Assembly: GCF_013348785.1 (NCBI RefSeq)
Contig: NZ_CP054691.1
Span: 372,001 to 436,000 of the forward strand
Source of the DNA: Gordonia sp. X0973
Lineage (GTDB): Bacteria > Actinomycetota > Actinomycetes > Mycobacteriales > Mycobacteriaceae
Length of the DNA stretch: 64,000 bases
Reading direction: 5' to 3'
Below, piece after piece: positions 1-64,000 of the stretch (positions within the stretch are counted from its first letter, which is position 1; each line of letters opens with the position of its first letter). The notes under the pieces are model-generated. The model searched no databases. It had not been told where the DNA came from and was given only the letters and a program-made list of their open reading frames with translations. The position numbers and the translations under genes were made by a program.

Positions 1-233
1 TCGGCCCCTATGTGACCGACGGGGAGACCAACGCCAGCCTGCGCAAGGGTGACGACGTCGCCACCATCACCGCGGAGCGGGCGATGGAGTTGCTGGCCGA
101 CCGTCGGGCCCGCGGTCCGGCGAAGAAGACCGCCAAGAAGACGGCGAAGAAGGCCGCTGCCAAGAAGTCGACTGCCAAGAAGGCGCCGGCGAAGAAGGCC
201 GCTAAGAAGGCAGCGCCGAAGAAGAGTTCCTAG
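1..233 (+). CDS. topA: DNA topoisomerase I, C-terminal end (partial)
   Basis: This is the 3' end of a gene that begins upstream of the window; the reading frame enters at base 3. The visible 76 or so residues start with a GPYVTDGETNASLRKGDD-type segment, typical of the last toprim-associated repeat of actinobacterial TopA. They end in a lysine/alanine tail of AKK and PAKK repeats. In the family this basic tail binds DNA and supports relaxation of negative supercoils. The gene converges on the cyclase gene and the two overlap by about 32 bp. Next to a membrane cyclase and holB it matches the order known in Mycobacterium. The identification rests on the tail and the neighbours, because the catalytic domain is outside the window. 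Confidence 0.9.
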   Translation, partial: GPYVTDGETNASLRKGDDVATITAERAMELLADRRARGPAKKTAKKTAKKAAAKKSTAKKAPAKKAAKKAAPKKSS

Positions 234-1782
234 ACCCGTCGCCGATGGGGCCGATCGGTCCGATCTTCGGGCGGGAGAGCAGCGTCTCGATACCGCGGCC
301 GCGTAGTTCGACGCCCTCGCCGATCTCCCAGTGGGAGGCCTCGTCCTCGTCGGCGAGGAAGACCGCGCGCGCCGAGCCGAGCACCCGCGTCGGTTCATCC
401 TTCGCGAGTTCGGTGAGGCGGGCGGCCTCGTTGACCGGGTCGCCGATGACGGTGTATTCCAACCGCTGCTCGGAGCCGATGTGCCCGGCGACGGCCCGGC
501 CGGCGGATACGCCGATGCCGAAGTCGGTGTCGCCCAGGGCGTTCTCGAGTTCGATGCGGAGTTCACGTGCGGCGGCGAGGGCACATCCGGCGAAGTTGTC
601 GAGTTCCAGCGGGGCGCCGAAGATCGCGAGCGCGGCGTCGCCCTGGAACTTGTTGACGAAGCCGCCGTGGCGTCCGACCACGTCGACGACGACGCGGAAG
701 AACTCGTTGAGCTGTTCCACCACCTCGCGGGGGGCGGTCTGCACCGCGAGGCGGGTCGAGCCGACGATGTCGACGAAGAGCACGCCGACGTACCGGTCCT
801 CGCCGCCCAGCTCGGTGCCGGTCTCGATGGCGCGGCGGGCCACGTCCTCGCCGACGTAGCGGCCGAACAGGTTGCGCAACCGGTTTCGCTCGCGCAGGTC
901 GGAGACCATCTCGTTGAAGCCGGCCTGCAGCAGGCCCAGGTCGCTGCCGTCGTAGATCCGCACCGACGCGTTCAGGTTGCCGTTGCGGACCTGGCTGAGC
1001 GCGTTGCGCAGCTGCTTGATCGGATCGTTGATCGAACTCACCAGCCGGTAGACGGCCAGGGCGCCGAAGGCGAGGGCGGCGCCGGCCATCCAGAGGATGG
1101 GGCGCAGGACCGTCTGCGGGCTGGCGATGCCCAGCGGCACGAACAGCACCAACCCGATGATGACGATCTGCGGGACCGCCACCGCGATGACCCAGAACGT
1201 CGTGATGCGGGTCGACACGCTGGGTGCCTGCGCATCGTCGGGATTGTTGGCCATCGCGGCGACGGTGATGGGCCGCAGCACCTTCTCGGTCTGCAGGAAG
1301 CTCAGGGCACCGGTGACCAGCGCGCCGATGAGGCTGCCGATCGCCACCAGGATCGCGGTCCGGCCGGAATGGAATCCGGACAGGATGGCGAGCAGGGTGC
1401 CGCCGACGAGCCAGAGGACCCCGTTGGCGACGGTGAGCATCCACGGCAGCGCCAGGGCGCGGCGGCGGGCGAACTCGTCGTCGGGCCGGGTGCGGCGGCG
1501 ATGCCAGATGAGGACCGGGAGGGAGAGCTTGATACTGAGCAGTCCGCCGACGATCATCGCGATGAACAGATAGATGACGAAGGCCACCTGGTTGCTGACC
1601 GAGGCGTCGGTCAACGTCAGGGAGTAATCGCTGGCCATGCCGAAGCGCAGGAAGGCGAAGGTGAAGATCGCGCCGATCATGTTGGCGCGCAACAGGTCGA
1701 GTGCGAGGATCGGCCACGGGGTACGCGCCAGCCACCGTGCGGTGTGCACGGCCTGATCCCATCGCGATCGGCTGTCGGCCAT
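202..1782 (-). CDS. Membrane-anchored class III adenylate cyclase with HAMP domain
   Basis: A 526-residue protein predicted to make cAMP from ATP at the cytoplasmic membrane. Six hydrophobic segments lie at about residues 28-50, 66-90, 113-135, 142-162, 195-218 and 230-248. A HAMP linker follows (about 250-305), then a class III cyclase domain (about 330-500). The metal-binding aspartates are visible in LFVDIVGST (D338) and NKFQGDAAL (D382), and a VIGDPVNEAARL motif lies near the end. The start is the ATG at 1782: it has a TAATCT hexamer 7 nt upstream, suggesting a leaderless transcript, and the long open frame upstream of it is antisense to holB. It looks like the Rv3645 group. What signal it senses cannot be read from the sequence. 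Confidence 0.9.
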   Translation of the reverse strand: MADSRSRWDQAVHTARWLARTPWPILALDLLRANMIGAIFTFAFLRFGMASDYSLTLTDASVSNQVAFVIYLFIAMIVGGLLSIKLSLPVLIWHRRRTRPDDEFARRRALALPWMLTVANGVLWLVGGTLLAILSGFHSGRTAILVAIGSLIGALVTGALSFLQTEKVLRPITVAAMANNPDDAQAPSVSTRITTFWVIAVAVPQIVIIGLVLFVPLGIASPQTVLRPILWMAGAALAFGALAVYRLVSSINDPIKQLRNALSQVRNGNLNASVRIYDGSDLGLLQAGFNEMVSDLRERNRLRNLFGRYVGEDVARRAIETGTELGGEDRYVGVLFVDIVGSTRLAVQTAPREVVEQLNEFFRVVVDVVGRHGGFVNKFQGDAALAIFGAPLELDNFAGCALAAARELRIELENALGDTDFGIGVSAGRAVAGHIGSEQRLEYTVIGDPVNEAARLTELAKDEPTRVLGSARAVFLADEDEASHWEIGEGVELRGRGIETLLSRPKIGPIGPIGDGSRNSSSALPS

Positions 1783-1789
1783 GCCAACA

Positions 1790-1795
1790 AGATTA
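1790..1795 (-). promoter_or_regulatory. Putative -10 element (TAATCT) of the cyclase gene
   Basis: TAATCT lies 7 nt before the ATG on the minus strand, the spacing expected when transcription starts at or next to the start codon. No convincing -35 is visible, as is common in mycolic-acid actinobacteria. Confidence 0.5.
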
Positions 1796-1854
1796 GCCAA
1801 GTGCTTGCAATTGTTAAACGCCAGCGGATGGCAATTGATTGTCGGGGGCGGCAC

Positions 1855-1860
1855 TAGGCT
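1855..1860 (+). promoter_or_regulatory. Putative -10 element (TAGGCT) of holB
   Basis: TAGGCT lies 6 nt before the GTG start of holB, so this mRNA is probably leaderless. It diverges from the cyclase promoter about 60 bp away. Confidence 0.5.
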
Positions 1861-1866
1861 GGGGGC

Positions 1867-3141
1867 GTGGCAACGGTGTTCAGTCGGCTGGTGGGCCAGC
1901 ACGGGGTGGTCGATGAGTTGCGGGCCGCCGCGCGCGGTGCGGTCGCGGCGTCGCGGCGACTGGACGAGCATTCGGCGGGCGCCATCTCGATATTCGACGA
2001 TGATGCAGGTCAGGGCGATGAAACCGGAGCCGTCGCACGGGCGTCGATGACCCATTCGTGGCTGTTCACCGGTCCGCCCGGTTCGGGTAGATCGGTTGCG
2101 GCGGTCTGTTTCGCAGCGGCGCTGCAATGCCACGACGAGGCGGATCCGGGATGTGGTGAATGTCGCGCCTGCGTGACTGTGATGAATCGCACTCACGCCG
2201 ACGTCCGCCACGTGGTGCCCCAAGGGCTGAGTCTGTCGGTCGCCGAGATCCGCGACGTGGTGCAGGCCGCCGCGCGTCGGCCGGCCACCGGGCGTTGGCA
2301 GATCGTTGTCGTCGAGGACGCCGACCGGCTGACCGAGGCGGCCGCGAATGCTCTGTTGAAGGTCGTCGAGGAGCCGCCGCCGCGCACCGTTTTCCTGCTG
2401 TGCGCGCCGTCGGTCGATCCCGAGGACATCTCGGTGACGCTGAAGTCGCGCTGTCGGCATGTGCCGCTGGCGATCGCGCCGGCCGCCGACATCGAGCGCG
2501 TGCTCGTCGAGCGTGACGGCATCGACCGTGCCAATGCGGCCTGGGCGGCCTCGGTCTGCGGTGGGCATATCGGCCGCGCCAAGCGGTTGGCGACCGATCA
2601 GGGGGCGCGCGACCAGCGGTTGGCCGCGCTCGGATTGGCGCGAGCGGCCACCGTTCCCGCGCGGGCTTATGCTGCCGCAGAGGAGTTGGTGAAATCCGCC
2701 GAGGCGGCCGCGAAGGCGATCAGTGACGAGCGCGACGAGGCGGAGGTCGAGGAGCTGATGACGGCGTTCGGCGCCGGTGGTACCGGGAAGGGCACCGCCC
2801 GCGCGACGCGGGGGAGCGCCGGAGCGGTCAAGGATCTGGAGAGGCGGCAGAAGTCGCGGGCCACCCGCACGGCGCGCGACGTCTTGGACCTCGCCCTGAT
2901 GGACCTGGCCGGACTGTTCCGCGATGCACTCGTCGTCTCGTCGGGGGCCCGGGTGACCGCGATGCACCCGGACCAGGCCGACCTCGTCGAGAAGATGGCC
3001 GACTACGCGTCGAGCGGACAGCTGCTGCGCTGCGTCGACGCCGTGCTGCACTGTCGCGAGGTGCTGGACTACAACGTCAAGCCGAAATTCGCGGTGGACG
3101 CGATGGTCGCCACCATCGGGCAGGCTCTCGCGCGGGATTGA
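1867..3141 (+). CDS. holB: DNA polymerase III, delta prime subunit
   Basis: A 424-residue clamp-loader AAA+ protein that works with the gamma/tau and delta subunits to load the beta clamp at the replication fork. Walker A is GPPGSGRS (about residues 69-76). Zinc-binding cysteines follow in the CGECRAC region (C88, C96, C99, C102). Downstream are VVEDADRL (Walker B) and an LKSRCRH motif of the sensor-1/arginine-finger region. A long alanine/charged insertion separates the AAA+ part from the C-terminal helical domain, as in other actinobacterial HolB proteins. The GTG at 1867 was chosen because of the TAGGCT hexamer 6 nt before it and the conserved VGQ motif close after. It is transcribed away from the cyclase gene. 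Confidence 0.92.
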   Translation: MATVFSRLVGQHGVVDELRAAARGAVAASRRLDEHSAGAISIFDDDAGQGDETGAVARASMTHSWLFTGPPGSGRSVAAVCFAAALQCHDEADPGCGECRACVTVMNRTHADVRHVVPQGLSLSVAEIRDVVQAAARRPATGRWQIVVVEDADRLTEAAANALLKVVEEPPPRTVFLLCAPSVDPEDISVTLKSRCRHVPLAIAPAADIERVLVERDGIDRANAAWAASVCGGHIGRAKRLATDQGARDQRLAALGLARAATVPARAYAAAEELVKSAEAAAKAISDERDEAEVEELMTAFGAGGTGKGTARATRGSAGAVKDLERRQKSRATRTARDVLDLALMDLAGLFRDALVVSSGARVTAMHPDQADLVEKMADYASSGQLLRCVDAVLHCREVLDYNVKPKFAVDAMVATIGQALARD

Positions 3142-3171
3142 GGTCGTCGAGTGGCGGCTGACGGGGCGACG

Positions 3172-3936
3172 TCAGCCTTGGTCCTCGTCGGGCGCCGCAT
3201 CGCGTCGGCCCTCCCGGAGTTCGGCGATCTCCGCGCGCAGCGCGCGCACCTCCTCGGTCAGGGTGAGTACCGCCTCGTGGGTCTGCTCCTCGGCCTCCTC
3301 GGTTTCTTCGAGTGCCTGCACCAGCCACGACGCCACGAATGCCGTCGCGACACCGAGCAGGGCGATCCCGGAGAACATGAGCACGACGGCGATGAGATGT
3401 CCCGTCGTCGTCTGCGGGATGCGGTCCCCATACCCGACCGTCGTCATCGTCTCGACCGCCCACCACAGGCCGTCGCCCACCCCGTTGATGGTGGAGCCCG
3501 GACGTCCCCGCTCGGCGTCGGTGATCGCCAGCGAGGCGACGATCAGCAGCAGGAGTGCGCCGCCGCAGGCGTAGACCGCGACCCGACCGCGCAGCGACCG
3601 GGTGCCGGCGCGGTTGAGGACGGAGAGCAGCGTGATCAGGCGCAGCATCCGGAACGGCCGCGCGATCGGAACGATCAGGATGACCAGGTCGAACAGGTTG
3701 TGGGTGAAGAAGTATCGCCGGTCCTTCGCGCGCAGCAGTCGGATCAGGTACTCGGCGATGAAGATGACCCACACCACCGCGGTCACGATGTCGCAGATCA
3801 GGCGGGCCGTCGGGTCGAGGTGGGTGTTGAGGATCGGGATGGCGTAGGCGGCGAGGAACGCCAGCGCGGCGACGATCATCAGCCATTCGCCGGCGTGGGA
3901 GGAAAGGCTGCGCCGGACGGCCCGTCGTGCGTTCAC
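3172..3936 (-). CDS. Voltage-gated-type potassium channel subunit
   Basis: A 254-residue inner-membrane protein of the six-helix Kv-like channel superfamily. The selectivity filter TVGYGD is intact (about residues 166-171). It is preceded by four to five hydrophobic segments and an S4-like arginine-bearing helix (about 93-110, RPFRMLRL) and followed by the pore-lining helix. The last 50 residues form a glutamate-rich amphipathic coiled coil that probably drives tetramer assembly. It should pass potassium selectively; whether it responds to voltage is not shown by sequence. The GTG start is the first usable one, but the SD-like GGGAGG touches it directly, so the true start is not certain. It converges on holB. 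Confidence 0.85.
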   Translation of the reverse strand: MNARRAVRRSLSSHAGEWLMIVAALAFLAAYAIPILNTHLDPTARLICDIVTAVVWVIFIAEYLIRLLRAKDRRYFFTHNLFDLVILIVPIARPFRMLRLITLLSVLNRAGTRSLRGRVAVYACGGALLLLIVASLAITDAERGRPGSTINGVGDGLWWAVETMTTVGYGDRIPQTTTGHLIAVVLMFSGIALLGVATAFVASWLVQALEETEEAEEQTHEAVLTLTEEVRALRAEIAELREGRRDAAPDEDQG

Positions 3937-4110
3937 CCTCCCAGCTTTTCAGACCGCACCCGTCGGCACGGCGGTCCGGGCGGCGTGGCTACCCGAAACG
4001 TGCGGCGATAGATGCGCGAGGACGTGCGCGACCAGTGGGTGAATGCCCTCGGCAAAGAGATAAGACCGGGTTGGACCGCCGCTGGAGCGATGGTCTACCC
4101 GGTCTCTCGG
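3937..4110. other. Chromosomal spacer left of the integrated element
   Basis: About 175 bp between the potassium channel start and the displaced tRNA fragment. I see no gene here. Before integration this stretch would have lain directly downstream of the intact tRNA-Thr gene. Confidence 0.6.
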
Positions 4111-4152
4111 AGCCGCCTAGGAGAATCGAACTCCTGACCTATTCATTACGAG
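4111..4152 (-). repeat. attL: displaced 3' part of host tRNA-Thr
   Basis: These 42 bases repeat the 3' part of the tRNA-Thr gene at 13862-13903. They run from the discriminator base through the T arm to the anticodon loop. The last 20 (4133-4152, cctgacctattcattacgag) are identical to 13884-13903 and form the crossover core. There are three differences, at 4118, 4122 and 4132; the last two face each other in the T stem and are compensatory. No 5' half is present, so this is not a functional tRNA but the chromosomal half left behind by integration. Confidence 0.9.
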
Positions 4153-4173
4153 ACAGCCGAACCACGTGTTTCG

Positions 4174-4301
4174 TCGTATGTGAACATGTCGCGATGACGC
4201 AGGTATGCGCACGTCAGAGGTGTTTTCATCCTCCGATGTACACGCCTCGTATGTGAACACATCAGCACATCGTGTGCACACAGTTCCGAACATCTGTTCG
4301 G
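4174..4301. repeat. Left-end repeats, candidate integrase arm sites
   Basis: The 13-mer tcgtatgtgaaca occurs at 4174-4186 and 4247-4259. The segment tatgcgcacgtcag (4204-4217) recurs with one change at the other end of the element (13842-13855), and gtgtgcacacag (4272-4283) resembles 13801-13813. A hairpin with CCGAAC/GTTCGG arms spans 4286-4301. Shared short repeats next to both att cores fit arm-type sites bound by a tyrosine integrase or its directionality factor. Confidence 0.5.
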
Positions 4302-4382
4302 ATTCCTGAGCGACTTGTCTTACAGTCCTCTCGTCAACCACCCAGTGTGACGCCGCTCACACCACGACGCAGGAGCAACGAC

Positions 4383-4688
4383 ATGACCGCACCCAAAGCA
4401 CCGCTGACCGCTCGCGAAGTCGCCGAGCGTGTGGGCACCGATCCCAAGACGTTCCGCGTGTTCCTACGCGCCAACGCCATCCCCAAGTCCGATGAAACCG
4501 GGCGCTACGAGTTCAAGGCTGGCGATGTCGCCAAGCTCAAGAAGCAGTTCACCGCGTGGAGCGAACACCGCACAGAGGCACGCGCCGCAGCCAAGGCCGC
4601 GAAGGAAGCAGCCACGCCCACACCGGCCGATGACGACGATCACTATGGCGATACTCCGTTCGATGAGCAGGACAACGACGACGCGTAA
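4383..4688 (+). CDS. Small helix-turn-helix protein with acidic tail (satellite left end)
   Basis: A 101-residue protein of unknown role. An N-terminal helix-turn-helix (LTAREVAERVGTDPKTFRVF, about residues 8-27) is followed by a GRYEFKAGDVAKL segment, an alanine/lysine helix and a strongly acidic C-terminus. The ATG at 4383 has AGGAG 7 nt upstream; earlier in-frame codons lack a ribosome-binding site. It is the only gene pointing away from attL at this end, and it is followed by its own terminator, so it is transcribed alone. This is the position where satellites often carry accessory genes. Its N-terminal half resembles that of the protein at 5087-5431 (HTH followed by GRY), so the two may be distant paralogues. 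A DNA-binding regulator is the likeliest role. Confidence 0.8.
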   Translation: MTAPKAPLTAREVAERVGTDPKTFRVFLRANAIPKSDETGRYEFKAGDVAKLKKQFTAWSEHRTEARAAAKAAKEAATPTPADDDDHYGDTPFDEQDNDDA

Positions 4689-4706
4689 CGCACCGCTCCG
4701 AAAGAA

Positions 4707-4733
4707 GCCCTCAGCACGAAGCTGAGGGCTTTT
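4707..4733 (+). terminator. Rho-independent terminator
   Basis: A perfect 9-bp stem (GCCCTCAGC / GCTGAGGGC) with a 5-nt loop is followed by TTTT, 18 nt after the stop of the small HTH gene. It would also keep this transcript out of the opposing HNH gene. Confidence 0.9.
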
Positions 4734-4778
4734 CTCGTGGTCGCGTGCATGTGTGAACATGCAACGACAACGCGGGTG

Positions 4779-5087
4779 TTACCCCTCGTCTGCGCGTAGA
4801 TACGCGGGGTGTGGGCCTGCGTCGAATCGCCCGTTCTTGCGCTGATTGCGCGCCTTGGCTTGACCGCCTTCACGCCCGGTCTTGCGGTTGTGGCATGACG
4901 CGCACAGTGCCCGCAGGTTGGATAGTGAGTGGTCGTCGTTCGGCACGATGTGATCGACGTGGGACGCCACACCACCGCACTCCGCGCATGTGTGGTTGTC
5001 GCGGTGAAGCACCACCAACCGTAGGCGTTTCCAATTGCGCGGCAATCGTTCTCGACGCCCCGATGTGTACTTGCTCGGTCGAGCCAT
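4779..5087 (-). CDS. HNH endonuclease
   Basis: A 102-residue HNH nuclease. Two zinc-binding cysteine pairs (CAEC and CASC) flank the core DHIVPNDDHSLSNLRALC, giving the catalytic histidine and the asparagine of the HNH motif, followed by HNRKT. The ATG at 5087 is preferred over that at 5102: GGAGG lies 8 nt before it, and the ATG shares a base with the preceding stop (TAATG). In HK97-like phages and capsid-forming satellites a small HNH protein next to the head genes assists the terminase in genome cleavage. That role is inferred here from position, as the last gene of the capsid operon. No large terminase is encoded, so it would have to work with a helper's. Confidence 0.9.
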   Translation of the reverse strand: MARPSKYTSGRRERLPRNWKRLRLVVLHRDNHTCAECGGVASHVDHIVPNDDHSLSNLRALCASCHNRKTGREGGQAKARNQRKNGRFDAGPHPAYLRADEG

Positions 5088-5431
5088 TACCCGCACCTCC
5101 ATGTACTCACGAGCGACATCAGCCGCTCTTCTCGTTGAAACCTCATGAGCGTGAACGCTTCCCGAAACTTCGGATCACCCAACGCGTCGAGGGGTAGCCC
5201 TGCGTGATCGGGGAGCCTGCATGTGTCCACACCGCAGCCGTCGCTGGCGACGTCTGACGCGCGATTCGCAGTAATGTCACGTACTGGCTGATTCAGACGC
5301 GTGTGGGCGTCCTCGGGTAGCTCTACGTAGCGACCTGTGCGATCAGTCGTGACGATGCCCGCCGCTGCCGCTCGTTTGCGTAGCTTCGTCGTCGTGACCC
5401 CGAGTTGCTTGGCAAGTTCGGGAAGGGTCAT
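5087..5431 (-). CDS. Small helix-turn-helix protein in the capsid operon
   Basis: A 114-residue protein I cannot assign. The N-terminus (TLPELAKQLGVTTTKLRKRA, about residues 2-21) reads as a helix-turn-helix and is followed by GRYVELPEDA. The remainder is polar and ends in a charged helix (FREAFTLMRFQREERL). It overlaps the upstream adaptor gene (ATGA) and the downstream HNH gene (TAATG), so all three are translationally coupled. A DNA-binding protein beside an HNH nuclease and capsid genes could be a small-terminase-like factor that recognises the satellite's packaging site. That is inference from position, and the protein is short for a small terminase. It could equally be a regulator. Confidence 0.75.
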   Translation of the reverse strand: MTLPELAKQLGVTTTKLRKRAAAAGIVTTDRTGRYVELPEDAHTRLNQPVRDITANRASDVASDGCGVDTCRLPDHAGLPLDALGDPKFREAFTLMRFQREERLMSLVSTWRCG

Positions 5432-5772
5432 TCGCCGTAGACCCCGGTGTGGCGATCCTCCGTGTCATTCAGGAATGGATGGACAGGCAGCCCTCTCCTG
5501 CGAGTGGTGAGCCGCTGAGTGCGGTGCCCTGGCCTCGCGCACACGCGGTGTAGGGACTGCACCTCGTCGAGCGTGAATATGTGCGGGCCATCTGTGGTTG
5601 CCCATCTCAAGATCGCAACTCTGAGAATGTCTTTCAACGTTGCGACTTCCTCGGGAGTCAGACTCGCCGCTCTGAGTGGAGGCGCTACGCGGCGAGCGCG
5701 TACCCATGCCGCAGTGATCAGGTCTTCGCCGACCTCGATGTCGAAGTCATCGGTTGTGATGGGATTCCTCAT
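5428..5772 (-). CDS. Candidate head-to-tail adaptor (HK97 gp6-like)
   Basis: A 114-residue protein from the satellite capsid operon. The central part (AAWVRARRVAPPLR … TLKDILRVAILRWATTDGP, about residues 21-63) has the spacing of helices seen in actinophage head-to-tail adaptors. In those, an arginine/proline-rich turn is followed by a helix ending in LRxAILRW and a glycine-proline segment. In phages this protein forms a ring between the portal and the stopper. No portal or tail gene is present, so if the assignment is right this adaptor must join a self-made head to a helper's portal or tail. It overlaps the next gene by ATGA. The call is family-pattern recognition, not a database result. 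Confidence 0.5.
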   Translation of the reverse strand: MRNPITTDDFDIEVGEDLITAAWVRARRVAPPLRAASLTPEEVATLKDILRVAILRWATTDGPHIFTLDEVQSLHRVCARPGHRTQRLTTRRRGLPVHPFLNDTEDRHTGVYGE

Positions 5773-5801
5773 GTCGAAAGTCCTTGTCTATGAATGACTG
5801 T

Positions 5802-5841
5802 GCCCACACACCCGGTTCTGCACCGTTCCGAGTGTGTGGGC
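5802..5841 (-). promoter_or_regulatory. Strong hairpin between capsid-operon genes
   Basis: GCCCACACAC (5802-5811) and GTGTGTGGGC (5832-5841) form a perfect 10-bp stem with a 20-nt loop. It sits between the 48-residue gene and the adaptor gene, with no T tract on either strand. It may protect the 3' end of the abundant capsid mRNA or weaken read-through into the lower genes. Confidence 0.55.
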
Positions 5842-5847
5842 GATCAG

Positions 5848-5994
5848 TCAGCGCCGACGACGACGTTTGCCGCCGAGTGGGCCGATCTTCGCGTTCTTGA
5901 CCAGAGGCGTGTAGTGCTTCTTGGTCCAGCGAATGCCGACGTTCATGTCTGCTGTGCGGCCTCGCGGTGTGACCTTGCCTTCGAGACGTGGCAT
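5848..5994 (-). CDS. 48-residue basic protein downstream of the capsid gene
   Basis: A very small protein starting at the ATG one base after the TGA of the capsid gene, with a GAGG sequence from the end of that gene as ribosome-binding site. It is markedly basic and ends in GGKRRRRR. It holds a short VGIRWTKKHYTPLVKNA segment rich in aromatic and lysine residues. Tight coupling to the major capsid gene suggests a structural or assembly role in the head, such as an internal DNA-binding or decoration peptide. I do not recognise a family. The open frame upstream of this ATG is antisense-like extension over the capsid gene and was not used. Confidence 0.65.
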   Translation of the reverse strand: MPRLEGKVTPRGRTADMNVGIRWTKKHYTPLVKNAKIGPLGGKRRRRR

Positions 5995-5995
5995 G

Positions 5996-6838
5996 TCAGG
6001 CCTCCTCGATGGTGAACGTGCCCAAGCGATTCGCCCGAGGCACGACGTGACCGAGTCGCCACGTTGCACGGATCGCGATGCTGTCCGAGTTGAAGTACGC
6101 GTCGGTGCTCGTCGCGAGGTTGATGTCGCCGTAGGCGCTGATGACCTCGGTGGGGTCAATCACAAGACCCGTGCTCACGGTCATGGAGGGGCTGACGATC
6201 ACGCGACGGTCGAGCAACTGCTGTACCGCGTCGCCCACACCGGCACCGACCAACGACTCGTTCGATCCGGTCGCGGTCTTGAGCTTGCGGATCGCTGCCC
6301 ATCCGACCGGGTCGAGCACGATGAGCGATGGCGTCGCGCCGTTCGCCTCCAGTTCTGCGATCAAGTCCACGATGGGGTCGAGGTTTGTGGTCACCTCGTC
6401 ACCCGCGACGACGCCTGTGGTGTTGAGTAGACCCGCGACGGGTGCGACCGCCGGCGACGTGGGCGCGACCTGTGCGAGGAACGCCTCATTGGCCTTCTTG
6501 GTGATCGCACGCTTGAGCGAGGTCGACAACTGATCGTTGGTACCCGGCTGCATGTACTGCTCCATGGAGAGCTTGATGAGTTGGGTGACCTTCGCCGTAT
6601 GCACGAGCGCTTCCGAGAGCACCGGGTCCGACTCAGGGATCACCTCGGCCTCAGCCGAGAACTGTGCGTCGTCGTCGGTCACGTACGCGACGCGAACCGA
6701 GGGAGCGTCACCTTCGACCTTGCCGCCGAGAGTGGACGCCTGAACGATCAGCGCCTCGGGAATCTCATCGACAGGCGCGAAGGTGTTTACGTCGGGACGC
6801 CACGCCTGCGGCGAAGTCCCAGTCTTGATGGTTGCCAT
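5996..6838 (-). CDS. Major capsid protein, HK97-like fold
   Basis: A 280-residue phage-type major capsid protein. An E-loop-like stretch (AEVIPESDPVLSEALVHTAK, about residues 63-82) leads into the spine helix beginning LIKLSMEQ. The P-domain contains PSLIVLDPVGWAAIRKLK, and the A-domain carries DRRVIVSPSM and GLVIDPTEVISAYGD. It has no N-terminal protease/delta domain, so it probably relies on the separate scaffold-like protein upstream. The ATG at 6838 has AGGAG 6 nt upstream. The gene opens a short transcription unit with the 48-residue protein, the adaptor candidate, the HTH protein and the HNH nuclease. A large inverted repeat precedes it. It would allow the element to build its own head rather than remodel the helper's. 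Confidence 0.85.
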   Translation of the reverse strand: MATIKTGTSPQAWRPDVNTFAPVDEIPEALIVQASTLGGKVEGDAPSVRVAYVTDDDAQFSAEAEVIPESDPVLSEALVHTAKVTQLIKLSMEQYMQPGTNDQLSTSLKRAITKKANEAFLAQVAPTSPAVAPVAGLLNTTGVVAGDEVTTNLDPIVDLIAELEANGATPSLIVLDPVGWAAIRKLKTATGSNESLVGAGVGDAVQQLLDRRVIVSPSMTVSTGLVIDPTEVISAYGDINLATSTDAYFNSDSIAIRATWRLGHVVPRANRLGTFTIEEA

Positions 6839-6851
6839 ATGTGGCTCCTAA

Positions 6852-6949
6852 TGTGAAAGGGGCAGGTCGTGCCCCGGATATCCGAGAATCAACAGAAGGC
6901 TGAAGTTCTGCCGATTCATTCCGAAGCGAGGACCTGCCCCTACTTCACA
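6852..6949 (-). promoter_or_regulatory. Long inverted repeat in the capsid-gene leader
   Basis: The arms 6852-6868 and 6931-6949 (TGTGAA … AGGGGCAGGTC and its complement) pair over 17 bp with a 2-nt bulge, around a 62-nt loop. In the minus-strand mRNA the 3' arm ends just before the AGGAG ribosome-binding site of the capsid gene, so folding could limit access to it. A protein-bound operator or packaging signal is also possible. Confidence 0.6.
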
Positions 6950-7037
6950 CAGCCACTGACCGTGTTGAGCACATGATTGCACAATGGGAGCGCCAAGCCG
7001 TAATGTCGGCGTGCCGTCACGATATAGAGTGCAAGAG

Positions 7038-7065
7038 AGGCGCCTAGGTTCAATCCTAAGCGCCT
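7038..7065 (-). terminator. Hairpin, possible second terminator
   Basis: AGGCGCCTAGG and CCTAAGCGCCT form an 11-bp stem with one mismatch and a 6-nt loop. On the minus strand it is followed by CTCTCTT, a weak pyrimidine tail. It lies about 40 nt beyond the first hairpin, as a backup terminator might. Confidence 0.4.
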
Positions 7066-7104
7066 ATTGATGTCGATATGCGGAATGACTGCGATATCCG
7101 CCAC

Positions 7105-7135
7105 AAAGGGCCTCAGATTGTCGCTGAGACCCTTT
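7105..7135 (-). terminator. Terminator-like hairpin after the zinc-finger gene
   Basis: AAAGGG(C/T)CTCAG arms (7105-7116 and 7124-7135) form a 12-bp stem with one G·T pair around a 7-nt loop, starting about 5 nt after the TAA of the 37-residue gene. The minus-strand stem ends in CCCTTTGT. It would separate the scaffold transcript from the capsid transcript. Confidence 0.6.
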
Positions 7136-7140
7136 ATGGA

Positions 7141-7254
7141 TTACTTCGTGTTTCGATGTTCGAGCTTGCATTCCACAGAACAGAACTTGAGCTGGCGCGC
7201 GACGAGTCGCTTACCGCAGTTCAGGCAGAATAAGTGCCTCCGCAGACCAGACAT
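7141..7254 (-). CDS. 37-residue zinc-finger protein
   Basis: A short gene with a strong ribosome-binding site (GGAGG, 4 nt before the ATG at 7254) and a TAA stop at 7143-7141. The product has two cysteine pairs, FCLNCGKRL and FCSVECK, spaced C-x2-C-x11-C-x3-C, a clear treble-clef or zinc-ribbon pattern, and a basic C-terminus. Such mini zinc fingers are common beside phage head genes, where their role is usually unknown. It follows the scaffold-like gene by about 80 bp and is closed by a hairpin. Codon use, ribosome-binding site, cysteine spacing and terminator together support a real gene despite its size. Confidence 0.7.
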   Translation of the reverse strand: MSGLRRHLFCLNCGKRLVARQLKFCSVECKLEHRNTK

Positions 7255-7333
7255 CGAACCTCCTTAGAGTCGTTGAGAATTGGGACCGCACACTCGCGGA
7301 CATGGTCAGCGCCAACGCCTACAGGCCGCCCGG

Positions 7334-7858
7334 CTACTCCTCGATGGGGTCAGCCCCCTGGGTGTCATCCGACTTAGGTGCCCGTGCCCTCGCAGGTGGG
7401 CCGACAGTCGTACCGCCCCCGAACCCGTAACCCGCTTGCAGGTTGTCGGGATGGAGTGCAGCCGCGAACCCGCTGCTTACCTGCTCACGGTCGACCTCGC
7501 TGCCGTACTGCTGTCCCTGAGTGGGTGCAGCCATAGGAGCGCGTGGGCCTTCGGGTATTCCGAACATCTCACGCGTACCCACAACGGCATCGCCGACCGC
7601 TTCTGTGTCGATTGCCCCATCGTCGGTCAGCAACTCACTTATGCCGCCATCACCGAGCGCAGCCCAGAATGCTTTCGGGTTGAGGTCTCCGATCATGCCT
7701 TCGACCATTTGCTTCTGCAGTCCCTCGACCACACCGGCCAGCCGTTCGACCTCGGCGCGTGCCTCGTTACGTTCGACGCGATACCTCGCCTCACGATTGC
7801 CCTGCTGCTCATCACCCGGTTGCTGTGTATCACGGCCATCCGTGCTACTGGTTGTCAT
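7334..7858 (-). CDS. Scaffold-like protein of the capsid module
   Basis: A 174-residue acidic protein. Residues about 25-60 are a charged coiled coil (YRVERNEARAEVERLAGVVE, then LQKQM). It continues as DLNPKAFWAALGDGGISELL, then a GAIDTEAV segment and a proline/glycine-rich tail. This layout of coiled coil, tryptophan-bearing loop, acidic DDGxID segment and low-complexity end is that of the putative scaffolds found just before major capsid genes in actinophages. The ATG at 7858 has AGGAG 9 nt upstream; a TTG at 7885 is possible but lacks one. It overlaps the upstream coiled-coil gene by 14 bp. Scaffold function is inferred from composition and position. Confidence 0.65.
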   Translation of the reverse strand: MTTSSTDGRDTQQPGDEQQGNREARYRVERNEARAEVERLAGVVEGLQKQMVEGMIGDLNPKAFWAALGDGGISELLTDDGAIDTEAVGDAVVGTREMFGIPEGPRAPMAAPTQGQQYGSEVDREQVSSGFAAALHPDNLQAGYGFGGGTTVGPPARARAPKSDDTQGADPIEE

Positions 7859-8066
7859 TGCGTTGTGCTCCTGCCTCTTCGGCAACGTCGATCAGATGGT
7901 TGGTTGCAGACACGACTGCTGACCGCAGGTTGTGTAGCATCAGGTCCTTGTCGTGAAGCTGCTTCTTTGTGTCGCGCAGTTCTTTACGTAACCGTGTGTT
8001 CTCCACACGCTCAGCCTGTAGCGCACGCATGCCGCCTGCCCCAAGGCATTCGGGTTCGCCCGTCAC
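7845..8066 (-). CDS. Small coiled-coil protein of the satellite
   Basis: A 73-residue protein dominated by one charged helix (LQAERVENTRLRKELRDTKK onward, then LHDKDLMLHNLRSAV) that should form a coiled coil. The GTG start shares GTGA with the stop of the upstream gene, and its 3' end overlaps the scaffold-like gene, so three genes are coupled here. I recognise no family. A co-scaffold or a factor interfering with helper head assembly would fit the position, but the sequence shows only a coiled coil. Confidence 0.65.
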   Translation of the reverse strand: MTGEPECLGAGGMRALQAERVENTRLRKELRDTKKQLHDKDLMLHNLRSAVVSATNHLIDVAEEAGAQRNDNQ

Positions 8067-8341
8067 TGGTCCTCCACCACACGTGCAGCGCTGACGTAGT
8101 ACGGCTTCTTCTCTTTCTCGACCACGAACTTCCCGACGTTGCCCCGTCCATCCGCAACAGGGATATGCACTTGGTGCGCGAGGTCCCCGCGATCCTCGGG
8201 CAACAGAGGAGCGGGAATGTCGCCGTGTCGAATCTGCTCGACCGTGCGAACATCTGCACTCTCGCCCACACCACCGGGCGTGTATTCCACGATACCGTTC
8301 CTGATATCTTCGATCAGATCGTCAACTGGGTTGTTTGCCAT
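8063..8341 (-). CDS. Hypothetical satellite protein
   Basis: A 92-residue protein with no family I can name. The ATG at 8341 has GGAAA 6 nt upstream; the longer open frame has a hydrophobic start without a ribosome-binding site and was rejected. It contains an acidic helix (NPVDDLIEDIRNGIVE), then EQIRHGDIPAPLLPEDRGD and a beta-rich, lysine-rich end (VGKFVVEKEKKPYYVSA). It is the first gene of the scaffold operon and lies just downstream of the candidate origin, separated by about 100 bp. It overlaps the following gene by GTGA. Confidence 0.6.
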   Translation of the reverse strand: MANNPVDDLIEDIRNGIVEYTPGGVGESADVRTVEQIRHGDIPAPLLPEDRGDLAHQVHIPVADGRGNVGKFVVEKEKKPYYVSAARVVEDQ

Positions 8342-8652
8342 CACGTTTCCTTTTTCTCGATCTCCGGCCTCGTGCCGAAGAAGTAGGGTCGGCGATGGGA
8401 GCAGAAGGGAAAGGAGCCACATTCACCATCGCGGTAAATGTCGTGGGCGGCATGGAAACCTCCCGCTCGACCATCGCCGATAAATCAATCATCGCACCAC
8501 ACGCCCGCGCGCATTATGCGCGAGCGCGAGTGGACAAGATTGGTGACGCTGCTGACGCTAAAAATGAACCCCATCATCGCGTGCGCACATGTGCCAGCGT
8601 GCGCGTGCGCGATCACTGAGTGTGAAATTATCGTCAGCAGCGTCACCACTTC
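8342..8652. other. Candidate replication origin of the satellite
   Basis: A 311-bp gene-free stretch directly after the helicase gene. It holds a perfect 16-bp inverted repeat (8542-8557, ggtgacgctgctgacg, and 8632-8647) 74 bp apart. Between the arms is an alternating purine-pyrimidine run (about 8578-8614, rich in GCGTGCGC). A near-palindrome CGCGCAT-T-ATGCGCG lies at about 8508-8522. P4-type primase-helicases bind repeats beside their own gene to start replication, so this is the best origin candidate. No iteron array is obvious. Confidence 0.45.
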
Positions 8653-10059
8653 TCATTCCTTCAAGGTCAAACCTGCATGTAGGGCACCATTTTTGGTGCG
8701 ACGTGAGGGGTATCCCATGTCGTCCAGTATCTTGGTCAGCCACTTGTCAGATCGGACTTCCTCGTCGGCCTCGGCACACCAGTCAATCCACTTGGGGTAC
8801 AGCTCTTTCAGCAAGACCTTGGATGCCTTGCTCTGGTCGCATCGCTCTTCGATGAACCGCAGAACCGGGTTGGCTTCTCGACGCCACTTGTTGACCCGCT
8901 TGGTTACTGCGTGCGGTTCGACCAGATGACCCGCGTTGCGGTATCGGTGGTACGCATTGACGAGACTTGTCAGGATTACGTCGGCTTCACCCTTGAGTTT
9001 GTTAGCGAGTCCCGGGTCTCGCTCTTCGGCGCTGAAGTAGCGCGGGAACTCGATAACCTTGAGCCGATCCCACATGGCAGCCTCGACGCCCACGACCTGG
9101 GGCAGGTGGTTGGTTTCCAAGAACAGGCTGTCGCTCGGGTCCCATTCCATGTTGTCTTTGTAGAGCTTTCGTGCGCGACGCCGGTTGCCCCCGGTGAATC
9201 GCTTGACCAGCGACTCATTCAGATACTTGCCGGACTCGGATTCGGACGAGATGCCGACACGTGCGCCCTTGAGGTCGGCCTCGCCGGTGGTATGGGCTTT
9301 GGTGTCCTTCTTCATCAGGAGGTCTGTCTCAAGCTGGATACCATAGTCGCCTACAGTGTTCAGGATCGACAATGCGAACACGCCCTTGCCATTTCGGCCA
9401 CGCCCAAGCAGGATCACGAGTATCTGCTCAACCACCTCGCCCATCAGTGCGACGCCGCACACCTGTAGCAGGTACTCGATCACGTCCTCGCCCGGCAGTA
9501 CCTGATGCAAGAACTCGTCCCACTTGCTGCCCTCGACCGTCAAGTCTGCGACGTAGTTGCCCGCAGTGATCTTCGTCAGTAGGTCCGCGGGTTCGTGGTC
9601 CTTGATCTCCAGCGTGCGCAGGTCCAACGTTCCGTTCGGTGTATTCAGCAGATGGGGTTGAGCATCGAGCTCGTCGGCGTTCCGGATGAGCGCTGGCTGT
9701 TCACGTGCGACCGACAGAATACCTCGCAAGTTCGGGGCTGTGCTCATCCGCGACAGTTCGGTGATCGCCTTCTGCTTGCGCGCGAGCATAGCCTTAGTCT
9801 CGGCGTCGTCCTTGCCTTCCTCGGGCATGTCCCGTGCCTTCAGCATCTCCTGCTCAATCATCTTGGAGGCAAACCGAATACCGCGTTCACCTGCCTTCCA
9901 GTGCGTGCCTGACCAATAGAACCACCCCAGTTCCTCGACGTACATGAGGCGATGTCCGTAGCGCGCGATCAGCATGTGCGCGTACTTGATGTGGTTCGCC
10001 ATTTTGCGTGCAAGCTGGCTGTGCGTGAGTTCCCCAGTGTTATTGTCGTTGTGCGTCAT
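8653..10059 (-). CDS. P4/D5-type superfamily 3 replicative helicase
   Basis: A 468-residue protein of the phage/plasmid primase-helicase group. An N-terminal D5-like domain (FYWSGTHWKAGERG near residue 50; LLNTPNGTLDLRT near 140) precedes an SF3 helicase core. Walker A is GRGRNGKG (about 219-226), motif B is GISSESESG and motif C is LFLETNHLP. A winged-helix-like end contains VRSDKWLTKILDDMGY. It should unwind the circular satellite genome during replication. The ATG at 10059 follows the primase stop by 4 nt with an AAGGAG just upstream; the longer frame overlaps the primase gene and was rejected. The catalytic primase domain is separate, in the next gene upstream, rather than fused as in phage P4. 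Confidence 0.9.
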   Translation of the reverse strand: MTHNDNNTGELTHSQLARKMANHIKYAHMLIARYGHRLMYVEELGWFYWSGTHWKAGERGIRFASKMIEQEMLKARDMPEEGKDDAETKAMLARKQKAITELSRMSTAPNLRGILSVAREQPALIRNADELDAQPHLLNTPNGTLDLRTLEIKDHEPADLLTKITAGNYVADLTVEGSKWDEFLHQVLPGEDVIEYLLQVCGVALMGEVVEQILVILLGRGRNGKGVFALSILNTVGDYGIQLETDLLMKKDTKAHTTGEADLKGARVGISSESESGKYLNESLVKRFTGGNRRRARKLYKDNMEWDPSDSLFLETNHLPQVVGVEAAMWDRLKVIEFPRYFSAEERDPGLANKLKGEADVILTSLVNAYHRYRNAGHLVEPHAVTKRVNKWRREANPVLRFIEERCDQSKASKVLLKELYPKWIDWCAEADEEVRSDKWLTKILDDMGYPSRRTKNGALHAGLTLKE

Positions 10060-10063
10060 AACT

Positions 10064-10948
10064 TCAGATGTCTCCTTCGGATGCCCCGGCCAGTCCGTAC
10101 CTGGCTGGGGTTTCTGGTTTCCAGCAGCGGTGTAGGTCAGCGACCGTTTCCGCGTCATCGAACTTGTCCCCCGTCGCGGGGTGATCGAGCAGCACGCCGA
10201 GTGTCTGCTCCTTCGTCAGGCCGTACTCCTGACACATGCGGATGAGCTTGAACGTCAACCGATGTCGTCTCACGCCACCCGAATCACGTTCACGCAGCAT
10301 CCGTTCAATCTTGCGGCCCTCATACGAGACGCTGAGATCGCCGTAGGGCTCCGCCTGCAACGTCACCGCAGTCGATACGTGCACCGGGGCGGTATGGGCG
10401 TGTACAACCGACCTCAGCGTGCCCAGCGCAACGACGTTGCCGATGCGAACACGTCGAACCGGTCTAGGTGGGTCGTACTTGTGATTCAGCGATCCCGGCA
10501 CGCGGAGGAACCCGCCTCCGTACTTACCGCCCTCGGTGACCCACATCGCGCGATACAGACCCTTCGCCAACTCCTTGAGTTCAGCCCACGGAAGTATCCG
10601 GTCGATCTGCACATAGACGTGGTAGTGCCCCGGCGACCCGGACGACACGAGCGTGGGGTCTACCTGACGTAGAACAGCTTTGGCGTGCCCATACCCGCCC
10701 GGTGCTACCTGATCCACCTCGAACGCGATGCGATCAGACGGCAAGCACAGGTCCGGACCCTCGCTGTGAGTCGGCTCCGTGCGTCGATAGATGGATCGGT
10801 AGATGTCGCGGCCCTCACCCGACCACAGGCGCAACACCTTTCGAGCCTCGGCCTCGCTTGTGGGGTATCGAGACTCCCACACACCGCGCTGGTGCGGATC
10901 GCTGAGGTCGCGATCTCGCACACTGGCGATAGCTATATGGTCGGCCAT
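10064..10948 (-). CDS. AEP-type (RepB-like) primase
   Basis: A 294-residue protein with the signature of archaeo-eukaryotic-type primases of plasmids and satellites. It has AFEVDQV (metal-binding acidic residues, about residue 65), SGSPGHYHVYV (S-G…H-x-H nucleotide-binding motif, about 90) and GFLRVPGSLNHK (about 135-146), the RxPGTxNxK-like motif that closes the active site. A PriCT-like helical end follows. It should make the primers for satellite replication alongside the SF3 helicase that follows 4 bp later. The ATG at 10948 shares ATGA with the upstream stop; the longer open frame runs back through that gene and was rejected. The family assignment is by motif. Confidence 0.8.
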   Translation of the reverse strand: MADHIAIASVRDRDLSDPHQRGVWESRYPTSEAEARKVLRLWSGEGRDIYRSIYRRTEPTHSEGPDLCLPSDRIAFEVDQVAPGGYGHAKAVLRQVDPTLVSSGSPGHYHVYVQIDRILPWAELKELAKGLYRAMWVTEGGKYGGGFLRVPGSLNHKYDPPRPVRRVRIGNVVALGTLRSVVHAHTAPVHVSTAVTLQAEPYGDLSVSYEGRKIERMLRERDSGGVRRHRLTFKLIRMCQEYGLTKEQTLGVLLDHPATGDKFDDAETVADLHRCWKPETPARYGLAGASEGDI

Positions 10949-11535
10949 CAGAACGGCACCCCACGAACTCGCCACAGGTGAACGTCGGCGTTCGCATCCT
11001 TGAACACCCGCGCAACGCGTCCCGCATCCGACCGCGTGGGAAGCACCCACTGCTTGCGCTGCGGGTCCCACCGACCGCGCCCGTACTCCTTCACCAGAGC
11101 GATGGCACGCACGTCGTACTCAAAGCCCGCGACCCAACTCCCGTCGTGGCGTTCGGTCAGATCGAGAACGAGAGTGCGCCGAGGGGCGGGCGGTACTGCG
11201 ATCACGACCTCGGCGCCACGTGTGAGCGGTGTGTCCTGGATGAAGCCAGGACTACGCGGGAACGCACGACCCCGCACCTTGACTTCGGGTAGCGCGCACA
11301 TCTCGGGGTAGCGCTGGCGCCACCAGTTCTTGGTATCCCAGTCGGGCTTGGATGCCCAGATGCGCGAGCGCACCAACACGCTGCCGTCTGCGCCTTTGCC
11401 TATCACCTCGAAGTCGGTATCTCGGTACTTCGCGGGTAGGCCGTTGCTGATGCGGACCAGCGGCTCGAACTTCTTGGTGAACCTCACGTAGGGATACTCA
11501 GAAATGTCGGCACGCGACTGCCTGAGAGTCCTCAC
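10948..11535 (-). CDS. Satellite protein with HARP-like C-terminal domain
   Basis: A 195-residue protein of uncertain role in the replication operon. The C-terminal third (VRAIALVKEYGRGRWDPQRK, then QWVLPTRSDAGRVARVF) has the spacing of the HARP domain of SMARCAL1-type annealing helicases: aromatic anchor, K-x-x-x-GRxWDPxxKxW, then a helix. The N-terminal two thirds contains KNWWRQRYPEM and a beta-rich stretch I cannot assign. A HARP-like module next to primase and helicase suggests recognition of forked or single-stranded DNA at the origin. This is inference from one motif. Start GTG shares GTGA with the upstream stop; the downstream primase overlaps by ATGA. Confidence 0.65.
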   Translation of the reverse strand: MRTLRQSRADISEYPYVRFTKKFEPLVRISNGLPAKYRDTDFEVIGKGADGSVLVRSRIWASKPDWDTKNWWRQRYPEMCALPEVKVRGRAFPRSPGFIQDTPLTRGAEVVIAVPPAPRRTLVLDLTERHDGSWVAGFEYDVRAIALVKEYGRGRWDPQRKQWVLPTRSDAGRVARVFKDANADVHLWRVRGVPF

Positions 11536-11849
11536 GCAACCTCACCACCGAGCAGTGCGAGCAGCTTGTCTCCTCGGATGCTGTACATCTTTGACGGGTC
11601 GATATCCGAGGCTGGCTGTGTGGGCGTGGGTGCTGGATTCTCGCTCAGCCCCAGATAGTCGAGCAGGTCCGACTTCTTGATCTTGAATCGGTTGCCGACC
11701 TTGTGCACGGGCAGTGGGAACTCACCGGCTTGATTCAGTCGGTACCCGTGCAGTCTCGACCACCCGAGTGCTCGGCTGGCTTCCTCGATACCCACTACCT
11801 GCGGTAGCGCATGGATCTCATCGACGGTCATGGGGTTCTTGATCGCCAC
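11532..11849 (-). CDS. Xis/AlpA-like helix-turn-helix protein
   Basis: A 105-residue protein whose middle part (GIEEASRALGWSRLHGYRLN, then FPLPVHKVGNRFKIKKSDLL) is a winged MerR/excisionase-type helix-turn-helix. The GTG at 11849 is preferred because GGAGG lies 5 nt upstream; the ATG at 11885 has no such site. It is the first gene of the leftward operon and faces the repressor gene across a 96-bp control region. In phage satellites this place is held by a recombination directionality factor or an activator of excision. The C-terminal 40 residues (PTPTQPASDIDPSKMY onward) form an unusual extension. Confidence 0.8.
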   Translation of the reverse strand: MAIKNPMTVDEIHALPQVVGIEEASRALGWSRLHGYRLNQAGEFPLPVHKVGNRFKIKKSDLLDYLGLSENPAPTPTQPASDIDPSKMYSIRGDKLLALLGGEVA

Positions 11850-11881
11850 GTCATCCTCCTTCGTATAGTTGATTGACGTAT

Positions 11882-11945
11882 TCACGACCGTACACGATCA
11901 CGACCATCAGAACCACATATGTACGACAATGTAGAATCCTGATCT
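11882..11945. promoter_or_regulatory. Divergent control region of the satellite
   Basis: This lies between the leftward replication operon and the rightward repressor-integrase operon. The octamer TCACGACC occurs at 11882 and 11898, and the palindrome ACATATGT at 11915-11922. TAGAAT (11932-11937) lies 8 nt before the repressor ATG and could serve a leaderless message. These are candidate operators for the repressor and Xis-like protein. Confidence 0.5.
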
Positions 11946-12497
11946 ATGAACACAACCGGAATTGCCGTCGGAAGAAATCTCAAGCGAATCCGCGTGCAAG
12001 CAGGTGATAGCCAGGCGGAATGCGCCTCGAAGGTCGCTCATCTCGGCTTGAACTGGGCGCAGTCGCATGTGTCGTCAATCGAGGGCGGTCGTCGGCGTGT
12101 CGTCTCGCTCGATGAGCTGCTTGTGTTGTCGTCCGTGTACGGCGTCGCACTGGCTGAGTGGTTCGCAGGTGACGATGACGTGCAGGTGACCGACGACCTA
12201 ACTATGCCCACATCGACCGTGCGCGAGTGGCTATCGGGAACGACACCGAGTGTCGCAGTCGTGGACTTCGAACGCGTGCAAGACTATTCCGCTGATGAGA
12301 GCATCGCTCGACGCCTGAAGATGTCGCGTGAGCAGGTGACCGAGATAGCGACACGTATCTGGGGTCACCACGCCACGATCGAACGCGACCAACGTCTGGC
12401 CGAGAAGCACCCCGAGATCACCGATCCCGCGAAGCTGCGCAATCACCGAGCAGGCATGACGCGCCGCCTCGCTGATGAGATCGAGTTACGAGCATGA
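11946..12497 (+). CDS. XRE-family repressor of the satellite
   Basis: A 183-residue protein with an N-terminal Cro/CI-type helix-turn-helix (VGRNLKRIRVQAGDSQAECA … VSSIEGGRRRVVSLDEL, about residues 8-60). It is followed by a linker and a charged C-terminal helical part (LKMSREQVTEIATRIWGHHA … RLAEKHPEIT). It lies divergent to the Xis-like gene, as the master repressor does in phage-inducible islands, where a helper protein removes it. It shares ATGA with the integrase, so both are translated from one message. No LexA-type cleavage site or peptidase domain is visible, so induction by the SOS response is unlikely from sequence alone. Confidence 0.85.
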   Translation: MNTTGIAVGRNLKRIRVQAGDSQAECASKVAHLGLNWAQSHVSSIEGGRRRVVSLDELLVLSSVYGVALAEWFAGDDDVQVTDDLTMPTSTVREWLSGTTPSVAVVDFERVQDYSADESIARRLKMSREQVTEIATRIWGHHATIERDQRLAEKHPEITDPAKLRNHRAGMTRRLADEIELRA

Positions 12498-13834
12498 CTG
12501 CGCGAGGGTCGGTGTTTCGCCGATGTGGCTGTACGAAGATCGAGGACGGCAAACGCGTGCAGCTGGGTCAGTCCTGTCCAAAGCTGAAGCGCGGCAACGG
12601 GACCTGGGCGAATCACGGGACATGGGCTTATGCGGTCGGCGTGGTCGACATCAACGGCAAGCGCAGCCTCAAGCGCAAAGCCGGGTTCGCCACCAAGGAC
12701 GAAGCGCAGGATGCGCTGGACAAGGTGCGCGCCCATGCCAGCCGGGGATTCATCGCCGACGAGCGTCTCACCGTTGAGCAGTACCTCACCGATTGGATTG
12801 CCGGTAAGACTGACATCAAGGAAAACACGCGCCAGCACTACGAGCGATACATCGAGAAGGTGTTCATCCCGCACCTGGGCACGGTGAAGCTGACTGAACT
12901 GCGACCGGCACACGTCAATCGCATGTTCGAGACGCTGAGGTCGTCCCCACAGGGCCTCAATGCCCCTGCTGCACAACGTATGCGCGCAGTGCTGCGGTCG
13001 GCGCTCACGGACGCGCTCAGGGCTGATCTTGTGACCGTCAACGCTGCTGCATTGGCGAAGGTGCCTGGTGGTCGATCACCTCGCGCGTTGGTTTGGACGA
13101 AGTCACGCGAAGACGAATGGCGTAGGGACATTGCCCGATTGGTCGCCGAGGGTCACAAGCCCGAGGACGCGCGGGGTATGGGCAAGCTCCCGTCAACGTC
13201 GATGGTCTGGACTCCGACCCATGTGGGCAAGTTCCTCGCGAACGTCGGCGACGATCCGCTGTACTTTCTGTTCTGGCTTGTCAGTCACACGGGCATGAGG
13301 CGTGGCGAGGTCTGCGCACTGCGCTACACCGATGTGAACGACGACGCGACTATCACCGTAGAGCGCCAGCTCATCAACACGCTCCATGGCGTCCGCGAGG
13401 ACACGCCCAAGACCGACGCGTCATGTCGTCGCGTGGCGATCGGGGAGGCAGGCGTCGAACTGCTCGAGCAGCACCGCGAACGTCAGGCCCGAACGTGGAT
13501 CATGGACGAGCCACCGACGTACCTGTTCTGCCGCGAGGACGGGCGCCTGTTCGACCCGATCCAAGTCACCAAGCGATTCAAGAAGCTCGCAGTGGGCGCG
13601 GACCTGCCACCGATCAGGTTCCACGACCTTCGGCACACCGCCGCGTCGATGATGCTCGCCTCAGGGCTGGACATGAAGACCGTGTCCACGGTGCTTGGGC
13701 ACAGCGACATCACGATCACCGCGAACATCTACACCAGCGTCTACGAGGACGCGACTCAGGCGGCAGTGACGAACGTCGCGGCACTCATACGAGCACACAA
13801 TGTGCACACACAGGGCGATGAGGTGGAGCAGTGA
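12494..13834 (+). CDS. int: Tyrosine recombinase (satellite integrase)
   Basis: A 446-residue integrase. The N-terminus carries a short cysteine-bearing segment (CGC … C) common in actinobacterial integrases, then an arm-binding/SAM-like domain (about 90-165) and the catalytic domain. Catalytic residues are visible: the arginine in TGMRRGE, HDLRH (H377, R380), H403 in LGHSD and the nucleophile Y413 in NIYTSV. The start overlaps the repressor stop. The gene ends 28 bp before the intact tRNA-Thr, so it acts on the tRNA core at 13884-13903. It should catalyse integration and, with the Xis-like protein, excision. The unusually long insert between residues about 185 and 245 is polar and lies before the first catalytic motif. 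Confidence 0.95.
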   Translation: MTARGSVFRRCGCTKIEDGKRVQLGQSCPKLKRGNGTWANHGTWAYAVGVVDINGKRSLKRKAGFATKDEAQDALDKVRAHASRGFIADERLTVEQYLTDWIAGKTDIKENTRQHYERYIEKVFIPHLGTVKLTELRPAHVNRMFETLRSSPQGLNAPAAQRMRAVLRSALTDALRADLVTVNAAALAKVPGGRSPRALVWTKSREDEWRRDIARLVAEGHKPEDARGMGKLPSTSMVWTPTHVGKFLANVGDDPLYFLFWLVSHTGMRRGEVCALRYTDVNDDATITVERQLINTLHGVREDTPKTDASCRRVAIGEAGVELLEQHRERQARTWIMDEPPTYLFCREDGRLFDPIQVTKRFKKLAVGADLPPIRFHDLRHTAASMMLASGLDMKTVSTVLGHSDITITANIYTSVYEDATQAAVTNVAALIRAHNVHTQGDEVEQ

Positions 13835-13855
13835 CAGCGCATATGCGCAGGTCAG
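13799..13855. repeat. Right-end repeats, candidate integrase arm sites
   Basis: tgtgcacacacag (13801-13813) and tatgcgcaggtcag (13842-13855) match sequences at 4272-4283 and 4204-4217 near the left att site. The second matches at 13 of 14 positions in the same orientation. They overlap the integrase 3' end and the gap before the tRNA. Confidence 0.5.
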
Positions 13856-13861
13856 TCATGG

Positions 13862-13934
13862 AGCCGCCCAGGGGAATCGAACCCCTGACCTATTCATTAC
13901 GAGTGAATCGCTCTACCGACTGAGCTAAGGCGGC
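13862..13934 (-). tRNA. tRNA-Thr (anticodon CGT), rebuilt at attR
   Basis: A 73-nt cloverleaf folds without gaps: 7-bp acceptor stem (U7 now pairs with G66), 4-bp D stem, 5-bp anticodon stem with loop CTCGTAA, and a 5-bp T stem with loop TTCGATT. The CCA end is not encoded. The 5' half is joined to the right-hand chromosome and is host DNA. The 3' half, from the anticodon loop on, lies on the satellite side and was supplied by the element. The core 13884-13903 is the right copy of the att repeat. The original host 3' half is at 4111-4152. Confidence 0.95.
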
Positions 13935-14004
13935 GTGCCGCGCTGGGCAGCGAGAACGAGTGTATCGGCAAACCAGGGGCTGTCCAAAACCGGTTTGCAC
14001 GACC

Positions 14005-14757
14005 TCAGTCCGGCGGTGTCAGGTGACGCAGGTAGCGGTCGGGGGCGGCGAGGAAGTCGCGGGTCATCCGAACCGGAGGTGCGTCGTCGTAGGCGACTCG
14101 CTCGATCTGCCCGTCGTCGTCGATGGCGAAGATCGTCGCGCCCGGCAGCGCCAGCAGGATCGGGGAGTGGGTGGCGATGATGAACTGGCTGCCCCTGGTC
14201 ACGAGGTCGGCGATCATGGCGATCACGTTGAGGCATCCCTGCGGCGACAGGGCGGCTTCCGGCTCGTCCATCACGTAGAGCCCGCCGGGGAAGAACCGCG
14301 CGTGGATGAGGTCGACGAAGGACTCGCCGTGGGAACGTTCGTGCGGTGAGACGCCGCCGAAGACGGCGAGTTGCTCGGGGCCGAGGTCTTCGGTCGCCGT
14401 CGCGACGTTGTAGTAGGTCTCGGCGCGCAGGAAGTAGCGGCTGCGCGGCTTGCTCGACCCCCACGTCAGGTAGAGGTGGTCGGCGAGATCGGATTCCGTC
14501 GCACGTGTGGTGAAGCGGTAGTTCTGGCTGCCGCCCTCGGCATTGAGTCCCGCGGCCAAGGCGATGGCCTCGATCAGCGTCGACTTGCCGCTACCGTTCT
14601 CGCCGACGAAGAAGGTCGCTCCCGGCGGCAGCGGCAGCCCGCCGGATTCGGCGAGACCGCGGACGACGGGCAGGTCGAACGGATAGCGATCCGTCGGCAT
14701 CGCCGCTCCCAGCGAGATCCGCCGGATGAAGCTCGCCGGCTCGATGTCGAATGCCAC
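14005..14757 (-). CDS. ABC-type (AAA_15/23-like) ATPase
   Basis: A 250-residue stand-alone ATPase with an ABC/SMC-like head and no membrane or coiled-coil part. It has Walker A FVGENGSGKSTL (about residues 49-60), a signature-like segment HERSHGESF (about 140) and Walker B GLYVMDEPEAAL (about 160-171). Then come a D-loop and the switch histidine in FIIATHSP. Start GTG at 14757 is supported by GGGGAGG 5 nt upstream. Proteins of this kind are widespread in actinobacteria as single genes of unknown function; some are related to the ATPase half of defence systems, but there is no partner nuclease here. It begins right beside the satellite's attachment site and is chromosomal. Confidence 0.85.
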   Translation of the reverse strand: MAFDIEPASFIRRISLGAAMPTDRYPFDLPVVRGLAESGGLPLPPGATFFVGENGSGKSTLIEAIALAAGLNAEGGSQNYRFTTRATESDLADHLYLTWGSSKPRSRYFLRAETYYNVATATEDLGPEQLAVFGGVSPHERSHGESFVDLIHARFFPGGLYVMDEPEAALSPQGCLNVIAMIADLVTRGSQFIIATHSPILLALPGATIFAIDDDGQIERVAYDDAPPVRMTRDFLAAPDRYLRHLTPPD

Positions 14758-14772
14758 GTCGACCTCCCCGAT

Positions 14773-15252
14773 CTATCGACGTCGGGCGGCGCTCGGCAAC
14801 ATCGGCGGGCAGGCGGTCCCGGGGATGGTCGCCACCTCGAAATGCCACCACTCGTTCGCATAGGTGCGGCAGAGCCCCCACCTGTTGCCGGTGCGCGCCA
14901 GCCACCTCGCACCGCGCTGGGGGCCGACGTCGATCGCCCGACCGGACACGTGGGTGGACTGCGAGGGCGGCAGGACCCACTTGCGAGCCTCGGCGGCGCT
15001 GCCGTAGGTGCGAATCCCGTCGCGCCACATCCGGTCCTGCTCGGCCCAGGAGCGCTTCCCCGAAGTGATCCAGAGCGGGATGCCCTCGCGGGTCGCCTGC
15101 GCCTTGGCCAGTCGGTAGGCGGTGGCGAGTTGGGGTGTCAGACCGGCGGTCGATCCGGGAGCGGCATGTGCCGAAGCTGCGGAGGCCGCAACGGGCAGGG
15201 TGAACGCCGCTGCGGCGACAACGGCGGCGAGGAATCGCTGGCGGGAAGTCAT
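14773..15252 (-). CDS. Secreted D-alanyl-D-alanine carboxypeptidase (VanY/M15B family)
   Basis: A 159-residue exported peptidase predicted to trim the terminal D-alanine of peptidoglycan stem peptides. A signal peptide occupies about residues 1-30 (basic start, alanine-rich core, cleavage near ASAHA-AP). Zinc ligands and catalytic residues are in STHVSGRAIDVGP (SxHxxGxAxD, about residues 105-117) and NEWWHFE (ExxWH, about 138-144). It is short but holds the full family core. The ATG at 15252 has GAGGAG 4 nt upstream; the longer open frame adds an unrelated N-terminus before the signal sequence. It lies 15 bp downstream of the ATPase start on the same strand side, and is divergent from the MFS exporter. 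Confidence 0.88.
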   Translation of the reverse strand: MTSRQRFLAAVVAAAAFTLPVAASAASAHAAPGSTAGLTPQLATAYRLAKAQATREGIPLWITSGKRSWAEQDRMWRDGIRTYGSAAEARKWVLPPSQSTHVSGRAIDVGPQRGARWLARTGNRWGLCRTYANEWWHFEVATIPGTACPPMLPSAARRR

Positions 15253-15336
15253 GGAACTCCTCAGTCGGTTCGTGCGCGGCGCGGGGAGCGCAGTGATGGG
15301 GCTCACGACGATTCTCGCAGGCCGGGCAATGCTCGT

Positions 15337-15342
15337 TACGAT
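15337..15342 (+). promoter_or_regulatory. Putative -10 element (TACGAT) of the MFS gene
   Basis: TACGAT lies 8 nt before the ATG at 15351, consistent with a leaderless or near-leaderless message. Confidence 0.45.
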
Positions 15343-15350
15343 TGGCCGCG

Positions 15351-16598
15351 ATGACCACCACCGCGCCACCGTCCCGAGGAGCCGTGCTCGGCGCTACCTC
15401 GTGGATCCCCGTCGGCGGCGCCCTCTTCGTCAGCGCCTGGGGCGGCAACCAGTTCACGCCGCTGCTCGTCATGTACAAGGCCGAGGGATTATCCGGTGTC
15501 GTGGTCGACACGTTGCTGTTCGTCTACGTCTTCGGCATCGTCCCGGCATTGCTGATCGGCGGCCCGGCATCGGACCGCTGGGGGCGGCGACCGCTCATGC
15601 TCCCGGCGCCGATCCTCGCCGGGCTCGGATCGGTGGCCCTGGCGATGGGCGCGCACTCGGTGGTCCTGCTGAGTATCGGCCGCCTGCTCAGCGGAGTGGC
15701 GTTGGGCCTGGCGATGGCGGTCGGCGGCAGCTGGCTCGTCGAACTGTCCCGCGCCGCCGGTGCGCCCGCTGGGGTCGGGGCGCGGCGCGCGACGATGTGC
15801 CTGACCGCCGGTTTCGGCGTCGGTGCGGCGGTTGCCGGGGTTCTCGCGCAGTGGGGACCGTGGCCCACAGTCTTCCCGTACGTGATCACGGTCGTGTTGG
15901 CGTTGGTGGCGGCGGTGGCCCTGTGGCGGGTGCCGGAGACCAGGGTCGGCGACACCGGAGACACCGCCGACACCGGCAAGCCCACCGGGGTATTGGCCGC
16001 CCTGCGCATCCCGTCGGCGTTGGACCGGCGGTTCCTACTGGTCGTCGCACCGGTCGCCCCGTGGGTGTTCGGCGCCTGTGCCATCGCGTACGCGATCATC
16101 CCCGACCTGCTGCGCGGCCACACCACCGTTCCGATCGCGTTCGCCGCCGCGTGCTGCGTCCTCGGCTTGACGGCCGGTTTCGCCATTCAGTCCGCCGGTC
16201 GTCGCATCGACCGCCCGGGCACCGTGCGGGGGATGGTCGTGGCACTTGCGGTGGTCGCCGTCGGCCTGGTGATGGCGATCGCCGCCGAGGCCACCCGCAA
16301 CGTGGCCGTCGCGCTGCTCGCAGCCGCGGTGCTCGGCTGTGGCTACGGGATGGCATTGATCGGCGGGCTGCTCGAAGTGCAGCGCATCGCCGGCCCCGAC
16401 GATCTGGGCGGTCTCACCGCCGTCTTCTACGCGCTGACCTACATCGGCTTCGGTTCGCCCGCGCTCCTGGCCTGGTTGGCCCAGCGATTCCCCTCGCTGA
16501 CCTATCGGGACTTCTTCCTGGTGGGTCTGGTCATGACCGCCGTCTGCCTCGCCTCGGTGCTCGCGGGCGGACGCCTTCGACGGACCGAGAATCCGTAG
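15351..16598 (+). CDS. MFS transporter
   Basis: A 415-residue inner-membrane transporter of the major facilitator superfamily with about 12 hydrophobic segments. The loop between helices 2 and 3 carries the family motif (GGPASDRWGRRPLM, about residues 64-77). A glycine-rich helix 5 region (LTAGFGVGAAVAGVLAQWGPW) fits the proton-antiport drug-exporter branch. A central loop with a GDTGDTADTGK repeat separates the halves. The substrate cannot be read from sequence. The ATG at 15351 was chosen over a TTG nine bases earlier because of the TACGAT hexamer. It is followed by galE after 9 bp, but galE has its own -10-like hexamer. Confidence 0.85.
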   Translation: MTTTAPPSRGAVLGATSWIPVGGALFVSAWGGNQFTPLLVMYKAEGLSGVVVDTLLFVYVFGIVPALLIGGPASDRWGRRPLMLPAPILAGLGSVALAMGAHSVVLLSIGRLLSGVALGLAMAVGGSWLVELSRAAGAPAGVGARRATMCLTAGFGVGAAVAGVLAQWGPWPTVFPYVITVVLALVAAVALWRVPETRVGDTGDTADTGKPTGVLAALRIPSALDRRFLLVVAPVAPWVFGACAIAYAIIPDLLRGHTTVPIAFAAACCVLGLTAGFAIQSAGRRIDRPGTVRGMVVALAVVAVGLVMAIAAEATRNVAVALLAAAVLGCGYGMALIGGLLEVQRIAGPDDLGGLTAVFYALTYIGFGSPALLAWLAQRFPSLTYRDFFLVGLVMTAVCLASVLAGGRLRRTENP

Positions 16599-16601
16599 AC
16601 T
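16596..16601 (+). promoter_or_regulatory. Putative -10 element (TAGACT) of galE
   Basis: TAGACT lies 6 nt before the galE ATG and overlaps the end of the MFS gene, so galE may have its own leaderless message. Confidence 0.5.
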
Positions 16602-16607
16602 GCCACC

Positions 16608-18667
<2,060 letters not shown>

Positions 18668-18679
18668 CTAGTGGCCCGA

Positions 18680-18685
18680 TAGCCT
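18680..18685 (+). promoter_or_regulatory. Putative -10 element (TAGCCT) of rmlA
   Basis: TAGCCT lies 6 nt before the ATG at 18692. This favours that ATG over the GTG immediately before it. Confidence 0.5.
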
Positions 18686-18691
18686 GGGGTG

Positions 18692-19567
18692 ATGCGCGGA
18701 ATCATCCTGGCCGGTGGAACCGGTTCGCGGCTGCACCCGATCACCCAGGGCGTCAGCAAGCAGCTGGTTCCGGTTTACGACAAGCCGATGATCTACTACC
18801 CGTTGTCCACGCTGATGCTGGCCGGGATCACCGACGTCCTCATCATCACCACGCCGCAGGACCGGCCGGCCTTCCAACACCTGCTCGGCGACGGCTCGAT
18901 GTTCGGTATCTCGCTGACCTACGCGGCGCAGCCCGAGCCCAACGGCCTCGCCCAGGCGTTCGTGCTCGGCGCCGACCACATCGGCTCGGATTCGGTGGCA
19001 CTCGTGCTGGGGGACAACATCTTCTACGGCCCGGGACTCGGCAGCCGCCTCGCCGCCCACCGCGACGTCGTCGGCGGGGCCGTCTTCGCCTACTGGGTCG
19101 CCAACCCCGGCGCCTATGGCGTCGTCGATTTCGACGAGAGCGGTCGCGCGGTGTCACTGGAGGAGAAGCCAACACGGCCGCGGTCCAACTTCGCCGTACC
19201 CGGCCTCTACTTCTACGACAACGACGTCGTCGACGTGGCCAAGGGGCTAAGCCCGAGCGCGCGCGGCGAATACGAGATCACCGACGTCAACCGGCACTAC
19301 CTGGACCGCGGCGCGCTCTCGGTCACCGTGCTGCCACGCGGCACCGCCTGGCTGGACACCGGCACCTTCGATTCCCTGCTCGACGCGGGCAACTTCGTCC
19401 GCACCGTCGAGCAGCGGCAGGGACTGAAGATCGCTGTGCCCGAGGAGATCGCCTGGCGCCAGGGTTGGCTCTCCGACGAGGAGTTGCGCACGCGGGCCGC
19501 CGGTCTGGCCAAGTCGGGGTACGGCGACTACCTGCTCGATCTGCTCGAGCGCGGAAAGGCCTTCTGA
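18692..19567 (+). CDS. rmlA: Glucose-1-phosphate thymidylyltransferase
   Basis: A 291-residue nucleotidyltransferase that makes dTDP-glucose from dTTP and glucose-1-phosphate, the first step of the rhamnose pathway. The N-terminal [14 protein letters not shown] is the nucleotide-binding signature. [24 protein letters not shown] (metal-binding Asp), [10 protein letters not shown] and [14 protein letters not shown] follow in the standard order. Full length. It is followed by rmlC after 3 bp, so the two are co-transcribed. rmlD is not in the window. Confidence 0.95.
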
Positions 19568-19570
19568 GGC

Positions 19571-20191
19571 ATGGAGATTCGGGAGCTGTCGATCAGCGGG
19601 GCCTGGGAGTTCACGCCGGTTCAGCACGGGGATTCGCGCGGTCTGTTCCTCGAGGCGTTCAAGTCGCCGTTGGTGTCCGAGGTGATCGGCCACGGATTCG
19701 AACTGGCCCAGGTGAACACGTCGGTGTCGGCGGCGGGGACGCTGCGCGGCGTGCATTTCGCCGACGTCCCGCCCGGTCAGGCCAAGTACGTGATGTGCCC
19801 GGTCGGGGCCGTGCTCGACGTCGTCGTCGATCTGCGCGTCGGCTCGCCGACGTTCGGCCGCCACGACACCGTGCTGCTCGACGACGTTCACCGCCGTGCC
19901 GTCTATCTGAGCGAGGGACTCGGCCACGCCTTCTGTTCGCTGGCCGACGGATCGACCGTCGTCTACCTGTGCTCCACCGGGTACAACCCGGATGCCGAAC
20001 ACGGCGTCGACCCGCTCGACGCACAGCTCGGCATCGACTGGCCGACGACGGGCCGTTCCGGCGAATCCCTCGTCTACGAGCTCTCGGCGAAGGACTCCGC
20101 CGCCCCCGGCCTGGCCGAAGCGGCCGCCTCGGGTTTGCTGCCCGACTACGCGGAGGTCATGGCCCACCTGCGGGGCCGCGCAGCGCAATAG
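19571..20191 (+). CDS. rmlC: dTDP-4-dehydrorhamnose 3,5-epimerase
   Basis: A 206-residue cupin-fold epimerase for the third step of dTDP-rhamnose synthesis. It has the family substrate-binding segment QVNTSVSAAGTLRGVHFADVP (catalytic His in RGVHF, near residue 62), then VRVGSPTFG-like and LSEGLGHAFCSLADGS. Start ATG 3 bp after rmlA. The C-terminus has an alanine-rich tail slightly longer than usual. It ends 14 bp before the converging aminopeptidase gene. Confidence 0.93.
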   Translation: MEIRELSISGAWEFTPVQHGDSRGLFLEAFKSPLVSEVIGHGFELAQVNTSVSAAGTLRGVHFADVPPGQAKYVMCPVGAVLDVVVDLRVGSPTFGRHDTVLLDDVHRRAVYLSEGLGHAFCSLADGSTVVYLCSTGYNPDAEHGVDPLDAQLGIDWPTTGRSGESLVYELSAKDSAAPGLAEAAASGLLPDYAEVMAHLRGRAAQ

Positions 20192-20204
20192 CGCCCGCCG
20201 GTGG

Positions 20205-21563
20205 TCACATCGGATACGGCGGCAACGGGGCCGAGTGCAGCCATGCCTGCCACAGATCGTTGAGGCTGTGTGTCGAGTGGTCGGCGGCCAGGGTGGTGAA
20301 ATCCTCGGTGCTCACCGAGCCGTATCGGTACTTGTCGGTCCAATGCCGCAGCAAGGCGAAGAAGGCGTCGTCGCCGATGCGCAGGCGCAGCGCATGCAGC
20401 GTCAACGCTCCCCGCTTGTAGACCCAGTCGTCGAACATGTGGTCCGGCCCCGGGTCGACGAGCGGCCGACTCATCCGTGTCGCGGCGAGTTTGGCGTAAT
20501 AATGCCGCGCCCAGCCGTCAGCCGTCTGCCCACCGCTGCGCTCACTCCACAACCACTCGGCGTAGCAGGCGAATCCCTCGTGCAGCCAGATGTCGCGCCA
20601 GCGCGAGAGGGTGACCGAGTTGCCGAACCACTGGTGGGCCAGTTCGTGCGCGACGAGGCGCTCGGCGTCGCTCGTCGGCTCGCAGTGGTTCGAGCCGAAG
20701 GTCGAGAAGCCCTGCGCTTCGAGCGGGATGTCCAGCGGGTCGTCGGTGACGACGGCGGTGTAGCGAGGGAACGGGTAGGGGCCGAACATCTCGGTGAAGA
20801 CGGTCAACATGGCGACCTGCGGGGCGAACCGGGTGCGCGCGGCGGCCCGGAGCGCGGGCGGCGCGACGAGTTCGACGGGTACCGGGCTCGCCGCGAGTTC
20901 CACCGTCTCGTAGCGCCCGATCTGGATGGACGCCAGGTAGGTGGTCATCGGCTCGGTCTGTTCGAACACCCACGTCGTCTGCGCGGCCTTGGTGCGCTTC
21001 TCGGTGAGGACGCCGTTGGCGACCACGGAGAAGGGTGAGTCGGTGGTAATCGCGATGCGGTAGCTGGCCTTGGAGACCGGGTGGTCGTCGCACGGAAACC
21101 ACGAGGGTGCGCCGTTGGGCTGGTTGGCGCACAGGGATCCCTCGGTGAGTTCCTCCCAGCCGACCTCACCCCATTTGCCGCGAATCGGTCGGGGGTTGCC
21201 CGCGTAGCGGACGACGATCTCCAACGAGCCGCCCGGTGGCACCGGGTTCGACAGTGCGACGGCGAGCTTGCCCCGACGGTGCGTGTAGCGCAGGCGCTCG
21301 CCGTTCACCGTCACCCTCGCGACGGTCATCGTCGCCGCCAGGTCGAGACAGAAACGGTCGATCGAAGCGTTGGTCGTGGCGGTGATCGACGCGACTCCGG
21401 TCAACCGGTTCGCCGAGACCTTGTACTGCAGTTCCAGGTCGTAGCGCGACACCCGGTAGCCGAGGTTGCCGTTGTCCGGCAGGTAGTCGTCGTAGACGTT
21501 GTCGGGGCTACCCAGGACCGGGGACGGGCGGCCCCGGGAGGGGCGACCTGACTTCCCGGGCAA
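20205..21563 (-). CDS. M1-family zinc aminopeptidase
   Basis: A 452-residue metallopeptidase removing N-terminal amino acids. It keeps the zinc motif HELAHQWFGN and the third ligand in WLHEGFACYAEWLW. The substrate-anchoring GAMEN motif is replaced by a LEAQGFSTFG segment, as in the shorter actinobacterial M1 branch. The protein consists of the N-terminal beta domain and the catalytic domain only, about half the length of PepN. There is no signal peptide, so it is probably cytoplasmic. Start is a TTG at 21563 with GAGGAG about 6 nt upstream; no ATG or GTG nearby fits. Converges on rmlC. Confidence 0.88.
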   Translation of the reverse strand: MPGKSGRPSRGRPSPVLGSPDNVYDDYLPDNGNLGYRVSRYDLELQYKVSANRLTGVASITATTNASIDRFCLDLAATMTVARVTVNGERLRYTHRRGKLAVALSNPVPPGGSLEIVVRYAGNPRPIRGKWGEVGWEELTEGSLCANQPNGAPSWFPCDDHPVSKASYRIAITTDSPFSVVANGVLTEKRTKAAQTTWVFEQTEPMTTYLASIQIGRYETVELAASPVPVELVAPPALRAAARTRFAPQVAMLTVFTEMFGPYPFPRYTAVVTDDPLDIPLEAQGFSTFGSNHCEPTSDAERLVAHELAHQWFGNSVTLSRWRDIWLHEGFACYAEWLWSERSGGQTADGWARHYYAKLAATRMSRPLVDPGPDHMFDDWVYKRGALTLHALRLRIGDDAFFALLRHWTDKYRYGSVSTEDFTTLAADHSTHSLNDLWQAWLHSAPLPPYPM

Positions 21564-21688
21564 GAGGGTCTCCTCTGCGTCGAAGGGTGAAAAGGGGGTG
21601 AAAGTGGCGGCAGGGCCTCACGTTACCTGGCAGGCTTGTCGACGGCCGGATGAGTACCGATCATCGGCATCGACGAAGAGGATTCGAC

Positions 21689-22129
21689 ATGACTTTCCTG
21701 CGCACCCCGGCGTTGCTCGCCGCCAGAATTGCCCTGGGTTTCATTTTCATCATGCACGGCTGGCAGAAGTTCCATAACGGGCATGGAGCGGTGGTCGAGG
21801 GATTCAAGCAGATGAACGTACCGGCACCGGAGTTCTCTGCCTTCTTCGCCACGTGGGTCGAGCTGATCGGCGGCGTCGCCCTGATCCTGGGTGTGCTCCT
21901 GCCCCTCGTCGGGCTGCTGCTCGCGATCGACATGATCGGGGCCTTGATCACCGTCCACGGCCAGCACGGCTTCTGGATGGACAACCACGGCTACGAGTAC
22001 GTCCTCGCGCTCGCCGCGGGTGCGCTGGCCGTCGGGTTCGCCAACTCCGGCGTCGTCTCGATCGACCACTATCTGTTCCGGCGCACCCGGCGCGGCGGAT
22101 CCGTCGTCGTCGAGGACGCCGCCGCCTAG
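21689..22129 (+). CDS. DoxX-family membrane protein, first copy
   Basis: A 146-residue four-helix membrane protein of the DoxX family. The helices begin at LLAARIALGFIFIMHGWQKF, FFATWVELIGGVALILGVLL, GLLLAIDMIGALITV and EYVLALAAGALAVGF. The HGWQKF and WVELIGG motifs are typical. In mycobacteria a DoxX protein forms a membrane redox complex with SodA and SseA; neither partner is here. The ATG at 21689 has GAGG 8 nt upstream. A second, clearly related DoxX gene follows after 59 bp. Confidence 0.85.
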   Translation: MTFLRTPALLAARIALGFIFIMHGWQKFHNGHGAVVEGFKQMNVPAPEFSAFFATWVELIGGVALILGVLLPLVGLLLAIDMIGALITVHGQHGFWMDNHGYEYVLALAAGALAVGFANSGVVSIDHYLFRRTRRGGSVVVEDAAA

Positions 22130-22188
22130 CCGCGCTCCTTTGAGTATTAGGGTTGCCTCAAGTCCGATATGACCGAAAGGCGCCCCCG

Positions 22189-22647
22189 ATGTCGAAGATG
22201 CGCTCGGTGACCTCGTTCCTCCTGCGCGTCACGGTGGGCGCGGTCTTCATCGCCCACGGCTGGGAGAAACTCGCGATCAAGGGGATCGACAAGACGACGA
22301 TCCTCTTCGGGGACGGGCCGGGCGGCCAGCACGGCTTCCACATCCCGTTCCCGGGGGTCGCGGCGCACATCGCGGCGTGGACCGAGCTGATCGGCGGCAT
22401 CGCCCTCATCCTCGGTGTGTTGCTGCCGTTCGTCGGCGTGCTGCTGGCGGCGACGATGGTCGGTGCCGGCTACTACGGTCACCACGGCAGCGGTTTCTGG
22501 ATCCAGCAGAACGGCTGGGAGTACAACCTGGTCCTGGCCGTCGCGGTCCTCGCCGTCGGCTTCGCCGTGCCGGGCGCGCTGTCGGTGGACCACTATCGCC
22601 GCAACCGCGGCGCGTCGGCGAGGCATTCGCTGGGCGACGCCGGCTGA
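22189..22647 (+). CDS. DoxX-family membrane protein, second copy
   Basis: A 152-residue paralogue of the gene before it, sharing HGWEKL, WTELIGGIALILGVLLPFVG and a final ALSVDHY end. It differs by an insertion between helices 1 and 2 (KGIDKTTILFGDGPGGQHGFH). The ATG at 22189 has GAAAGG about 9 nt upstream; the longer frame with MPQVRY lacks a site. The pair looks like an old tandem duplication kept in one transcript. Function is membrane-associated and otherwise unknown. Confidence 0.83.
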   Translation: MSKMRSVTSFLLRVTVGAVFIAHGWEKLAIKGIDKTTILFGDGPGGQHGFHIPFPGVAAHIAAWTELIGGIALILGVLLPFVGVLLAATMVGAGYYGHHGSGFWIQQNGWEYNLVLAVAVLAVGFAVPGALSVDHYRRNRGASARHSLGDAG

Positions 22648-22657
22648 CGCGGATCGC

Positions 22658-23518
22658 TCAGTGCCGGTTGGTCGCCGTGACCAGCCACATCGCGCCGGGG
22701 ATCTTCACGCTGCCGTCGTCGATGTAGCGGCGGATGTCCTCGCGCGCGGCGTCGAGGAGTTCGTTCCATTCCGATTCGGACAGGACGCCGGCGAGTTGCT
22801 GGCGGGCCAGGCGGCCGGTCGTCGTGGCGAGGATCGTGGCGAGGCGTTCTTCGACGCCGTCGCTCCCGTCGATGCCGTGGTCGAACAACGCGTCGAACGG
22901 TTTGATCGACACCGCCGACCAGCCGGCCTCCTTGAGCAGGCCGGCGAGGTAGTCGCGGTCGGCGTAGGCGACCGGACCGGGTTGCCCGGGAGCCGGTGGT
23001 GCGGGCCGATCGGTGAGTCGTGCGGTGATGACCCCGGTTCCCGCGCCACCGAAGACGGGGTTCTCCTCGATGCCTCGCCAGCAGGCGAAGACCATGCGCG
23101 CATCCGGCGCGGTGAAGTCGCGGATGTTGGCGAAGGCGGCGGCGGGATCGTCGAAGAACATCACGCCGAAGCGGGAGACGACCACGTCGAAGGGCGCACC
23201 CGAGGCCTCGGCGCCGAAGTCGAGGCGCTGCGCGTCGCCCAGCAGCACGGTCGCGCCGGGTACCCGACGGCGTGCCGCTTCGACCATGTCGCTGGCGATG
23301 TCGACGCCGACCACCGCCGCGCCTGCCTTTGCGGCAGCCTGCAGGAGGGTGCCCGAACCACAGCCGACGTCGAGGACGCGCATGTCCGGGCCGAACCTCG
23401 CGGCGCCGACCACGGCTTCGGTGACCGGCGCGTAGGTGGCGTCGAAGATCGCCTCGTTCTCCACCCAGCCGCGCGCACCGTCGTTCCAGCTGCTGGAGTC
23501 GTACCGCGAATCAGACAT
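22658..23518 (-). CDS. Class I SAM-dependent methyltransferase
   Basis: A 286-residue methyltransferase. The SAM-binding motif I is MRVLDVGCGSGTLLQAA (about residues 46-62), motif II VVGVDIASDMV, and a post-I FDVVVSRFGVMFFDDPAAAF segment typical of UbiE/COQ5-like small-molecule methyltransferases. The C-terminal third is helical and may form the substrate lid. Substrate unknown. The ATG at 23518 has TACCAT 7 nt upstream, suggesting a leaderless message; the longer open frame runs through the opposite DUF433 gene and was rejected. It converges on the DoxX pair. Confidence 0.85.
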   Translation of the reverse strand: MSDSRYDSSSWNDGARGWVENEAIFDATYAPVTEAVVGAARFGPDMRVLDVGCGSGTLLQAAAKAGAAVVGVDIASDMVEAARRRVPGATVLLGDAQRLDFGAEASGAPFDVVVSRFGVMFFDDPAAAFANIRDFTAPDARMVFACWRGIEENPVFGGAGTGVITARLTDRPAPPAPGQPGPVAYADRDYLAGLLKEAGWSAVSIKPFDALFDHGIDGSDGVEERLATILATTTGRLARQQLAGVLSESEWNELLDAAREDIRRYIDDGSVKIPGAMWLVTATNRH

Positions 23519-23525
23519 GGTGCCG

Positions 23526-23531
23526 ATGGTA
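23526..23531 (-). promoter_or_regulatory. Putative -10 element (TACCAT) of the methyltransferase gene
   Basis: TACCAT is 7 nt before the ATG at 23518. It lies only 10 bp from the opposing -10-like TAGACT. Confidence 0.5.
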
Positions 23532-23541
23532 CGTCGACGCC

Positions 23542-23547
23542 TAGACT
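23542..23547 (+). promoter_or_regulatory. Putative -10 element (TAGACT) of the DUF433 gene
   Basis: TAGACT is 6 nt before the ATG at 23554, so the antitoxin-type gene probably has a leaderless message. Confidence 0.5.
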
Positions 23548-23553
23548 GGGCAT

Positions 23554-23784
23554 ATGGCCGAAGAGCGAGTAGTCGCGGATCACCGCGTGATGGGTGGGGT
23601 CCCGTGCATCGCCGGCACCCGGGTCCCGGTCGCGACGGTCGTCGGATTGGTGGCGCAGGGGAGAACCGCAAACGAGATCGTGGCCGACTATCCGCAATTG
23701 ACCCTCGACGATGTGCGGGCCGCCCTCGAGTTTGCCGCGTCAGCGGTCGCCGAGCGGCAACTCCCACTTCGCACACCCGCGTGA
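23554..23784 (+). CDS. DUF433-family antitoxin-type protein
   Basis: A 76-residue protein with the DUF433 pattern: HRVMGGVPCIAGTRVPVATVVGLVAQGRTANEIVADYPQLTLDDVRAAL read in two parts, RVMGGVPCIAGTRVPV and NEIVADYPQLTLDDVRAAL. The family folds as a winged helix and pairs with a PIN-like DUF5615 toxin immediately downstream, from which it gets its antitoxin label. Here the stop overlaps the GTG of that partner (GTGA), which is the normal arrangement, but the partner is broken. The antitoxin itself looks intact in length and motifs, so it may persist as an orphan DNA-binding protein. Confidence 0.85.
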   Translation: MAEERVVADHRVMGGVPCIAGTRVPVATVVGLVAQGRTANEIVADYPQLTLDDVRAALEFAASAVAERQLPLRTPA

Positions 23785-24003
23785 GGTTCCTGCTCGACGA
23801 GTGTCTCAGCGTGCGCCTGGCGCCAATGCTGTCTGCTGACGGCCACGAGTCTGGTTCTCTTTCGGCAAAGCAATCGAAGCCCAGAGCATCAGGCGGCTAC
23901 CCTCAGCGCGAACCTTGACGCCGTCGCCGCTGATCTGGAATCTGGTGCGATCGTGGTGTTCAACGACGACCGAGTTCGAGTCCGGGACCTTCCGGTCGAG
24001 TAG
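23781..24003 (+). pseudogene. Broken DUF5615 PIN-like toxin
   Basis: The start (GTG overlapping the antitoxin stop) gives VRFLLDECLSVRLAPMLSADGHES, the normal N-terminus of DUF5615 toxins with its catalytic aspartate. The frame then turns to unrelated sequence and stops near 23918. In another frame, from about 23891 to the TAG at 24001-24003, lies an end typical of the family: ATLSANLDAVAADLESGAIV, then VFNDDRVRVRDLPVE. About 50 residues of the middle, including the second catalytic acidic region, are missing. The simplest history is an internal deletion with a frameshift that killed the toxin. Confidence 0.75.
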
Positions 24004-24008
24004 AGCCA

Positions 24009-27000
24009 CTACCCCCACGGCGCGATCGGGTTGCCCTGCCAGCGGGTGTGGGCGGGCACGGCGTCGCCGCGCATGACCAGCGACGCGGGGCCGACGGTGG
24101 CCGACGCGCCGATCCGCGACGCGGGCAGGGCAACGCAGTGCGGGCCGAGGGTGGCGCCGGAATCGAGTTCGACCGTGTCGATGGCCATCACGCGGTCGTG
24201 GAACAGGTGGGTCTGCACCACGCAGCCGCGCTGCACGGTCGCGCCGTCGGCGAGGGTCACCAGATCGGCCTCGGGCAACCAGTACGTCTCGCACCAGACG
24301 CCGCGGCCGATGCGCGCCCCCAGCAGCCGCAGCCAGATCGTCAGGACCGGCGTGCCGGTGGCGGCGTTGGCGAACCACGGGGCGGCGACCGTCTCCACGA
24401 ATGCGTCGGAGAGTTCGTTGCGCCAGACGAAGGAACTCCACAACGGGTGCTCCGACACCCGGATCCGGCCCACCACCAGCCACTTCGCCGCGGCCGCGAT
24501 ACAGCATGCCGCCGCACCGGCCAGCAGCAACAGCAAGCCGCTGCACGCGGCGGCCACCCACAGCCCGGCGTGGACGGCGAGGTACTGGGCACCGAGGAGG
24601 ACACCGGCACCGATGCCGAAGGAGATCATCACCGGGATGATGCGCAGTGTCTCGATGACGGCCCGCGCCACCCGCAACCGCTTCGACGGAGCGAACGTGC
24701 GGGAGGCGTCGATGTCGTTCGCGACGCGGCGCAGTCGCACCGGCGGGCTGCCCAACCAGCTGGACCCCGACTTGGCCTTGCTCGGCGTCGCGGAGAGCAC
24801 GGCGACCAGGCCGTTCTTCGGAACCTTACGGCCGGGTCCGGTGATGCCCGAGTTGCCGAGGAAGGCGCGTTTGCCGATGCGCGCCTCGTCGACGCGCAGC
24901 CATCCGCCGCCGAGTTCGTAGGAGGCGACCATCGTGTCGTCGGCGAGGAAGGCCCCGTCGTCGATCGTGGTGAACTTCGGCAGCACCAGCGCCGTGGAGA
25001 TCTCGGTGTTGCGGCCCACCTTGGCGCCGAGGATGCGGAACCAGACCGGGGTCAGTAGCGATGCGTAGAGGATGAAGAGATAGGTGCGCGCGGCGTCGAG
25101 CACCCGCTCGGTGAGCCACACCTGCCACCCGACGCGCGACCGCACCGGGTGATAGCCGGCGGTGATCCCGATGGACAACAGCCGGACCAGCACGGCGGTG
25201 ATCACCGCGTAGGTCAGCAGTGAGATCACCGCGGCCGGTGGTACGAGCAGTGCCGCGCGCAGACCGACGTCGCGCAACCGGGCGCAATCGGCCACACCCC
25301 AGGCGAGCAGCGCGAGCCCCGCGCCCAAGGAGACCAACGGCATGGCCGCGAGCACGAAGGCCGACAGTCCGTAGACGATCGCCCATCTGGTGCGACGATC
25401 CGGGCGCTGCTCGGGCCACGGATGGCTGGCCGCACCGACCTTCTTCGCCGGGGACCCGGCCCACTGCTGTCCGGCGCGCACCCGTTTGCGGACCGCCGAT
25501 CCGGGTTCGACGACGGCGTCGCGGCCGATCACGGTGTCGGGGAACAGGGTGGAACGGGCGCCGATCGTCGCACCCGGTTTGATCACGATCGCGCCGATGC
25601 GCACCTCGTCGCCGTCGATCCACCACCCGGCGAGGTCGACCTCCGGCTCCACCGAGGCGCCGTCCCCGATGGTCAGCAGCCCGGTGACCGGCGGCAGCGT
25701 GTGCAGGTCGACGCCGCGCCCGACGCTGGCGCCGAGGGCGCGGGCGAAGTGGATCATCCACGGGGCCCCGGAGATATTCGACGCTCCGCTCGCCTCGACC
25801 AGGCGTTCGGCACACCACAGCCGGATGTGGACCGAGCCGCCGCGCGGATAGACGCCGGATCTGACGCCGCGCAACAGGATTCGGGCGAACAGCGCCGCGT
25901 AGGTCATCCGGCCCAGCGGTGTGATGAAGACGAGGAAGCCCCCAAGCAGAACCCACCAGTCGACTCCGAAGAGCCAGTCGATGTCCGGCCGCAAATGAGC
26001 GCCGACGTTGTTGACGATCGCCAGCCAGGTGATCCACTGCATGCCGGTGAGGGTGGCCAGTGGGATGCTGGCGACGGTCTGCGCGAGCCCGGCCCGACGC
26101 GGGGTCGGCGCGACGGTGCGTTCGACGACCGTCTCCTCGGGCCGCCACGAGTCGAGCAGCTGCGCGAGACGGCCCAGCCGGGGGTTGTCGTACAGGTCGC
26201 CGACCGTGACGCTCGGGTAGCGCGAGCGCAGCGCCGAGACGAGCTGTGCCGCGGCGAGTGAGCCACCGCCCTCGGCGAAGAAGTCCGCGTCGACATTGGT
26301 CACTGATACGCCCAGGACCGACTCCCACGCGGCGGCGAGCCACCGCTGGGTCTCGGTGAGGTCGGCGCCGGAACCCTCGTCGTCGGCGGCGGCTCCGGGC
26401 AGCGGCCACGGCAGGGCGTTGCGGTCGACCTTCCCGGAGACGCGGGTGGGCAGGTCGTCGACGAGGGCCAGCCGGGGAACCATCGGCGCCGGCAGCTGCC
26501 GACTCAGCGACGCGTGGGCCGCGGCGACGTCGAAACCGGGGTCGGTCGACACGAGATACCCGACGAGGAGCTGGTTGCCCGCCGCGGTGGTGCGCACCGC
26601 CGCGGCCGCGCCGGAGACGCCGGGCAGGTTCTGCAGGGCGGTGTCGATCTCGCCCAGCTCGATGCGTCGCCCGCCGACCTTGACCTGGTCGTCGGCGCGA
26701 CCGGCGAATACCAGGCCCTCCGGGTCGAGGCGCACCAGGTCGCCGCTGCGGTAGGCCCGCTCCCACCCCAGAGTGGGCATCGCCGCGTACTTCTCCGCAT
26801 CCTTCGTCGGATCGAGATACCGCGCGAGCCCGACGCCGCCGATGACGAGCTGACCGGTCTCACCCCAGCCGACTTCCTTCTCGTTCTCGTCGACGACGGC
26901 GAGATCCCACCCGAGCAGCGGGTGTCCGATGCGAACCGGGACGGAGCCGTCGAGCGGTGCGGCACAGGCGACCACCGTCGCCTCGGTGGGGCCGTAGGTG

Positions 27001-27905
27001 TTCCACACCTCGCGACCGTCGACGGCGAGCCGCTGCCCCAGCTCCGGCGGGCAGGCCTCGCCGCCGAAGATCAGCAGCCGCACCGACTCCAACGCCTGCG
27101 GCGGCCACAGCGACGCCAACGTCGGGACGGTGGAGATGACCGTGACCGAGCGGCGCACCAGCCACGGACCCAGATCCATGCCGCTGCGCACCAGGTCGCG
27201 GGGGGCGGGCACCAGCGTCGCACCGTGGCGCCAGGCCAGCCACATCTCCTCGCAGGACGCGTCGAAGGCGACGGAGAGCCCGGCGAGCACCCGGTCTTCG
27301 GGGCCGAGTGGATCGTCGACGAGGAACAACTGCGCCTCGGCGTCGACGAAGGCGGCGGCGCTGCGATGGGTGACGGCCACGCCCTTCGGGGTGCCGGTGG
27401 AGCCGGAGGTGAAGATGATCCACGCGTCGTCGGTGACGACCGGCGCGCGGGTCAGATTGGCGGGCGTGGGCACGACGGCCTCGGTCGGCTTCCCGTCGCG
27501 GGCCCGGAAGATGCCCTCGTCGGTGATGATGGCATCGACGTCGGCCTCGGCGAAGACGAGGTCGGCCCGCTCGGGCGGGTCGTCGATGTCGACCGGGACG
27601 TAGGCCGCGCCGGCGAACAAGGTGGTCAGGATCGCCAGGTACAGCGCCCTGGTGCCGGAGGTCATCCGGATGCCGACGCGTGACCCCGCGCCGATGCCGG
27701 TGCCGGCGAGGACCGCGGCGTTGCGGCGCACGAGAGCGGCCGTCTGCTGATAGGTCAGCGGCACATCGCCGTCGTCGATGGCGACGGCATCGGGGTGTGC
27801 CGCGGCGGAGGCGAGGAAGACGTCGCGCAGGGTTCGGGGCTCCGCGGCCCGGTCGCCGAGTCGGTAAAGATCATGGATCCGCGCGGCAGGGGGGAACTCC
27901 GGCAA
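24009..27905 (-). CDS. Pls-like nonribosomal peptide synthetase with membrane and acetyltransferase-like C-terminus
   Basis: A 1298-residue single-module synthetase of the epsilon-poly-L-lysine-synthetase type. Adenylation domain (about 20-500): WIIFTSGSTGTPKGVAVTHRS, NTYGPTEATV, YRSGDLVRLDPEG and VKVGGRRIELGEID. Carrier domain (about 515-590): ADFFAEGGGSLAAAQLV, with the phosphopantetheine serine in GGGS. The C-terminal 700 residues alternate hydrophobic helices with three soluble left-handed beta-helix-like domains (IGDGASVEPEVDL; IGKRAFLGNSGITGP; LDSGATLGPHCVALP), as in Pls. There is no condensation or thioesterase domain. Pls enzymes join one amino acid into a short homopolymer at the membrane; which amino acid is used here is not readable. 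The start is a TTG with GAGAGG about 10 nt upstream. Confidence 0.85.
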   Translation of the reverse strand: MPEFPPAARIHDLYRLGDRAAEPRTLRDVFLASAAAHPDAVAIDDGDVPLTYQQTAALVRRNAAVLAGTGIGAGSRVGIRMTSGTRALYLAILTTLFAGAAYVPVDIDDPPERADLVFAEADVDAIITDEGIFRARDGKPTEAVVPTPANLTRAPVVTDDAWIIFTSGSTGTPKGVAVTHRSAAAFVDAEAQLFLVDDPLGPEDRVLAGLSVAFDASCEEMWLAWRHGATLVPAPRDLVRSGMDLGPWLVRRSVTVISTVPTLASLWPPQALESVRLLIFGGEACPPELGQRLAVDGREVWNTYGPTEATVVACAAPLDGSVPVRIGHPLLGWDLAVVDENEKEVGWGETGQLVIGGVGLARYLDPTKDAEKYAAMPTLGWERAYRSGDLVRLDPEGLVFAGRADDQVKVGGRRIELGEIDTALQNLPGVSGAAAAVRTTAAGNQLLVGYLVSTDPGFDVAAAHASLSRQLPAPMVPRLALVDDLPTRVSGKVDRNALPWPLPGAAADDEGSGADLTETQRWLAAAWESVLGVSVTNVDADFFAEGGGSLAAAQLVSALRSRYPSVTVGDLYDNPRLGRLAQLLDSWRPEETVVERTVAPTPRRAGLAQTVASIPLATLTGMQWITWLAIVNNVGAHLRPDIDWLFGVDWWVLLGGFLVFITPLGRMTYAALFARILLRGVRSGVYPRGGSVHIRLWCAERLVEASGASNISGAPWMIHFARALGASVGRGVDLHTLPPVTGLLTIGDGASVEPEVDLAGWWIDGDEVRIGAIVIKPGATIGARSTLFPDTVIGRDAVVEPGSAVRKRVRAGQQWAGSPAKKVGAASHPWPEQRPDRRTRWAIVYGLSAFVLAAMPLVSLGAGLALLAWGVADCARLRDVGLRAALLVPPAAVISLLTYAVITAVLVRLLSIGITAGYHPVRSRVGWQVWLTERVLDAARTYLFILYASLLTPVWFRILGAKVGRNTEISTALVLPKFTTIDDGAFLADDTMVASYELGGGWLRVDEARIGKRAFLGNSGITGPGRKVPKNGLVAVLSATPSKAKSGSSWLGSPPVRLRRVANDIDASRTFAPSKRLRVARAVIETLRIIPVMISFGIGAGVLLGAQYLAVHAGLWVAAACSGLLLLLAGAAACCIAAAAKWLVVGRIRVSEHPLWSSFVWRNELSDAFVETVAAPWFANAATGTPVLTIWLRLLGARIGRGVWCETYWLPEADLVTLADGATVQRGCVVQTHLFHDRVMAIDTVELDSGATLGPHCVALPASRIGASATVGPASLVMRGDAVPAHTRWQGNPIAPWG

Positions 27906-27932
27906 CGCGGGCTACCTCTCGGTCACAGGGTG

Positions 27933-27938
27933 TAACTT
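27933..27938 (+). promoter_or_regulatory. Putative -10 element (TAACTT) of the esterase gene
   Basis: TAACTT lies 6 nt before the ATG at 27945, in the 39-bp gap between this gene and the divergent synthetase. Confidence 0.5.
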
Positions 27939-27944
27939 CACGAC

Positions 27945-28928
27945 ATGGCAATTGTGCATCACCAAAGGCCGAGTCTCGCGTCGTATCCCATCTGGTTGGC
28001 AGCTCGGCTCAGTCTTAAGCCGCTGTTAACCTATTCGCCGATCAACCGTTTCACGCTGGCCGCCCTGGCTTTCCTCGGGCGCCTCGCGGGCCGCCAGCGC
28101 CCGCCGCGCTCGGTGGCCGTCGAACACATCGAACTCGCCGGCCGACCCACCGAACTCGTGATGGCCAAGGGGCCGACCGGAGGGTCCACCGACACCGCGG
28201 TCCTCTACCTCCACGGCGGTGCGTTCATCTCGTGCAGTCCCGGAACGCACCGGCCGATCACGGCCTCGCTCGCCAAGGGGTTGGGCGTGCCCGTCTTCGC
28301 CCTCGACTACCGGCAGTTGCCGCAGGGGGGCGTGGGTACCTCGGTCCACGACGCCTTCGAGGCGTACCTGGAACTGCTGGGCGAGCGCGGCTACCGCCAC
28401 GTCGTGGTCGCGGGCGACTCCGCGGGCGGGTTCCTCACCGTCAAGGTCGCCGAACTCGCCGCGACCAACGACGTCGCCCGGCCGACGGCGCTGGCCCTGC
28501 TCTCGCCGCTGCTCGACCTCGATCTGGGCACGAGGGCCGACCGCACCAGCCGACATGACGCCTATCTGCCGATGCGGCAGCTCGAGGTCCTCGGTCCGAT
28601 GTTCGACTGGGGCCCGATCCCGTTCACCGGTGCCCGCCGTGCCGCGGACATCGACCCGACGGTGTTTCCCCCGACCATCGTGATCACCGCCCAGGACGAG
28701 ATGGTGGAACCCGATTCCATCGAGCTCGCCGGTCGCCTCGCCACTGCCGGCCGCGATCTGGACCTGCACAGCTATCCGTGGCAGGTGCACGCCTTCACCG
28801 TTCCGCTGCGCCACCGCGAGGGCCGTGAATCGGTCGGCCTCGTCGTCGACTTCCTCGCCGACGCCATCGCCGCGGCACACCGTGTGAGTGCCGACGGCGC
28901 GGACTCCTCGACGGTCGAGGCAGTCTGA
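27945..28928 (+). CDS. Alpha/beta-hydrolase esterase (hormone-sensitive-lipase type)
   Basis: A 327-residue esterase. It has the oxyanion-hole motif YLHGGAFISC (about residues 88-97) and the nucleophile elbow VAGDSAGGFL (serine near 165). The catalytic aspartate is probably in ITAQDEMVEPD (near 250) and the histidine in WQVHAFTVPL (near 280). It resembles the mycobacterial LipH/LipR-type group that hydrolyses short-chain esters. There is no signal peptide. Ends 1 bp before the acyl-CoA dehydrogenase start, so the two are probably one transcript. Confidence 0.87.
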   Translation: MAIVHHQRPSLASYPIWLAARLSLKPLLTYSPINRFTLAALAFLGRLAGRQRPPRSVAVEHIELAGRPTELVMAKGPTGGSTDTAVLYLHGGAFISCSPGTHRPITASLAKGLGVPVFALDYRQLPQGGVGTSVHDAFEAYLELLGERGYRHVVVAGDSAGGFLTVKVAELAATNDVARPTALALLSPLLDLDLGTRADRTSRHDAYLPMRQLEVLGPMFDWGPIPFTGARRAADIDPTVFPPTIVITAQDEMVEPDSIELAGRLATAGRDLDLHSYPWQVHAFTVPLRHREGRESVGLVVDFLADAIAAAHRVSADGADSSTVEAV

Positions 28929-28929
28929 C

Positions 28930-30111
28930 GTGGCACAGACGATCTCCGAACTGTTCGCCTTCGACGGGTTGTGCAACGACGAGGAGCGGGCGGTTGTCGA
29001 CACCGTTCGCGCCTTCGGCGACAAACGGTTGCGACCGCATGTCGCCGACTGGTTCGAAAAGGGGGAGCTGCCGGTCCGCGACCTCGCCGTCGAACTGGGC
29101 GGGCTCGGTCTGTTCGGCATGCATCTGGAGGGCTACGGCTGTGCGGGCGCGTCGGCGACCGCCTACGGCCTGGCGTGTCAGGAACTCGAGGCCGTCGACT
29201 CCGGGTTGCGGAGCTTCGTCTCCGTGCAGGGCTCGCTCTCGATGTTCGCCATCTGGAAATTCGGCAGCGACGAGCAGAAGGAGCAGTGGCTGCCGGATAT
29301 GGCGGCCGGACGTGCACTGGGCTGCTTCGGGTTGACCGAACCCGACTTCGGCTCGAACCCCGCCGGGATGCGCACCCACGCCAAGCAGGACGGCGACGAC
29401 TGGGTGCTCAACGGCACCAAGATGTGGATCACCAACGCACCCGTGGCGAATGTCGCGGTCGTCTGGGCGCGCACCGATCTGGCGCCGGGTTCGAAGGGCA
29501 TCCGCGGCTTCGTCGTCCCGACCGACACCAAGGGGTTCTCGGCGCCGGAGATCACCCGCAAGATGTCGTTGCGCGCGTCGGTCACCGGCGAGATCGTGCT
29601 GGAGGACGTGCGCCTGCCGCGGTCGGCGATGCTGCCCGACGTTGAAGGGCTGCGCGGCCCGCTGTCCTGCCTGAACGAGGCGCGCTTCGGCATCGTGTTC
29701 GGCGCAGTGGGTGCGGGGCGCGACTGCTTGGAGACGGCCATCGCCTACGCGGGCGATCGCGAGGTCTTCGACAAGCCGCTGTCCGGATACCAGCTGACCC
29801 AGCGCAAGATCGCCGACATGGCCGTCGAGCTGGGGACGTCGCACCTGCTCGCCCTGCATTTGGGCCGACTCAAGGACGGCGCCGGGATCAAACCGGAGCA
29901 GATCAGCCTGGGCAAGCTCAACAACGTGCGCCAGGCGCTGGCGATCGCGCGGGAATGCCGCACCATCCTCGGCGCGAACGGCATCACCCTGGAGTACCCG
30001 GTGATCCGCCACGCCAACAACCTGGAGTCGGTCCTCACCTACGAGGGCACCTCCGAGATGCACCAGCTGATGATCGGCAAAGCACTCACCGGCGTCGACG
30101 CCTTCCGGTAG
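28930..30111 (+). CDS. Glutaryl-CoA-dehydrogenase-like acyl-CoA dehydrogenase
   Basis: A 393-residue FAD-dependent acyl-CoA dehydrogenase. The substrate/FAD segment LGCFGLTEPDFGSNPAGM and the final TYEGTSEMHQLMIGKALTG, with the catalytic glutamate in YEGT, match the glutaryl-CoA dehydrogenase branch more closely than straight-chain enzymes. ILGANGITLEYPVIRHANNLE is also typical of that branch. It would oxidise a CoA thioester in amino-acid or dicarboxylate breakdown; decarboxylation is possible but not proven. Start GTG at 28930, 1 bp after the esterase stop; the upstream extension overlaps that gene. Confidence 0.85.
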   Translation: MAQTISELFAFDGLCNDEERAVVDTVRAFGDKRLRPHVADWFEKGELPVRDLAVELGGLGLFGMHLEGYGCAGASATAYGLACQELEAVDSGLRSFVSVQGSLSMFAIWKFGSDEQKEQWLPDMAAGRALGCFGLTEPDFGSNPAGMRTHAKQDGDDWVLNGTKMWITNAPVANVAVVWARTDLAPGSKGIRGFVVPTDTKGFSAPEITRKMSLRASVTGEIVLEDVRLPRSAMLPDVEGLRGPLSCLNEARFGIVFGAVGAGRDCLETAIAYAGDREVFDKPLSGYQLTQRKIADMAVELGTSHLLALHLGRLKDGAGIKPEQISLGKLNNVRQALAIARECRTILGANGITLEYPVIRHANNLESVLTYEGTSEMHQLMIGKALTGVDAFR

Positions 30112-30124
30112 CCCCCACTACCGA

Positions 30125-30140
30125 CCAAGCAACTGCTTGG
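30125..30140. promoter_or_regulatory. Palindrome of TetR-operator type before fgd
   Basis: CCAAGCA-AC-TGCTTGG is a perfect 7+7-bp palindrome 34 bp before the fgd start. CCAAGC…GCTTGG sites are typical operators for TetR regulators of lipid-related genes. The TetR gene downstream of fgd is a natural candidate to bind it. Confidence 0.6.
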
Positions 30141-30173
30141 GTAGCGTGGGTGGTGGACTTCTAGGAGGCGGTC

Positions 30174-31196
30174 GTGGCGCAGGGATTGAAGCTCGGATTC
30201 AAGGCATCGGCGGAACAGTTCGATCCGCGTGAACTGGTGGAGATCGCGGTCGCCGCCGAGGAGCACGGAATGGACTCGGTCGCGGTCAGCGACCACTTCC
30301 AGCCGTGGCGCCACAACGGCGGGCACGCCCCGTTCTCGCTGGCGTGGATGGCGGCGGTCGGCGAGCGCACCGAGCGCGTGCAGATCGGGACGTCGGTGAT
30401 GACCCCGACATTCCGCTACAACCCGGCGGTGATCGCGCAGGCCTTCGCGACGATGGGCTGCCTGTACCCGGGCCGGATCATGCTCGGCGTCGGAACCGGC
30501 GAGGCGCTCAACGAATACGCCACCGGCTTCCAGGGGGAGTGGCCCGAGTTCAAGGAACGCTTCGCGCGACTGCGCGAGGCGATCGCGCTGATGCGGGAAC
30601 TGTGGACCGGCAAGCTGACCGATTTCGACGGCGAGTACTACAAGACCCAGGGCGCATACATGTACGACGTGCCCGACCAGCCGATTCCGGTCTACGTCGC
30701 CGCCGGCGGGCCGGTCGTCGCGCGCTATGCCGGCCGTGCGGGAGATGGATTCATCTGCACGTCGGGCAAGGGGATGGACCTCTACACCGAGAAGCTCATC
30801 CCGGCGGTTAAGGAGGGGGCGGCCAAGGCCGGCCGCGATTTCGACGACATCGACCGGATGATCGAGATCAAGATCTCCTACGACCCCGACCCCGGGTTGG
30901 CGCTGGAGAACACCCGCTTCTGGGCGCCGCTGTCGCTGACGCCGGAGCAGAAGCACTCGGTCAACTCGTCGGTGGAGATGGAACGCCTGGCCGACGAGCT
31001 GCCGATCGAGCAGGTCGCCAAGCGGTGGATCGTCTCCTCCGACCCGGAGGACGCGGTCGCGCAGGTGAAGCAATACACCGACGCCGGTCTCAACCACCTC
31101 GTGTTCCACGCGCCGGGGCATGACCAGCGGCGCTTCCTGGAGAACTTCGCCCGCGACCTCGCCCCCCGACTGCGGGAGCTCACGCCCGCCGGTTGA
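30174..31196 (+). CDS. fgd: F420-dependent glucose-6-phosphate dehydrogenase
   Basis: A 340-residue luciferase-like TIM-barrel enzyme that oxidises glucose-6-phosphate and reduces cofactor F420, the main source of reduced F420 in mycobacteria and relatives. The sequence is close to mycobacterial Fgd1 throughout: [36 protein letters not shown] (the catalytic His is in this region), [28 protein letters not shown] and [18 protein letters not shown]. Start GTG at 30174 has AGGAGG 5 nt upstream. As in M. tuberculosis, pta and ackA follow; here a TetR gene is inserted between. A palindromic operator candidate precedes it. Confidence 0.95.
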
Positions 31197-31200
31197 GGTC

Positions 31201-31206
31201 TAACCT
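31201..31206 (+). promoter_or_regulatory. Putative -10 element (TAACCT) of the tetR gene
   Basis: TAACCT starts 4 bp after the fgd stop and lies 7 nt before the ATG at 31214. Confidence 0.5.
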
Positions 31207-31213
31207 GACCGGT

Positions 31214-31765
31214 ATGGAACGCGAGCGACTGGTCGACGTCGGCGTCTCGCTGGTGTCGCGCTTCGGAACCAAGGCGCTGAGCCTGACCTCGGTCGCCAAA
31301 CACGCCGGTGTCGCGCGGGCCACCGCCTACCGGATGTTCGGCGGGCGCGAGGAGTTGATCGCCGCCATCGTCGAGCGCGAGGTGGCGCAGTTGCGCGCGC
31401 GGCTCAACCAATGGTCTGCCGCCCAGCCCGACGCGGAGGGGAAGGTGCGCGTCCAGGTCGTCGAATCGTTGCGCTACATCCGCGAACACGAGGCGTTGCA
31501 GTACATGCTGCGCAACGAGCCGGCCGAGATCGTCGAGGCATTGGTCTCCACGAATGACGGCGGACCCGCGCTGATCACCCAGATCGTGTCGGCGGCGCTG
31601 CCGGATGTCGACGAGGAGGTCGCGCACCGGTTGCGCCCGTCACCGGAGGCGGCCGCGGAGTTCATCGTCCGGGTCGTCTATTCGTTGATGCTGGTGCCCG
31701 ACTCGGCGATGACCGACGAAGAGGTCGCCGATCTGGTCGTCGCCGCCATTATCGCTCCTGCATAA
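31214..31765 (+). CDS. TetR-family regulator
   Basis: A 183-residue repressor-type protein. The N-terminal helix-turn-helix is typical (TSVAKHAGVARATAYRMFGG, about residues 23-42). The C-terminal ligand-binding part is helical and divergent, so no ligand can be proposed. The ATG at 31214 is supported by the TAACCT hexamer 7 nt upstream. It sits between fgd and pta, on the same strand. It may control itself and the acetate/F420 genes through the palindrome at 30125-30140; this is an inference from distance and motif type. Confidence 0.88.
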   Translation: MERERLVDVGVSLVSRFGTKALSLTSVAKHAGVARATAYRMFGGREELIAAIVEREVAQLRARLNQWSAAQPDAEGKVRVQVVESLRYIREHEALQYMLRNEPAEIVEALVSTNDGGPALITQIVSAALPDVDEEVAHRLRPSPEAAAEFIVRVVYSLMLVPDSAMTDEEVADLVVAAIIAPA

Positions 31766-31785
31766 CCGCACCCGGCCGATGGCGT

Positions 31786-31791
31786 TAGGGT
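31786..31791 (+). promoter_or_regulatory. Putative -10 element (TAGGGT) of pta
   Basis: TAGGGT lies 7 nt before the ATG of pta, so pta-ackA may have its own leaderless transcript. Confidence 0.5.
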
Positions 31792-31798
31792 AGCGATC

Positions 31799-33916
31799 AT
31801 GACGGACCGCTCCAAGGGAGATCAGACCGTATCGGAGACCGCGCATTCCGCGATCTACCTGGCCTCGGCCGAGGGGGAGACCGGTAAGTCGACGATCGCG
31901 CTGGGGTTATTGGCACTGCTCTCGGCGACCGGCGGTCGGATCGGCGTCTTCCGGCCGATCAGCCGGACCCACGACGGCAAGGATGACTACATCCTCGAGC
32001 TGCTGCTGGCCCACGACTCCGTCGGTCTGGACTATGCGGACTGCATCGGCGTGACCTACGACCAGGTGCACGCCGACCCCGACGGAGCTCTGGCCACGAT
32101 CGTCGATCGTTTCCACGCGGTTCAGGAACAGTGCGACACGGTGCTCGTCGTCGGGTCGGATTACACCGATGTGGGCAACCCATCGGAACTCTCCTACAAC
32201 GCGCGCATCGCGGCCAACCTCGCGAGTCCGATAGTGCTCGCATTGCGCGCCAACGACCGCTCGCCGCAGGATGTGCGGGGGATGGCCGAGCACGCCCTTG
32301 CCGAGATCAGCGCGGCCCATGCGACGGCGGTCGCGGTCATCGTCAACCGGGTGACGCCGCGCATGCAGGCGGCGACGCGGGAGGCACTCGACGGGATCGG
32401 CCCGGGAGTCTGGGTGCTGCCCGAGGACCCGGTGCTGAGCGCGCCGACGATGGCCGAGCTGTCCGAGGCGCTGCACGGGCACCTCTACAGCGGCGACGAG
32501 GAGCTGCTCGACCGCGAGGCCCTGCACATGATGGTCGGCGGCATGACGGCCGAGCACTGCCTTGAACGCCTCGAAGAGGGCATGGTGGTGATCGCCCCGG
32601 CCGACCGTTCCGACGTGCTGCTGGCGCTGGTCAACGCGAACTCCGCCCAGGGATTCCCCAAGCTGGCCGGCCTGATCCTCAACGGCGGTCTCAAGCCGCA
32701 CCCGATGATCGACGCCCTGGTGCGCGGGCTCAATCCGACGCTGCCGATCATCTGCTGCGAGCAGAGCACCTATGAGACGGCGCGCATCGCGTCGCACACC
32801 CGCGGCAAGATGGCCAACCAGTCGGTGCGCAAGGTCGAGACCTCGCTGGCGCTGATGGAGGACCACATCGACCCGAACAAGCTGATGGCGGATCTGAACC
32901 TCGCGATCCCCGAGGTGGTCACCCCGCAGATGTTCGAGTACCAACTCGCGGCCCGCGCCAAAGCCGACCTGCGCCACATCGTGCTGCCCGAGGGGGAGGA
33001 GCCGCGCATCCTGCGCGCAGCCGCCCAACTCGTCGCGCGTGGCGTCGCACGGCTCACTCTCCTCGGCGACGCGGAGAAGGTCGACGCGCAGATCGCCGAA
33101 CTCGGCGTCTCCCTGCCCGAGGTCGACATCATCAACCCGTTCGATTCCGAGCTCACCGAGAGGTTCGCGGTCGAGTACGCCGAACTGCGCAAACACAAGA
33201 ACGTGGCGCTCGACCGGGCGCGCGATCTGATGCGCGACGTTTCGTACTTCGGCACGATGATGGTGCATGACGGCCTCGCCGACGGCATGGTGTCGGGTTC
33301 GGTGCACACCACGGCCCACACCATTCGGCCGGCCTTCGAGATCATCAAGACCAAGCCGGGCGTCGACACCGTTTCCAGCGTCTTCTTCATGTGCCTGGCC
33401 GACCGCGTGCTGACCTACGGCGACTGCGCGGTGGTACCCGATCCGACGGCCGAACAGCTCGCCGACATCGCGATCTCGTCGGCGGAGACGGCCGCGGCCT
33501 TCGGCATCGTGCCGCGGGTCGCGCTGCTCTCCTACTCCACCGGCGAATCCGGCTCGGGCGCGGAGGTCGACAAGGTGCGCAGCGCGACGGCGATCGTGCG
33601 CGAGCGGAAGCCGGACCTGTTGGTGGAGGGGCCGATCCAATACGACGCGGCAGTGGAGCCGAGCGTCGCCATGACGAAGATGCCCGATTCGCCGGTCGCC
33701 GGGCAGGCGACGGTGCTGATCTTCCCCGACCTCAACACCGGCAACAACACCTACAAGGCGGTGCAGCGCAGCGCCGGGGCCATCGCCATCGGCCCGGTGC
33801 TGCAGGGCCTCAACAAGCCGATCAACGACCTGTCGCGCGGCGCGCTCGTCGCCGACATCGTCAACACCGTCGCGATCACCGCCATCCAGGCGCAGACGAC
33901 GGAGACGGCGAAGTGA
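31799..33916 (+). CDS. pta: Phosphate acetyltransferase, long (two-domain) form
   Basis: A 705-residue enzyme converting acetyl-CoA and phosphate to acetyl phosphate. The N-terminal half has a P-loop BioD-like domain (ASAEGETGKSTIALG, near residues 23-37) and a DRTGG-type regulatory domain. The C-terminal 330 residues are the catalytic domain, with VLPEGEEPRILRAA, DGLADGMVSGSVHTTAHTIR, LSYSTGESGSG and FPDLNTGNNTYKAVQR. This is the long Pta of actinobacteria and enterobacteria, where the N-terminus mediates oligomerisation and metabolite control. It shares GTGA with ackA, so both are made together. Confidence 0.95.
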   Translation: MTDRSKGDQTVSETAHSAIYLASAEGETGKSTIALGLLALLSATGGRIGVFRPISRTHDGKDDYILELLLAHDSVGLDYADCIGVTYDQVHADPDGALATIVDRFHAVQEQCDTVLVVGSDYTDVGNPSELSYNARIAANLASPIVLALRANDRSPQDVRGMAEHALAEISAAHATAVAVIVNRVTPRMQAATREALDGIGPGVWVLPEDPVLSAPTMAELSEALHGHLYSGDEELLDREALHMMVGGMTAEHCLERLEEGMVVIAPADRSDVLLALVNANSAQGFPKLAGLILNGGLKPHPMIDALVRGLNPTLPIICCEQSTYETARIASHTRGKMANQSVRKVETSLALMEDHIDPNKLMADLNLAIPEVVTPQMFEYQLAARAKADLRHIVLPEGEEPRILRAAAQLVARGVARLTLLGDAEKVDAQIAELGVSLPEVDIINPFDSELTERFAVEYAELRKHKNVALDRARDLMRDVSYFGTMMVHDGLADGMVSGSVHTTAHTIRPAFEIIKTKPGVDTVSSVFFMCLADRVLTYGDCAVVPDPTAEQLADIAISSAETAAAFGIVPRVALLSYSTGESGSGAEVDKVRSATAIVRERKPDLLVEGPIQYDAAVEPSVAMTKMPDSPVAGQATVLIFPDLNTGNNTYKAVQRSAGAIAIGPVLQGLNKPINDLSRGALVADIVNTVAITAIQAQTTETAK

Positions 33917-35109
33917 GCGCGCCCCTGGTCCTCGTCATCAACGCCGGCTCGTCGTCGTTGAAATACCAACTGCTGGAACCGGATTCGGGCGAGGTGACCG
34001 CCGACGGGCTCATCGAGCGGATCGGCGAGCCGGTCTCGGTGATCACCCACGAGCAGGGCGGATCGGAGACGGTCGAGGAACTGTCGCTGCCCGATCACGG
34101 GGCCGCGATCGCCAAGGCGCTGGAGCTCTTCGCCGCCAAGGGCACCGACCTTGCGCAGGTCGACCTGTGCGCCGTCGGTCATCGGGTGGTCCACGGCGGG
34201 CGGTCGCTGTACGAGCCGACGCTGATCGACCAGCACGTCATCGACGAGATCGAGCGCGTCTCCCCGCTGGCCCCGCTGCACAATCCGCCGAACCTCGTCG
34301 GCATCGAGGCGGCCCAGGCGCTGTTCCCCGACGTGCCGCAGGTCGCGGTGTTCGACACCGGTTTCTTCCACGGGCTGCCCGACAAGTCGGCGCTGTACGC
34401 GATCGACCGCGAGGTCTCGGAGAAATACGCGCTGCGCCGCTACGGGTTCCACGGGACGAGCCACGACTATGTCTCGCACCGGGCCGCGGAATTCCTCGGC
34501 CGCGACTACGCGTCGACGAACCAGATCGTCGCCCATCTGGGCAATGGTGCGTCGATGTCGGCGATCCGAGACGGGAGGCCCGTCGACACGACGATGGGTC
34601 TCACCCCGCTCGAAGGCCTCGTCATGGGTACCCGCTGCGGCGACATCGATCCCGGCCTGCTGCTCCACCTGAACCGGGTCGTCGGCCTCTCCGTCGACGA
34701 GATCGACCACCTGCTCAACAAGCAGTCGGGGTTGAAGGGACTGTGCGGGGAGAACGACTTCCGCTCGGTCACGCAGATGATCGAGGCCGGGAACGCGGAC
34801 GCCAAGACGGCCTACGACATCTACATCCACCGGCTGCGGCGCTACTTCGGCGCCTACCTCGTCGAACTGGGCCGCACCGACATCATCTCCTTCACCGCCG
34901 GGGTCGGGGAGAACGCGGCCGGCGTGCGCGCCGACTCGCTGGCCGGGTTGGAGGGCTTCGGCATCGCGATCGACCCGGAGCGCAACGCCGTGCGCGGTCA
35001 CGAGCCGCGCGTCATCTCCACCGACGACTCGCGCACCACCGTCCTCGTCGTGCCCACCAACGAAGAGCTGGCCATCGCCCGGCAGGCGAAGGCTTTGGTC
35101 GCGAGCTGA
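33913..35109 (+). CDS. ackA: Acetate kinase
   Basis: A 398-residue kinase that makes ATP and acetate from acetyl phosphate, reversibly. The start VINAGSSSLKYQL is the phosphate-binding signature. HRVVHGGRS, HNPPNLVGIEA, FDTGFFHGLP (catalytic Asp), RRYGFHGTSHDYV and HLGNGASM follow in the expected order. The GTG at 33913 overlaps the pta stop; the open frame reaching further upstream is antisense-like extension through pta. Full family length. Confidence 0.96.
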   Translation: MSAPLVLVINAGSSSLKYQLLEPDSGEVTADGLIERIGEPVSVITHEQGGSETVEELSLPDHGAAIAKALELFAAKGTDLAQVDLCAVGHRVVHGGRSLYEPTLIDQHVIDEIERVSPLAPLHNPPNLVGIEAAQALFPDVPQVAVFDTGFFHGLPDKSALYAIDREVSEKYALRRYGFHGTSHDYVSHRAAEFLGRDYASTNQIVAHLGNGASMSAIRDGRPVDTTMGLTPLEGLVMGTRCGDIDPGLLLHLNRVVGLSVDEIDHLLNKQSGLKGLCGENDFRSVTQMIEAGNADAKTAYDIYIHRLRRYFGAYLVELGRTDIISFTAGVGENAAGVRADSLAGLEGFGIAIDPERNAVRGHEPRVISTDDSRTTVLVVPTNEELAIARQAKALVAS

Positions 35110-35183
35110 TTGTCGAGAATCGCGGGACGGCTCCGTCTCAGGGGTGAGCGACCAGACCGGTCGCGAACCGAAGGGAGAATGTC

Positions 35184-35594
35184 ATGGCCAAATATCTGCT
35201 GCTCAAGCACTATCGCGGTGCGCCCGAGCCGGTGAACAACGTGCCGATGGGCCAGTGGACGCGCGACGAGGTCGACGCGCACGTCAAGTACATGGGTGAC
35301 TTCGCGCAGCGGTTGCGCGAGACCGGCGAATTCGTCTTCGAGCAGGCGCTGATGCCGACCGGCGAATGGGTGCGCTCGGGCGGCGAGGGCAAGCCGCCGG
35401 TCACCGACGGCCCGTTCGCGGAGACGAAGGATCTGATCGCCGGCTTCATGATCATCGACGTCGACTCGCATGAGCGCGCCCTCGAATTGGCCGGGGAACT
35501 GTCCGCGGCTCCGGGGGCAGGTGGCGAGCCGCTCGGCGAGTGGCTCGAACTGCGGCCCGAATTCGGGGAGATGCCCGCCGTCATCGACTGGTGA
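35184..35594 (+). CDS. YCII-related DGPF protein
   Basis: A 136-residue protein of the YCII/DGPF family with the family motif PPVTDGPFAETKDLIAGF (about residues 72-89), which names it. These proteins are typically encoded just before ECF42-type sigma factors in actinobacteria, and their exact role is unknown. The ATG at 35184 has AGGGAG 7 nt upstream. It overlaps the sigma factor by GTGA, so both are coupled. Confidence 0.88.
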   Translation: MAKYLLLKHYRGAPEPVNNVPMGQWTRDEVDAHVKYMGDFAQRLRETGEFVFEQALMPTGEWVRSGGEGKPPVTDGPFAETKDLIAGFMIIDVDSHERALELAGELSAAPGAGGEPLGEWLELRPEFGEMPAVIDW

Positions 35595-36742
35595 ACGCGA
35601 TGAGCCCGATCGACGCGGCGGGGATGCGTGAACTCGTCCCCGCCGTGTTGGCGGCACTCGTCGGCCGCGGCGCCGATTTCGCCACCGCCGAAGACGCGGT
35701 GCAGGAGGCGTTGATCAAGGCGATCGAGACGTGGCCGACGGGTCCGCCCGACGATCCCAAGGCGTGGCTGATCACCGCCGCCTGGCGTCGATTCGTCGAC
35801 GTGGCCCGGTCGGAGGCCGCGCGGCGCGAACGCGAGAACCGCTACGTCGACGAACCGCCCGCCGGGCCCGCCGCCGGTGTCGACGACACCCTGGCGCTGT
35901 ATTTCCTGTGTGCCCACCCGGACCTGCCGCCCTCCTCGGCGGTGGCGCTGACGTTGCGCGCCGTCGGCGGTTTGACGACGAAGCAGATCGCGCAGGCATT
36001 CCTGGTGCCGGAATCGACGATGGCGCAACGGATTTCGCGGGCCAAACGCACGGTCGGCGGAGTCGGTATCGATCAGCCGGGCGACCTCTCGACGGTGCTG
36101 CGCGTGCTCTACCTCGTGTTCAACGAGGGCTATACGGGCGACGTGGATCTGGCCGCGGAGGCGATTCGGCTGGCGCGGCAGGTCGTCGCCGTCACCGACG
36201 ACCCGGAGGCATCCGGTCTGCTCGCCCTGTTCCTGCTCCACGATGCCCGACGCCCGGCGCGCATGACCGACGACGGTTCCCTCATCCCGCTCGCCGAACA
36301 GGACCGGAGCCGGTGGCGGACCGATCTGATCGTCGAAGGTGTCGCTGTGCTGCGGGCGGCGCTGGCCCGTGACCGCCTCGGCGAGTACCAGGCGCAGGCG
36401 GCGATCGCCGCGCTGCACGCCGACGCCCCGCGTGCCGAGGAGACCGACTGGGTGCAGATCGTCGAGTGGTACGACGAGTTGGTCGCGGTGACCGCCAGCC
36501 CGGTCGCCCGGCTCAATCGGGCGGTCGCCGTGGGGGAGGCCGACGGCCCGCGCGCGGGTCTGGCCGCTCTCGCCGACCTCGACCCGGCATTGCCCCGGCA
36601 TACCGCCGCGCGTGCCTACTTCCACGAGAAGGCGGGGGAGATAGAACTTGCGGCTGCGCTATACGCCGAGGCCGCCGAGCTGGCCGACAACCGTGCCGAG
36701 CGCGATCATCTCCTGCGGAAGGCCGCGCAGCTGAACTCCTGA
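35591..36742 (+). CDS. ECF42-type RNA polymerase sigma factor with TPR-like extension
   Basis: A 383-residue protein, about twice a standard ECF sigma factor. The first 180 residues hold sigma-2 (FATAEDAVQEALIKAIETWP, then AWLITAAWRRFVD) and sigma-4 (LTTKQIAQAFLVPESTMAQR). The remaining 200 are helical and TPR-like (NEGYTGDVDLAAEAIRLARQ; EWYDELVAVTASPVARLNRA), which is the hallmark of ECF42. No anti-sigma gene is nearby; in ECF42 the extension itself is thought to regulate activity. The start could be the GTG overlapping the DGPF stop or the ATG at 35600. Confidence 0.87.
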   Translation: MNAMSPIDAAGMRELVPAVLAALVGRGADFATAEDAVQEALIKAIETWPTGPPDDPKAWLITAAWRRFVDVARSEAARRERENRYVDEPPAGPAAGVDDTLALYFLCAHPDLPPSSAVALTLRAVGGLTTKQIAQAFLVPESTMAQRISRAKRTVGGVGIDQPGDLSTVLRVLYLVFNEGYTGDVDLAAEAIRLARQVVAVTDDPEASGLLALFLLHDARRPARMTDDGSLIPLAEQDRSRWRTDLIVEGVAVLRAALARDRLGEYQAQAAIAALHADAPRAEETDWVQIVEWYDELVAVTASPVARLNRAVAVGEADGPRAGLAALADLDPALPRHTAARAYFHEKAGEIELAAALYAEAAELADNRAERDHLLRKAAQLNS

Positions 36743-36749
36743 CGACATC

Positions 36750-36811
36750 TCCAACACGGCACCTGAAGGTCCAACACCGTTCAGTGTTGGACCTTCAGGT
36801 GCGGTGTTGGA
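36750..36811. terminator. 28-bp near-perfect hairpin between convergent genes
   Basis: Arms 36750-36777 and 36784-36811 pair over 28 bp with one mismatch, around the loop CGTTCA. Each arm contains TCCAACAC twice. It lies between the converging sigma factor and pknG ends and can act as a two-way transcription stop, though there is no T tract. Its length and internal repetition are unusual for a plain terminator. Confidence 0.7.
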
Positions 36812-36820
36812 AACAGCGGA

Positions 36821-39223
36821 TCAGAACCAGGTGGCCGGCCGCACGTAATTGGCCAGGTCGACGAGCTGGAAGCGGTGGGCCCGGTTGTCACGGGTGACCC
36901 GGGCCAATTCGCGCAGGGTGGCCTCGGTGCCGCTGCGCAGACCGAACTCGGTGAACGGGTAGCCCAGCAGGGCCGGGTATTCGTCGTCGTCGGGGTCGTT
37001 CTCCATCACCCAGCCCAGCGCGGTGCCGAGCACGATGAGCTGCAGCCGGGGTTTGCGCGGCTCCGCGTCGGGGATCTGTTGCAGCCGCCCGGCGGCCTCG
37101 GCGATCTGGGCGGGGGTGATCTCCGAGATCGGCCGACCGCGGACCAAGGCGAGGACCGCGGTCTCGCGCGCGGTGTTGTAGTGGCGACTCGTCGACGGCA
37201 CCTCGTCGAGGCCGACGATGGCATCGGCCACGTCGTCGTAGGCGAGGTGGATGCGGGCGAGGCCAAAGGCCGCGGTGATGATCGTGTGATCGGTGAACCA
37301 CAGGTCCTGGTAGTGGTGCCTGGCGATCTCGTACCAGTGCTGCACCTGCTCGTCGATGGGCTCCGGCTCGCCGGACTCGTCGGCCAGCCAGCGGCCGATG
37401 AGTTCGGCCGTCCCCGCGACGGCTAGCTTCGGTCCGATCTCACCGGGCATCGCCTCGAGCGTCTCGTTGAAGCGCTCGTAGGCCAGGTCGGGTTCGTCGT
37501 TGCGCAGCGCGCAGATACCCAGGTACCACTCGATGCGCCAATTGTGGCCGTAGTGCCGGTCGGCGGCGCGCAGCACGCCCAGGGCGGTGTCCACGTCGTC
37601 CAACTCGAGATAGGCGCGCGCCTCGGCCAGCTCGATCTCCAACGACAGGTGCTTGGTGGGGGCTTCGCCGCTGGCGCCGGAGTCGGCGACGGTCACGAAG
37701 CCGTCGGCGCGGTGCGCGTTGATCGAATCGAGGATCTGACGCGGATCCGACAGTGCGGCGCTGCTGATCACGCGTGCGGCCGGATCGGTCGGATCGAGCA
37801 GTGGAACCGGCAGGGCGGCGGCGATGTCGGCCGGGTCGTAGAACGACGTCTGGTCGGGGTCGAAGAAGGCGTCGACGGGACCGAGGAGCAGCTCCGTGCC
37901 GAAGGTCGTGCGCGGCGGGGTGAACACCGTCGACATCGCCGGGCGCGGCACGCCGGTGTGGACGGCGACGGTCTCGCGCAGCACGTTGAGGACCTGGGTG
38001 GTCATCTCCGCGGTGCTGGCGAAGCGCTCGTCTGGATTGGTCGCGGTGGCGCGGGCCAGCAACAGGTGGAAGGAGGGGTTCTCCCGGAACAGCGGCACGT
38101 CGTCGACATCGGGCAGGCCGGGCAGGTATTGCCCGCCCTCCATCGGCAGGTCGACGGTGAGTGCTGCCAGGGTGCGGCCCAGGCTGTAGATGTCGGTGGC
38201 CACCTGCGGCCCGGTTTCGACGATCTCCGGCGCCTGGAAGCCGGGGGTGCCGTACAGCCGCCCGGAGCCACCGATGGGGGCGACCGCGCCCAGGTCGATC
38301 AGCGTCACGTCGGAGGCGCTGATCATGATGTTGTCCGGCTTCACGTCGTTGTAAACCAAGCCGACCGAATGGAGGTATCCGACGGCCGGCAGCACCTCCA
38401 GCAGGTAGGCCATCGCCTGTTCCGGGGAGAGCAGCGCGGGTGTGGTGGACCCCGTCTTCTCGGTGGTCAGCTGCTTGAGCGTCTGACCGCCGATGTACTC
38501 CATGACGATGTAGCCGATGCTGCGGTCGTCGGCGAGCCGGTGCTCCACGAAGTTGTAGATCTTGACGATGCCGGGGTGGCTGACCGAGGCGAGGAATTGG
38601 CGTTCGGCCATCGCAACGGCCTGCGCCGCCGAATCGCCGGAGTTGAGCAACCCCTTCAACACGACGGGGCGGTCGGAGACGTTGCGGTCGGTGGCCACGT
38701 AGATCCACCCCATGCCGCCGTGGGCGATGGCGCCGAGGATCTCGTACTGATCGGCCACGACGGTGCCGGGGGTGAGGCTGGGGACGAACGAGTAGCGGAC
38801 CCCGCAGTTGGGGCAGGTGCCGCTCAACGGTCCGGCGTGCGGACCGTCCGAGCGGGCCAGCGGCGTGCCGCAGTTCCAGCACTTGCGCTTGCGCTCGGGG
38901 ATCTGCGGATCCTTGAGCACCGCGTCGGCCGGCTCGGTGTCGACGATGCGCGGCAGATCGACCAACTCGCTGCCCAGTCGCCGGTCGTGGACCTGCGGGG
39001 CGCTGCGCTCGGGGACCAGGACCCGGCCGCGCGGCACCGGGAAGGTCGAGCGCGGCGTGACCGGGTGCGCCGACCGCGTGATCGGGGTCGCGGCGGTGGT
39101 GGTCGGGTCGATCAGGTCGTCGAGGGAGAGTGGGGCCGCCTGGGTCGCCTGCGTCTCGACCGGCAACGGTGTCGCCTGTGTCTGTGCCGGCCCATCCGGC
39201 GGATCGGAGTCGTGGAGTTCCAT
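36821..39223 (-). CDS. pknG: Serine/threonine protein kinase PknG
   Basis: An 800-residue soluble kinase that, in mycobacteria, phosphorylates GarA to control glutamate metabolism. The N-terminal third ends in a rubredoxin-like metal site, CWNCG … CPNCG (about residues 104-131). The kinase domain follows, with AHGGMGWIY (glycine loop), VVLKGL (ATP lysine), YNDVKPDN (catalytic loop without the usual HRD arginine, as in PknG) and LIDLGAV in the DFG position. The C-terminal 330 residues are TPR repeats. The ATG at 39223 was chosen because the longer frame runs through glnH. It lies 3 bp after glnH in the glnX-glnH-pknG operon. Confidence 0.95.
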   Translation of the reverse strand: MELHDSDPPDGPAQTQATPLPVETQATQAAPLSLDDLIDPTTTAATPITRSAHPVTPRSTFPVPRGRVLVPERSAPQVHDRRLGSELVDLPRIVDTEPADAVLKDPQIPERKRKCWNCGTPLARSDGPHAGPLSGTCPNCGVRYSFVPSLTPGTVVADQYEILGAIAHGGMGWIYVATDRNVSDRPVVLKGLLNSGDSAAQAVAMAERQFLASVSHPGIVKIYNFVEHRLADDRSIGYIVMEYIGGQTLKQLTTEKTGSTTPALLSPEQAMAYLLEVLPAVGYLHSVGLVYNDVKPDNIMISASDVTLIDLGAVAPIGGSGRLYGTPGFQAPEIVETGPQVATDIYSLGRTLAALTVDLPMEGGQYLPGLPDVDDVPLFRENPSFHLLLARATATNPDERFASTAEMTTQVLNVLRETVAVHTGVPRPAMSTVFTPPRTTFGTELLLGPVDAFFDPDQTSFYDPADIAAALPVPLLDPTDPAARVISSAALSDPRQILDSINAHRADGFVTVADSGASGEAPTKHLSLEIELAEARAYLELDDVDTALGVLRAADRHYGHNWRIEWYLGICALRNDEPDLAYERFNETLEAMPGEIGPKLAVAGTAELIGRWLADESGEPEPIDEQVQHWYEIARHHYQDLWFTDHTIITAAFGLARIHLAYDDVADAIVGLDEVPSTSRHYNTARETAVLALVRGRPISEITPAQIAEAAGRLQQIPDAEPRKPRLQLIVLGTALGWVMENDPDDDEYPALLGYPFTEFGLRSGTEATLRELARVTRDNRAHRFQLVDLANYVRPATWF

Positions 39224-39225
39224 GA

Positions 39226-40206
39226 TCAATCCCGATAGACCGGCTTGGGGAGGATGAGTTGCGAACCGAGGATCGACAGCCATTCGTCGGAGATCTCTCG
39301 CCAGCGACCCGACGACATGAGGTCCGCGAGCACGCCGTTGACGAAGCGGACGAGGTCGTCGCGACCCTTGCTGATGCCGATGCCGTAATACTCCTCGCCG
39401 AGGCTGGGCCCGACCAGGTGCAGCCACGGGTCCTGCGCCGCGAGCCCGGCGAGGATCGCGTCGTCGGTGGACACGGCGTCGACGGTGGCCTGCTGGAGCA
39501 GCACCAGGCAGTCGGCCCAGGTCGCGGTCTCCACCAGCGAGACGGTCGGCACGATCCGGCGCAGGCGTTGCGACGACGTCGCCCCGGTCGCCACGCACAC
39601 CCATTTCCCGGCGAGATCGGCGGCCGAGTTGATCGACGATCTGTTGACGGCCAGGATGCGTTGCGCCGCAACGTAGTACGGGGTGGAGAACTCGACGTGC
39701 TTGCGGCGCTCGCAGGTGATGCTCATGGTCTTGACGACCATGTCGACCTCGCGCTTCTCGAGCGCGGCGACCCGGTCGGCCGAGCGCATCACCCGGAACT
39801 CGATGCGGTTGGGATCGTTGAAGATGGCCCGGCTGATCTCGCGGGCCAGGTCGACGTCGAACCCGCGTAGATCGCCGGTGAGCGGATCGCGGAAGCTGAA
39901 CGGATTGGAACCGGTGTCGATGCCAACGATCAGTCGACCGCTCGTCGCGATCTCGGCCATCGGTGTGCGCGGCGGCATCTGGCCCGGCGGCGGGAGCGGG
40001 TTGGGGCTCAGACTGGCGAGTCGGTTGCAGTTGTCGGCATCGGATTCACCGGAGGTCTTGTCGCCGGGACGTTGGACCACGACGCCGGGCGGGGTCGGCA
40101 TGTTCACCGTCGTCAGCGGCGGGTTGCTGGGCGGCGCGGTGAACCGCACGCAGCCCGACGCGGTGAGCGACACCAGCGCCAGCGTGAGCAGGATGCGGGA
40201 CCTCAT
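39226..40206 (-). CDS. glnH: GlnH-type amino-acid-binding lipoprotein
   Basis: A 326-residue substrate-binding lipoprotein. A signal peptide ends in a lipobox, LTASGC (lipidated Cys near residue 19), then comes a proline-rich linker. The periplasmic-binding-protein fold has RLIVGIDTGSNPFSF, GDLRGFDVDLAREI and AVSTDDAILAGLA. In M. tuberculosis GlnH binds acidic amino acids and signals through GlnX to PknG rather than serving an ABC transporter; no permease or ATPase gene is present here either. The ATG at 40206 shares ATGA with the glnX stop. Confidence 0.92.
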   Translation of the reverse strand: MRSRILLTLALVSLTASGCVRFTAPPSNPPLTTVNMPTPPGVVVQRPGDKTSGESDADNCNRLASLSPNPLPPPGQMPPRTPMAEIATSGRLIVGIDTGSNPFSFRDPLTGDLRGFDVDLAREISRAIFNDPNRIEFRVMRSADRVAALEKREVDMVVKTMSITCERRKHVEFSTPYYVAAQRILAVNRSSINSAADLAGKWVCVATGATSSQRLRRIVPTVSLVETATWADCLVLLQQATVDAVSTDDAILAGLAAQDPWLHLVGPSLGEEYYGIGISKGRDDLVRFVNGVLADLMSSGRWREISDEWLSILGSQLILPKPVYRD

Positions 40207-41684
40207 CGGTACTCCCGGATCCGGTCGTACATGCCGACGGGCACGGCGACCGCGGCGATGACGGCCAGGACGGCGATCCCGGAACTGCTGAAGGCCAACA
40301 GACGGCCCGCGGTGTAGATGTTGTCGCGGAAAGCGCTGCGCGCCTTGGTGATCGACCGAACAATCGCGCTGTCGACGTCGGCGTAGTACGTCGCCGCCGA
40401 CGTCGGGCCGGTGCCGACGGTGAGGTCGCGAGCGCCGAGGTAGTCGCCGGCGGCCAGGCGTTTGCCGATGTCCCGGTCGGTGGTCTGCCATTCGACGAGG
40501 GTCTGCCGCGCGCTGTTGATGTCGCCGATCGGCAGCGCCTTGTTGCGGCCGGACTCGTAATCGTCGGCGAGCTTGTTGAGGACTTCGGCGACCCCCCTCG
40601 TCGCATCGGTGAAGTTGTCGTTGAGGGCGGTTTGGTCGCGGCGCACCAGGGACAGCGTTTGCGCCGACCTGGCCTGCTGCAGGCTGATTCGTGCCGACGT
40701 GAGGGCGTGCAGCGGGTCGGCGCCCTCCACACGCGCGGTGTTGGTCGACGCGACGGACGTCAGCCCCGCGATGAGCAGCCATACCGTGCCGGCGCTCATC
40801 GCCACGAGGCTGACGAGGATCCCGAGGTTGAGGCGCCGCCGCGTCCGTCGTTCCAGGAAACGCGCGGCCGCGACGAGGGCGGCGATCATGGCGAACAGGG
40901 TGCCGTAGACCAGATAGGGCGGGCGGGTCAGCACCTGCTGGGGTTGGGCGATGGCCGAGGTGCGCTGCTCGTAGATACGTTGGGCGGCGGGCAGCAACGT
41001 CTCCTGCATCAGCCCGCTCGCCTCGTTGAGGTAGGCCGAACCCACCGGATTGCCCAGCCTGTTGTTGGCGCGGGCGGTCTCCACCAGGCCGGTGTAGACG
41101 GGCAGGTTCACCGTCAGCGCAACCAGGTCGTTGTGGACCGGGTCGTCGGAGGCGCTGAGCGGCCCGCCCTCCTCGTCGGGGCTGTTGGCCGCGGTGATCA
41201 GGGCGGCCGACGCGCTCGCGATGGCGTCGGAATAGCGCTTGCGCAGCTCGACCGGCTCGAGGCCGCCGGAGATGAATGCCGAGTTCGCCGATGCGTCGGC
41301 GATGGACAGGGAGCTGAATAAGACCTGCGACGATTCTGCGATCGGCTCGGCGCGCGAGATCAACTGCTGCAACGTGTGGGTGCGACCGTTCAACGTGACC
41401 GACGCGTACCAGCCGGTGGCCAGACAGCCCAGGAACAGCGCGATGGTGATGAGGAAGAGTTTGCCCGGCGTCGATGCCCCGAAGGCGCGCATCGTGGCCA
41501 CCGGTGACTGTGCCCGCATCCGCGCCGAGACGAGCAGTTCCCGACGGTCGGCCAGAGCCCGCCGGAGCTGCGGCGTTGTCGACCGCCGCCCGGCGGTGTC
41601 GGCAATCGCCTCGGGCGTCGACCGGCCGGTGCGGACGCCCAATCCGGTGAATGACAAACGCGCTGGCGATGCGTCGGATTTCAC
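40203..41684 (-). CDS. glnX: GlnX-like membrane sensor of the PknG pathway
   Basis: A 493-residue membrane protein with about four hydrophobic helices (near residues 75-95, 260-280, 290-315 and 460-480). They enclose two helical extracytoplasmic domains (about 97-255 and 320-455), like a receptor with two sensing bundles. In mycobacteria this protein links GlnH, on the outside, to PknG, inside. The cytoplasmic N-terminus is charged, with no catalytic domain visible. Start GTG at 41684 has GGAG about 8 nt upstream. First gene of glnX-glnH-pknG. Confidence 0.88.
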   Translation of the reverse strand: MKSDASPARLSFTGLGVRTGRSTPEAIADTAGRRSTTPQLRRALADRRELLVSARMRAQSPVATMRAFGASTPGKLFLITIALFLGCLATGWYASVTLNGRTHTLQQLISRAEPIAESSQVLFSSLSIADASANSAFISGGLEPVELRKRYSDAIASASAALITAANSPDEEGGPLSASDDPVHNDLVALTVNLPVYTGLVETARANNRLGNPVGSAYLNEASGLMQETLLPAAQRIYEQRTSAIAQPQQVLTRPPYLVYGTLFAMIAALVAAARFLERRTRRRLNLGILVSLVAMSAGTVWLLIAGLTSVASTNTARVEGADPLHALTSARISLQQARSAQTLSLVRRDQTALNDNFTDATRGVAEVLNKLADDYESGRNKALPIGDINSARQTLVEWQTTDRDIGKRLAAGDYLGARDLTVGTGPTSAATYYADVDSAIVRSITKARSAFRDNIYTAGRLLAFSSSGIAVLAVIAAVAVPVGMYDRIREYR

Positions 41685-41855
41685 CGCATCATCTCCTGCG
41701 TTTGGCGGGCAACAGTCCTAGCGTCCAGCGTAGTCGTCGGCCCTGGTTGTCGCCGCCGACACGCGGGGTGCGCGGCACTGCTCTGCGTCGCGGTTAGCCG
41801 ACCACATCGCGCGTACTCCCCTACGGTGGAGACAGGGACCGGGCGGGAGGCACGG

Positions 41856-42329
41856 GTGCGCGGAGACGGTGACGGTTGGGTGTTCGACCCGGACGGCTCG
41901 CGGTACTGGGGTCGCCACGGCGCGGCCGGTCTGCTGCTGCGCGCGCGGCGGGCCGACGGGGTGGCCGTCGTCCTGCTCCAGCACCGTGCTGTGTGGTCCC
42001 ATCAGGGCGGCACCTGGGCGCTGCCCGGGGGCGCCCGCGATTCCCACGAGAGCGTCGTCGACACCGCGATCCGCGAGGCCGACGAGGAGGCCGGCATCGG
42101 TCACCACGACCTGGCGGTGCGCCTGGAGGTCGTCACCGCCGAGACGGCCAGCGGATGGACCTATACGACGGTGATCGCCGACGTGGAGTCGCCGCTGGCC
42201 ACCGTCGCCAACGGCGAGTCGACCGAACTCCGCTGGGTGCCGACCGCCGACGTCGACTCATTGCCGCTGCACCCCGGTTTCGCGCGCAGCTGGGCGACGT
42301 TGCGCGCCCACCTGGACGCGCTCGCCTGA
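41856..42329 (+). CDS. MutT/Nudix hydrolase
   Basis: A 157-residue Nudix hydrolase. The Nudix box is complete, from GGARDSHESVV to READEEAGI (about residues 57-80), so the metal-binding glutamates are present. It probably hydrolyses a nucleoside triphosphate derivative, in line with its position as the mutT3 equivalent beside glnX and thiE in M. tuberculosis. Start GTG at 41856 has GGGAGG 5 nt upstream and is preferred over the GTG at 41826. Substrate not determined by sequence. Confidence 0.88.
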   Translation: MRGDGDGWVFDPDGSRYWGRHGAAGLLLRARRADGVAVVLLQHRAVWSHQGGTWALPGGARDSHESVVDTAIREADEEAGIGHHDLAVRLEVVTAETASGWTYTTVIADVESPLATVANGESTELRWVPTADVDSLPLHPGFARSWATLRAHLDALA

Positions 42330-42336
42330 ACCCGTA

Positions 42337-42807
42337 TCAGTGGGGCAGCAGGTTGGCGCCCGCGATCAGGGCGTTGCGGTTCGCCTCGTCGCCGCTCATG
42401 CCGGTGCCGATCGCCCACTTCTCGCCGATGTCGTTGCCGCACAGCAGGATCGTGGTGAACCCGCCGCCGTCGTGGCGCTGGTGGAACTGCCGGATCTCGA
42501 CGCCGGCACCGATGTCGTAGAGCATCGAGGTCAGGGCGCCGAGCTGCCCGGTCGCGCGGGCGGCGACGGAGTGGTCGCGGTCGTCGACGGCGATCGTCGC
42601 CCGGCAGTCGAGGCGGTCGCCGTCGGCCGGCGTCGCCGACCAGGCGTGCAATCGAATGGTTCCCGCATGGGCGAGACTCTGCGTGAATTCCTCGTCGGAC
42701 ATCCGGTGTGCCTCCTCGCGCAGGCCGATGGGGAGTTCGGCGGTACCCGCGAAGGATGGCTGGCTGAGGTTTCGGGTGTGCATCTGGTGTCTGCTCTCGG
42801 TCTGCAT
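42337..42807 (-). CDS. Protein with 2-isopropylmalate-synthase regulatory domain
   Basis: A 156-residue protein corresponding to the C-terminal allosteric (LeuA_dimer) domain of 2-isopropylmalate synthase without its TIM barrel. The stretch HSVAARATGQLGALTSMLYD, then GAGVEIRQFHQRHDGGGF, matches that domain, as does the earlier LDCRATIAVDDRD. In LeuA this domain binds leucine; as a free protein it may be a leucine sensor or a degenerate relict. Starts at 42807 and 42783 are both possible, neither with a strong ribosome-binding site. Converges on the Nudix gene with a 7-bp gap. Confidence 0.7.
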   Translation of the reverse strand: MQTESRHQMHTRNLSQPSFAGTAELPIGLREEAHRMSDEEFTQSLAHAGTIRLHAWSATPADGDRLDCRATIAVDDRDHSVAARATGQLGALTSMLYDIGAGVEIRQFHQRHDGGGFTTILLCGNDIGEKWAIGTGMSGDEANRNALIAGANLLPH

Positions 42808-42985
42808 GGATGATGACCGTGATGTGAACAGCGCGACTCCCGCAGCGGGGGTCGGTCGGTGAGACCCCGCTACGGGCTGGTTACGAGCTGCAAACGCACA
42901 CCGCCAAGGTAGACCCGGCCCAAACGCGGCGCAACCGCATTCCGTCGCGTCGTACAGTCGGACGGCTGCGCAGAGCCTTGATTGG

Positions 42986-42991
42986 TAGCCT
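42986..42991 (+). promoter_or_regulatory. Putative -10 element (TAGCCT) of the membrane-protein gene
   Basis: TAGCCT lies 6 nt before the ATG at 42998. Confidence 0.5.
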
Positions 42992-42997
42992 CTGCGC

Positions 42998-43717
42998 ATG
43001 ACTTCTTGGCAGCAGGGACCGCCGAACGACCCAGGTCAGGCGCAGGTTCCACAGTACGGGCCGGTGCCACAGGTACCCGGATACCCGGCGGCGCCGAACC
43101 TCGGCGATCCGCAGCAATACCCCGCCGTGCCGCAGTACGGCGCGCCGCAATACGGCGCCATTCCCGGTGTCACCGCACCCTATCCGGGCGGCGTTCCCCC
43201 GCAGTACGGCCAATTCGGCGACCCCGCGTATGCGGTGGCCTACGGTCCCCACACCCCGGAGCCGAACGGCGCGACGGGCATCATCGCGGGCATCCTCAGC
43301 CTCTTGGGCGGGGCCGCGCAGCTACTCGGAGTCATCGGAGCCATCGGTGTGCTGGCCCTGTTGTCGTCGGTCAAAGGTGCGGCAGATCTGTTGCCCGGCT
43401 GGTATTCGGCGGTGATGATCGTCATCATCGTCGTGGACCTCGTCCTCGGGGTGGCGCTGGTCACCGGTGGCGTCGGCCTGCTGATGCGCCGGCTGTGGGC
43501 GCGCATCGTCGTCGCCGCGGCCTGTGTGCTGGCGCTGATCGGAAGTATCGCCGGGCTCGTCGTCACGAACGCCATCTACGACGCGTCGCCCGCGCTATCC
43601 ACCAACCGGGGCACGGAGATCGTGTCGGGTATCGGGGGATTGATATTCCCGATCGTCACCCTGACGTTGGCGTTGCTTCCCGCCACCAAGATTTGGTGCG
43701 AGGCGCGGCGACGCTGA
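42998..43717 (+). CDS. Proline-rich four-helix membrane protein
   Basis: A 239-residue protein. The first 90 residues are proline/glutamine/tyrosine-rich with repeated PQYG and PGYP units. Four hydrophobic segments follow (near residues 93-120, 132-158, 163-188 and 205-228). Proteins with this design are common in mycolic-acid bacteria, and some sit in the cell-division or septal region, but no family function is established for this one. The ATG at 42998 has a -10-like hexamer 6 nt upstream. Confidence 0.75.
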   Translation: MTSWQQGPPNDPGQAQVPQYGPVPQVPGYPAAPNLGDPQQYPAVPQYGAPQYGAIPGVTAPYPGGVPPQYGQFGDPAYAVAYGPHTPEPNGATGIIAGILSLLGGAAQLLGVIGAIGVLALLSSVKGAADLLPGWYSAVMIVIIVVDLVLGVALVTGGVGLLMRRLWARIVVAAACVLALIGSIAGLVVTNAIYDASPALSTNRGTEIVSGIGGLIFPIVTLTLALLPATKIWCEARRR

Positions 43718-43739
43718 ACTCCGACCGAGGTTCGGTCGG

Positions 43740-44441
43740 TCAGCAGCCCAGCTGATCGGCGAGGTCGTCGAAGTCGGTGGCGTTGACGGTGAACTCGTCG
43801 TCGAATGAAGTGTCCGGCGATCCGCCCGGGCCGAACTCGTCGGGGCGGGCGACGAAAGCGGTGGCGAATCCCAGGCTCGCCGCGGCGCGCAGGTCGTACT
43901 TGTGGCAGGCGACCATCATGATCTGCTCCGGCGGGGTGTCCAGGTAGCGCGCCGCGGTCAGGTAGGTGCGCGGGTCGGGTTTGAAGGCGCCGGCCATCTC
44001 CGCGGTGAAGACCGCGTCGAACGGCAGGCCCGCATGCTTCACGATCCGCACCGCTGCGGCGACGTCGGCATTGGACAGCGTCGCCGTCGTGAAGCGGGAG
44101 CGCAGCCGGGCCAGTCCGGTCACCGAGTCGGGCCACGGCTCGAGGCGCTGCCAGCTTCGTGCGAGACCTTCGCAGAGCTCGTCGTCGGCGTCGATCCCGG
44201 CCTCGCGCAGCACCTCGTCGAGCGCGGTCCGGTAGATGGCGTGGACCGAGACCCACTGTTCGTCGGCGGGCGAATCCGGTCCGGTCTGCTCGAAATAGGC
44301 CGCACGCCAGCGGCTCACCAATTCGTCCACATCGGCGCCGGGGAAAGCCTGGCGCAGAGCCGCGCTCACCGGGGTGTAGAAATCCGTCGCGGTGCCCTGT
44401 AGATCGAAGAGAAGTGCCGAGATTTCGTTGGTGTCCCTCAC
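43740..44441 (-). CDS. Haloacid dehalogenase, type II
   Basis: A 233-residue HAD-superfamily hydrolase of the L-2-haloacid-dehalogenase type. The nucleophile aspartate is in LLFDLQGTATDFY (about residue 13). SNADVAAAVR (motif II), AGAFKPDPRTY (motif III lysine) and MMVACHKYDLRAA (motif IV region) follow in order. The GTG at 44441 has TAGCGT 7 nt upstream. It should hydrolyse a small haloacid or a related phosphorylated compound; the natural substrate is unknown. The longer frame upstream of the GTG is antisense to the DUF222 gene and was rejected. Confidence 0.85.
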   Translation of the reverse strand: MRDTNEISALLFDLQGTATDFYTPVSAALRQAFPGADVDELVSRWRAAYFEQTGPDSPADEQWVSVHAIYRTALDEVLREAGIDADDELCEGLARSWQRLEPWPDSVTGLARLRSRFTTATLSNADVAAAVRIVKHAGLPFDAVFTAEMAGAFKPDPRTYLTAARYLDTPPEQIMMVACHKYDLRAAASLGFATAFVARPDEFGPGGSPDTSFDDEFTVNATDFDDLADQLGC

Positions 44442-44448
44442 CGGTCCG

Positions 44449-44454
44449 ACGCTA
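44449..44454 (-). promoter_or_regulatory. Putative -10 element (TAGCGT) of the dehalogenase gene
   Basis: TAGCGT lies 7 nt before the GTG start at 44441 and supports that unusual start. Confidence 0.5.
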
Positions 44455-44549
44455 GACGCCGACCGGCCCGGCTTTGTCAGACCCCGTCGATAGTCTGAGC
44501 TCGTAGCACAACACGTTGATTGCGCAAGGTTGGCAGGGAGGTGAATCCG

Positions 44550-46142
44550 ATGACCGTCGAGCCCGCGTTGCCGGACGAACCCTTGTTGCCGCAGTCTCCG
44601 ACCGACCTGATCGCAACGATTCGGGCTGCCGTGGACAAGCTCGCGACCGCAGTGTGGGCGGCCGAGACCGAAGATGAGTTGCTGGCGGCCGCACGTTCCC
44701 TGGAGGCCGTGCGCTGTGCGCAGGAGGGCGTCGATGCCCAGTTGTTCACCGAGATCAACGACCGCTGTGCGTACGCTCGCGACGGTTTCACCCACCCGAT
44801 GACATGGCTGGCCAAAGGGCTGCGACTCGGTCGATCGGAAGCCAAGAAGCGGTACCGGCGCGCGGAGAAGATCGCTCGGCTCACCGGCATGACCGGGGAG
44901 ACGCGAGCACCGGAGTTTCCAGCTACGGCGGCGGCTGTGGCCGAGGGCGTTGTCAGTGGTGCCCACGTCGACGAGATCCGCGCCGTCATCCGCCGGATTC
45001 CGGCCAAGTTGCCCGTCGAGGTCGTCGAGCAGGCCGAGCGGGACCTGGCCGCGATGGCGGCCGACCTGACCCCGCAGGAGCTTCGTAAGGCCGGGATTTG
45101 CCTGCTGACTTACCTCGACCCCGACGGGGCCCTATGTGACGAGCGGGACCGCAAGCGTCAGCGCACGATCACCATCGGGAGCCAGGACCAGCAGCTGATG
45201 TCCAGGCTCCTGGGGAACCTCACCCCGACGCTGCGCGCGAAGATCGAGCTGATCTTCGCCGGTATGGCCGCACCGGGAATGAACAACCGTGACGACGACG
45301 AGCAGCAGCGCCTATTCGGTTCGATCGACGAGCTGGGGTCTGACGACGCGTCGCAGGCGCGACTGGCCGACGCCCGGCAACGGGATCGACGCAGCCCAGA
45401 GCAGCGCGCCCACGATGCGCTCGAGGCGATGTGCGACTACGTCATCGGTCACGAGGGACTCGGCAGGCCGAATCGCATCGCCACCCAGCTGGTGTTCACC
45501 GCCCCGCTCGCCGACATCGTCAAGCGCGCGGGGACCGCCCTGTCCACGACCGGCACCTTGGTCCCAGTCCGCGACCTGGTGGAGTTGGCCGCCCGGGCCG
45601 ACCAGTCGCTCGTCGTATTCCAGAATCACACCACCGAGGTGCTGTATCACGGCCGCTCCAAGCGGAAGGCCACCTTCGGTCAGCGCCTGGCGATCTTCGC
45701 CCGGGATCGTGGCGGTACGGCCCCCGACGACGACACCCCATTCATCTTCACCGAGGCCCACCACCTGCCCGACTGGGCCAAGGGCGGACGCACCGACGTC
45801 GACAAGCTGGCTGCCGCCTCGGGTCGTCACAACCGCCGGGTCGGCGACGGGCCCGGCCAGTGGGAGACGACCTTCCGACGGCACGGGCCGCAGGCCGGAC
45901 GAGTCGAATGGCGGTTGCGCGACGGCCGCGGCGAGCTCGGCCGGCCGAGGATCAACGACAGCCATCATCCGCAGGACCTCGCCCATCAGAGCATCCGGCG
46001 ATTGCGGGCCCGGTTCACCGAAGGGGACCCGACCCGCCCGAATCGGAACCGCGTGAACTCGACCCCGGTCAAGCCGGTCCCGAGTGAGACGTCGGGCGTG
46101 GAAGCGCGGCTGTGTACCCGGCTCGGCTACGCCATCCTGTGA
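44550..46142 (+). CDS. DUF222 (13E12-repeat) protein with degenerate HNH domain
   Basis: A 530-residue protein of the DUF222/13E12 family, which is abundant in actinobacteria and usually ends in an HNH nuclease domain. The DUF222 part spans about residues 15-310. Near residue 400 the HNH region keeps RLAIFARDRGGT … HHLPDWAKGGRTDVDKLA but lacks the cysteines that normally bind zinc (one would expect C-x-x-P-x-C before HH). So it may bind metal differently or have lost nuclease activity. The ATG at 44550 has GGGAGG 9 nt upstream. Family members are often multicopy and mobile-like; function unknown. Confidence 0.88.
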   Translation: MTVEPALPDEPLLPQSPTDLIATIRAAVDKLATAVWAAETEDELLAAARSLEAVRCAQEGVDAQLFTEINDRCAYARDGFTHPMTWLAKGLRLGRSEAKKRYRRAEKIARLTGMTGETRAPEFPATAAAVAEGVVSGAHVDEIRAVIRRIPAKLPVEVVEQAERDLAAMAADLTPQELRKAGICLLTYLDPDGALCDERDRKRQRTITIGSQDQQLMSRLLGNLTPTLRAKIELIFAGMAAPGMNNRDDDEQQRLFGSIDELGSDDASQARLADARQRDRRSPEQRAHDALEAMCDYVIGHEGLGRPNRIATQLVFTAPLADIVKRAGTALSTTGTLVPVRDLVELAARADQSLVVFQNHTTEVLYHGRSKRKATFGQRLAIFARDRGGTAPDDDTPFIFTEAHHLPDWAKGGRTDVDKLAAASGRHNRRVGDGPGQWETTFRRHGPQAGRVEWRLRDGRGELGRPRINDSHHPQDLAHQSIRRLRARFTEGDPTRPNRNRVNSTPVKPVPSETSGVEARLCTRLGYAIL

Positions 46143-46151
46143 CGAGTGAGG

Positions 46152-46817
46152 TCAGGCATTGATCGCCGCACGCAACGCTTCTGCTGCTGCCTTCGGGTCG
46201 TCGGCCGCGGTGAGGGCGCGCACGACGACGATCCGCCGCGCTCCGGCAGCCACGACCTCGGGCGCGCGCTGCTCGTCGATGCCGCCGATGGCGAACCACG
46301 GCCGATCGGTCCCCAGCGCGGCGGCATGGTCGACCAGGTCGAGGCCCGTCCCGGCCCGCCCCGGCTTGGTGGGGGTCGCCCAGCAGGGGCCGACGCAGAA
46401 GTAGTCGACGGCCGGGTCCACGGCCGCCGCCGATGCCTGCGCGGCGTCGTGGCTCGACAGGCCGAGGATGACGTCGTCGCCGACCAGTCGTCGGGCCGTC
46501 GCCGGGGGGAGATCGTCCTGTCCGACGTGGAGGATGTCGGCTCCGGCGACCACCGCGATGTCGGCCCGGTCGTTGACGGCCAGCAGTGCGCCGGCGCGCG
46601 TCGTCAGCTCCTTGAGCGCGGCCAGCAACTCCAGTTCCGGACCGGCCTCCAGGGCCCCGAACCGCTGTTCGCCCGGCGATCCCTTGTCGCGCAGCTGCAC
46701 GATGTCCACCCCGCCGTCGAGGGCGGCGGCGACGAAATCGAGCAGGTCGCCGCGTTCCCGGCGGGCATCGGTGCAGAGGTACAGCACGGCGGTGGCGAGA
46801 CGCTCGCGGCGGTTCAT
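46152..46817 (-). CDS. thiE: Thiamine-phosphate synthase
   Basis: A 221-residue TIM-barrel enzyme that joins the thiazole and pyrimidine halves to give thiamine phosphate. [10 protein letters not shown] (substrate-binding), [53 protein letters not shown] and WFAIGGI follow the family order. The ATG at 46817 has TACCGT 7 nt upstream. It is divergent from thiO across only 29 bp, with the two -10-like hexamers almost touching. Confidence 0.94.
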
Positions 46818-46824
46818 GGGATCA

Positions 46825-46830
46825 ACGGTA
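46825..46830 (-). promoter_or_regulatory. Putative -10 element (TACCGT) of thiE
   Basis: TACCGT is 7 nt before the thiE ATG. It lies 4 bp from the opposing thiO hexamer. Confidence 0.55.
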
Positions 46831-46834
46831 GCGA

Positions 46835-46840
46835 TACGCT
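46835..46840 (+). promoter_or_regulatory. Putative -10 element (TACGCT) of thiO
   Basis: TACGCT lies 6 nt before the GTG at 46847, favouring this start over the adjacent ATG. Confidence 0.5.
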
Positions 46841-46846
46841 GCTGAG

Positions 46847-47878
46847 GTGATGGACACCGCGCGCCGACCGACCCTCGCGGTGATCGGCGGGGGCATCATC
46901 GGGCGGATCTGCGCATTGGCCGCCGCTGACGCCGGGTGGCAGGTCGACGTCTACGACGCCGGCCCGACACGACGCGCGGCACAGGTGGCCGGGGGCATGC
47001 TCGGCGCGCTCGGCGAGGGCCATCCGGGTGAGGGCCGACTGCTGGACCGGTCGGCGGCATCGTCGGCGATGTGGCCGGACTGGATCGACCGGCTCGGCGA
47101 TCCGGGGATCCGCACGGCCGAGGACTCGCTGATCGTCGCCACCACCGCGGCCGACGGCGAATACCTGCGGCAGATGGCCCAATTCGTGTGGTCCGAGCAG
47201 GTGGGCGGGGACCGGCTGCGCCCGCTGCGGGCGCGCGAGGCCAGGGCGTTGGAACGCTCGCTGTCCACCCGCGTCCACAGCGGCTACCTCGCCGTCGGCG
47301 AAGGTGCGCTGGACAACCGGCGCCTGCTCGCCGCGCTGCGCATCGCCCTCGTCGACGCCGGGGCGCATTGGCATCGCATCGCGATCACCGCTCTCTCCGA
47401 TGTGACCGCCGACCAGGTGCTCGTCGCGGCGGGAATGGCGACGCCGCGACTGCTGCCCGAGATCGCACTGGTCCCGGCGAAAGGCGAAATCCTGCGCCTG
47501 CACCGCAACCGCGAGTCGGTGCCGGTCCCGACGAGGGTCGTGCGCGCCCGCGTCGAGGGGCGCGACGTCTACCTCGTGCCGCGTGCCGACGGCGTCGTCG
47601 TCGGCGCGACCCAGTACGAGCCGTCGGCCCTCGACGACCACGCGCCCCGCGCCGGCGGGGTCGCGGACCTGCTGGCCGACGCCGTCGAGATCATGCCCGG
47701 TCTGGCCACCTACGACCTCGCCGAGGCCGCGGCGGGTATCCGACCCTGCTCGGCCGACGGGCTGCCGATCATCGAGCGCGTCGACGCGCGCACGGTCGTC
47801 GCCGCGGGGCACGGCCGCAACGGGATCGTGCTCGCGCCCGACACCGCGGCCCGCGTCGTGCGCCTGCTGGCGGGCTAA
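46847..47878 (+). CDS. thiO: Glycine oxidase of thiamine synthesis
   Basis: A 343-residue FAD-dependent amine oxidase that turns glycine into the dehydroglycine used by ThiG. The dinucleotide motif [20 protein letters not shown] lies near the N-terminus, [11 protein letters not shown] follows, and [13 protein letters not shown] with [15 protein letters not shown] closes the FAD site. First gene of thiO-thiS-thiG. Start GTG at 46847 or ATG at 46850; the hexamer spacing favours the former. Confidence 0.92.
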
Positions 47879-47881
47879 CCT
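47876..47881 (+). promoter_or_regulatory. Putative -10 element (TAACCT) of thiS
   Basis: TAACCT overlaps the thiO stop and lies 6 nt before the thiS ATG, so thiS-thiG may also be made from an internal leaderless promoter. Confidence 0.45.
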
Positions 47882-47887
47882 GGATCC

Positions 47888-48866
<979 letters not shown>

Positions 48867-48875
48867 TCCCGTGCG

Positions 48876-50219
48876 CTACGCCAGTTGCGGTTCGGCACCG
48901 CGGTTCGGCGTCTTGGTGCCGCGGATGGAGACGCCGGCCGTCTCGCGCAGGAAGCACAGCGCGACCATCCCGATCACGCATGCGCCCATCATGTAGGCGG
49001 CGGGGAAGAGGGACCAGCCGCTCTTGGCGACCACCCAATCGTTGACGAGCGGAGCGGTACCGCCGAAGGCCGCCGTCGAGACGTTGTAGGAGATGGCGAA
49101 GCCGGCGTAGCGGGCCTGGGTGGGGAACATCGCCGGGAAGGTCGCCGAGATGGTGGACAGCTGCGGGATGTAGAGCAGCCCCAGCACGGCGAATCCGACT
49201 ATCGCCCAACCGAATCCGCGACCCATCAACCAGTACATCGGCAACGCGAAGACGAACAGGCCGGTCAGGGAGATCCACCACATCGGCTTGCGCCCGACCC
49301 GATCCGAGCGGGCGCCGAAGACGGGGATCATGACCATCATCAACAGCTGGCCGATCAGGACTACCACCGAGCTGCCCTTCTCGGACAGCCCGATCGTGTT
49401 CCGCAGATAAGCCGGTTGGTAGGCCAGCAGCGTGTAGTTGCAGACGTTGAGCGCGACGACCATCCCGAACATGATCAGGATCGGCTTCCAGTACCGCACG
49501 ACGGTACGGCGCAGCGCGCCCCACGTCGACACCGCGGTCTGGTCGGTCTTGCTGCTGACCTCGTCGAACACCGGTGAATCGTTCAACCGCGACCGCAGGT
49601 AGAGCCCGACCAGCCCGAGCGGCAGGGCCAGCAGGAAGGGCAGGCGCCACCCCCAGGTCGACATCGCGTCGTGGGACAACACCAGTTCCAGGATCAGGAC
49701 TATCGCGGTTCCGCCGGCGAACCCGGCCATCGTGCCGACTTCGAGGAAGCTCCCGTAGCGGCCGCGTTTGGCGTCGGGGGCGTACTCGGCCATGAAGGTC
49801 GCGGCGCCGCCGTATTCGCCTCCGGTGGAGAATCCCTGCACCACGCGCAGGGAGATCAGCAGGATCGGCGCCCACACCCCGACGACCGCATGCGTGGGGA
49901 GCACGCCGATCAGCGCGGTCGCCAGCGAGATCAGCAGGATCGTGAGCGCGAGGACGTGTTTGCGGCCGATCCGATCCCCGATCGGCCCCCAGATGAAGCC
50001 GCCGAGTGGGCGCAGGACAAAGGAGACGGCGAAGCCGAGCATCGTGCCGATGCTGCCGAGGGTTCCCGGGAAGAAGGCGTGCGTGAGGTAGGTGGTGGTC
50101 GCGGCGTACACGCCGTAGTCGAACCACTCGGTGGCATTGCCGATCGCCGACGCCGCGATGGCCCGGTGGACCGTTTGCTGCGTCGGCACATGCTGCTGCG
50201 TGGATTGCGCGGCTACCAC
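48876..50219 (-). CDS. MHS-family MFS transporter (ProP-like)
   Basis: A 447-residue 12-helix transporter of the metabolite:H+ symporter branch. ASAIGNATEWFDYGVYA at helix 1, GPIGDRIGRKHVLAL in loop 2-3 and VVQGFSTGGEYGGAATFMAEYAP at helix 5 are the family marks. The branch imports proline, betaine, citrate, ketoglutarate or shikimate. Its position between thiG and thiD is suggestive of precursor uptake, but no riboswitch precedes it and the substrate is not readable. The GTG at 50219 is the start; the next possibilities are well inside helix 1. Confidence 0.85.
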   Translation of the reverse strand: MVAAQSTQQHVPTQQTVHRAIAASAIGNATEWFDYGVYAATTTYLTHAFFPGTLGSIGTMLGFAVSFVLRPLGGFIWGPIGDRIGRKHVLALTILLISLATALIGVLPTHAVVGVWAPILLISLRVVQGFSTGGEYGGAATFMAEYAPDAKRGRYGSFLEVGTMAGFAGGTAIVLILELVLSHDAMSTWGWRLPFLLALPLGLVGLYLRSRLNDSPVFDEVSSKTDQTAVSTWGALRRTVVRYWKPILIMFGMVVALNVCNYTLLAYQPAYLRNTIGLSEKGSSVVVLIGQLLMMVMIPVFGARSDRVGRKPMWWISLTGLFVFALPMYWLMGRGFGWAIVGFAVLGLLYIPQLSTISATFPAMFPTQARYAGFAISYNVSTAAFGGTAPLVNDWVVAKSGWSLFPAAYMMGACVIGMVALCFLRETAGVSIRGTKTPNRGAEPQLA

Positions 50220-50282
50220 TCCCGAGGCGACGAATCGCCGGATCGACTGTTCTTGGTTACGTGCGTGGACTCTGCTGCGACC

Positions 50283-51155
50283 CTACCGACTTTCGCCGAA
50301 TCCGCCACCCACCCGCCACAGCGGGTTCACCGGCCCGTGCCCCTCGCCGAGCGGGTAGGCGGCCCGCAGACAGCGCGTCACCCACCCCTTCGCGAACCGC
50401 AGCGCGTCGGGTACCGAGTAACCGTGCGCCAAGGCCGCCGTGAGCCCCGCGGCCAAGGTGTCCCCGGCACCGTGGTCGTGCGGGGTGTCGATGCGCTCGT
50501 GGTCGATCTCGAGGAATTCGGCCCCGTCGTAGAGCAGGTCGGGGCTGTGATCGCTGGAGCGCAGGTGCCCGCCCTTCACCAGCGCCCACCGCGCGCCCAA
50601 GTCGTGCAACGCCCGCGCCGCGGCGCGCTGGGACTCCCCGTCGACGACCTCGATCCCGGTGATCAACGCGACCTCGTCGAGGTTGGGGGTGACGACGGTG
50701 GCGCGCGGGATCAGCTTGCCGCGCAGGTCGTCGAGGGCGTCGGCGGCCAGCAGCGGGTCGCCGTGCATCGACGCGCAGACGGGATCGACGACGAGCGGGA
50801 TCGGCCCGTCGCCGCCGGTGCCCAATTCCACACAGGCGTCGACGACCGCGTCGATGATGGCGCCGGAGGCGAGCATGCCCGTCTTGGCCGCACCAACTCC
50901 TATGTCGGTGACGACGGCCCGGATCTGGTCGGCGACGATCGGCGGATCGATCTCCTGGAACCCGGACACACCCGTCGAGTTCTGCACGGTGACGGCCGTC
51001 ACGGCCACGCAGGCGTGCACGCCCATCAACGCGAAGCTGCGCATGTCGGCCTGGATGCCGGCACCGCCGCCGGAGTCCGAGCCGGCGATGGTCAGCACCC
51101 GCACGGGCGTCTCACCCTCGGGGCCGACGGGGAGCAGCTCGGGGGTCTGACTCAT
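50283..51155 (-). CDS. thiD: Hydroxymethylpyrimidine/phosphomethylpyrimidine kinase
   Basis: A 290-residue ribokinase-like enzyme that phosphorylates the pyrimidine half of thiamine twice. VLTIAGSDSGGGAGIQADMR is the substrate-binding start. TAVTVQNSTGV, TGMLAS, LVVDPVCASMHGDPLL and HDHGAGDTLAAGLTAALAHG (catalytic Asp and anion hole) follow. It starts 2 bp after the thiC stop, so both lie under the riboswitch. The longer frame upstream runs antisense through thiC and was rejected. Confidence 0.95.
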   Translation of the reverse strand: MSQTPELLPVGPEGETPVRVLTIAGSDSGGGAGIQADMRSFALMGVHACVAVTAVTVQNSTGVSGFQEIDPPIVADQIRAVVTDIGVGAAKTGMLASGAIIDAVVDACVELGTGGDGPIPLVVDPVCASMHGDPLLAADALDDLRGKLIPRATVVTPNLDEVALITGIEVVDGESQRAAARALHDLGARWALVKGGHLRSSDHSPDLLYDGAEFLEIDHERIDTPHDHGAGDTLAAGLTAALAHGYSVPDALRFAKGWVTRCLRAAYPLGEGHGPVNPLWRVGGGFGESR

Positions 51156-51157
51156 GC

Positions 51158-52906
<1,749 letters not shown>

Positions 52907-53111
52907 GCGTTATCTGGTTGTGGATGCGGAAAGCCGCGCGTCCAGAGTACGGCAGGAGGCGGCGTCGATGTGGCCTACGGTCACCGGGGAGTCTCGGCTC
53001 GGCGTCGAGTCAATCGTCACTCCTATCACTTGCGTCACACCGGGTATAGTGTGAGTGATGTCACAAGCGCAACGAGCGCGTCGGACCGGGGAAACTCGTA
53101 GGGAGGCAGTG

Positions 53112-53468
53112 ATGGCGTTTCGGAAGAAGTCGGCACAACAGGCGGCGCCCACGCCGTCCGCCCAGGTCATGGCGCAAATCAGCCAGATCCAGCACAACCC
53201 GGACCGGGAACGGTTCGAACTCTGGGTCGCGGGCGATCTCGTCGGAGTTCTGGGCTACCACGCCGAGAAGGACGAGGCGGGTGAAGTCGTCACCGTGCTG
53301 CACACCGTGCTCTACGACGAGTACACCGGCCAGGGTCTGGCGACCCGCCTCACCGGCAGTGCCGTCGACTACATCAAGCAGACCGGCGCGCGGCTGCGCC
53401 CGGTGTGCACCTTCACCCGTCACTACCTGGACAACCATCCGGGAGTGGTCCCACTCGCGGCGGTCTGA
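53112..53468 (+). CDS. Small GNAT-fold acetyltransferase (YjdJ type)
   Basis: A 118-residue protein of the short GNAT group (Acetyltransf_CG). The acetyl-CoA-binding turn is in DEYTGQGLATRLTGSAVDYI (Q/R-x-x-G-x-G/A pattern, about residues 75-94), followed by CTFTRHYLDNHPG, a family-typical end with a histidine-proline pair. Basic N-terminal tail. The ATG at 53112 has GGAGG 5 nt upstream. Substrate unknown; these proteins act on small metabolites or carbocations, and some on CoA-linked compounds. Confidence 0.82.
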   Translation: MAFRKKSAQQAAPTPSAQVMAQISQIQHNPDRERFELWVAGDLVGVLGYHAEKDEAGEVVTVLHTVLYDEYTGQGLATRLTGSAVDYIKQTGARLRPVCTFTRHYLDNHPGVVPLAAV

Positions 53469-53500
53469 GTCGCGTCAGCGTCACGGGGTCGACGGGAAGA

Positions 53501-53519
53501 TTAGGTTACGCTAACCTAC
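53501..53519 (+). promoter_or_regulatory. IdeR/DtxR iron box
   Basis: TTAGGTTACGCTAACCTAC matches the 19-bp iron-box palindrome of DtxR/IdeR regulators at nearly every position. It contains the -10-like TAACCT (53512-53517), 7 nt before the next start codon, so iron-loaded IdeR would cover the promoter directly. Confidence 0.93.
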
Positions 53520-53524
53520 TCTGC

Positions 53525-54286
53525 ATGAGTACAGGTGTTGTGAGAGTGCCGTCGCGCGGCTGGCAGGGCGCCGTCCTGAAGCTGCTGGGCGCCGACGATT
53601 TCGTGCTGACCGTCACCGGCGTCGAGAGGATCACCGAGCACTACCTGCGCATCCACTTCCGCGACGGCGGGTTGCTTTCGACCCATCCGATTCACCCGAC
53701 GATGTGGGTGCGCATGTGGTTCGAGGACGACGGAAAGCTGCACCAGCGCGCCTACACCCTGGTCGACCCGAATCCGGTGGCGGGCACCTTCGCCGTCGAG
53801 TTCGCCGTCCACGACGGTGCCGCGGCCCGGTGGGCGCAGGCCGCCCACCTCGGCGACGAGATCACCGCGACCGTGATGGGCTCCAAATTCGACCTGCCGC
53901 AGCCGGCCGCGGACGGCTGGCTCATCGCCGGGGACGCGGCCTCGCTGCCCGCGGTCAACTCGTTGCTCGACGCGATCGCGGCCTCGGACGCGCCGGATGT
54001 CCCCGTGACGATCTGGATGGAGTACCAGCACGACGACGAGTTCACCCTCCCGCTGCGCTCGCGCGAGCACCACCGCGTCGAGTGGGTCCCGCGCGGCGCG
54101 GACGGCCGGGCCATCGTCGAGGCGATCGCCGCGGACGCATTCGACGCCACCGGCTACCACGGCTGGGTCGCCACCGAGATGAAGTCGACCCGCGCCATCA
54201 CCGCGCTGCTCCGCAAGGAGTGCGGCCTGGCCCGCGCCGCCGTGAAATCTCAGGCTTATTGGGTCGAGGGCCGCCCGTGGGGCTGA
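53525..54286 (+). CDS. Siderophore-interacting (ferric-siderophore reductase) protein
   Basis: A 253-residue FAD-binding protein of the SIP/ViuB family that releases iron from imported ferric siderophores by reduction. HQRAYTLVDPNP is the FAD-binding RxYT motif (near residue 80), AVHDGAAARWAQAA follows, then GDAASLPAVNSLLDAI and the WVATEMKSTRAI NAD(P)H-side motif. The ATG at 53525 has a leaderless-type hexamer inside the iron box; the longer frame overlaps the GNAT gene. Iron-repressed expression is strongly suggested. Confidence 0.92.
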   Translation: MSTGVVRVPSRGWQGAVLKLLGADDFVLTVTGVERITEHYLRIHFRDGGLLSTHPIHPTMWVRMWFEDDGKLHQRAYTLVDPNPVAGTFAVEFAVHDGAAARWAQAAHLGDEITATVMGSKFDLPQPAADGWLIAGDAASLPAVNSLLDAIAASDAPDVPVTIWMEYQHDDEFTLPLRSREHHRVEWVPRGADGRAIVEAIAADAFDATGYHGWVATEMKSTRAITALLRKECGLARAAVKSQAYWVEGRPWG

Positions 54287-54305
54287 GTCCGATCTGACTG
54301 CTTAG

Positions 54306-54311
54306 TAAGAT
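54306..54311 (+). promoter_or_regulatory. Putative -10 element (TAAGAT) of the hydrolase gene
   Basis: TAAGAT lies 7 nt before the ATG at 54319. Confidence 0.5.
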
Positions 54312-54318
54312 TGCGGGC

Positions 54319-55476
54319 ATGACTGGTCTTTTCGATCTGCCCGACTTGCCCGCGCCGGATCTGGCTGCGGCGCAGCGGGGTCTGCGCAACCTGTGGTCGC
54401 TGACGTTCGGCGGCGGGATCGACACGCCGCACCGGACCGACAGCGTGCTTCTCGCCGACGACGAGCACCGTGGCCTGCGGCGCTACGCCGACGACGAGCA
54501 GGTGAGCGCCGCGCGTGCGGCCGGGCGCGCACCCGTCTTACTCGTCCCGCCAATCGCGGCGCCGGCGAGCTGCTACGACCTGTCGCCTGAGCATTCCGTC
54601 GTCGCGCACCTGCGCGACTCCGGCCGGGTGCCCTACGTCCTGGACTTCGGCGAGATCGCCTACGCCGACCGCGGCCTGGGCTTCGCCGATTTCATCACCG
54701 ACATCATCCCGGAGGCCATCGGCCGGGTCCTCGACGACTACCGGTCCGGCGCCGACGCCGGAGACGTGCCGGCACAGGTGGACCTGTACGGCTGGAGCCT
54801 CGGCGGCACGCTGTCGCTGCTGACGACGGCCGCGCTCCCGCCCGCAGATCGCGGGTCGGTGCGCAGCATCGTGACCGTCGCGACGCCGCTGGACTACGAC
54901 GCGCTGCCCGGCTATCCGCTGGCCCGCACCCTGACCCGTCCGACCGGCGGCATGGCGCCGACCGCGGCGCTGCGACTGCTCGGCGGCATTCCCGCGCCGC
55001 TGGTCAAGGTGGCCTACCGGGCGACCTCGTGGGACCGCGAACTCAAGAAGCCGTGGTTCATCGCCACCAACCTCACCGAGACCGAGAAGCTGCGGCGCAT
55101 GGAGGCGATCGACCGCTTCCAAGACGACTTCCCCGGCTACCCGGGGCGACTGGCCGAACAGATGTGGCAGAGCTTCATCTATCGCGGCGAGTTGCGGACC
55201 GGCCATCTCGACTTCGACGGTCTCAAGGTCGATCTCGGCACGATCGAGGTGCCGGTGCAGTTGTTCGGCAGCCACCGCGACGCGCTCTGCACGTGGGCGG
55301 CGGCGCGGCACGGCGTCGAATTGCTCAGCGGCGCACCGCTCGTCGAGTTCTCGACCGTGGAGTCGAGCCACCTCGGCCTCCTCGCCGGGCCCGATGCGGC
55401 GGCCCACACGTGGCCGGCGATCGACTACTTCCTCCGCGGAATCGATGCGTTGAGCACGGGCGACGCGCAGCCCTGA
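54319..55476 (+). CDS. Alpha/beta hydrolase related to PHA synthases
   Basis: A 385-residue hydrolase-fold protein. The nucleophile elbow is GWSLGGTLS (near residue 160) and the strand before it APVLLVPPIAAP. The catalytic aspartate may be in LFGSHRDALCTW (near 320) and the histidine in STVESSHLGLLAG (near 355). This layout resembles class III poly-hydroxyalkanoate synthases (PhaC-like), but the nucleophile is serine rather than cysteine, so it is more likely a lipase or acyl hydrolase. The next gene, an ABC1 kinase, starts 41 bp later with its own -10-like hexamer. Confidence 0.78.
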   Translation: MTGLFDLPDLPAPDLAAAQRGLRNLWSLTFGGGIDTPHRTDSVLLADDEHRGLRRYADDEQVSAARAAGRAPVLLVPPIAAPASCYDLSPEHSVVAHLRDSGRVPYVLDFGEIAYADRGLGFADFITDIIPEAIGRVLDDYRSGADAGDVPAQVDLYGWSLGGTLSLLTTAALPPADRGSVRSIVTVATPLDYDALPGYPLARTLTRPTGGMAPTAALRLLGGIPAPLVKVAYRATSWDRELKKPWFIATNLTETEKLRRMEAIDRFQDDFPGYPGRLAEQMWQSFIYRGELRTGHLDFDGLKVDLGTIEVPVQLFGSHRDALCTWAAARHGVELLSGAPLVEFSTVESSHLGLLAGPDAAAHTWPAIDYFLRGIDALSTGDAQP

Positions 55477-55505
55477 TTCGTCGCGCCGGTATCCGTCGCG
55501 CTGGT

Positions 55506-55511
55506 TAGGCT
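55506..55511 (+). promoter_or_regulatory. Putative -10 element (TAGGCT) of the ABC1-kinase gene
   Basis: TAGGCT lies 6 nt before the ATG at 55518. Confidence 0.5.
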
Positions 55512-55517
55512 GGCGAG

Positions 55518-56912
55518 ATGAGTGATACCCCGGACGGCGACGGCAAGCGGCTCGCGCGCAGTCGGGTGCGGCGGGGCGGGAAGGTCGGAGGAGTCGTCGC
55601 CCGGCACGCCGGGCGCGGAGCGCTGAACGCGGCGATGGCGCCGCTGCGCGGACCGGAGCGGGATGCCGCCGCCCGGGACAAGTCGTTGCTCAAGCTCGCC
55701 GACGACATCGTTATGACGGCCGGCGGCATGCGCGGCGCCGCCCAGAAGCTCGGTCAGGTGATCGGGGTCGTCGGACTCGGGATCTCCGACCGCGAGACGC
55801 GCGCCGAGTTCGCCCGACGGCTCGCGCCGCTCTACAACGCGGTGCCGCGATGGGACGACGCGGCCATGACCGAGGTGCTCCGGCGCTCGCTCGGTGCGCG
55901 CTACCCCGAGATCGGCGAGCTGTCGGAGCCGATGGCGGCGGCCTCGATCGGCCAGGTCTACCGGGCGCGGTTGCGCGACGGGCGCGACGTCGCCGTCAAG
56001 GTGAAGTATCCCAACATCGACCAGATGGTCCGCGCCGATCTCAAGAACCTGCGGATGCTGTCCCGTTCGCTCGCCAAATACCTCCCGGCGGCCAACGGGG
56101 CGGCCATCGTCGAGGAGGTCATCCGGCAGATCACCCGTGAACTCGACTTCCTCGGCGAGATGGCCGATCAGCAGGCCTTCGCGCAGCGCTATGCCGGGCA
56201 TCCCGCCTTCGTCGTGCCCGGGGTCGTGCCCGAACTGTGTACCGACGAGGTGCTGGTCTCACAGTGGCTCGACGCGATGCCCTTCGACGAGGCCTGCCTG
56301 CTGCCGCAGGAGCAGCGGGACCGGATCGGCGAGACGATCTACCGGTTCTACTGCGGGGAGATGTACCGGATCGGCAAATTCGTCGCCGATCCGCACCCGG
56401 GCAACGTGCTCGTGCTGCCCGACGGCCGGGTCGGGTTCGTCGACTACGGCCTCTGCATCGAACTGTCGAAGGCCGAACTCGTCGTCGAACGCCTGGTGTT
56501 CAGTTCGTTGCTGCGCGGCGAGGTCGACGCCGCCTTCCGGTTGGCGGCTGAGGCGGGGTTCGTCGTCGACGAGGAGCGGGCCAGCGCGGCGGGCTTCGCC
56601 GACTACATCGGGGATGTCGTCGGGTGGCATCTGCGCGACGACTCGCGTCGCATCACGTCGTCGGTGGCCGCGCGATCGGCCGCCGCCGCCCTCATGTTGC
56701 AGGGGGAGCACGCCGCGACGATGGCCGGTCAGGCGTTGATGGAGGCCCATGCCTTCGGCAGGCGCAACGAGCTGGCGACCTGCGCGTTGCTCGGCCGACT
56801 CGAGGCGAGCGCGCCGTGGTCGGCGATCGCCCGCGAGGTGCTCTCGATGAGCGGACCGGCGACGGAGATGGGGGAGCAGATCGCGCAATGGCACCAAGGT
56901 CGGGACGAATAA
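55518..56912 (+). CDS. ABC1/UbiB-family atypical kinase
   Basis: A 464-residue protein of the ABC1/AarF/UbiB family of atypical ATPases. KLGQVIGV is the KxGQ motif (near residue 80), MAAASIGQVYRARLRDGRDVAVKVKYP holds the alanine-rich loop and ATP lysine (read as AAASIGQVYRA and DVAVKVKYP). EEVIRQITRELDF, VADPHPGNVLVLPDGRVGFV and FVDYGL hold the catalytic and metal-binding residues. Members assist lipid or quinone metabolism. Mycolic-acid bacteria use menaquinone, so a ubiquinone role is unlikely. No C-terminal membrane helix is evident. Confidence 0.88.
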   Translation: MSDTPDGDGKRLARSRVRRGGKVGGVVARHAGRGALNAAMAPLRGPERDAAARDKSLLKLADDIVMTAGGMRGAAQKLGQVIGVVGLGISDRETRAEFARRLAPLYNAVPRWDDAAMTEVLRRSLGARYPEIGELSEPMAAASIGQVYRARLRDGRDVAVKVKYPNIDQMVRADLKNLRMLSRSLAKYLPAANGAAIVEEVIRQITRELDFLGEMADQQAFAQRYAGHPAFVVPGVVPELCTDEVLVSQWLDAMPFDEACLLPQEQRDRIGETIYRFYCGEMYRIGKFVADPHPGNVLVLPDGRVGFVDYGLCIELSKAELVVERLVFSSLLRGEVDAAFRLAAEAGFVVDEERASAAGFADYIGDVVGWHLRDDSRRITSSVAARSAAAALMLQGEHAATMAGQALMEAHAFGRRNELATCALLGRLEASAPWSAIAREVLSMSGPATEMGEQIAQWHQGRDE

Positions 56913-56991
56913 TCGCGTAACTCGGAGTATCCCTCGACATTTTAGGACTGGTGTGTCAGTCTGTTTTTCTGAATCGCGATAGGAGACTCCG

Positions 56992-57978
56992 ATGACTCGT
57001 GCGCACGGCGCGGAGACAGTGGTCCACCGGCAGGGGGAGTCGGGCGCCACCCGGCTCGTGTCGCTGGTCTTGAGGTTGTTCGTCAAACCGGTGATCTGGC
57101 TCTGGGCCTCGATGCCGTTCCTGCCGTGGCCGTACGGACTCTTCGACCGCGTGACGATGGTCCTGCCCGCGCTTCGGGGCACCATCCGCACCCCCGTCGA
57201 ACTTCCCCGCTGCCGAGCCGAACTGCTCGCGCCGGCGCAGGTCTCGGCCGCCGACGCCGCGATCCTGTACCTGCACGGCGGCGCCTTCCTCGTCGGGGGG
57301 ATCAACAGCCACCGTCGCCTGGTGTCGCGCATCGTCTCCGCGACCGGGGTGCCCGCGCTCGTCGTCGACTACCGGCTGTTGCCCGGTCACTCGGTAACCG
57401 ACGGGGTGGCCGATTGCCTCGACGGCCTGGACTGCCTGATCGCCGCCGGCTACCCGCCGGAGCGTATCGCGATCGTCGGGGACTCGGCCGGCGGATTCCT
57501 CGCCGCCCATGTCGCACTGCTGGCCGCGCGCCGGGGTGATCGCGTCGGCGCGGTGACGATGATCTCGCCGCTCGTCGATTTCGACCCGGAGGCCAAGGCT
57601 TCGGCACCTCAGGGAGACCCGGTGTTCCCGCGCAACGCCTTCGCGGCCTTCGCGCGGATGATCGACCGCGGCGAGCAGAGCCCCGAGTCGATGGCCGAAC
57701 TGCGCACGATCGTCGCCGACCCCGCCGGCGAACTCGCTACCCTGCCGCCGACGCTGGTGCAGGTCGGCGGCCGGGAACGGTTGCTGCCCGACGCCGAGCA
57801 GTTCGTCGCCGCGATGCTCGACGCTGGCGGGGACGTGCGGTTGGAGGTCTACGACGGGCAGTTCCACGTCTTCCAGGCCGGCGCCGACCTCATCGCCGAA
57901 GGTCGCCTGGCCATCGCGTCCATCGCCGACCACCTCACCGCCGTGCTCGGGACGGCCGGCCGGAACGAGGCAGCCTGA
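56992..57978 (+). CDS. Alpha/beta-hydrolase esterase of the monooxygenase operon
   Basis: A 328-residue esterase of the hormone-sensitive-lipase group. YLHGGAFLVGG is the oxyanion-hole motif (near residue 90), VGDSAGGFLAAH the nucleophile elbow (serine near 163), and the histidine is probably in GQFHVFQAG (near 290). It heads a four-gene operon with two flavin monooxygenases and an SDR; a Baeyer-Villiger product ester would be its natural substrate. It is a paralogue of the esterase at 27945. The ATG has AGGAG about 8 nt upstream. Confidence 0.87.
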   Translation: MTRAHGAETVVHRQGESGATRLVSLVLRLFVKPVIWLWASMPFLPWPYGLFDRVTMVLPALRGTIRTPVELPRCRAELLAPAQVSAADAAILYLHGGAFLVGGINSHRRLVSRIVSATGVPALVVDYRLLPGHSVTDGVADCLDGLDCLIAAGYPPERIAIVGDSAGGFLAAHVALLAARRGDRVGAVTMISPLVDFDPEAKASAPQGDPVFPRNAFAAFARMIDRGEQSPESMAELRTIVADPAGELATLPPTLVQVGGRERLLPDAEQFVAAMLDAGGDVRLEVYDGQFHVFQAGADLIAEGRLAIASIADHLTAVLGTAGRNEAA

Positions 57979-57979
57979 T

Positions 57980-59560
57980 ATGACCGCGACCCTCGAACCC
58001 GACTATCTCGTCGCCGTCATCGGCGCCGGACCGGGCGGCATCTGTGCATCAGTCCTATTGCAGGACAAGGGGATCGACGATTTCGTCATCCTCGACCAGG
58101 CGAGCGACTTCGGCGGCAGCTGGCGCGACAACCACTATCCCGGTCTCGGTGTCGACGTCCCCGGCTTCACCTATCAGTACTCCTTCGCCCGCAATCCGGG
58201 CTGGACGCGGATGTTCCCCAAGGGCGCGGACGTCTGGGAATACCACCGCGAGGTCGCCCGCCGCTACGGACTCTACGACCACGCGCAGTGGGGCACCCGG
58301 ATCGTCGCGGAGAAGTGGGACGACGAGTCGGGCCTCTGGCGCCTGACCACCGGGGACGGCCGCGAGATCACCGCGCGCTTCGTCATCTCGGCGGTCGGTG
58401 CCTACATCACCGCCAAGGACGACCCCGGAATTCCCGGCTACCAGGACTTCACCGGCACGATCCTGCGGCCCAACGACTGGGACCACGACTACGACCTGAC
58501 CGGCAAACGCGTCGCGGTCATCGGAACCGGTGCCAGTTCGGTGCAGATCACGCCGTCGATCGCACCGGAGGTCGGCGCGCTCGAGGTCTTCCAGCGCACA
58601 CCGGTGTGGGCGCTGCCCAAACCGGACTTCGCCCTGTCGCCGACGGTGAGCCGGCTGATGGCCGGCCGGATCGTCGGACCGCCGCTGTCGGGGATCGCGA
58701 ACCTGGTCATCGAGGCCGCGCTGCGGTTGGTCTATCAGACCCCGCGACCGCTGTTCCGTTGGGCCGCGCCGAGATTCGACGCGATCAGCCGCGCGCTGTA
58801 CCGGCGGTACCTGCGCGCTGTCGTCCGCGACGAGGATGCGCGCGAGAAGCTGATGCCCGGCTACGGAGCACTCGGGAAGCGCCCGACGCTGTCCAACTCC
58901 TTCCTGCAGGCCTTCAACCGGGACAACGTCTCGCTCGTCACGACGCCGATCGACCGGATCGTCGACGACGGGATCGTCACCGCCGACGGCGAGCACCATC
59001 GATTCGACGCGATCGTGCTGGCGACCGGCTACCACCTGTTCTCCGATCCGGAGAGCTATGTCGAGGGCGCGGTCGTCGGTCGGGACGGCTTCGACCTTGG
59101 CACCTTCTACAACACCGAGAAGCTGCAGGCCTACCAGTCGGTCGCGGTGCCCAAGCTGCCCAACCGGTGGATGCTCGTCGGGCCCTACTCGTGGATCGGG
59201 ACCGGCTGGCACGAACTCGTCGAGATCTCGTCGTCGCATTCGGTCAACGTGATCGCCGCTGCGCTCGACCGCGGGGAGACCGTCGCCGAGGTCAGCCAGC
59301 AGGCCCACGACGACTATCACGCGATGATCCGCCGCAACGACGAGAACATCGACTACTACTTCAACACCGTCAACGCCGGCCTGCGCACCTACTACGTGAA
59401 CTCCGCCGGCGACATGCCCTACATCCGTCCCACCAGCCTCTTCGGCGCGCGGCGGCAGAGCCGCAACGTCGATCTGGACGCCTATCGATTCCGTGCCGCG
59501 CCGCATCCCGTGCCGGCCCCAGCCACCAGGCCGCGGTCCGCCGCCGCGACCGGAAAGTAG
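57980..59560 (+). CDS. Flavin-containing (Baeyer-Villiger-type) monooxygenase, first copy
   Basis: A 526-residue class B flavoprotein monooxygenase. The FAD motif is AVIGAGPGGICASVLLQ (near residues 12-28), the NADPH motif VAVIGTGASSVQ (near 178). The linking fingerprint reads FTGTILRPNDW where Baeyer-Villiger enzymes normally have FxGxxxHxxxW, so the histidine is replaced by arginine. DVPGFTYQYSF and WDHDYDL are typical of this actinobacterial subgroup, which includes MymA/EthA-like enzymes. It starts 1 bp after the esterase and is followed by the SDR after 4 bp. Substrate unknown; a ketone or long-chain compound is likely. Confidence 0.88.
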   Translation: MTATLEPDYLVAVIGAGPGGICASVLLQDKGIDDFVILDQASDFGGSWRDNHYPGLGVDVPGFTYQYSFARNPGWTRMFPKGADVWEYHREVARRYGLYDHAQWGTRIVAEKWDDESGLWRLTTGDGREITARFVISAVGAYITAKDDPGIPGYQDFTGTILRPNDWDHDYDLTGKRVAVIGTGASSVQITPSIAPEVGALEVFQRTPVWALPKPDFALSPTVSRLMAGRIVGPPLSGIANLVIEAALRLVYQTPRPLFRWAAPRFDAISRALYRRYLRAVVRDEDAREKLMPGYGALGKRPTLSNSFLQAFNRDNVSLVTTPIDRIVDDGIVTADGEHHRFDAIVLATGYHLFSDPESYVEGAVVGRDGFDLGTFYNTEKLQAYQSVAVPKLPNRWMLVGPYSWIGTGWHELVEISSSHSVNVIAAALDRGETVAEVSQQAHDDYHAMIRRNDENIDYYFNTVNAGLRTYYVNSAGDMPYIRPTSLFGARRQSRNVDLDAYRFRAAPHPVPAPATRPRSAAATGK

Positions 59561-59564
59561 CACC

Positions 59565-60443
59565 GTGAAATTCACCGAGATTCCCGTGGCGCAGTCGGTT
59601 TCGCTCGTCACCGGCGGCGCCCGCGGCATCGGCTACGCCATCGCCGAGATGCTGATCGCGGCCGGCTCGCGGGTGGTCGTCGCCGACCTGTCCGAGGTCG
59701 ACGCCAAGACCGCCGCCGAGCGGCTCGGGACCAACGCCACCGGAATCGAGCTCGACGTCCGGGACGCACAACGGTACGAATCGGCGGTCGACCTGATCGA
59801 GGCCACGATCGGCCCGATCGACATCGTCGTCAACAACGCCGGGATCATGCCGGTCGGACCGGTCCTCGACGAGGAGCTCGGCGTCGCGAAGGCGACGATG
59901 GACGTGAACTTCTGGGCCCACTACCACTCGCTCCAGATCCTGGCGCCGCGGATGATCGGGCGCGGTCGCGGTCACTTCATCAACGTCACCTCCGCCGCGG
60001 GGGCCATCCACTCGCCGGGCCTGGCCACCTATGTCGCCGCCAAGCACGCGGCCACCGGATTCGCGCGCAGTGCCCGCGAGGAACTGCTGGGGACCGGGGT
60101 CACCATCTCGGTGGTCATGCCGTCGGCGGTCCAAACCGACCTCGTCACCGGCATCCCGTTCAAGTGGTGGGAACGGCGCGGGATCCTCTCGCCGGAGTCG
60201 GTGGCCAGGCGTGCCGTGGGGACGCTGCATAGACGGCCAGCGGTCGTCGGGGCGCCACGGGGAACGCTACCGGTGCTGCGCTCCTATCACGTCGTGCCGG
60301 AACGGCTCTGGCTGCTGGGCCGGCGCATCGTCGGCGCGGATCGAACCCTGGAGCCCTACGACAAGGTTGCCCGCGCGGAATACGACGCGCGGATCACCGT
60401 GCAGGCGCAGGACGCCGACACCCTGGGCGGGGGCGACCGATGA
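59565..60443 (+). CDS. Short-chain dehydrogenase/reductase
   Basis: A 292-residue classical SDR. VSLVTGGARGIGYAIAEML is the cofactor glycine motif (near residues 12-30), NNAGIMPVGP the structural motif, and the catalytic serine, tyrosine and lysine are in INVTSAAG … YVAAKHAA (YxxxK near 155). The GTG at 59565 has GAAAG about 8 nt upstream. In an operon with two Baeyer-Villiger-type enzymes and an esterase, it would supply the ketone by oxidising a secondary alcohol, or process the alcohol released by the esterase. It shares ATGA with the second monooxygenase. Confidence 0.88.
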   Translation: MKFTEIPVAQSVSLVTGGARGIGYAIAEMLIAAGSRVVVADLSEVDAKTAAERLGTNATGIELDVRDAQRYESAVDLIEATIGPIDIVVNNAGIMPVGPVLDEELGVAKATMDVNFWAHYHSLQILAPRMIGRGRGHFINVTSAAGAIHSPGLATYVAAKHAATGFARSAREELLGTGVTISVVMPSAVQTDLVTGIPFKWWERRGILSPESVARRAVGTLHRRPAVVGAPRGTLPVLRSYHVVPERLWLLGRRIVGADRTLEPYDKVARAEYDARITVQAQDADTLGGGDR

Positions 60444-62053
60444 TGGCCCGCGAACCGAAGCTGAAGAAGCTGCCCGGAGGCGCACCGGCCACCGGTGACC
60501 ACGACCACCTCGCCGTCATCATCGGGGCCGGGTTCGGCGGACTCGGGATGGGTATCGCCCTGAAACAGGCCGGTCTGGACGACTTCGTCATCTTCGAACG
60601 CTCCGACGGCGTGGGTGGCACCTGGTACTCCAACACCTATCCCGACGTCGCCGTCGACGTCCCGGGCATCGTCTACCAGTTCTCCTTCGCGAAGAACCCC
60701 GACTGGTCGCGGACCTTCCCCAAGGGAGCCGAGGTCCGCGCCTACATCGAGAGCCTCGTCGCCGACTACGACCTGGACCGCCACCTGCGCCTGCGCCATG
60801 ACGTGGTGCTGCGCGAATGGGACGAGCGGGCGCAGCACTGGCGGATCGGCCTGGCCGACGGCCGCACCGTGACGGCGAAGTACGTGATCTCCGCGGTCGG
60901 GGCCTTCGTCGAGCCGCGCGTCCCCGACATTCCCGGACTGGCCGACTTCGGCGGCAAGGTGATCCAGACCCAGGCGTGGGATCACGACTACGACCTCGCC
61001 GGCAAACGCGTCGCGGTGATCGGGACCGGTGCCACCTCGGTGCAGCTGGTACCCGAACTCGCCGACCGGGCCGGCCACCTCGACGTCTATCAGCGCCGGG
61101 CGATCTGGGTCTTCGCCAAGCCGGACTTCGCCATCCCGGCGCCGGTGCGCACCGCCTTCCGCTACGCGCCGGTGCTGCAATCGGCGATCCGCGGCGTCGT
61201 CGCGGCGGCCGTGGAGGTCGGCCTGGTCGGGATCACCGTCTACGGCAAACAGATCGCACCGCTGACCCTGATTCCCAACTGGGCCTGCCGCGCATTCCTG
61301 TTCACCCAGGTCCGCGATCGGGAGCTGCGGCGCAAGCTCACCCCCACCTACGGGTTCGGGTGCAAGCGGCCGAGCGTCTCCAACCGCTACTACAAGGCCT
61401 ACACCAAGGACAGCGTCGACCTGGTCACCGAGCCGATCGACCGGGCCACGGCCACCGGGATCCGCACCGCCGACGGCACCGAGCGGCCGATCGACGTGCT
61501 GGTCCTGGCTACCGGCTTCGAGATGAGTCAGAGTCCCGAGCCGTATCGCCGCCGCCCGGTTCGGGGTCGCGACGGTTTCGACCTCGCCGAGTTCTACGAC
61601 CAGCACCGCGCCAAGGCCTACGAGGGCGTGTGCATGCCGGATCTGCCGAACCACTTCCTCGTCTTCGGCCCTTTCGCCTGGAGCGGCAGTAGTTGGCATG
61701 TGATGGTGGAGAACGCGATGCGGATCACCACCCGGGTGATCACCGCGGCCGAGAAGCAGGGCGCGACCTCGGTGTCGGTGAGCCCGGCGGCCAACGACCG
61801 CTTCTTCGACTTCATCTCGGCCAAGGGCAGCCAGACCCTGATGCACGGCAAGGCCTGCGTCGACGCCAATTCCTACTACATCGACAAGCACGGCGACTTC
61901 GGCTTCCTCCGGCCGACGACCGCCTACCAATCGACGAAGGCGAGCAAGCAACTCCCGCTTGACGACTTCGACTTCCGGTTCGGTGCCGGCTCGGCCCGTC
62001 TCGGCGACGCTGACCCCGGGATGGTGCGCCCCGGACGTGCGGGTAGCAGTTAG
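60440..62053 (+). CDS. Flavin-containing (Baeyer-Villiger-type) monooxygenase, second copy
   Basis: A 537-residue paralogue of the monooxygenase two genes before it. FAD motif AVIIGAGFGGLGMGIALKQA, the VDVPGIVYQFSFAKNPDWSR region and NADPH motif VAVIGTGATSVQLV are present. Its fingerprint reads FGGKVIQTQAW, with glutamine at the position of the usual histidine. The last 30 residues are proline/glycine-rich. It is the last gene of the operon. Having two copies, each lacking the fingerprint histidine, suggests specialised rather than duplicated activity, but substrate cannot be inferred. Confidence 0.87.
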   Translation: MMAREPKLKKLPGGAPATGDHDHLAVIIGAGFGGLGMGIALKQAGLDDFVIFERSDGVGGTWYSNTYPDVAVDVPGIVYQFSFAKNPDWSRTFPKGAEVRAYIESLVADYDLDRHLRLRHDVVLREWDERAQHWRIGLADGRTVTAKYVISAVGAFVEPRVPDIPGLADFGGKVIQTQAWDHDYDLAGKRVAVIGTGATSVQLVPELADRAGHLDVYQRRAIWVFAKPDFAIPAPVRTAFRYAPVLQSAIRGVVAAAVEVGLVGITVYGKQIAPLTLIPNWACRAFLFTQVRDRELRRKLTPTYGFGCKRPSVSNRYYKAYTKDSVDLVTEPIDRATATGIRTADGTERPIDVLVLATGFEMSQSPEPYRRRPVRGRDGFDLAEFYDQHRAKAYEGVCMPDLPNHFLVFGPFAWSGSSWHVMVENAMRITTRVITAAEKQGATSVSVSPAANDRFFDFISAKGSQTLMHGKACVDANSYYIDKHGDFGFLRPTTAYQSTKASKQLPLDDFDFRFGAGSARLGDADPGMVRPGRAGSS

Positions 62054-62175
62054 TACGGCTAGCAGTTACTATCTGCAATCAAAGCACGATGAACTGACAC
62101 ATCACTTCTGGAATTGATGTGCAGACGCCCGATGCGTCGGATTCAGTCGCGAGGCGAAACGGGAGGGGAGACAGT

Positions 62176-63270
62176 GTGAGCGCTGATGACAAGGTCGAAT
62201 CGTTGGAGGACCTGCTGGAGCAGGACTCGGACGAGAACGACGGCCGGCGGTCGCGAGGATCGGCGTCGCGCACCGCGGCGACGGGTCGGCGGGCGAATAT
62301 CACCCGCAACCAGCGGCAGAACGTCGTCGGCCCGGGGTTGGACGAGGTCGCGCTCCTCGGCCGCGCCCGGCGGGCGCCGAAGAGCGGTTGGCGCAAGGCG
62401 GTCCACTCGATGTCCGGTGGGCAGATCAACCCGGGCGATTCGCCGTATGAACTGCGCCTCGAGGAATTGGCCCAACGGGTGAACAAGCCCATCCGCGGCG
62501 ACTACCGAATCGCCGTGCTGTCGTTGAAGGGAGGAGTCGGCAAGACGACGACGACCATCGGGCTCGGCTCCATCTTCGCCTCCCTGCGCGGCGACCGGGT
62601 GATCGCCGTCGACGCCAATCCCGACCTGGGGACGTTGGCGCAGCGGGTACCGCAACAGACGCGATCGACGGTCCACGATCTGCTGGCCGATCCGTCGTTG
62701 AACCGCTATTCCGACGTCCGGGTGCACACCTCCCAGGCGCCGAGCAGGCTCGAAGTGCTTGCCTCCGAACGTGATCCGGCAGCAGCCGAGGCGTTCAGCG
62801 AGCAGGACTATCGCGGCGTCATCGACGTACTGCAACGCTTCTACAACATCATCATCACCGATTGCGGCACCGGCCTGAGCCATTCCGCGATGAACGGGGT
62901 CCTCGACTTGGCCAACTGTCTGGTCCTGGTCAGCTCGGTGGCGATCGACGCGGCGCGGAGTGCGAGCGCAACCTTGGACTGGCTCGACGCACACGGGTAT
63001 GGGGACCTGGTCGACGACGCTGTCGTGGTGCTGAACTCGCCTCGTGCCGGTTCCTCGAATATCGACGTCGACGGGTTGGAACGCCATTTCCTCGGCCGCT
63101 GCAGAGGGGTGCAGCGGATCCCGTTCGACGACCACCTTGCCGAGGGTGCCGAGGTCGATCTCGAACTGCTCAAGAAGGAGACCAGTCTGGCGTTGACCGA
63201 GCTGGCGGCCATCGTGGCCGACGATGCGGACCAGTCGGAGCCGCGTCGGCCCGAGCCCTTCTACCGGTGA
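62176..63270 (+). CDS. MinD/ParA-like P-loop ATPase (EspI type)
   Basis: A 364-residue protein. An acidic, low-complexity N-terminus (about 1-110) precedes a deviant Walker A P-loop, LSLKGGVGKTTTTIGLGS (near residues 117-134). VIAVDANPDLGTLAQRV and IITDCGTGLS follow as switch and Walker B regions. Such proteins with long N-termini are found beside type VII (ESX) secretion loci as EspI/EccA-adjacent ATPases. No ESX gene lies in the window, so this is a resemblance only. The GTG at 62176 has AGGGGAG 5 nt upstream and is preferred over the GTG at 62119. Confidence 0.82.
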   Translation: MSADDKVESLEDLLEQDSDENDGRRSRGSASRTAATGRRANITRNQRQNVVGPGLDEVALLGRARRAPKSGWRKAVHSMSGGQINPGDSPYELRLEELAQRVNKPIRGDYRIAVLSLKGGVGKTTTTIGLGSIFASLRGDRVIAVDANPDLGTLAQRVPQQTRSTVHDLLADPSLNRYSDVRVHTSQAPSRLEVLASERDPAAAEAFSEQDYRGVIDVLQRFYNIIITDCGTGLSHSAMNGVLDLANCLVLVSSVAIDAARSASATLDWLDAHGYGDLVDDAVVVLNSPRAGSSNIDVDGLERHFLGRCRGVQRIPFDDHLAEGAEVDLELLKKETSLALTELAAIVADDADQSEPRRPEPFYR

Positions 63271-63324
63271 TGTTCGCGGTCCGCGGGGCAGGACCTAGGT
63301 CCGCTACGGCGCGCGTCTCACAGC

Positions 63325-63351
63325 TTGACAAGGGTATGTTTGTGATATTGA
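63325..63351 (+). promoter_or_regulatory. Candidate promoter of the glycine-zipper gene
   Basis: TTGACA (63325-63330) and TATTGA (63346-63351) form a possible sigma-70-type pair with a short 15-bp spacer, about 80 bp before the ATG. Unlike most genes here this one seems to have a leader. Confidence 0.4.
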
Positions 63352-63430
63352 ATCGGTACCTGATCCAGGGCTTTTCGGTTATCTGGGTCTCTCAATCAAC
63401 TTGGAACCGAAGACTAGGAGAGTTAAGAGA

Positions 63431-64000
63431 ATGACACGTCAGTTCATCCTTACTGCCGGTGGGGCTCTGGTCGCGGCGGGTACCGCCGTCGTCGCGGCTG
63501 GTCCCGCGGCTCAGGCGGCCACGGCTGTGCCCGCGCCCGCCCACGTTCCCGCAGCCCTGACCGTCACCGGTCCGGCGGCGACGACCGGCGCGGCGACCAC
63601 GCCGCTCGGTGCGGCTGTCGGTGCAGCGCTCGGCGCCCTGGGGGGTGGCGCTGTTGGCGGCACCGGTGGTGCGGCAACGGGTGCCCTCATCGGCGGCGGC
63701 GCGGGCACCGTGCTCGGCGGCTTCGCCGGTGGTCTCGTCGGTGGGCCTCTCGGCACCGCGGCCGGTACCGCTGCCGGAATGGCGGCCGGCTGTGTGGTCG
63801 GCCTCCCGGCGCTGATCGTCGGTTGCCTCCCCGGTGCGGTCATCGGTGGTGCGATCGGCGCCGTCGCCGGCGGCACCTTCGGCATGGTTGCCGGCACCAC
63901 GCTCGGCGCCCTCGGCGGCGGCGCGGTCGGCACCGGCCTCGGCGCTGCTGCCGGTGGCCTCGGGGCGGGCGCCATCGGCACCGCGATCGGTGCCGGAATC
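63431..64000 (+). CDS. Secreted glycine-zipper protein (5' part)
   Basis: The gene runs off the window end, with 190 codons visible and no stop. An N-terminal signal peptide (FILTAGGALVAAGTAVVAAG, cleavage near QAA-TA) is followed by an alanine/proline linker. Then come long runs of glycine-zipper units such as GAAVGAALGALGGGAVGGT, GGGAGTVLGGFAGGLVGG and GGAIGAVAGGTFGMVAGTT. Two cysteines (in AAGCVV and IVGCLP) lie in one repeat and could pair. Such repeats pack as membrane or outer-layer helices; an exported envelope protein is the likely role. The ATG has AGGAG 10 nt upstream. Confidence 0.8.
   Translation, partial: MTRQFILTAGGALVAAGTAVVAAGPAAQAATAVPAPAHVPAALTVTGPAATTGAATTPLGAAVGAALGALGGGAVGGTGGAATGALIGGGAGTVLGGFAGGLVGGPLGTAAGTAAGMAAGCVVGLPALIVGCLPGAVIGGAIGAVAGGTFGMVAGTTLGALGGGAVGTGLGAAAGGLGAGAIGTAIGAGI

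Follow-up and report, generated by a model that had tools for sequence, protein, structure and literature searches.

A capsid-encoding Gordonia element with a cos-like site that resembles Emalynvirus genome ends

The chromosome of Gordonia sp. X0973 carries, at tRNA-Thr(CGT), a 9,751-bp satellite element (measured from repeat start to repeat start) that we consider fairly probably to be an integrated cos-type satellite, one that would build its own head and rely on an Emalynvirus-like helper for portal, terminase and tail. An earlier note on this DNA had described a small satellite that encodes a capsid and a replication module of its own, a description supported by gene families, protein fold, insertion and relatives. 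What is new here is a resemblance at the level of nucleotide and protein sequence: the neck genes of sister elements and a cos-like site in the element itself both resemble their Emalynvirus counterparts. A broader proposal, to which we give slightly less than even credence, is that a widespread class of actinobacterial satellites makes chimeric virions (satellite head; helper portal, motor and tail), swapping only cos and neck genes with helpers while keeping an old capsid-scaffold lineage, and that the Gordonia interface came from Emalynvirus.

The element and its insertion site

The window (the whole stretch of 64,000 nucleotides that was analysed) contains the element between two 44-nt direct repeats that are identical at 41 of 44 positions (93%; Table 1). 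The extent first proposed, 4133..13903, was correct at its end, but its start falls within the left repeat. This repeat is identical to the 3' end of tRNA-Thr in the relatives G007 and G043 and is therefore the displaced native end; by the same comparison, the 3' end of the present tRNA gene is foreign, carried in by the element. Empty insertion sites are present in related genomes: two loci (L115 and L116) have the right flank in common with the element, and in a third (L117) the left flank and the tRNA lie 75 bases apart. The left-flank protein was also tried as an empty-site marker and dropped, given that its neighbours are not conserved. The repeats, the tRNA call and the empty sites bear out the insertion at tRNA-Thr and mark the insert as a tRNA-integrating mobile element. 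Its GC content per kb is 0.58-0.63, against 0.65-0.74 in the remaining window. The same genome also contains, at another place, the clear remnant of a related element.

Table 1. Features of the element (window positions)
Feature	Position	Strand	Evidence or remark
Left attachment repeat	4109..4152	.	Same as tRNA-Thr 3' end of relatives G007, G043
HTH protein (MerR-like)	4383..4688	+	PF13411 E 0.003; phrog_66 E 7e-6
HNH endonuclease	4779..5087	-	phrog_333 E 1e-27
HTH protein	5087..5431	-	Kept in L035 and L045
Short head-tail adaptor	5428..5772	-	phrog_1290 E 1.1e-7, residues 12-60 only
48-aa basic protein	5848..5994	-	67% identical in L035
HK97-fold major capsid protein, 280 aa, no delta domain	5996..6838	-	PF05065 E 1e-13
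Possible 37-aa cysteine-rich protein	7141..7254	-	Sequence only
cos-like site resembling Emalynvirus genome ends	7284..7363	-	Core 7309-7322
Scaffold candidate	7334..7858	-	phrog_12880, E 0.003
73-aa probable coiled coil	7845..8066	-	Kept in L035, L036, L045
92-aa protein	8063..8341	-	Kept in L045
D5-type (SF3) helicase	8653..10059	-	D5_N E 2.1e-27
AEP-like primase candidate	10064..10948	-	phrog_3123 E 5e-9
195-aa protein	10948..11535	-	No family match in profile searches
Xis-like HTH protein, divergent from repressor	11532..11885	-	phrog_66 E 5e-4
Repressor	11946..12497	+	HTH_3 E 2.5e-6
Tyrosine integrase	12494..13834	+	PF00589 E 1.7e-24
tRNA-Thr(CGT)	13859-13934	-	
Right attachment repeat within tRNA-Thr(CGT)	13860..13903	.	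GGGG/CCCC T-arm came with element

Gene content

Family matches confirm the integrase, repressor, Xis-like protein and SF3 helicase named in the earlier note, as well as its HNH nuclease, which has 46% identity over 70 aa to the cos-side HNH of Emalyn. The AEP primase stands less firmly: the protein matches a family to which no function is given, an assignment weaker than the others, and that family also spans the N-terminal part of a primase in sister L036; motifs picked out by eye are presumably those of a primase. A small-terminase role for the HTH protein that precedes the adaptor in Table 1 is a guess.

The assignment of an HK97-type major capsid protein is corroborated by its Pfam match and by an AlphaFold2 model (pLDDT 78, pTM 0.77) whose top Foldseek matches are D3 (2.8e-13) and HK97 (2.4e-12), with TM of about 0.6. 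Encapsulins also appear among the Foldseek matches, and an encapsulin reading was set aside on gene context. Among 50,697 phage records the protein has no close relatives and 12 distant ones, from 11 kb records, and the Emalynvirus capsid protein is like it by fold alone (Cozz 8eck, 16% identity). The scaffold-like protein is weak by profile, but in 35 of 37 related loci the capsid gene has a member of the same family directly upstream. With no delta domain in the capsid protein and a scaffold candidate encoded separately, the element probably loses nothing by having no protease. As for the proposed adaptor, the profile match holds but covers only part of the protein, which is some 33 residues shorter than its relatives (the stretch is present in all five aligned homologues); a tblastn search of the same phage records gave no match at E 0.01, and adaptors of the family match phages of many genera (470 records).

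Missing genes and relatives

Profile searches of the window proteins found no portal, large terminase, protease or tail gene in the element. No protein that lacks a confident family exceeds 195 aa, except the 304-aa AEP-like protein, and such proteins are too small for a portal or a large terminase; a hidden copy among the element's genes is ruled out by these sizes together with the profile scans. The absence of portal, terminase and tail thus stands as first reported, and the scanned relatives, where a portal or terminase would have counted against the first reading, likewise have neither.

A common gene plan recurs in relatives from Gordonia and from seven more named genera of actinobacteria; some of these relatives have scaffold and capsid genes and little else beyond integrase and replication genes. 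Scanning the main replication-sized ORF in each of 30 members (24 searched with PHROGs, six more with Pfam only) turned up neither a portal nor a large terminase. For most relatives only this ORF was scanned singly; their other ORFs of at least 200 aa entered a tally of 121 proteins, of which 25 of 106 families are listed, so that single portals may escape. Large terminase (phrog_9) occurs in the tally in two members, one being the control L054 and the other taken for the control L051, which has a terminase that is detected by PF03354 as well. PF04860 by itself is a poor test for portals, as those of the genome's other two elements escaped it. A 450-aa protein of L065 has HTH-type matches only. 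The earlier statement that nothing has been lost recently was partly right: the head-closure and tail-terminator genes of sisters L035 and L036 are absent from the element, and its adaptor is short.

A cos-like site and the likely helper group

The cos-like site, a feature missed in the first reading along with the likely helper group, occupies the gap between the scaffold and capsid genes and places the element, by sequence resemblance, among satellites that carry a helper cos. All cos models were built solely from Emalynvirus genome ends (five phages). Over 916 kb, the five-phage HMM ranked sister L045 first (25.7 bits) and the element second (15.4), with the next match at 10.0 and randomised sets at no more than 8.6; the element's score is moderate (E 0.012) and below the HMMER inclusion line. 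With a five-phage covariance model, the scaffold-capsid gaps of L045 and the element were the top two in 59 Gordonia genomes, at 29.2 and 22.4 bits against 19.8 for the third, and no second cos site was found by cos model in the Gordonia sp. X0973 genome. In pairwise comparison the Cozz ends scored 38.3 bits against the element among 1,167 Cozz segments (unrelated segments 34-35, one coding segment 42.5), and Emalyn's own ends were not among Emalyn's 14 best segments.

Other searches gave less. In phage records the site is divided between the two ends; plain blastn with the gap matched six records, none from Gordonia, and a second blastn had no Emalynvirus among the best 15 of 228 records and one Gordonia record in total, outside those 15. 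Cos patterns had no match in IMG/VR, either in a strict form (tighter than the phages' spacing) or loosened; a pattern that misfits the element's own core matched two of 59 genomes, one of them L045, and its reversed control three. Single-strand DNA folding of the site was no better than that of shuffles (z 1.48).

The neck proteins of L035, L036 and L045 have 45-61% identity to those of Emalyn and Cozz, and the L035 tail terminator has matches in 69 of the 50,697 phage records, of which 68 are Gordonia. The Gordonia sp. X0973 genome showed no Emalynvirus-like prophage. The resident prophage L054/L055 was considered as helper and rejected, its TerL and portal being only 32% and 28% identical to those of Cozz.

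Alternative explanations and proposed mechanism

The most serious rival, though an unlikely one, is a mosaic capsid as in SaPIbov5, in which the satellite protein would join the helper capsid protein and make the helper head small, without forming the whole shell itself; the Ccm protein of that cos-type satellite, which has no portal or terminase of its own, fills only pentamers (PMC8569155, as far as its accessible text goes). However, Ccm has the delta domain that the element's protein does not, the scaffold candidate has stayed with the capsid gene in all but two of the 37 related loci, and the Emalynvirus capsid is similar by fold only. Less probable still is that a former satellite of the family is now immobile through decay. 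The shortened adaptor, the lack of the neck genes of L035 and L036 and the remnant elsewhere in the genome speak for it, whereas the main ORFs are open and tightly packed, the cos-like site is retained, and, by gene calls, sister L045 likewise has no head-closure or terminator gene in the interval from adaptor to HTH.

It is improbable that the element is cos-packaged into full-size helper heads and keeps its capsid genes mainly for interference, as might be suggested by EcCICFT073, which has a capsid gene and cos sites and moves in full-size capsids (PMC6092414, in the part available): scaffold and capsid genes remain paired across genera, even in members with little else. The phage-type capsid, adaptor and HNH genes could also recall a complete prophage from which portal, terminase and tail have gone, a reading that is very improbable and already contradicted. 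Similarly organised relatives in several genera are missing those genes too, and the element is therefore not the remnant of one prophage; the attachment sites are flush, empty sites exist, and the 50,697 phage records hold no close capsid relative.

Under the preferred reading of a cos-type satellite with its own head, an incoming Emalynvirus-like siphophage would relieve repression, Int and the Xis-like protein would excise the element as a circle, and the AEP-like and D5 proteins would replicate it into concatemers. Satellite scaffold and capsid protein would then build a small head upon the helper portal; the helper terminase, perhaps aided by the satellite HNH and HTH proteins, would cleave the satellite cos and load one 9.75-kb genome, and the adaptor, with helper neck proteins, would attach the head to a helper tail.

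Significance

The published capsid-making satellites that were found, as described in the parts of those sources available, either also bring portal and motor or edit the helper shell. Scaffold and capsid without a portal imply that a foreign portal must fit into the satellite's own head, so that with this element the choice of portal during head nucleation can be tested directly. For a family whose elements are otherwise known from genomes, the cos match points to Emalynvirus, a helper group that can be cultured and grows on Gordonia terrae and G. rubripertincta. The same approach suggests a way to seek helpers of phiRv1/phiRv2-like elements, whose mobilisation is given as undemonstrated in the accessible text (PMC10654092).

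Comparison with known satellites

The suggested distinctness from described families does not hold, given that Mycobacterium candidate PICIs (PMC10654092) and cos-type SaPIs (PMC8569155) are already published; both accounts are used here from their available portions. The titles and abstracts searched, a partial coverage of journal literature without preprints, contain no description of this Gordonia element, its cos or an Emalynvirus helper.

The Mycobacterium aichiense 'phages' of 10.9-11.1 kb (e.g. WillG, OR387121), for which no paper was found in the literature, have a distant capsid relative (29.5% over 69%), a scaffold-family gene, an adaptor and an integrase, and no annotated large terminase or portal. 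They differ in their serine integrase, small terminase (phrog_1496) and tape measure protein, and the WillG genome ends matched only eight phage records, all of its own group.

By the accessible text of PMC10690885, the capsid-forming PICIs also make their own head and require helper tails, but bring protease, portal, connectors and both terminase subunits, while the element has its own major capsid protein and no portal, protease or large terminase. The Mulch and Flayer satellites of Streptomyces phages, in the same source, are likewise actinobacterial, with capsid, scaffold and adaptor; unlike the element, they have portal, both terminases, direct terminal repeats and no obvious replicase.

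SaPIbov5-type SaPIs share with the element an HK97-type capsid homologue of their own, with portal and cos packaging from the helper; their Ccm is mixed with helper capsid protein, and the portion of PMC8569155 available describes no separate scaffold, whereas the element has scaffold and adaptor genes.

Finally, the Mycobacterium candidate PICIs, including phiRv1 and phiRv2, are defined in the available part of PMC10654092 solely by an integrase and a major capsid protein that share a phage-like region. The element has both and, judged by its sequence against that source, is of the same broad kind. Their descriptions there give no statement on portal, cos or helper, and phiRv1/phiRv2 are likened by description alone; what they share with the element are integrase and capsid, tyrosine integrases at tRNA genes and, in some, helicase, scaffold or terminase.

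Integration site and gene content

The element, of 9,751 bp, is bounded by two 44-nt repeats (identity 41/44) in a carrier genome that is a single contig of 3.75 Mb, and its GC content is lower than that of the remaining window. Family searches of the window's proteins supported the integrase, repressor, Xis-like HTH protein, D5-type helicase, HK97-type capsid protein, adaptor candidate, and HNH and HTH proteins, and to this extent the gene set claimed in the earlier note stands; its AEP and scaffold assignments are weaker, with lower profile support, and derive partly from gene order.

The tRNA-Thr region was matched in 59 of 59 Gordonia genomes, and 30 loci were fetched, 24 of which, the window included, have the GGGG/CCCC T-arm type of the window's own tRNA. 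In two other Gordonia genomes, G007 (locus L115) and G043 (L116), the tRNA match extends across the right flank (80–82% over 798 and 893 nt), and in L115 it reaches 21 nt left of the repeat as well (94% over 66). The tRNA 3' ends of both have the GGAG/CTCC T-arm of the window's far repeat, with identity over all 44 nt in L116. Given that these ends match the far repeat and that the window's tRNA is of the other type, the far repeat would be the native tRNA end, and the integrase-side copy would have been imported by the element from a host with the other T-arm type. An empty site is seen in G040 (L117), where 75 bases separate the end of the left-flank gene from the tRNA, and where the channel gene is also missing.

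Coordinates of the features discussed in the text
Feature	Sequence	Position	Remark
Channel gene	window	3172-3936	
Repeat	window	4109-4152	
Repeat	window	13860-13903	within intact tRNA-Thr(CGT)
Resident prophage (L054/L055)	G000:C1	about 2.531-2.559 Mb	siphophage type
Second satellite-like element	G000:C1	about 2,657,846-2,668,200 (L051:12847 to L052:3267)	adjoins tRNA-Met
Two stretches similar to HTH genes	G000:C1	3342265-3344558	adjoin tRNA-Gly(CCC)
Partial second capsid ORF	L040	10664-10999	directly upstream of full capsid gene

Capsid protein and family of related elements

The AlphaFold2 model of the capsid protein has the HK97 topology, and in Foldseek nearly the whole protein aligned with the shells of D3 and HK97 (TM about 0.6), D3 being also the nearest solved capsid by sequence (E 2e-7). 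The protein has no delta domain, its sequence beginning at the N-arm, and the scaffold candidate is encoded by a separate gene, so the absence of a protease need not represent a loss. Among 50,697 phage records, tblastn with the capsid gave 12 matches at 30% identity, all of them M. aichiense entries of 10.9–11.1 kb deposited as complete phages. In one of these, WillG (L034, OR387121), neither a large terminase nor a portal is annotated, and it may be a satellite genome.

A phmmer search with the capsid protein matched 237 proteins (120 listed), and 35 of 151 genomes (the carrier and its relatives) had a match at E 1e-3, 13 of them strong (E 1e-40 or better), the window's included. A GTDB contig scan with a 35-sequence capsid alignment gave 26 loci from Gordonia, Rhodococcus, Leucobacter, Mycolicibacterium, Mycobacterium, Microbacterium, Brevibacterium, Propionibacterium and unnamed actinobacteria; the capsid gene is only partial in L077, L079 and L080. 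According to custom script gene calls, the common plan consists of an integrase, HTH genes, one or two replication ORFs, small genes, scaffold, capsid and a variable end, and the elements often adjoin a tRNA. Setting aside the window, WillG, the own-genome prophage loci, L056 and L072, which are duplicates, and L082, a contig from IMG/VR, there are 37 loci whose capsid ORF has at least 250 aa; a scaffold-family gene lies upstream of the capsid in 35 of them, and an integrase (two clusters counted) lies at most 9 kb upstream in 29. The IMG/VR capsid scans, confined to their peptide patterns, gave no match in one case and one in another; this sole relative, L082, ends at three host tRNAs and matches L065, and thus looks integrated rather than free. 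In the carrier genome, two stretches 79–80% identical to the element's two HTH genes are the remnant of a related element; they adjoin tRNA-Gly(CCC), which is also the tRNA of L036 and L045.

Absence of portal and large terminase

The earlier note saw neither a portal nor a large terminase in the element. In 30 elements, this one included, the main replication-sized ORF was scanned, for 24 with PHROGs (the window, L035, L036, L067 and two sets of ten) and for six with Pfam only (L042, L045, L059, L063, L075 and L081): no portal or terminase was matched, and most of the ORFs are primase/helicase. The controls were recovered, namely TerL and portal in the resident prophage and, in the second satellite-like element, portal, protease and scaffold. 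At 1e-5, PHROGs left L037, L039, L057 and L065, four of the 24, unmatched; Pfam assigned DUF3631 to two of these, AAA_25 to one and HTH-type matches to L065. PF04860, which is insensitive here, and PF03354 gave no site within the elements in 15 genomes. A small terminase is present in two loci, L068 and WillG.

Judged from its sequence, the second element is cf-PICI-like; it carries integrase, repressor, TerL, portal, protease, scaffold and capsid genes, and no tail gene was seen in it.

Neck genes, cos-like site and probable helper

Sister elements have more neck genes than the window, and the neck proteins of L035, L036 and L045 are 45–61% identical to the counterparts in the Gordonia phages Emalyn and Cozz, the L045 adaptor being 61% identical to Emalyn's. 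This adaptor matches 470 phage records, mostly from Propionibacterium/Cutibacterium and Mycobacterium, with 11 Gordonia and one Nocardia among the best 12; the L035 tail terminator matches 69 (68 Gordonia and one Nocardia). The window adaptor had no match at E 0.01 in the phage records; in a comparison confined to the Emalyn and Cozz genomes, 51 aa of it align with Emalyn's adaptor at 47% identity. The resident prophage has tail-like genes as well as TerL, portal and capsid, and is a possible helper, though not the one indicated.

The neck-gene resemblance to Emalyn and Cozz led to the genome ends of Emalynvirus, which were examined in six phages. The GTE2 record is without ten bases that the others have, probably a single-stranded overhang, and was excluded from the cos models. 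By blastn-short, the joined ends of Cozz match the scaffold-capsid gaps of the window (E 6e-5) and L045 (3e-6), spanning the junction, and those of Emalyn match both at E 0.025. In 916 kb, the best site for a profile HMM of five phages was that of L045 (25.7 bits, E 7.5e-6), the second best that of the window (15.4, E 0.012), and the next reached 10.0 bits; on five Markov-randomised sets the best scores were 7.3–8.6. In the 59 Gordonia genomes, a sequence-only covariance model of the same five phages gave the same order, the L045 gap leading (29.2 bits, E 4e-6), the window gap coming second (22.4, E 4e-4) and the third site scoring 19.8 bits; as 54 of the genomes have a match at E 1 or better, the lower-ranked matches are noise. 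For the window itself, the most telling argument is probably that the best site of its 3.75-Mb genome lies in the scaffold-capsid gap, on the capsid strand.

Over 43 sequence sources, this model gave 29.1 bits for L045, 22.4 for the window, 14.2 for L044 and 13.6 for L042. A second model included four phages, the window and L045, so that the scores of the last two are circular; the next four were L036, L044, L042 and L035 (19.7 to 13.4 bits), with sites in the scaffold-capsid gap, on the same strand as in the window and L045, except in L044, where the site is at the 3' end of the HNH gene, the Emalyn arrangement. The following two, L038 and L069 (12.0 and 8.5 bits), have sites elsewhere. The non-Gordonia gaps (e.g. 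L057, L066, L070 and L081), inspected by eye, have about 130–210 bases, often start GGTAGA(A/C)T-like and contain inverted repeats; they are possibly other packaging or regulatory sites.

Proposed life cycle and relation to known satellites

Integration, gene content, absences and cos resemblance are established at the sequence level. In the proposed cycle, an Emalynvirus-like helper would induce the element, which would replicate with its own genes; its own small head would assemble on the helper portal, the helper terminase would cut the satellite cos and the helper tail would complete the particle. Packaged DNA would start at cos and end with scaffold, with capsid, adaptor, HNH, att, integrase and the replication genes following each other in between. 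By comparison with P4, a shell size near T=3 to T=4 would presumably suit one 9.75-kb genome.

The earlier note inferred that the element is distinct from described families, and this needs revision. In the parts of the literature consulted, no published account was found of an Emalynvirus-type helper, a cos-like site or a portal-less and terminase-less family plan, and these three aspects, the last traced through a family, are, as far as could be seen, new. The kind is already known: the Gordonia element falls outside the cf-PICIs, as it lacks their portal, protease and large terminase, but is of the same kind as the Mycobacterium candidate PICIs and, in function, resembles the cos-type SaPIs.
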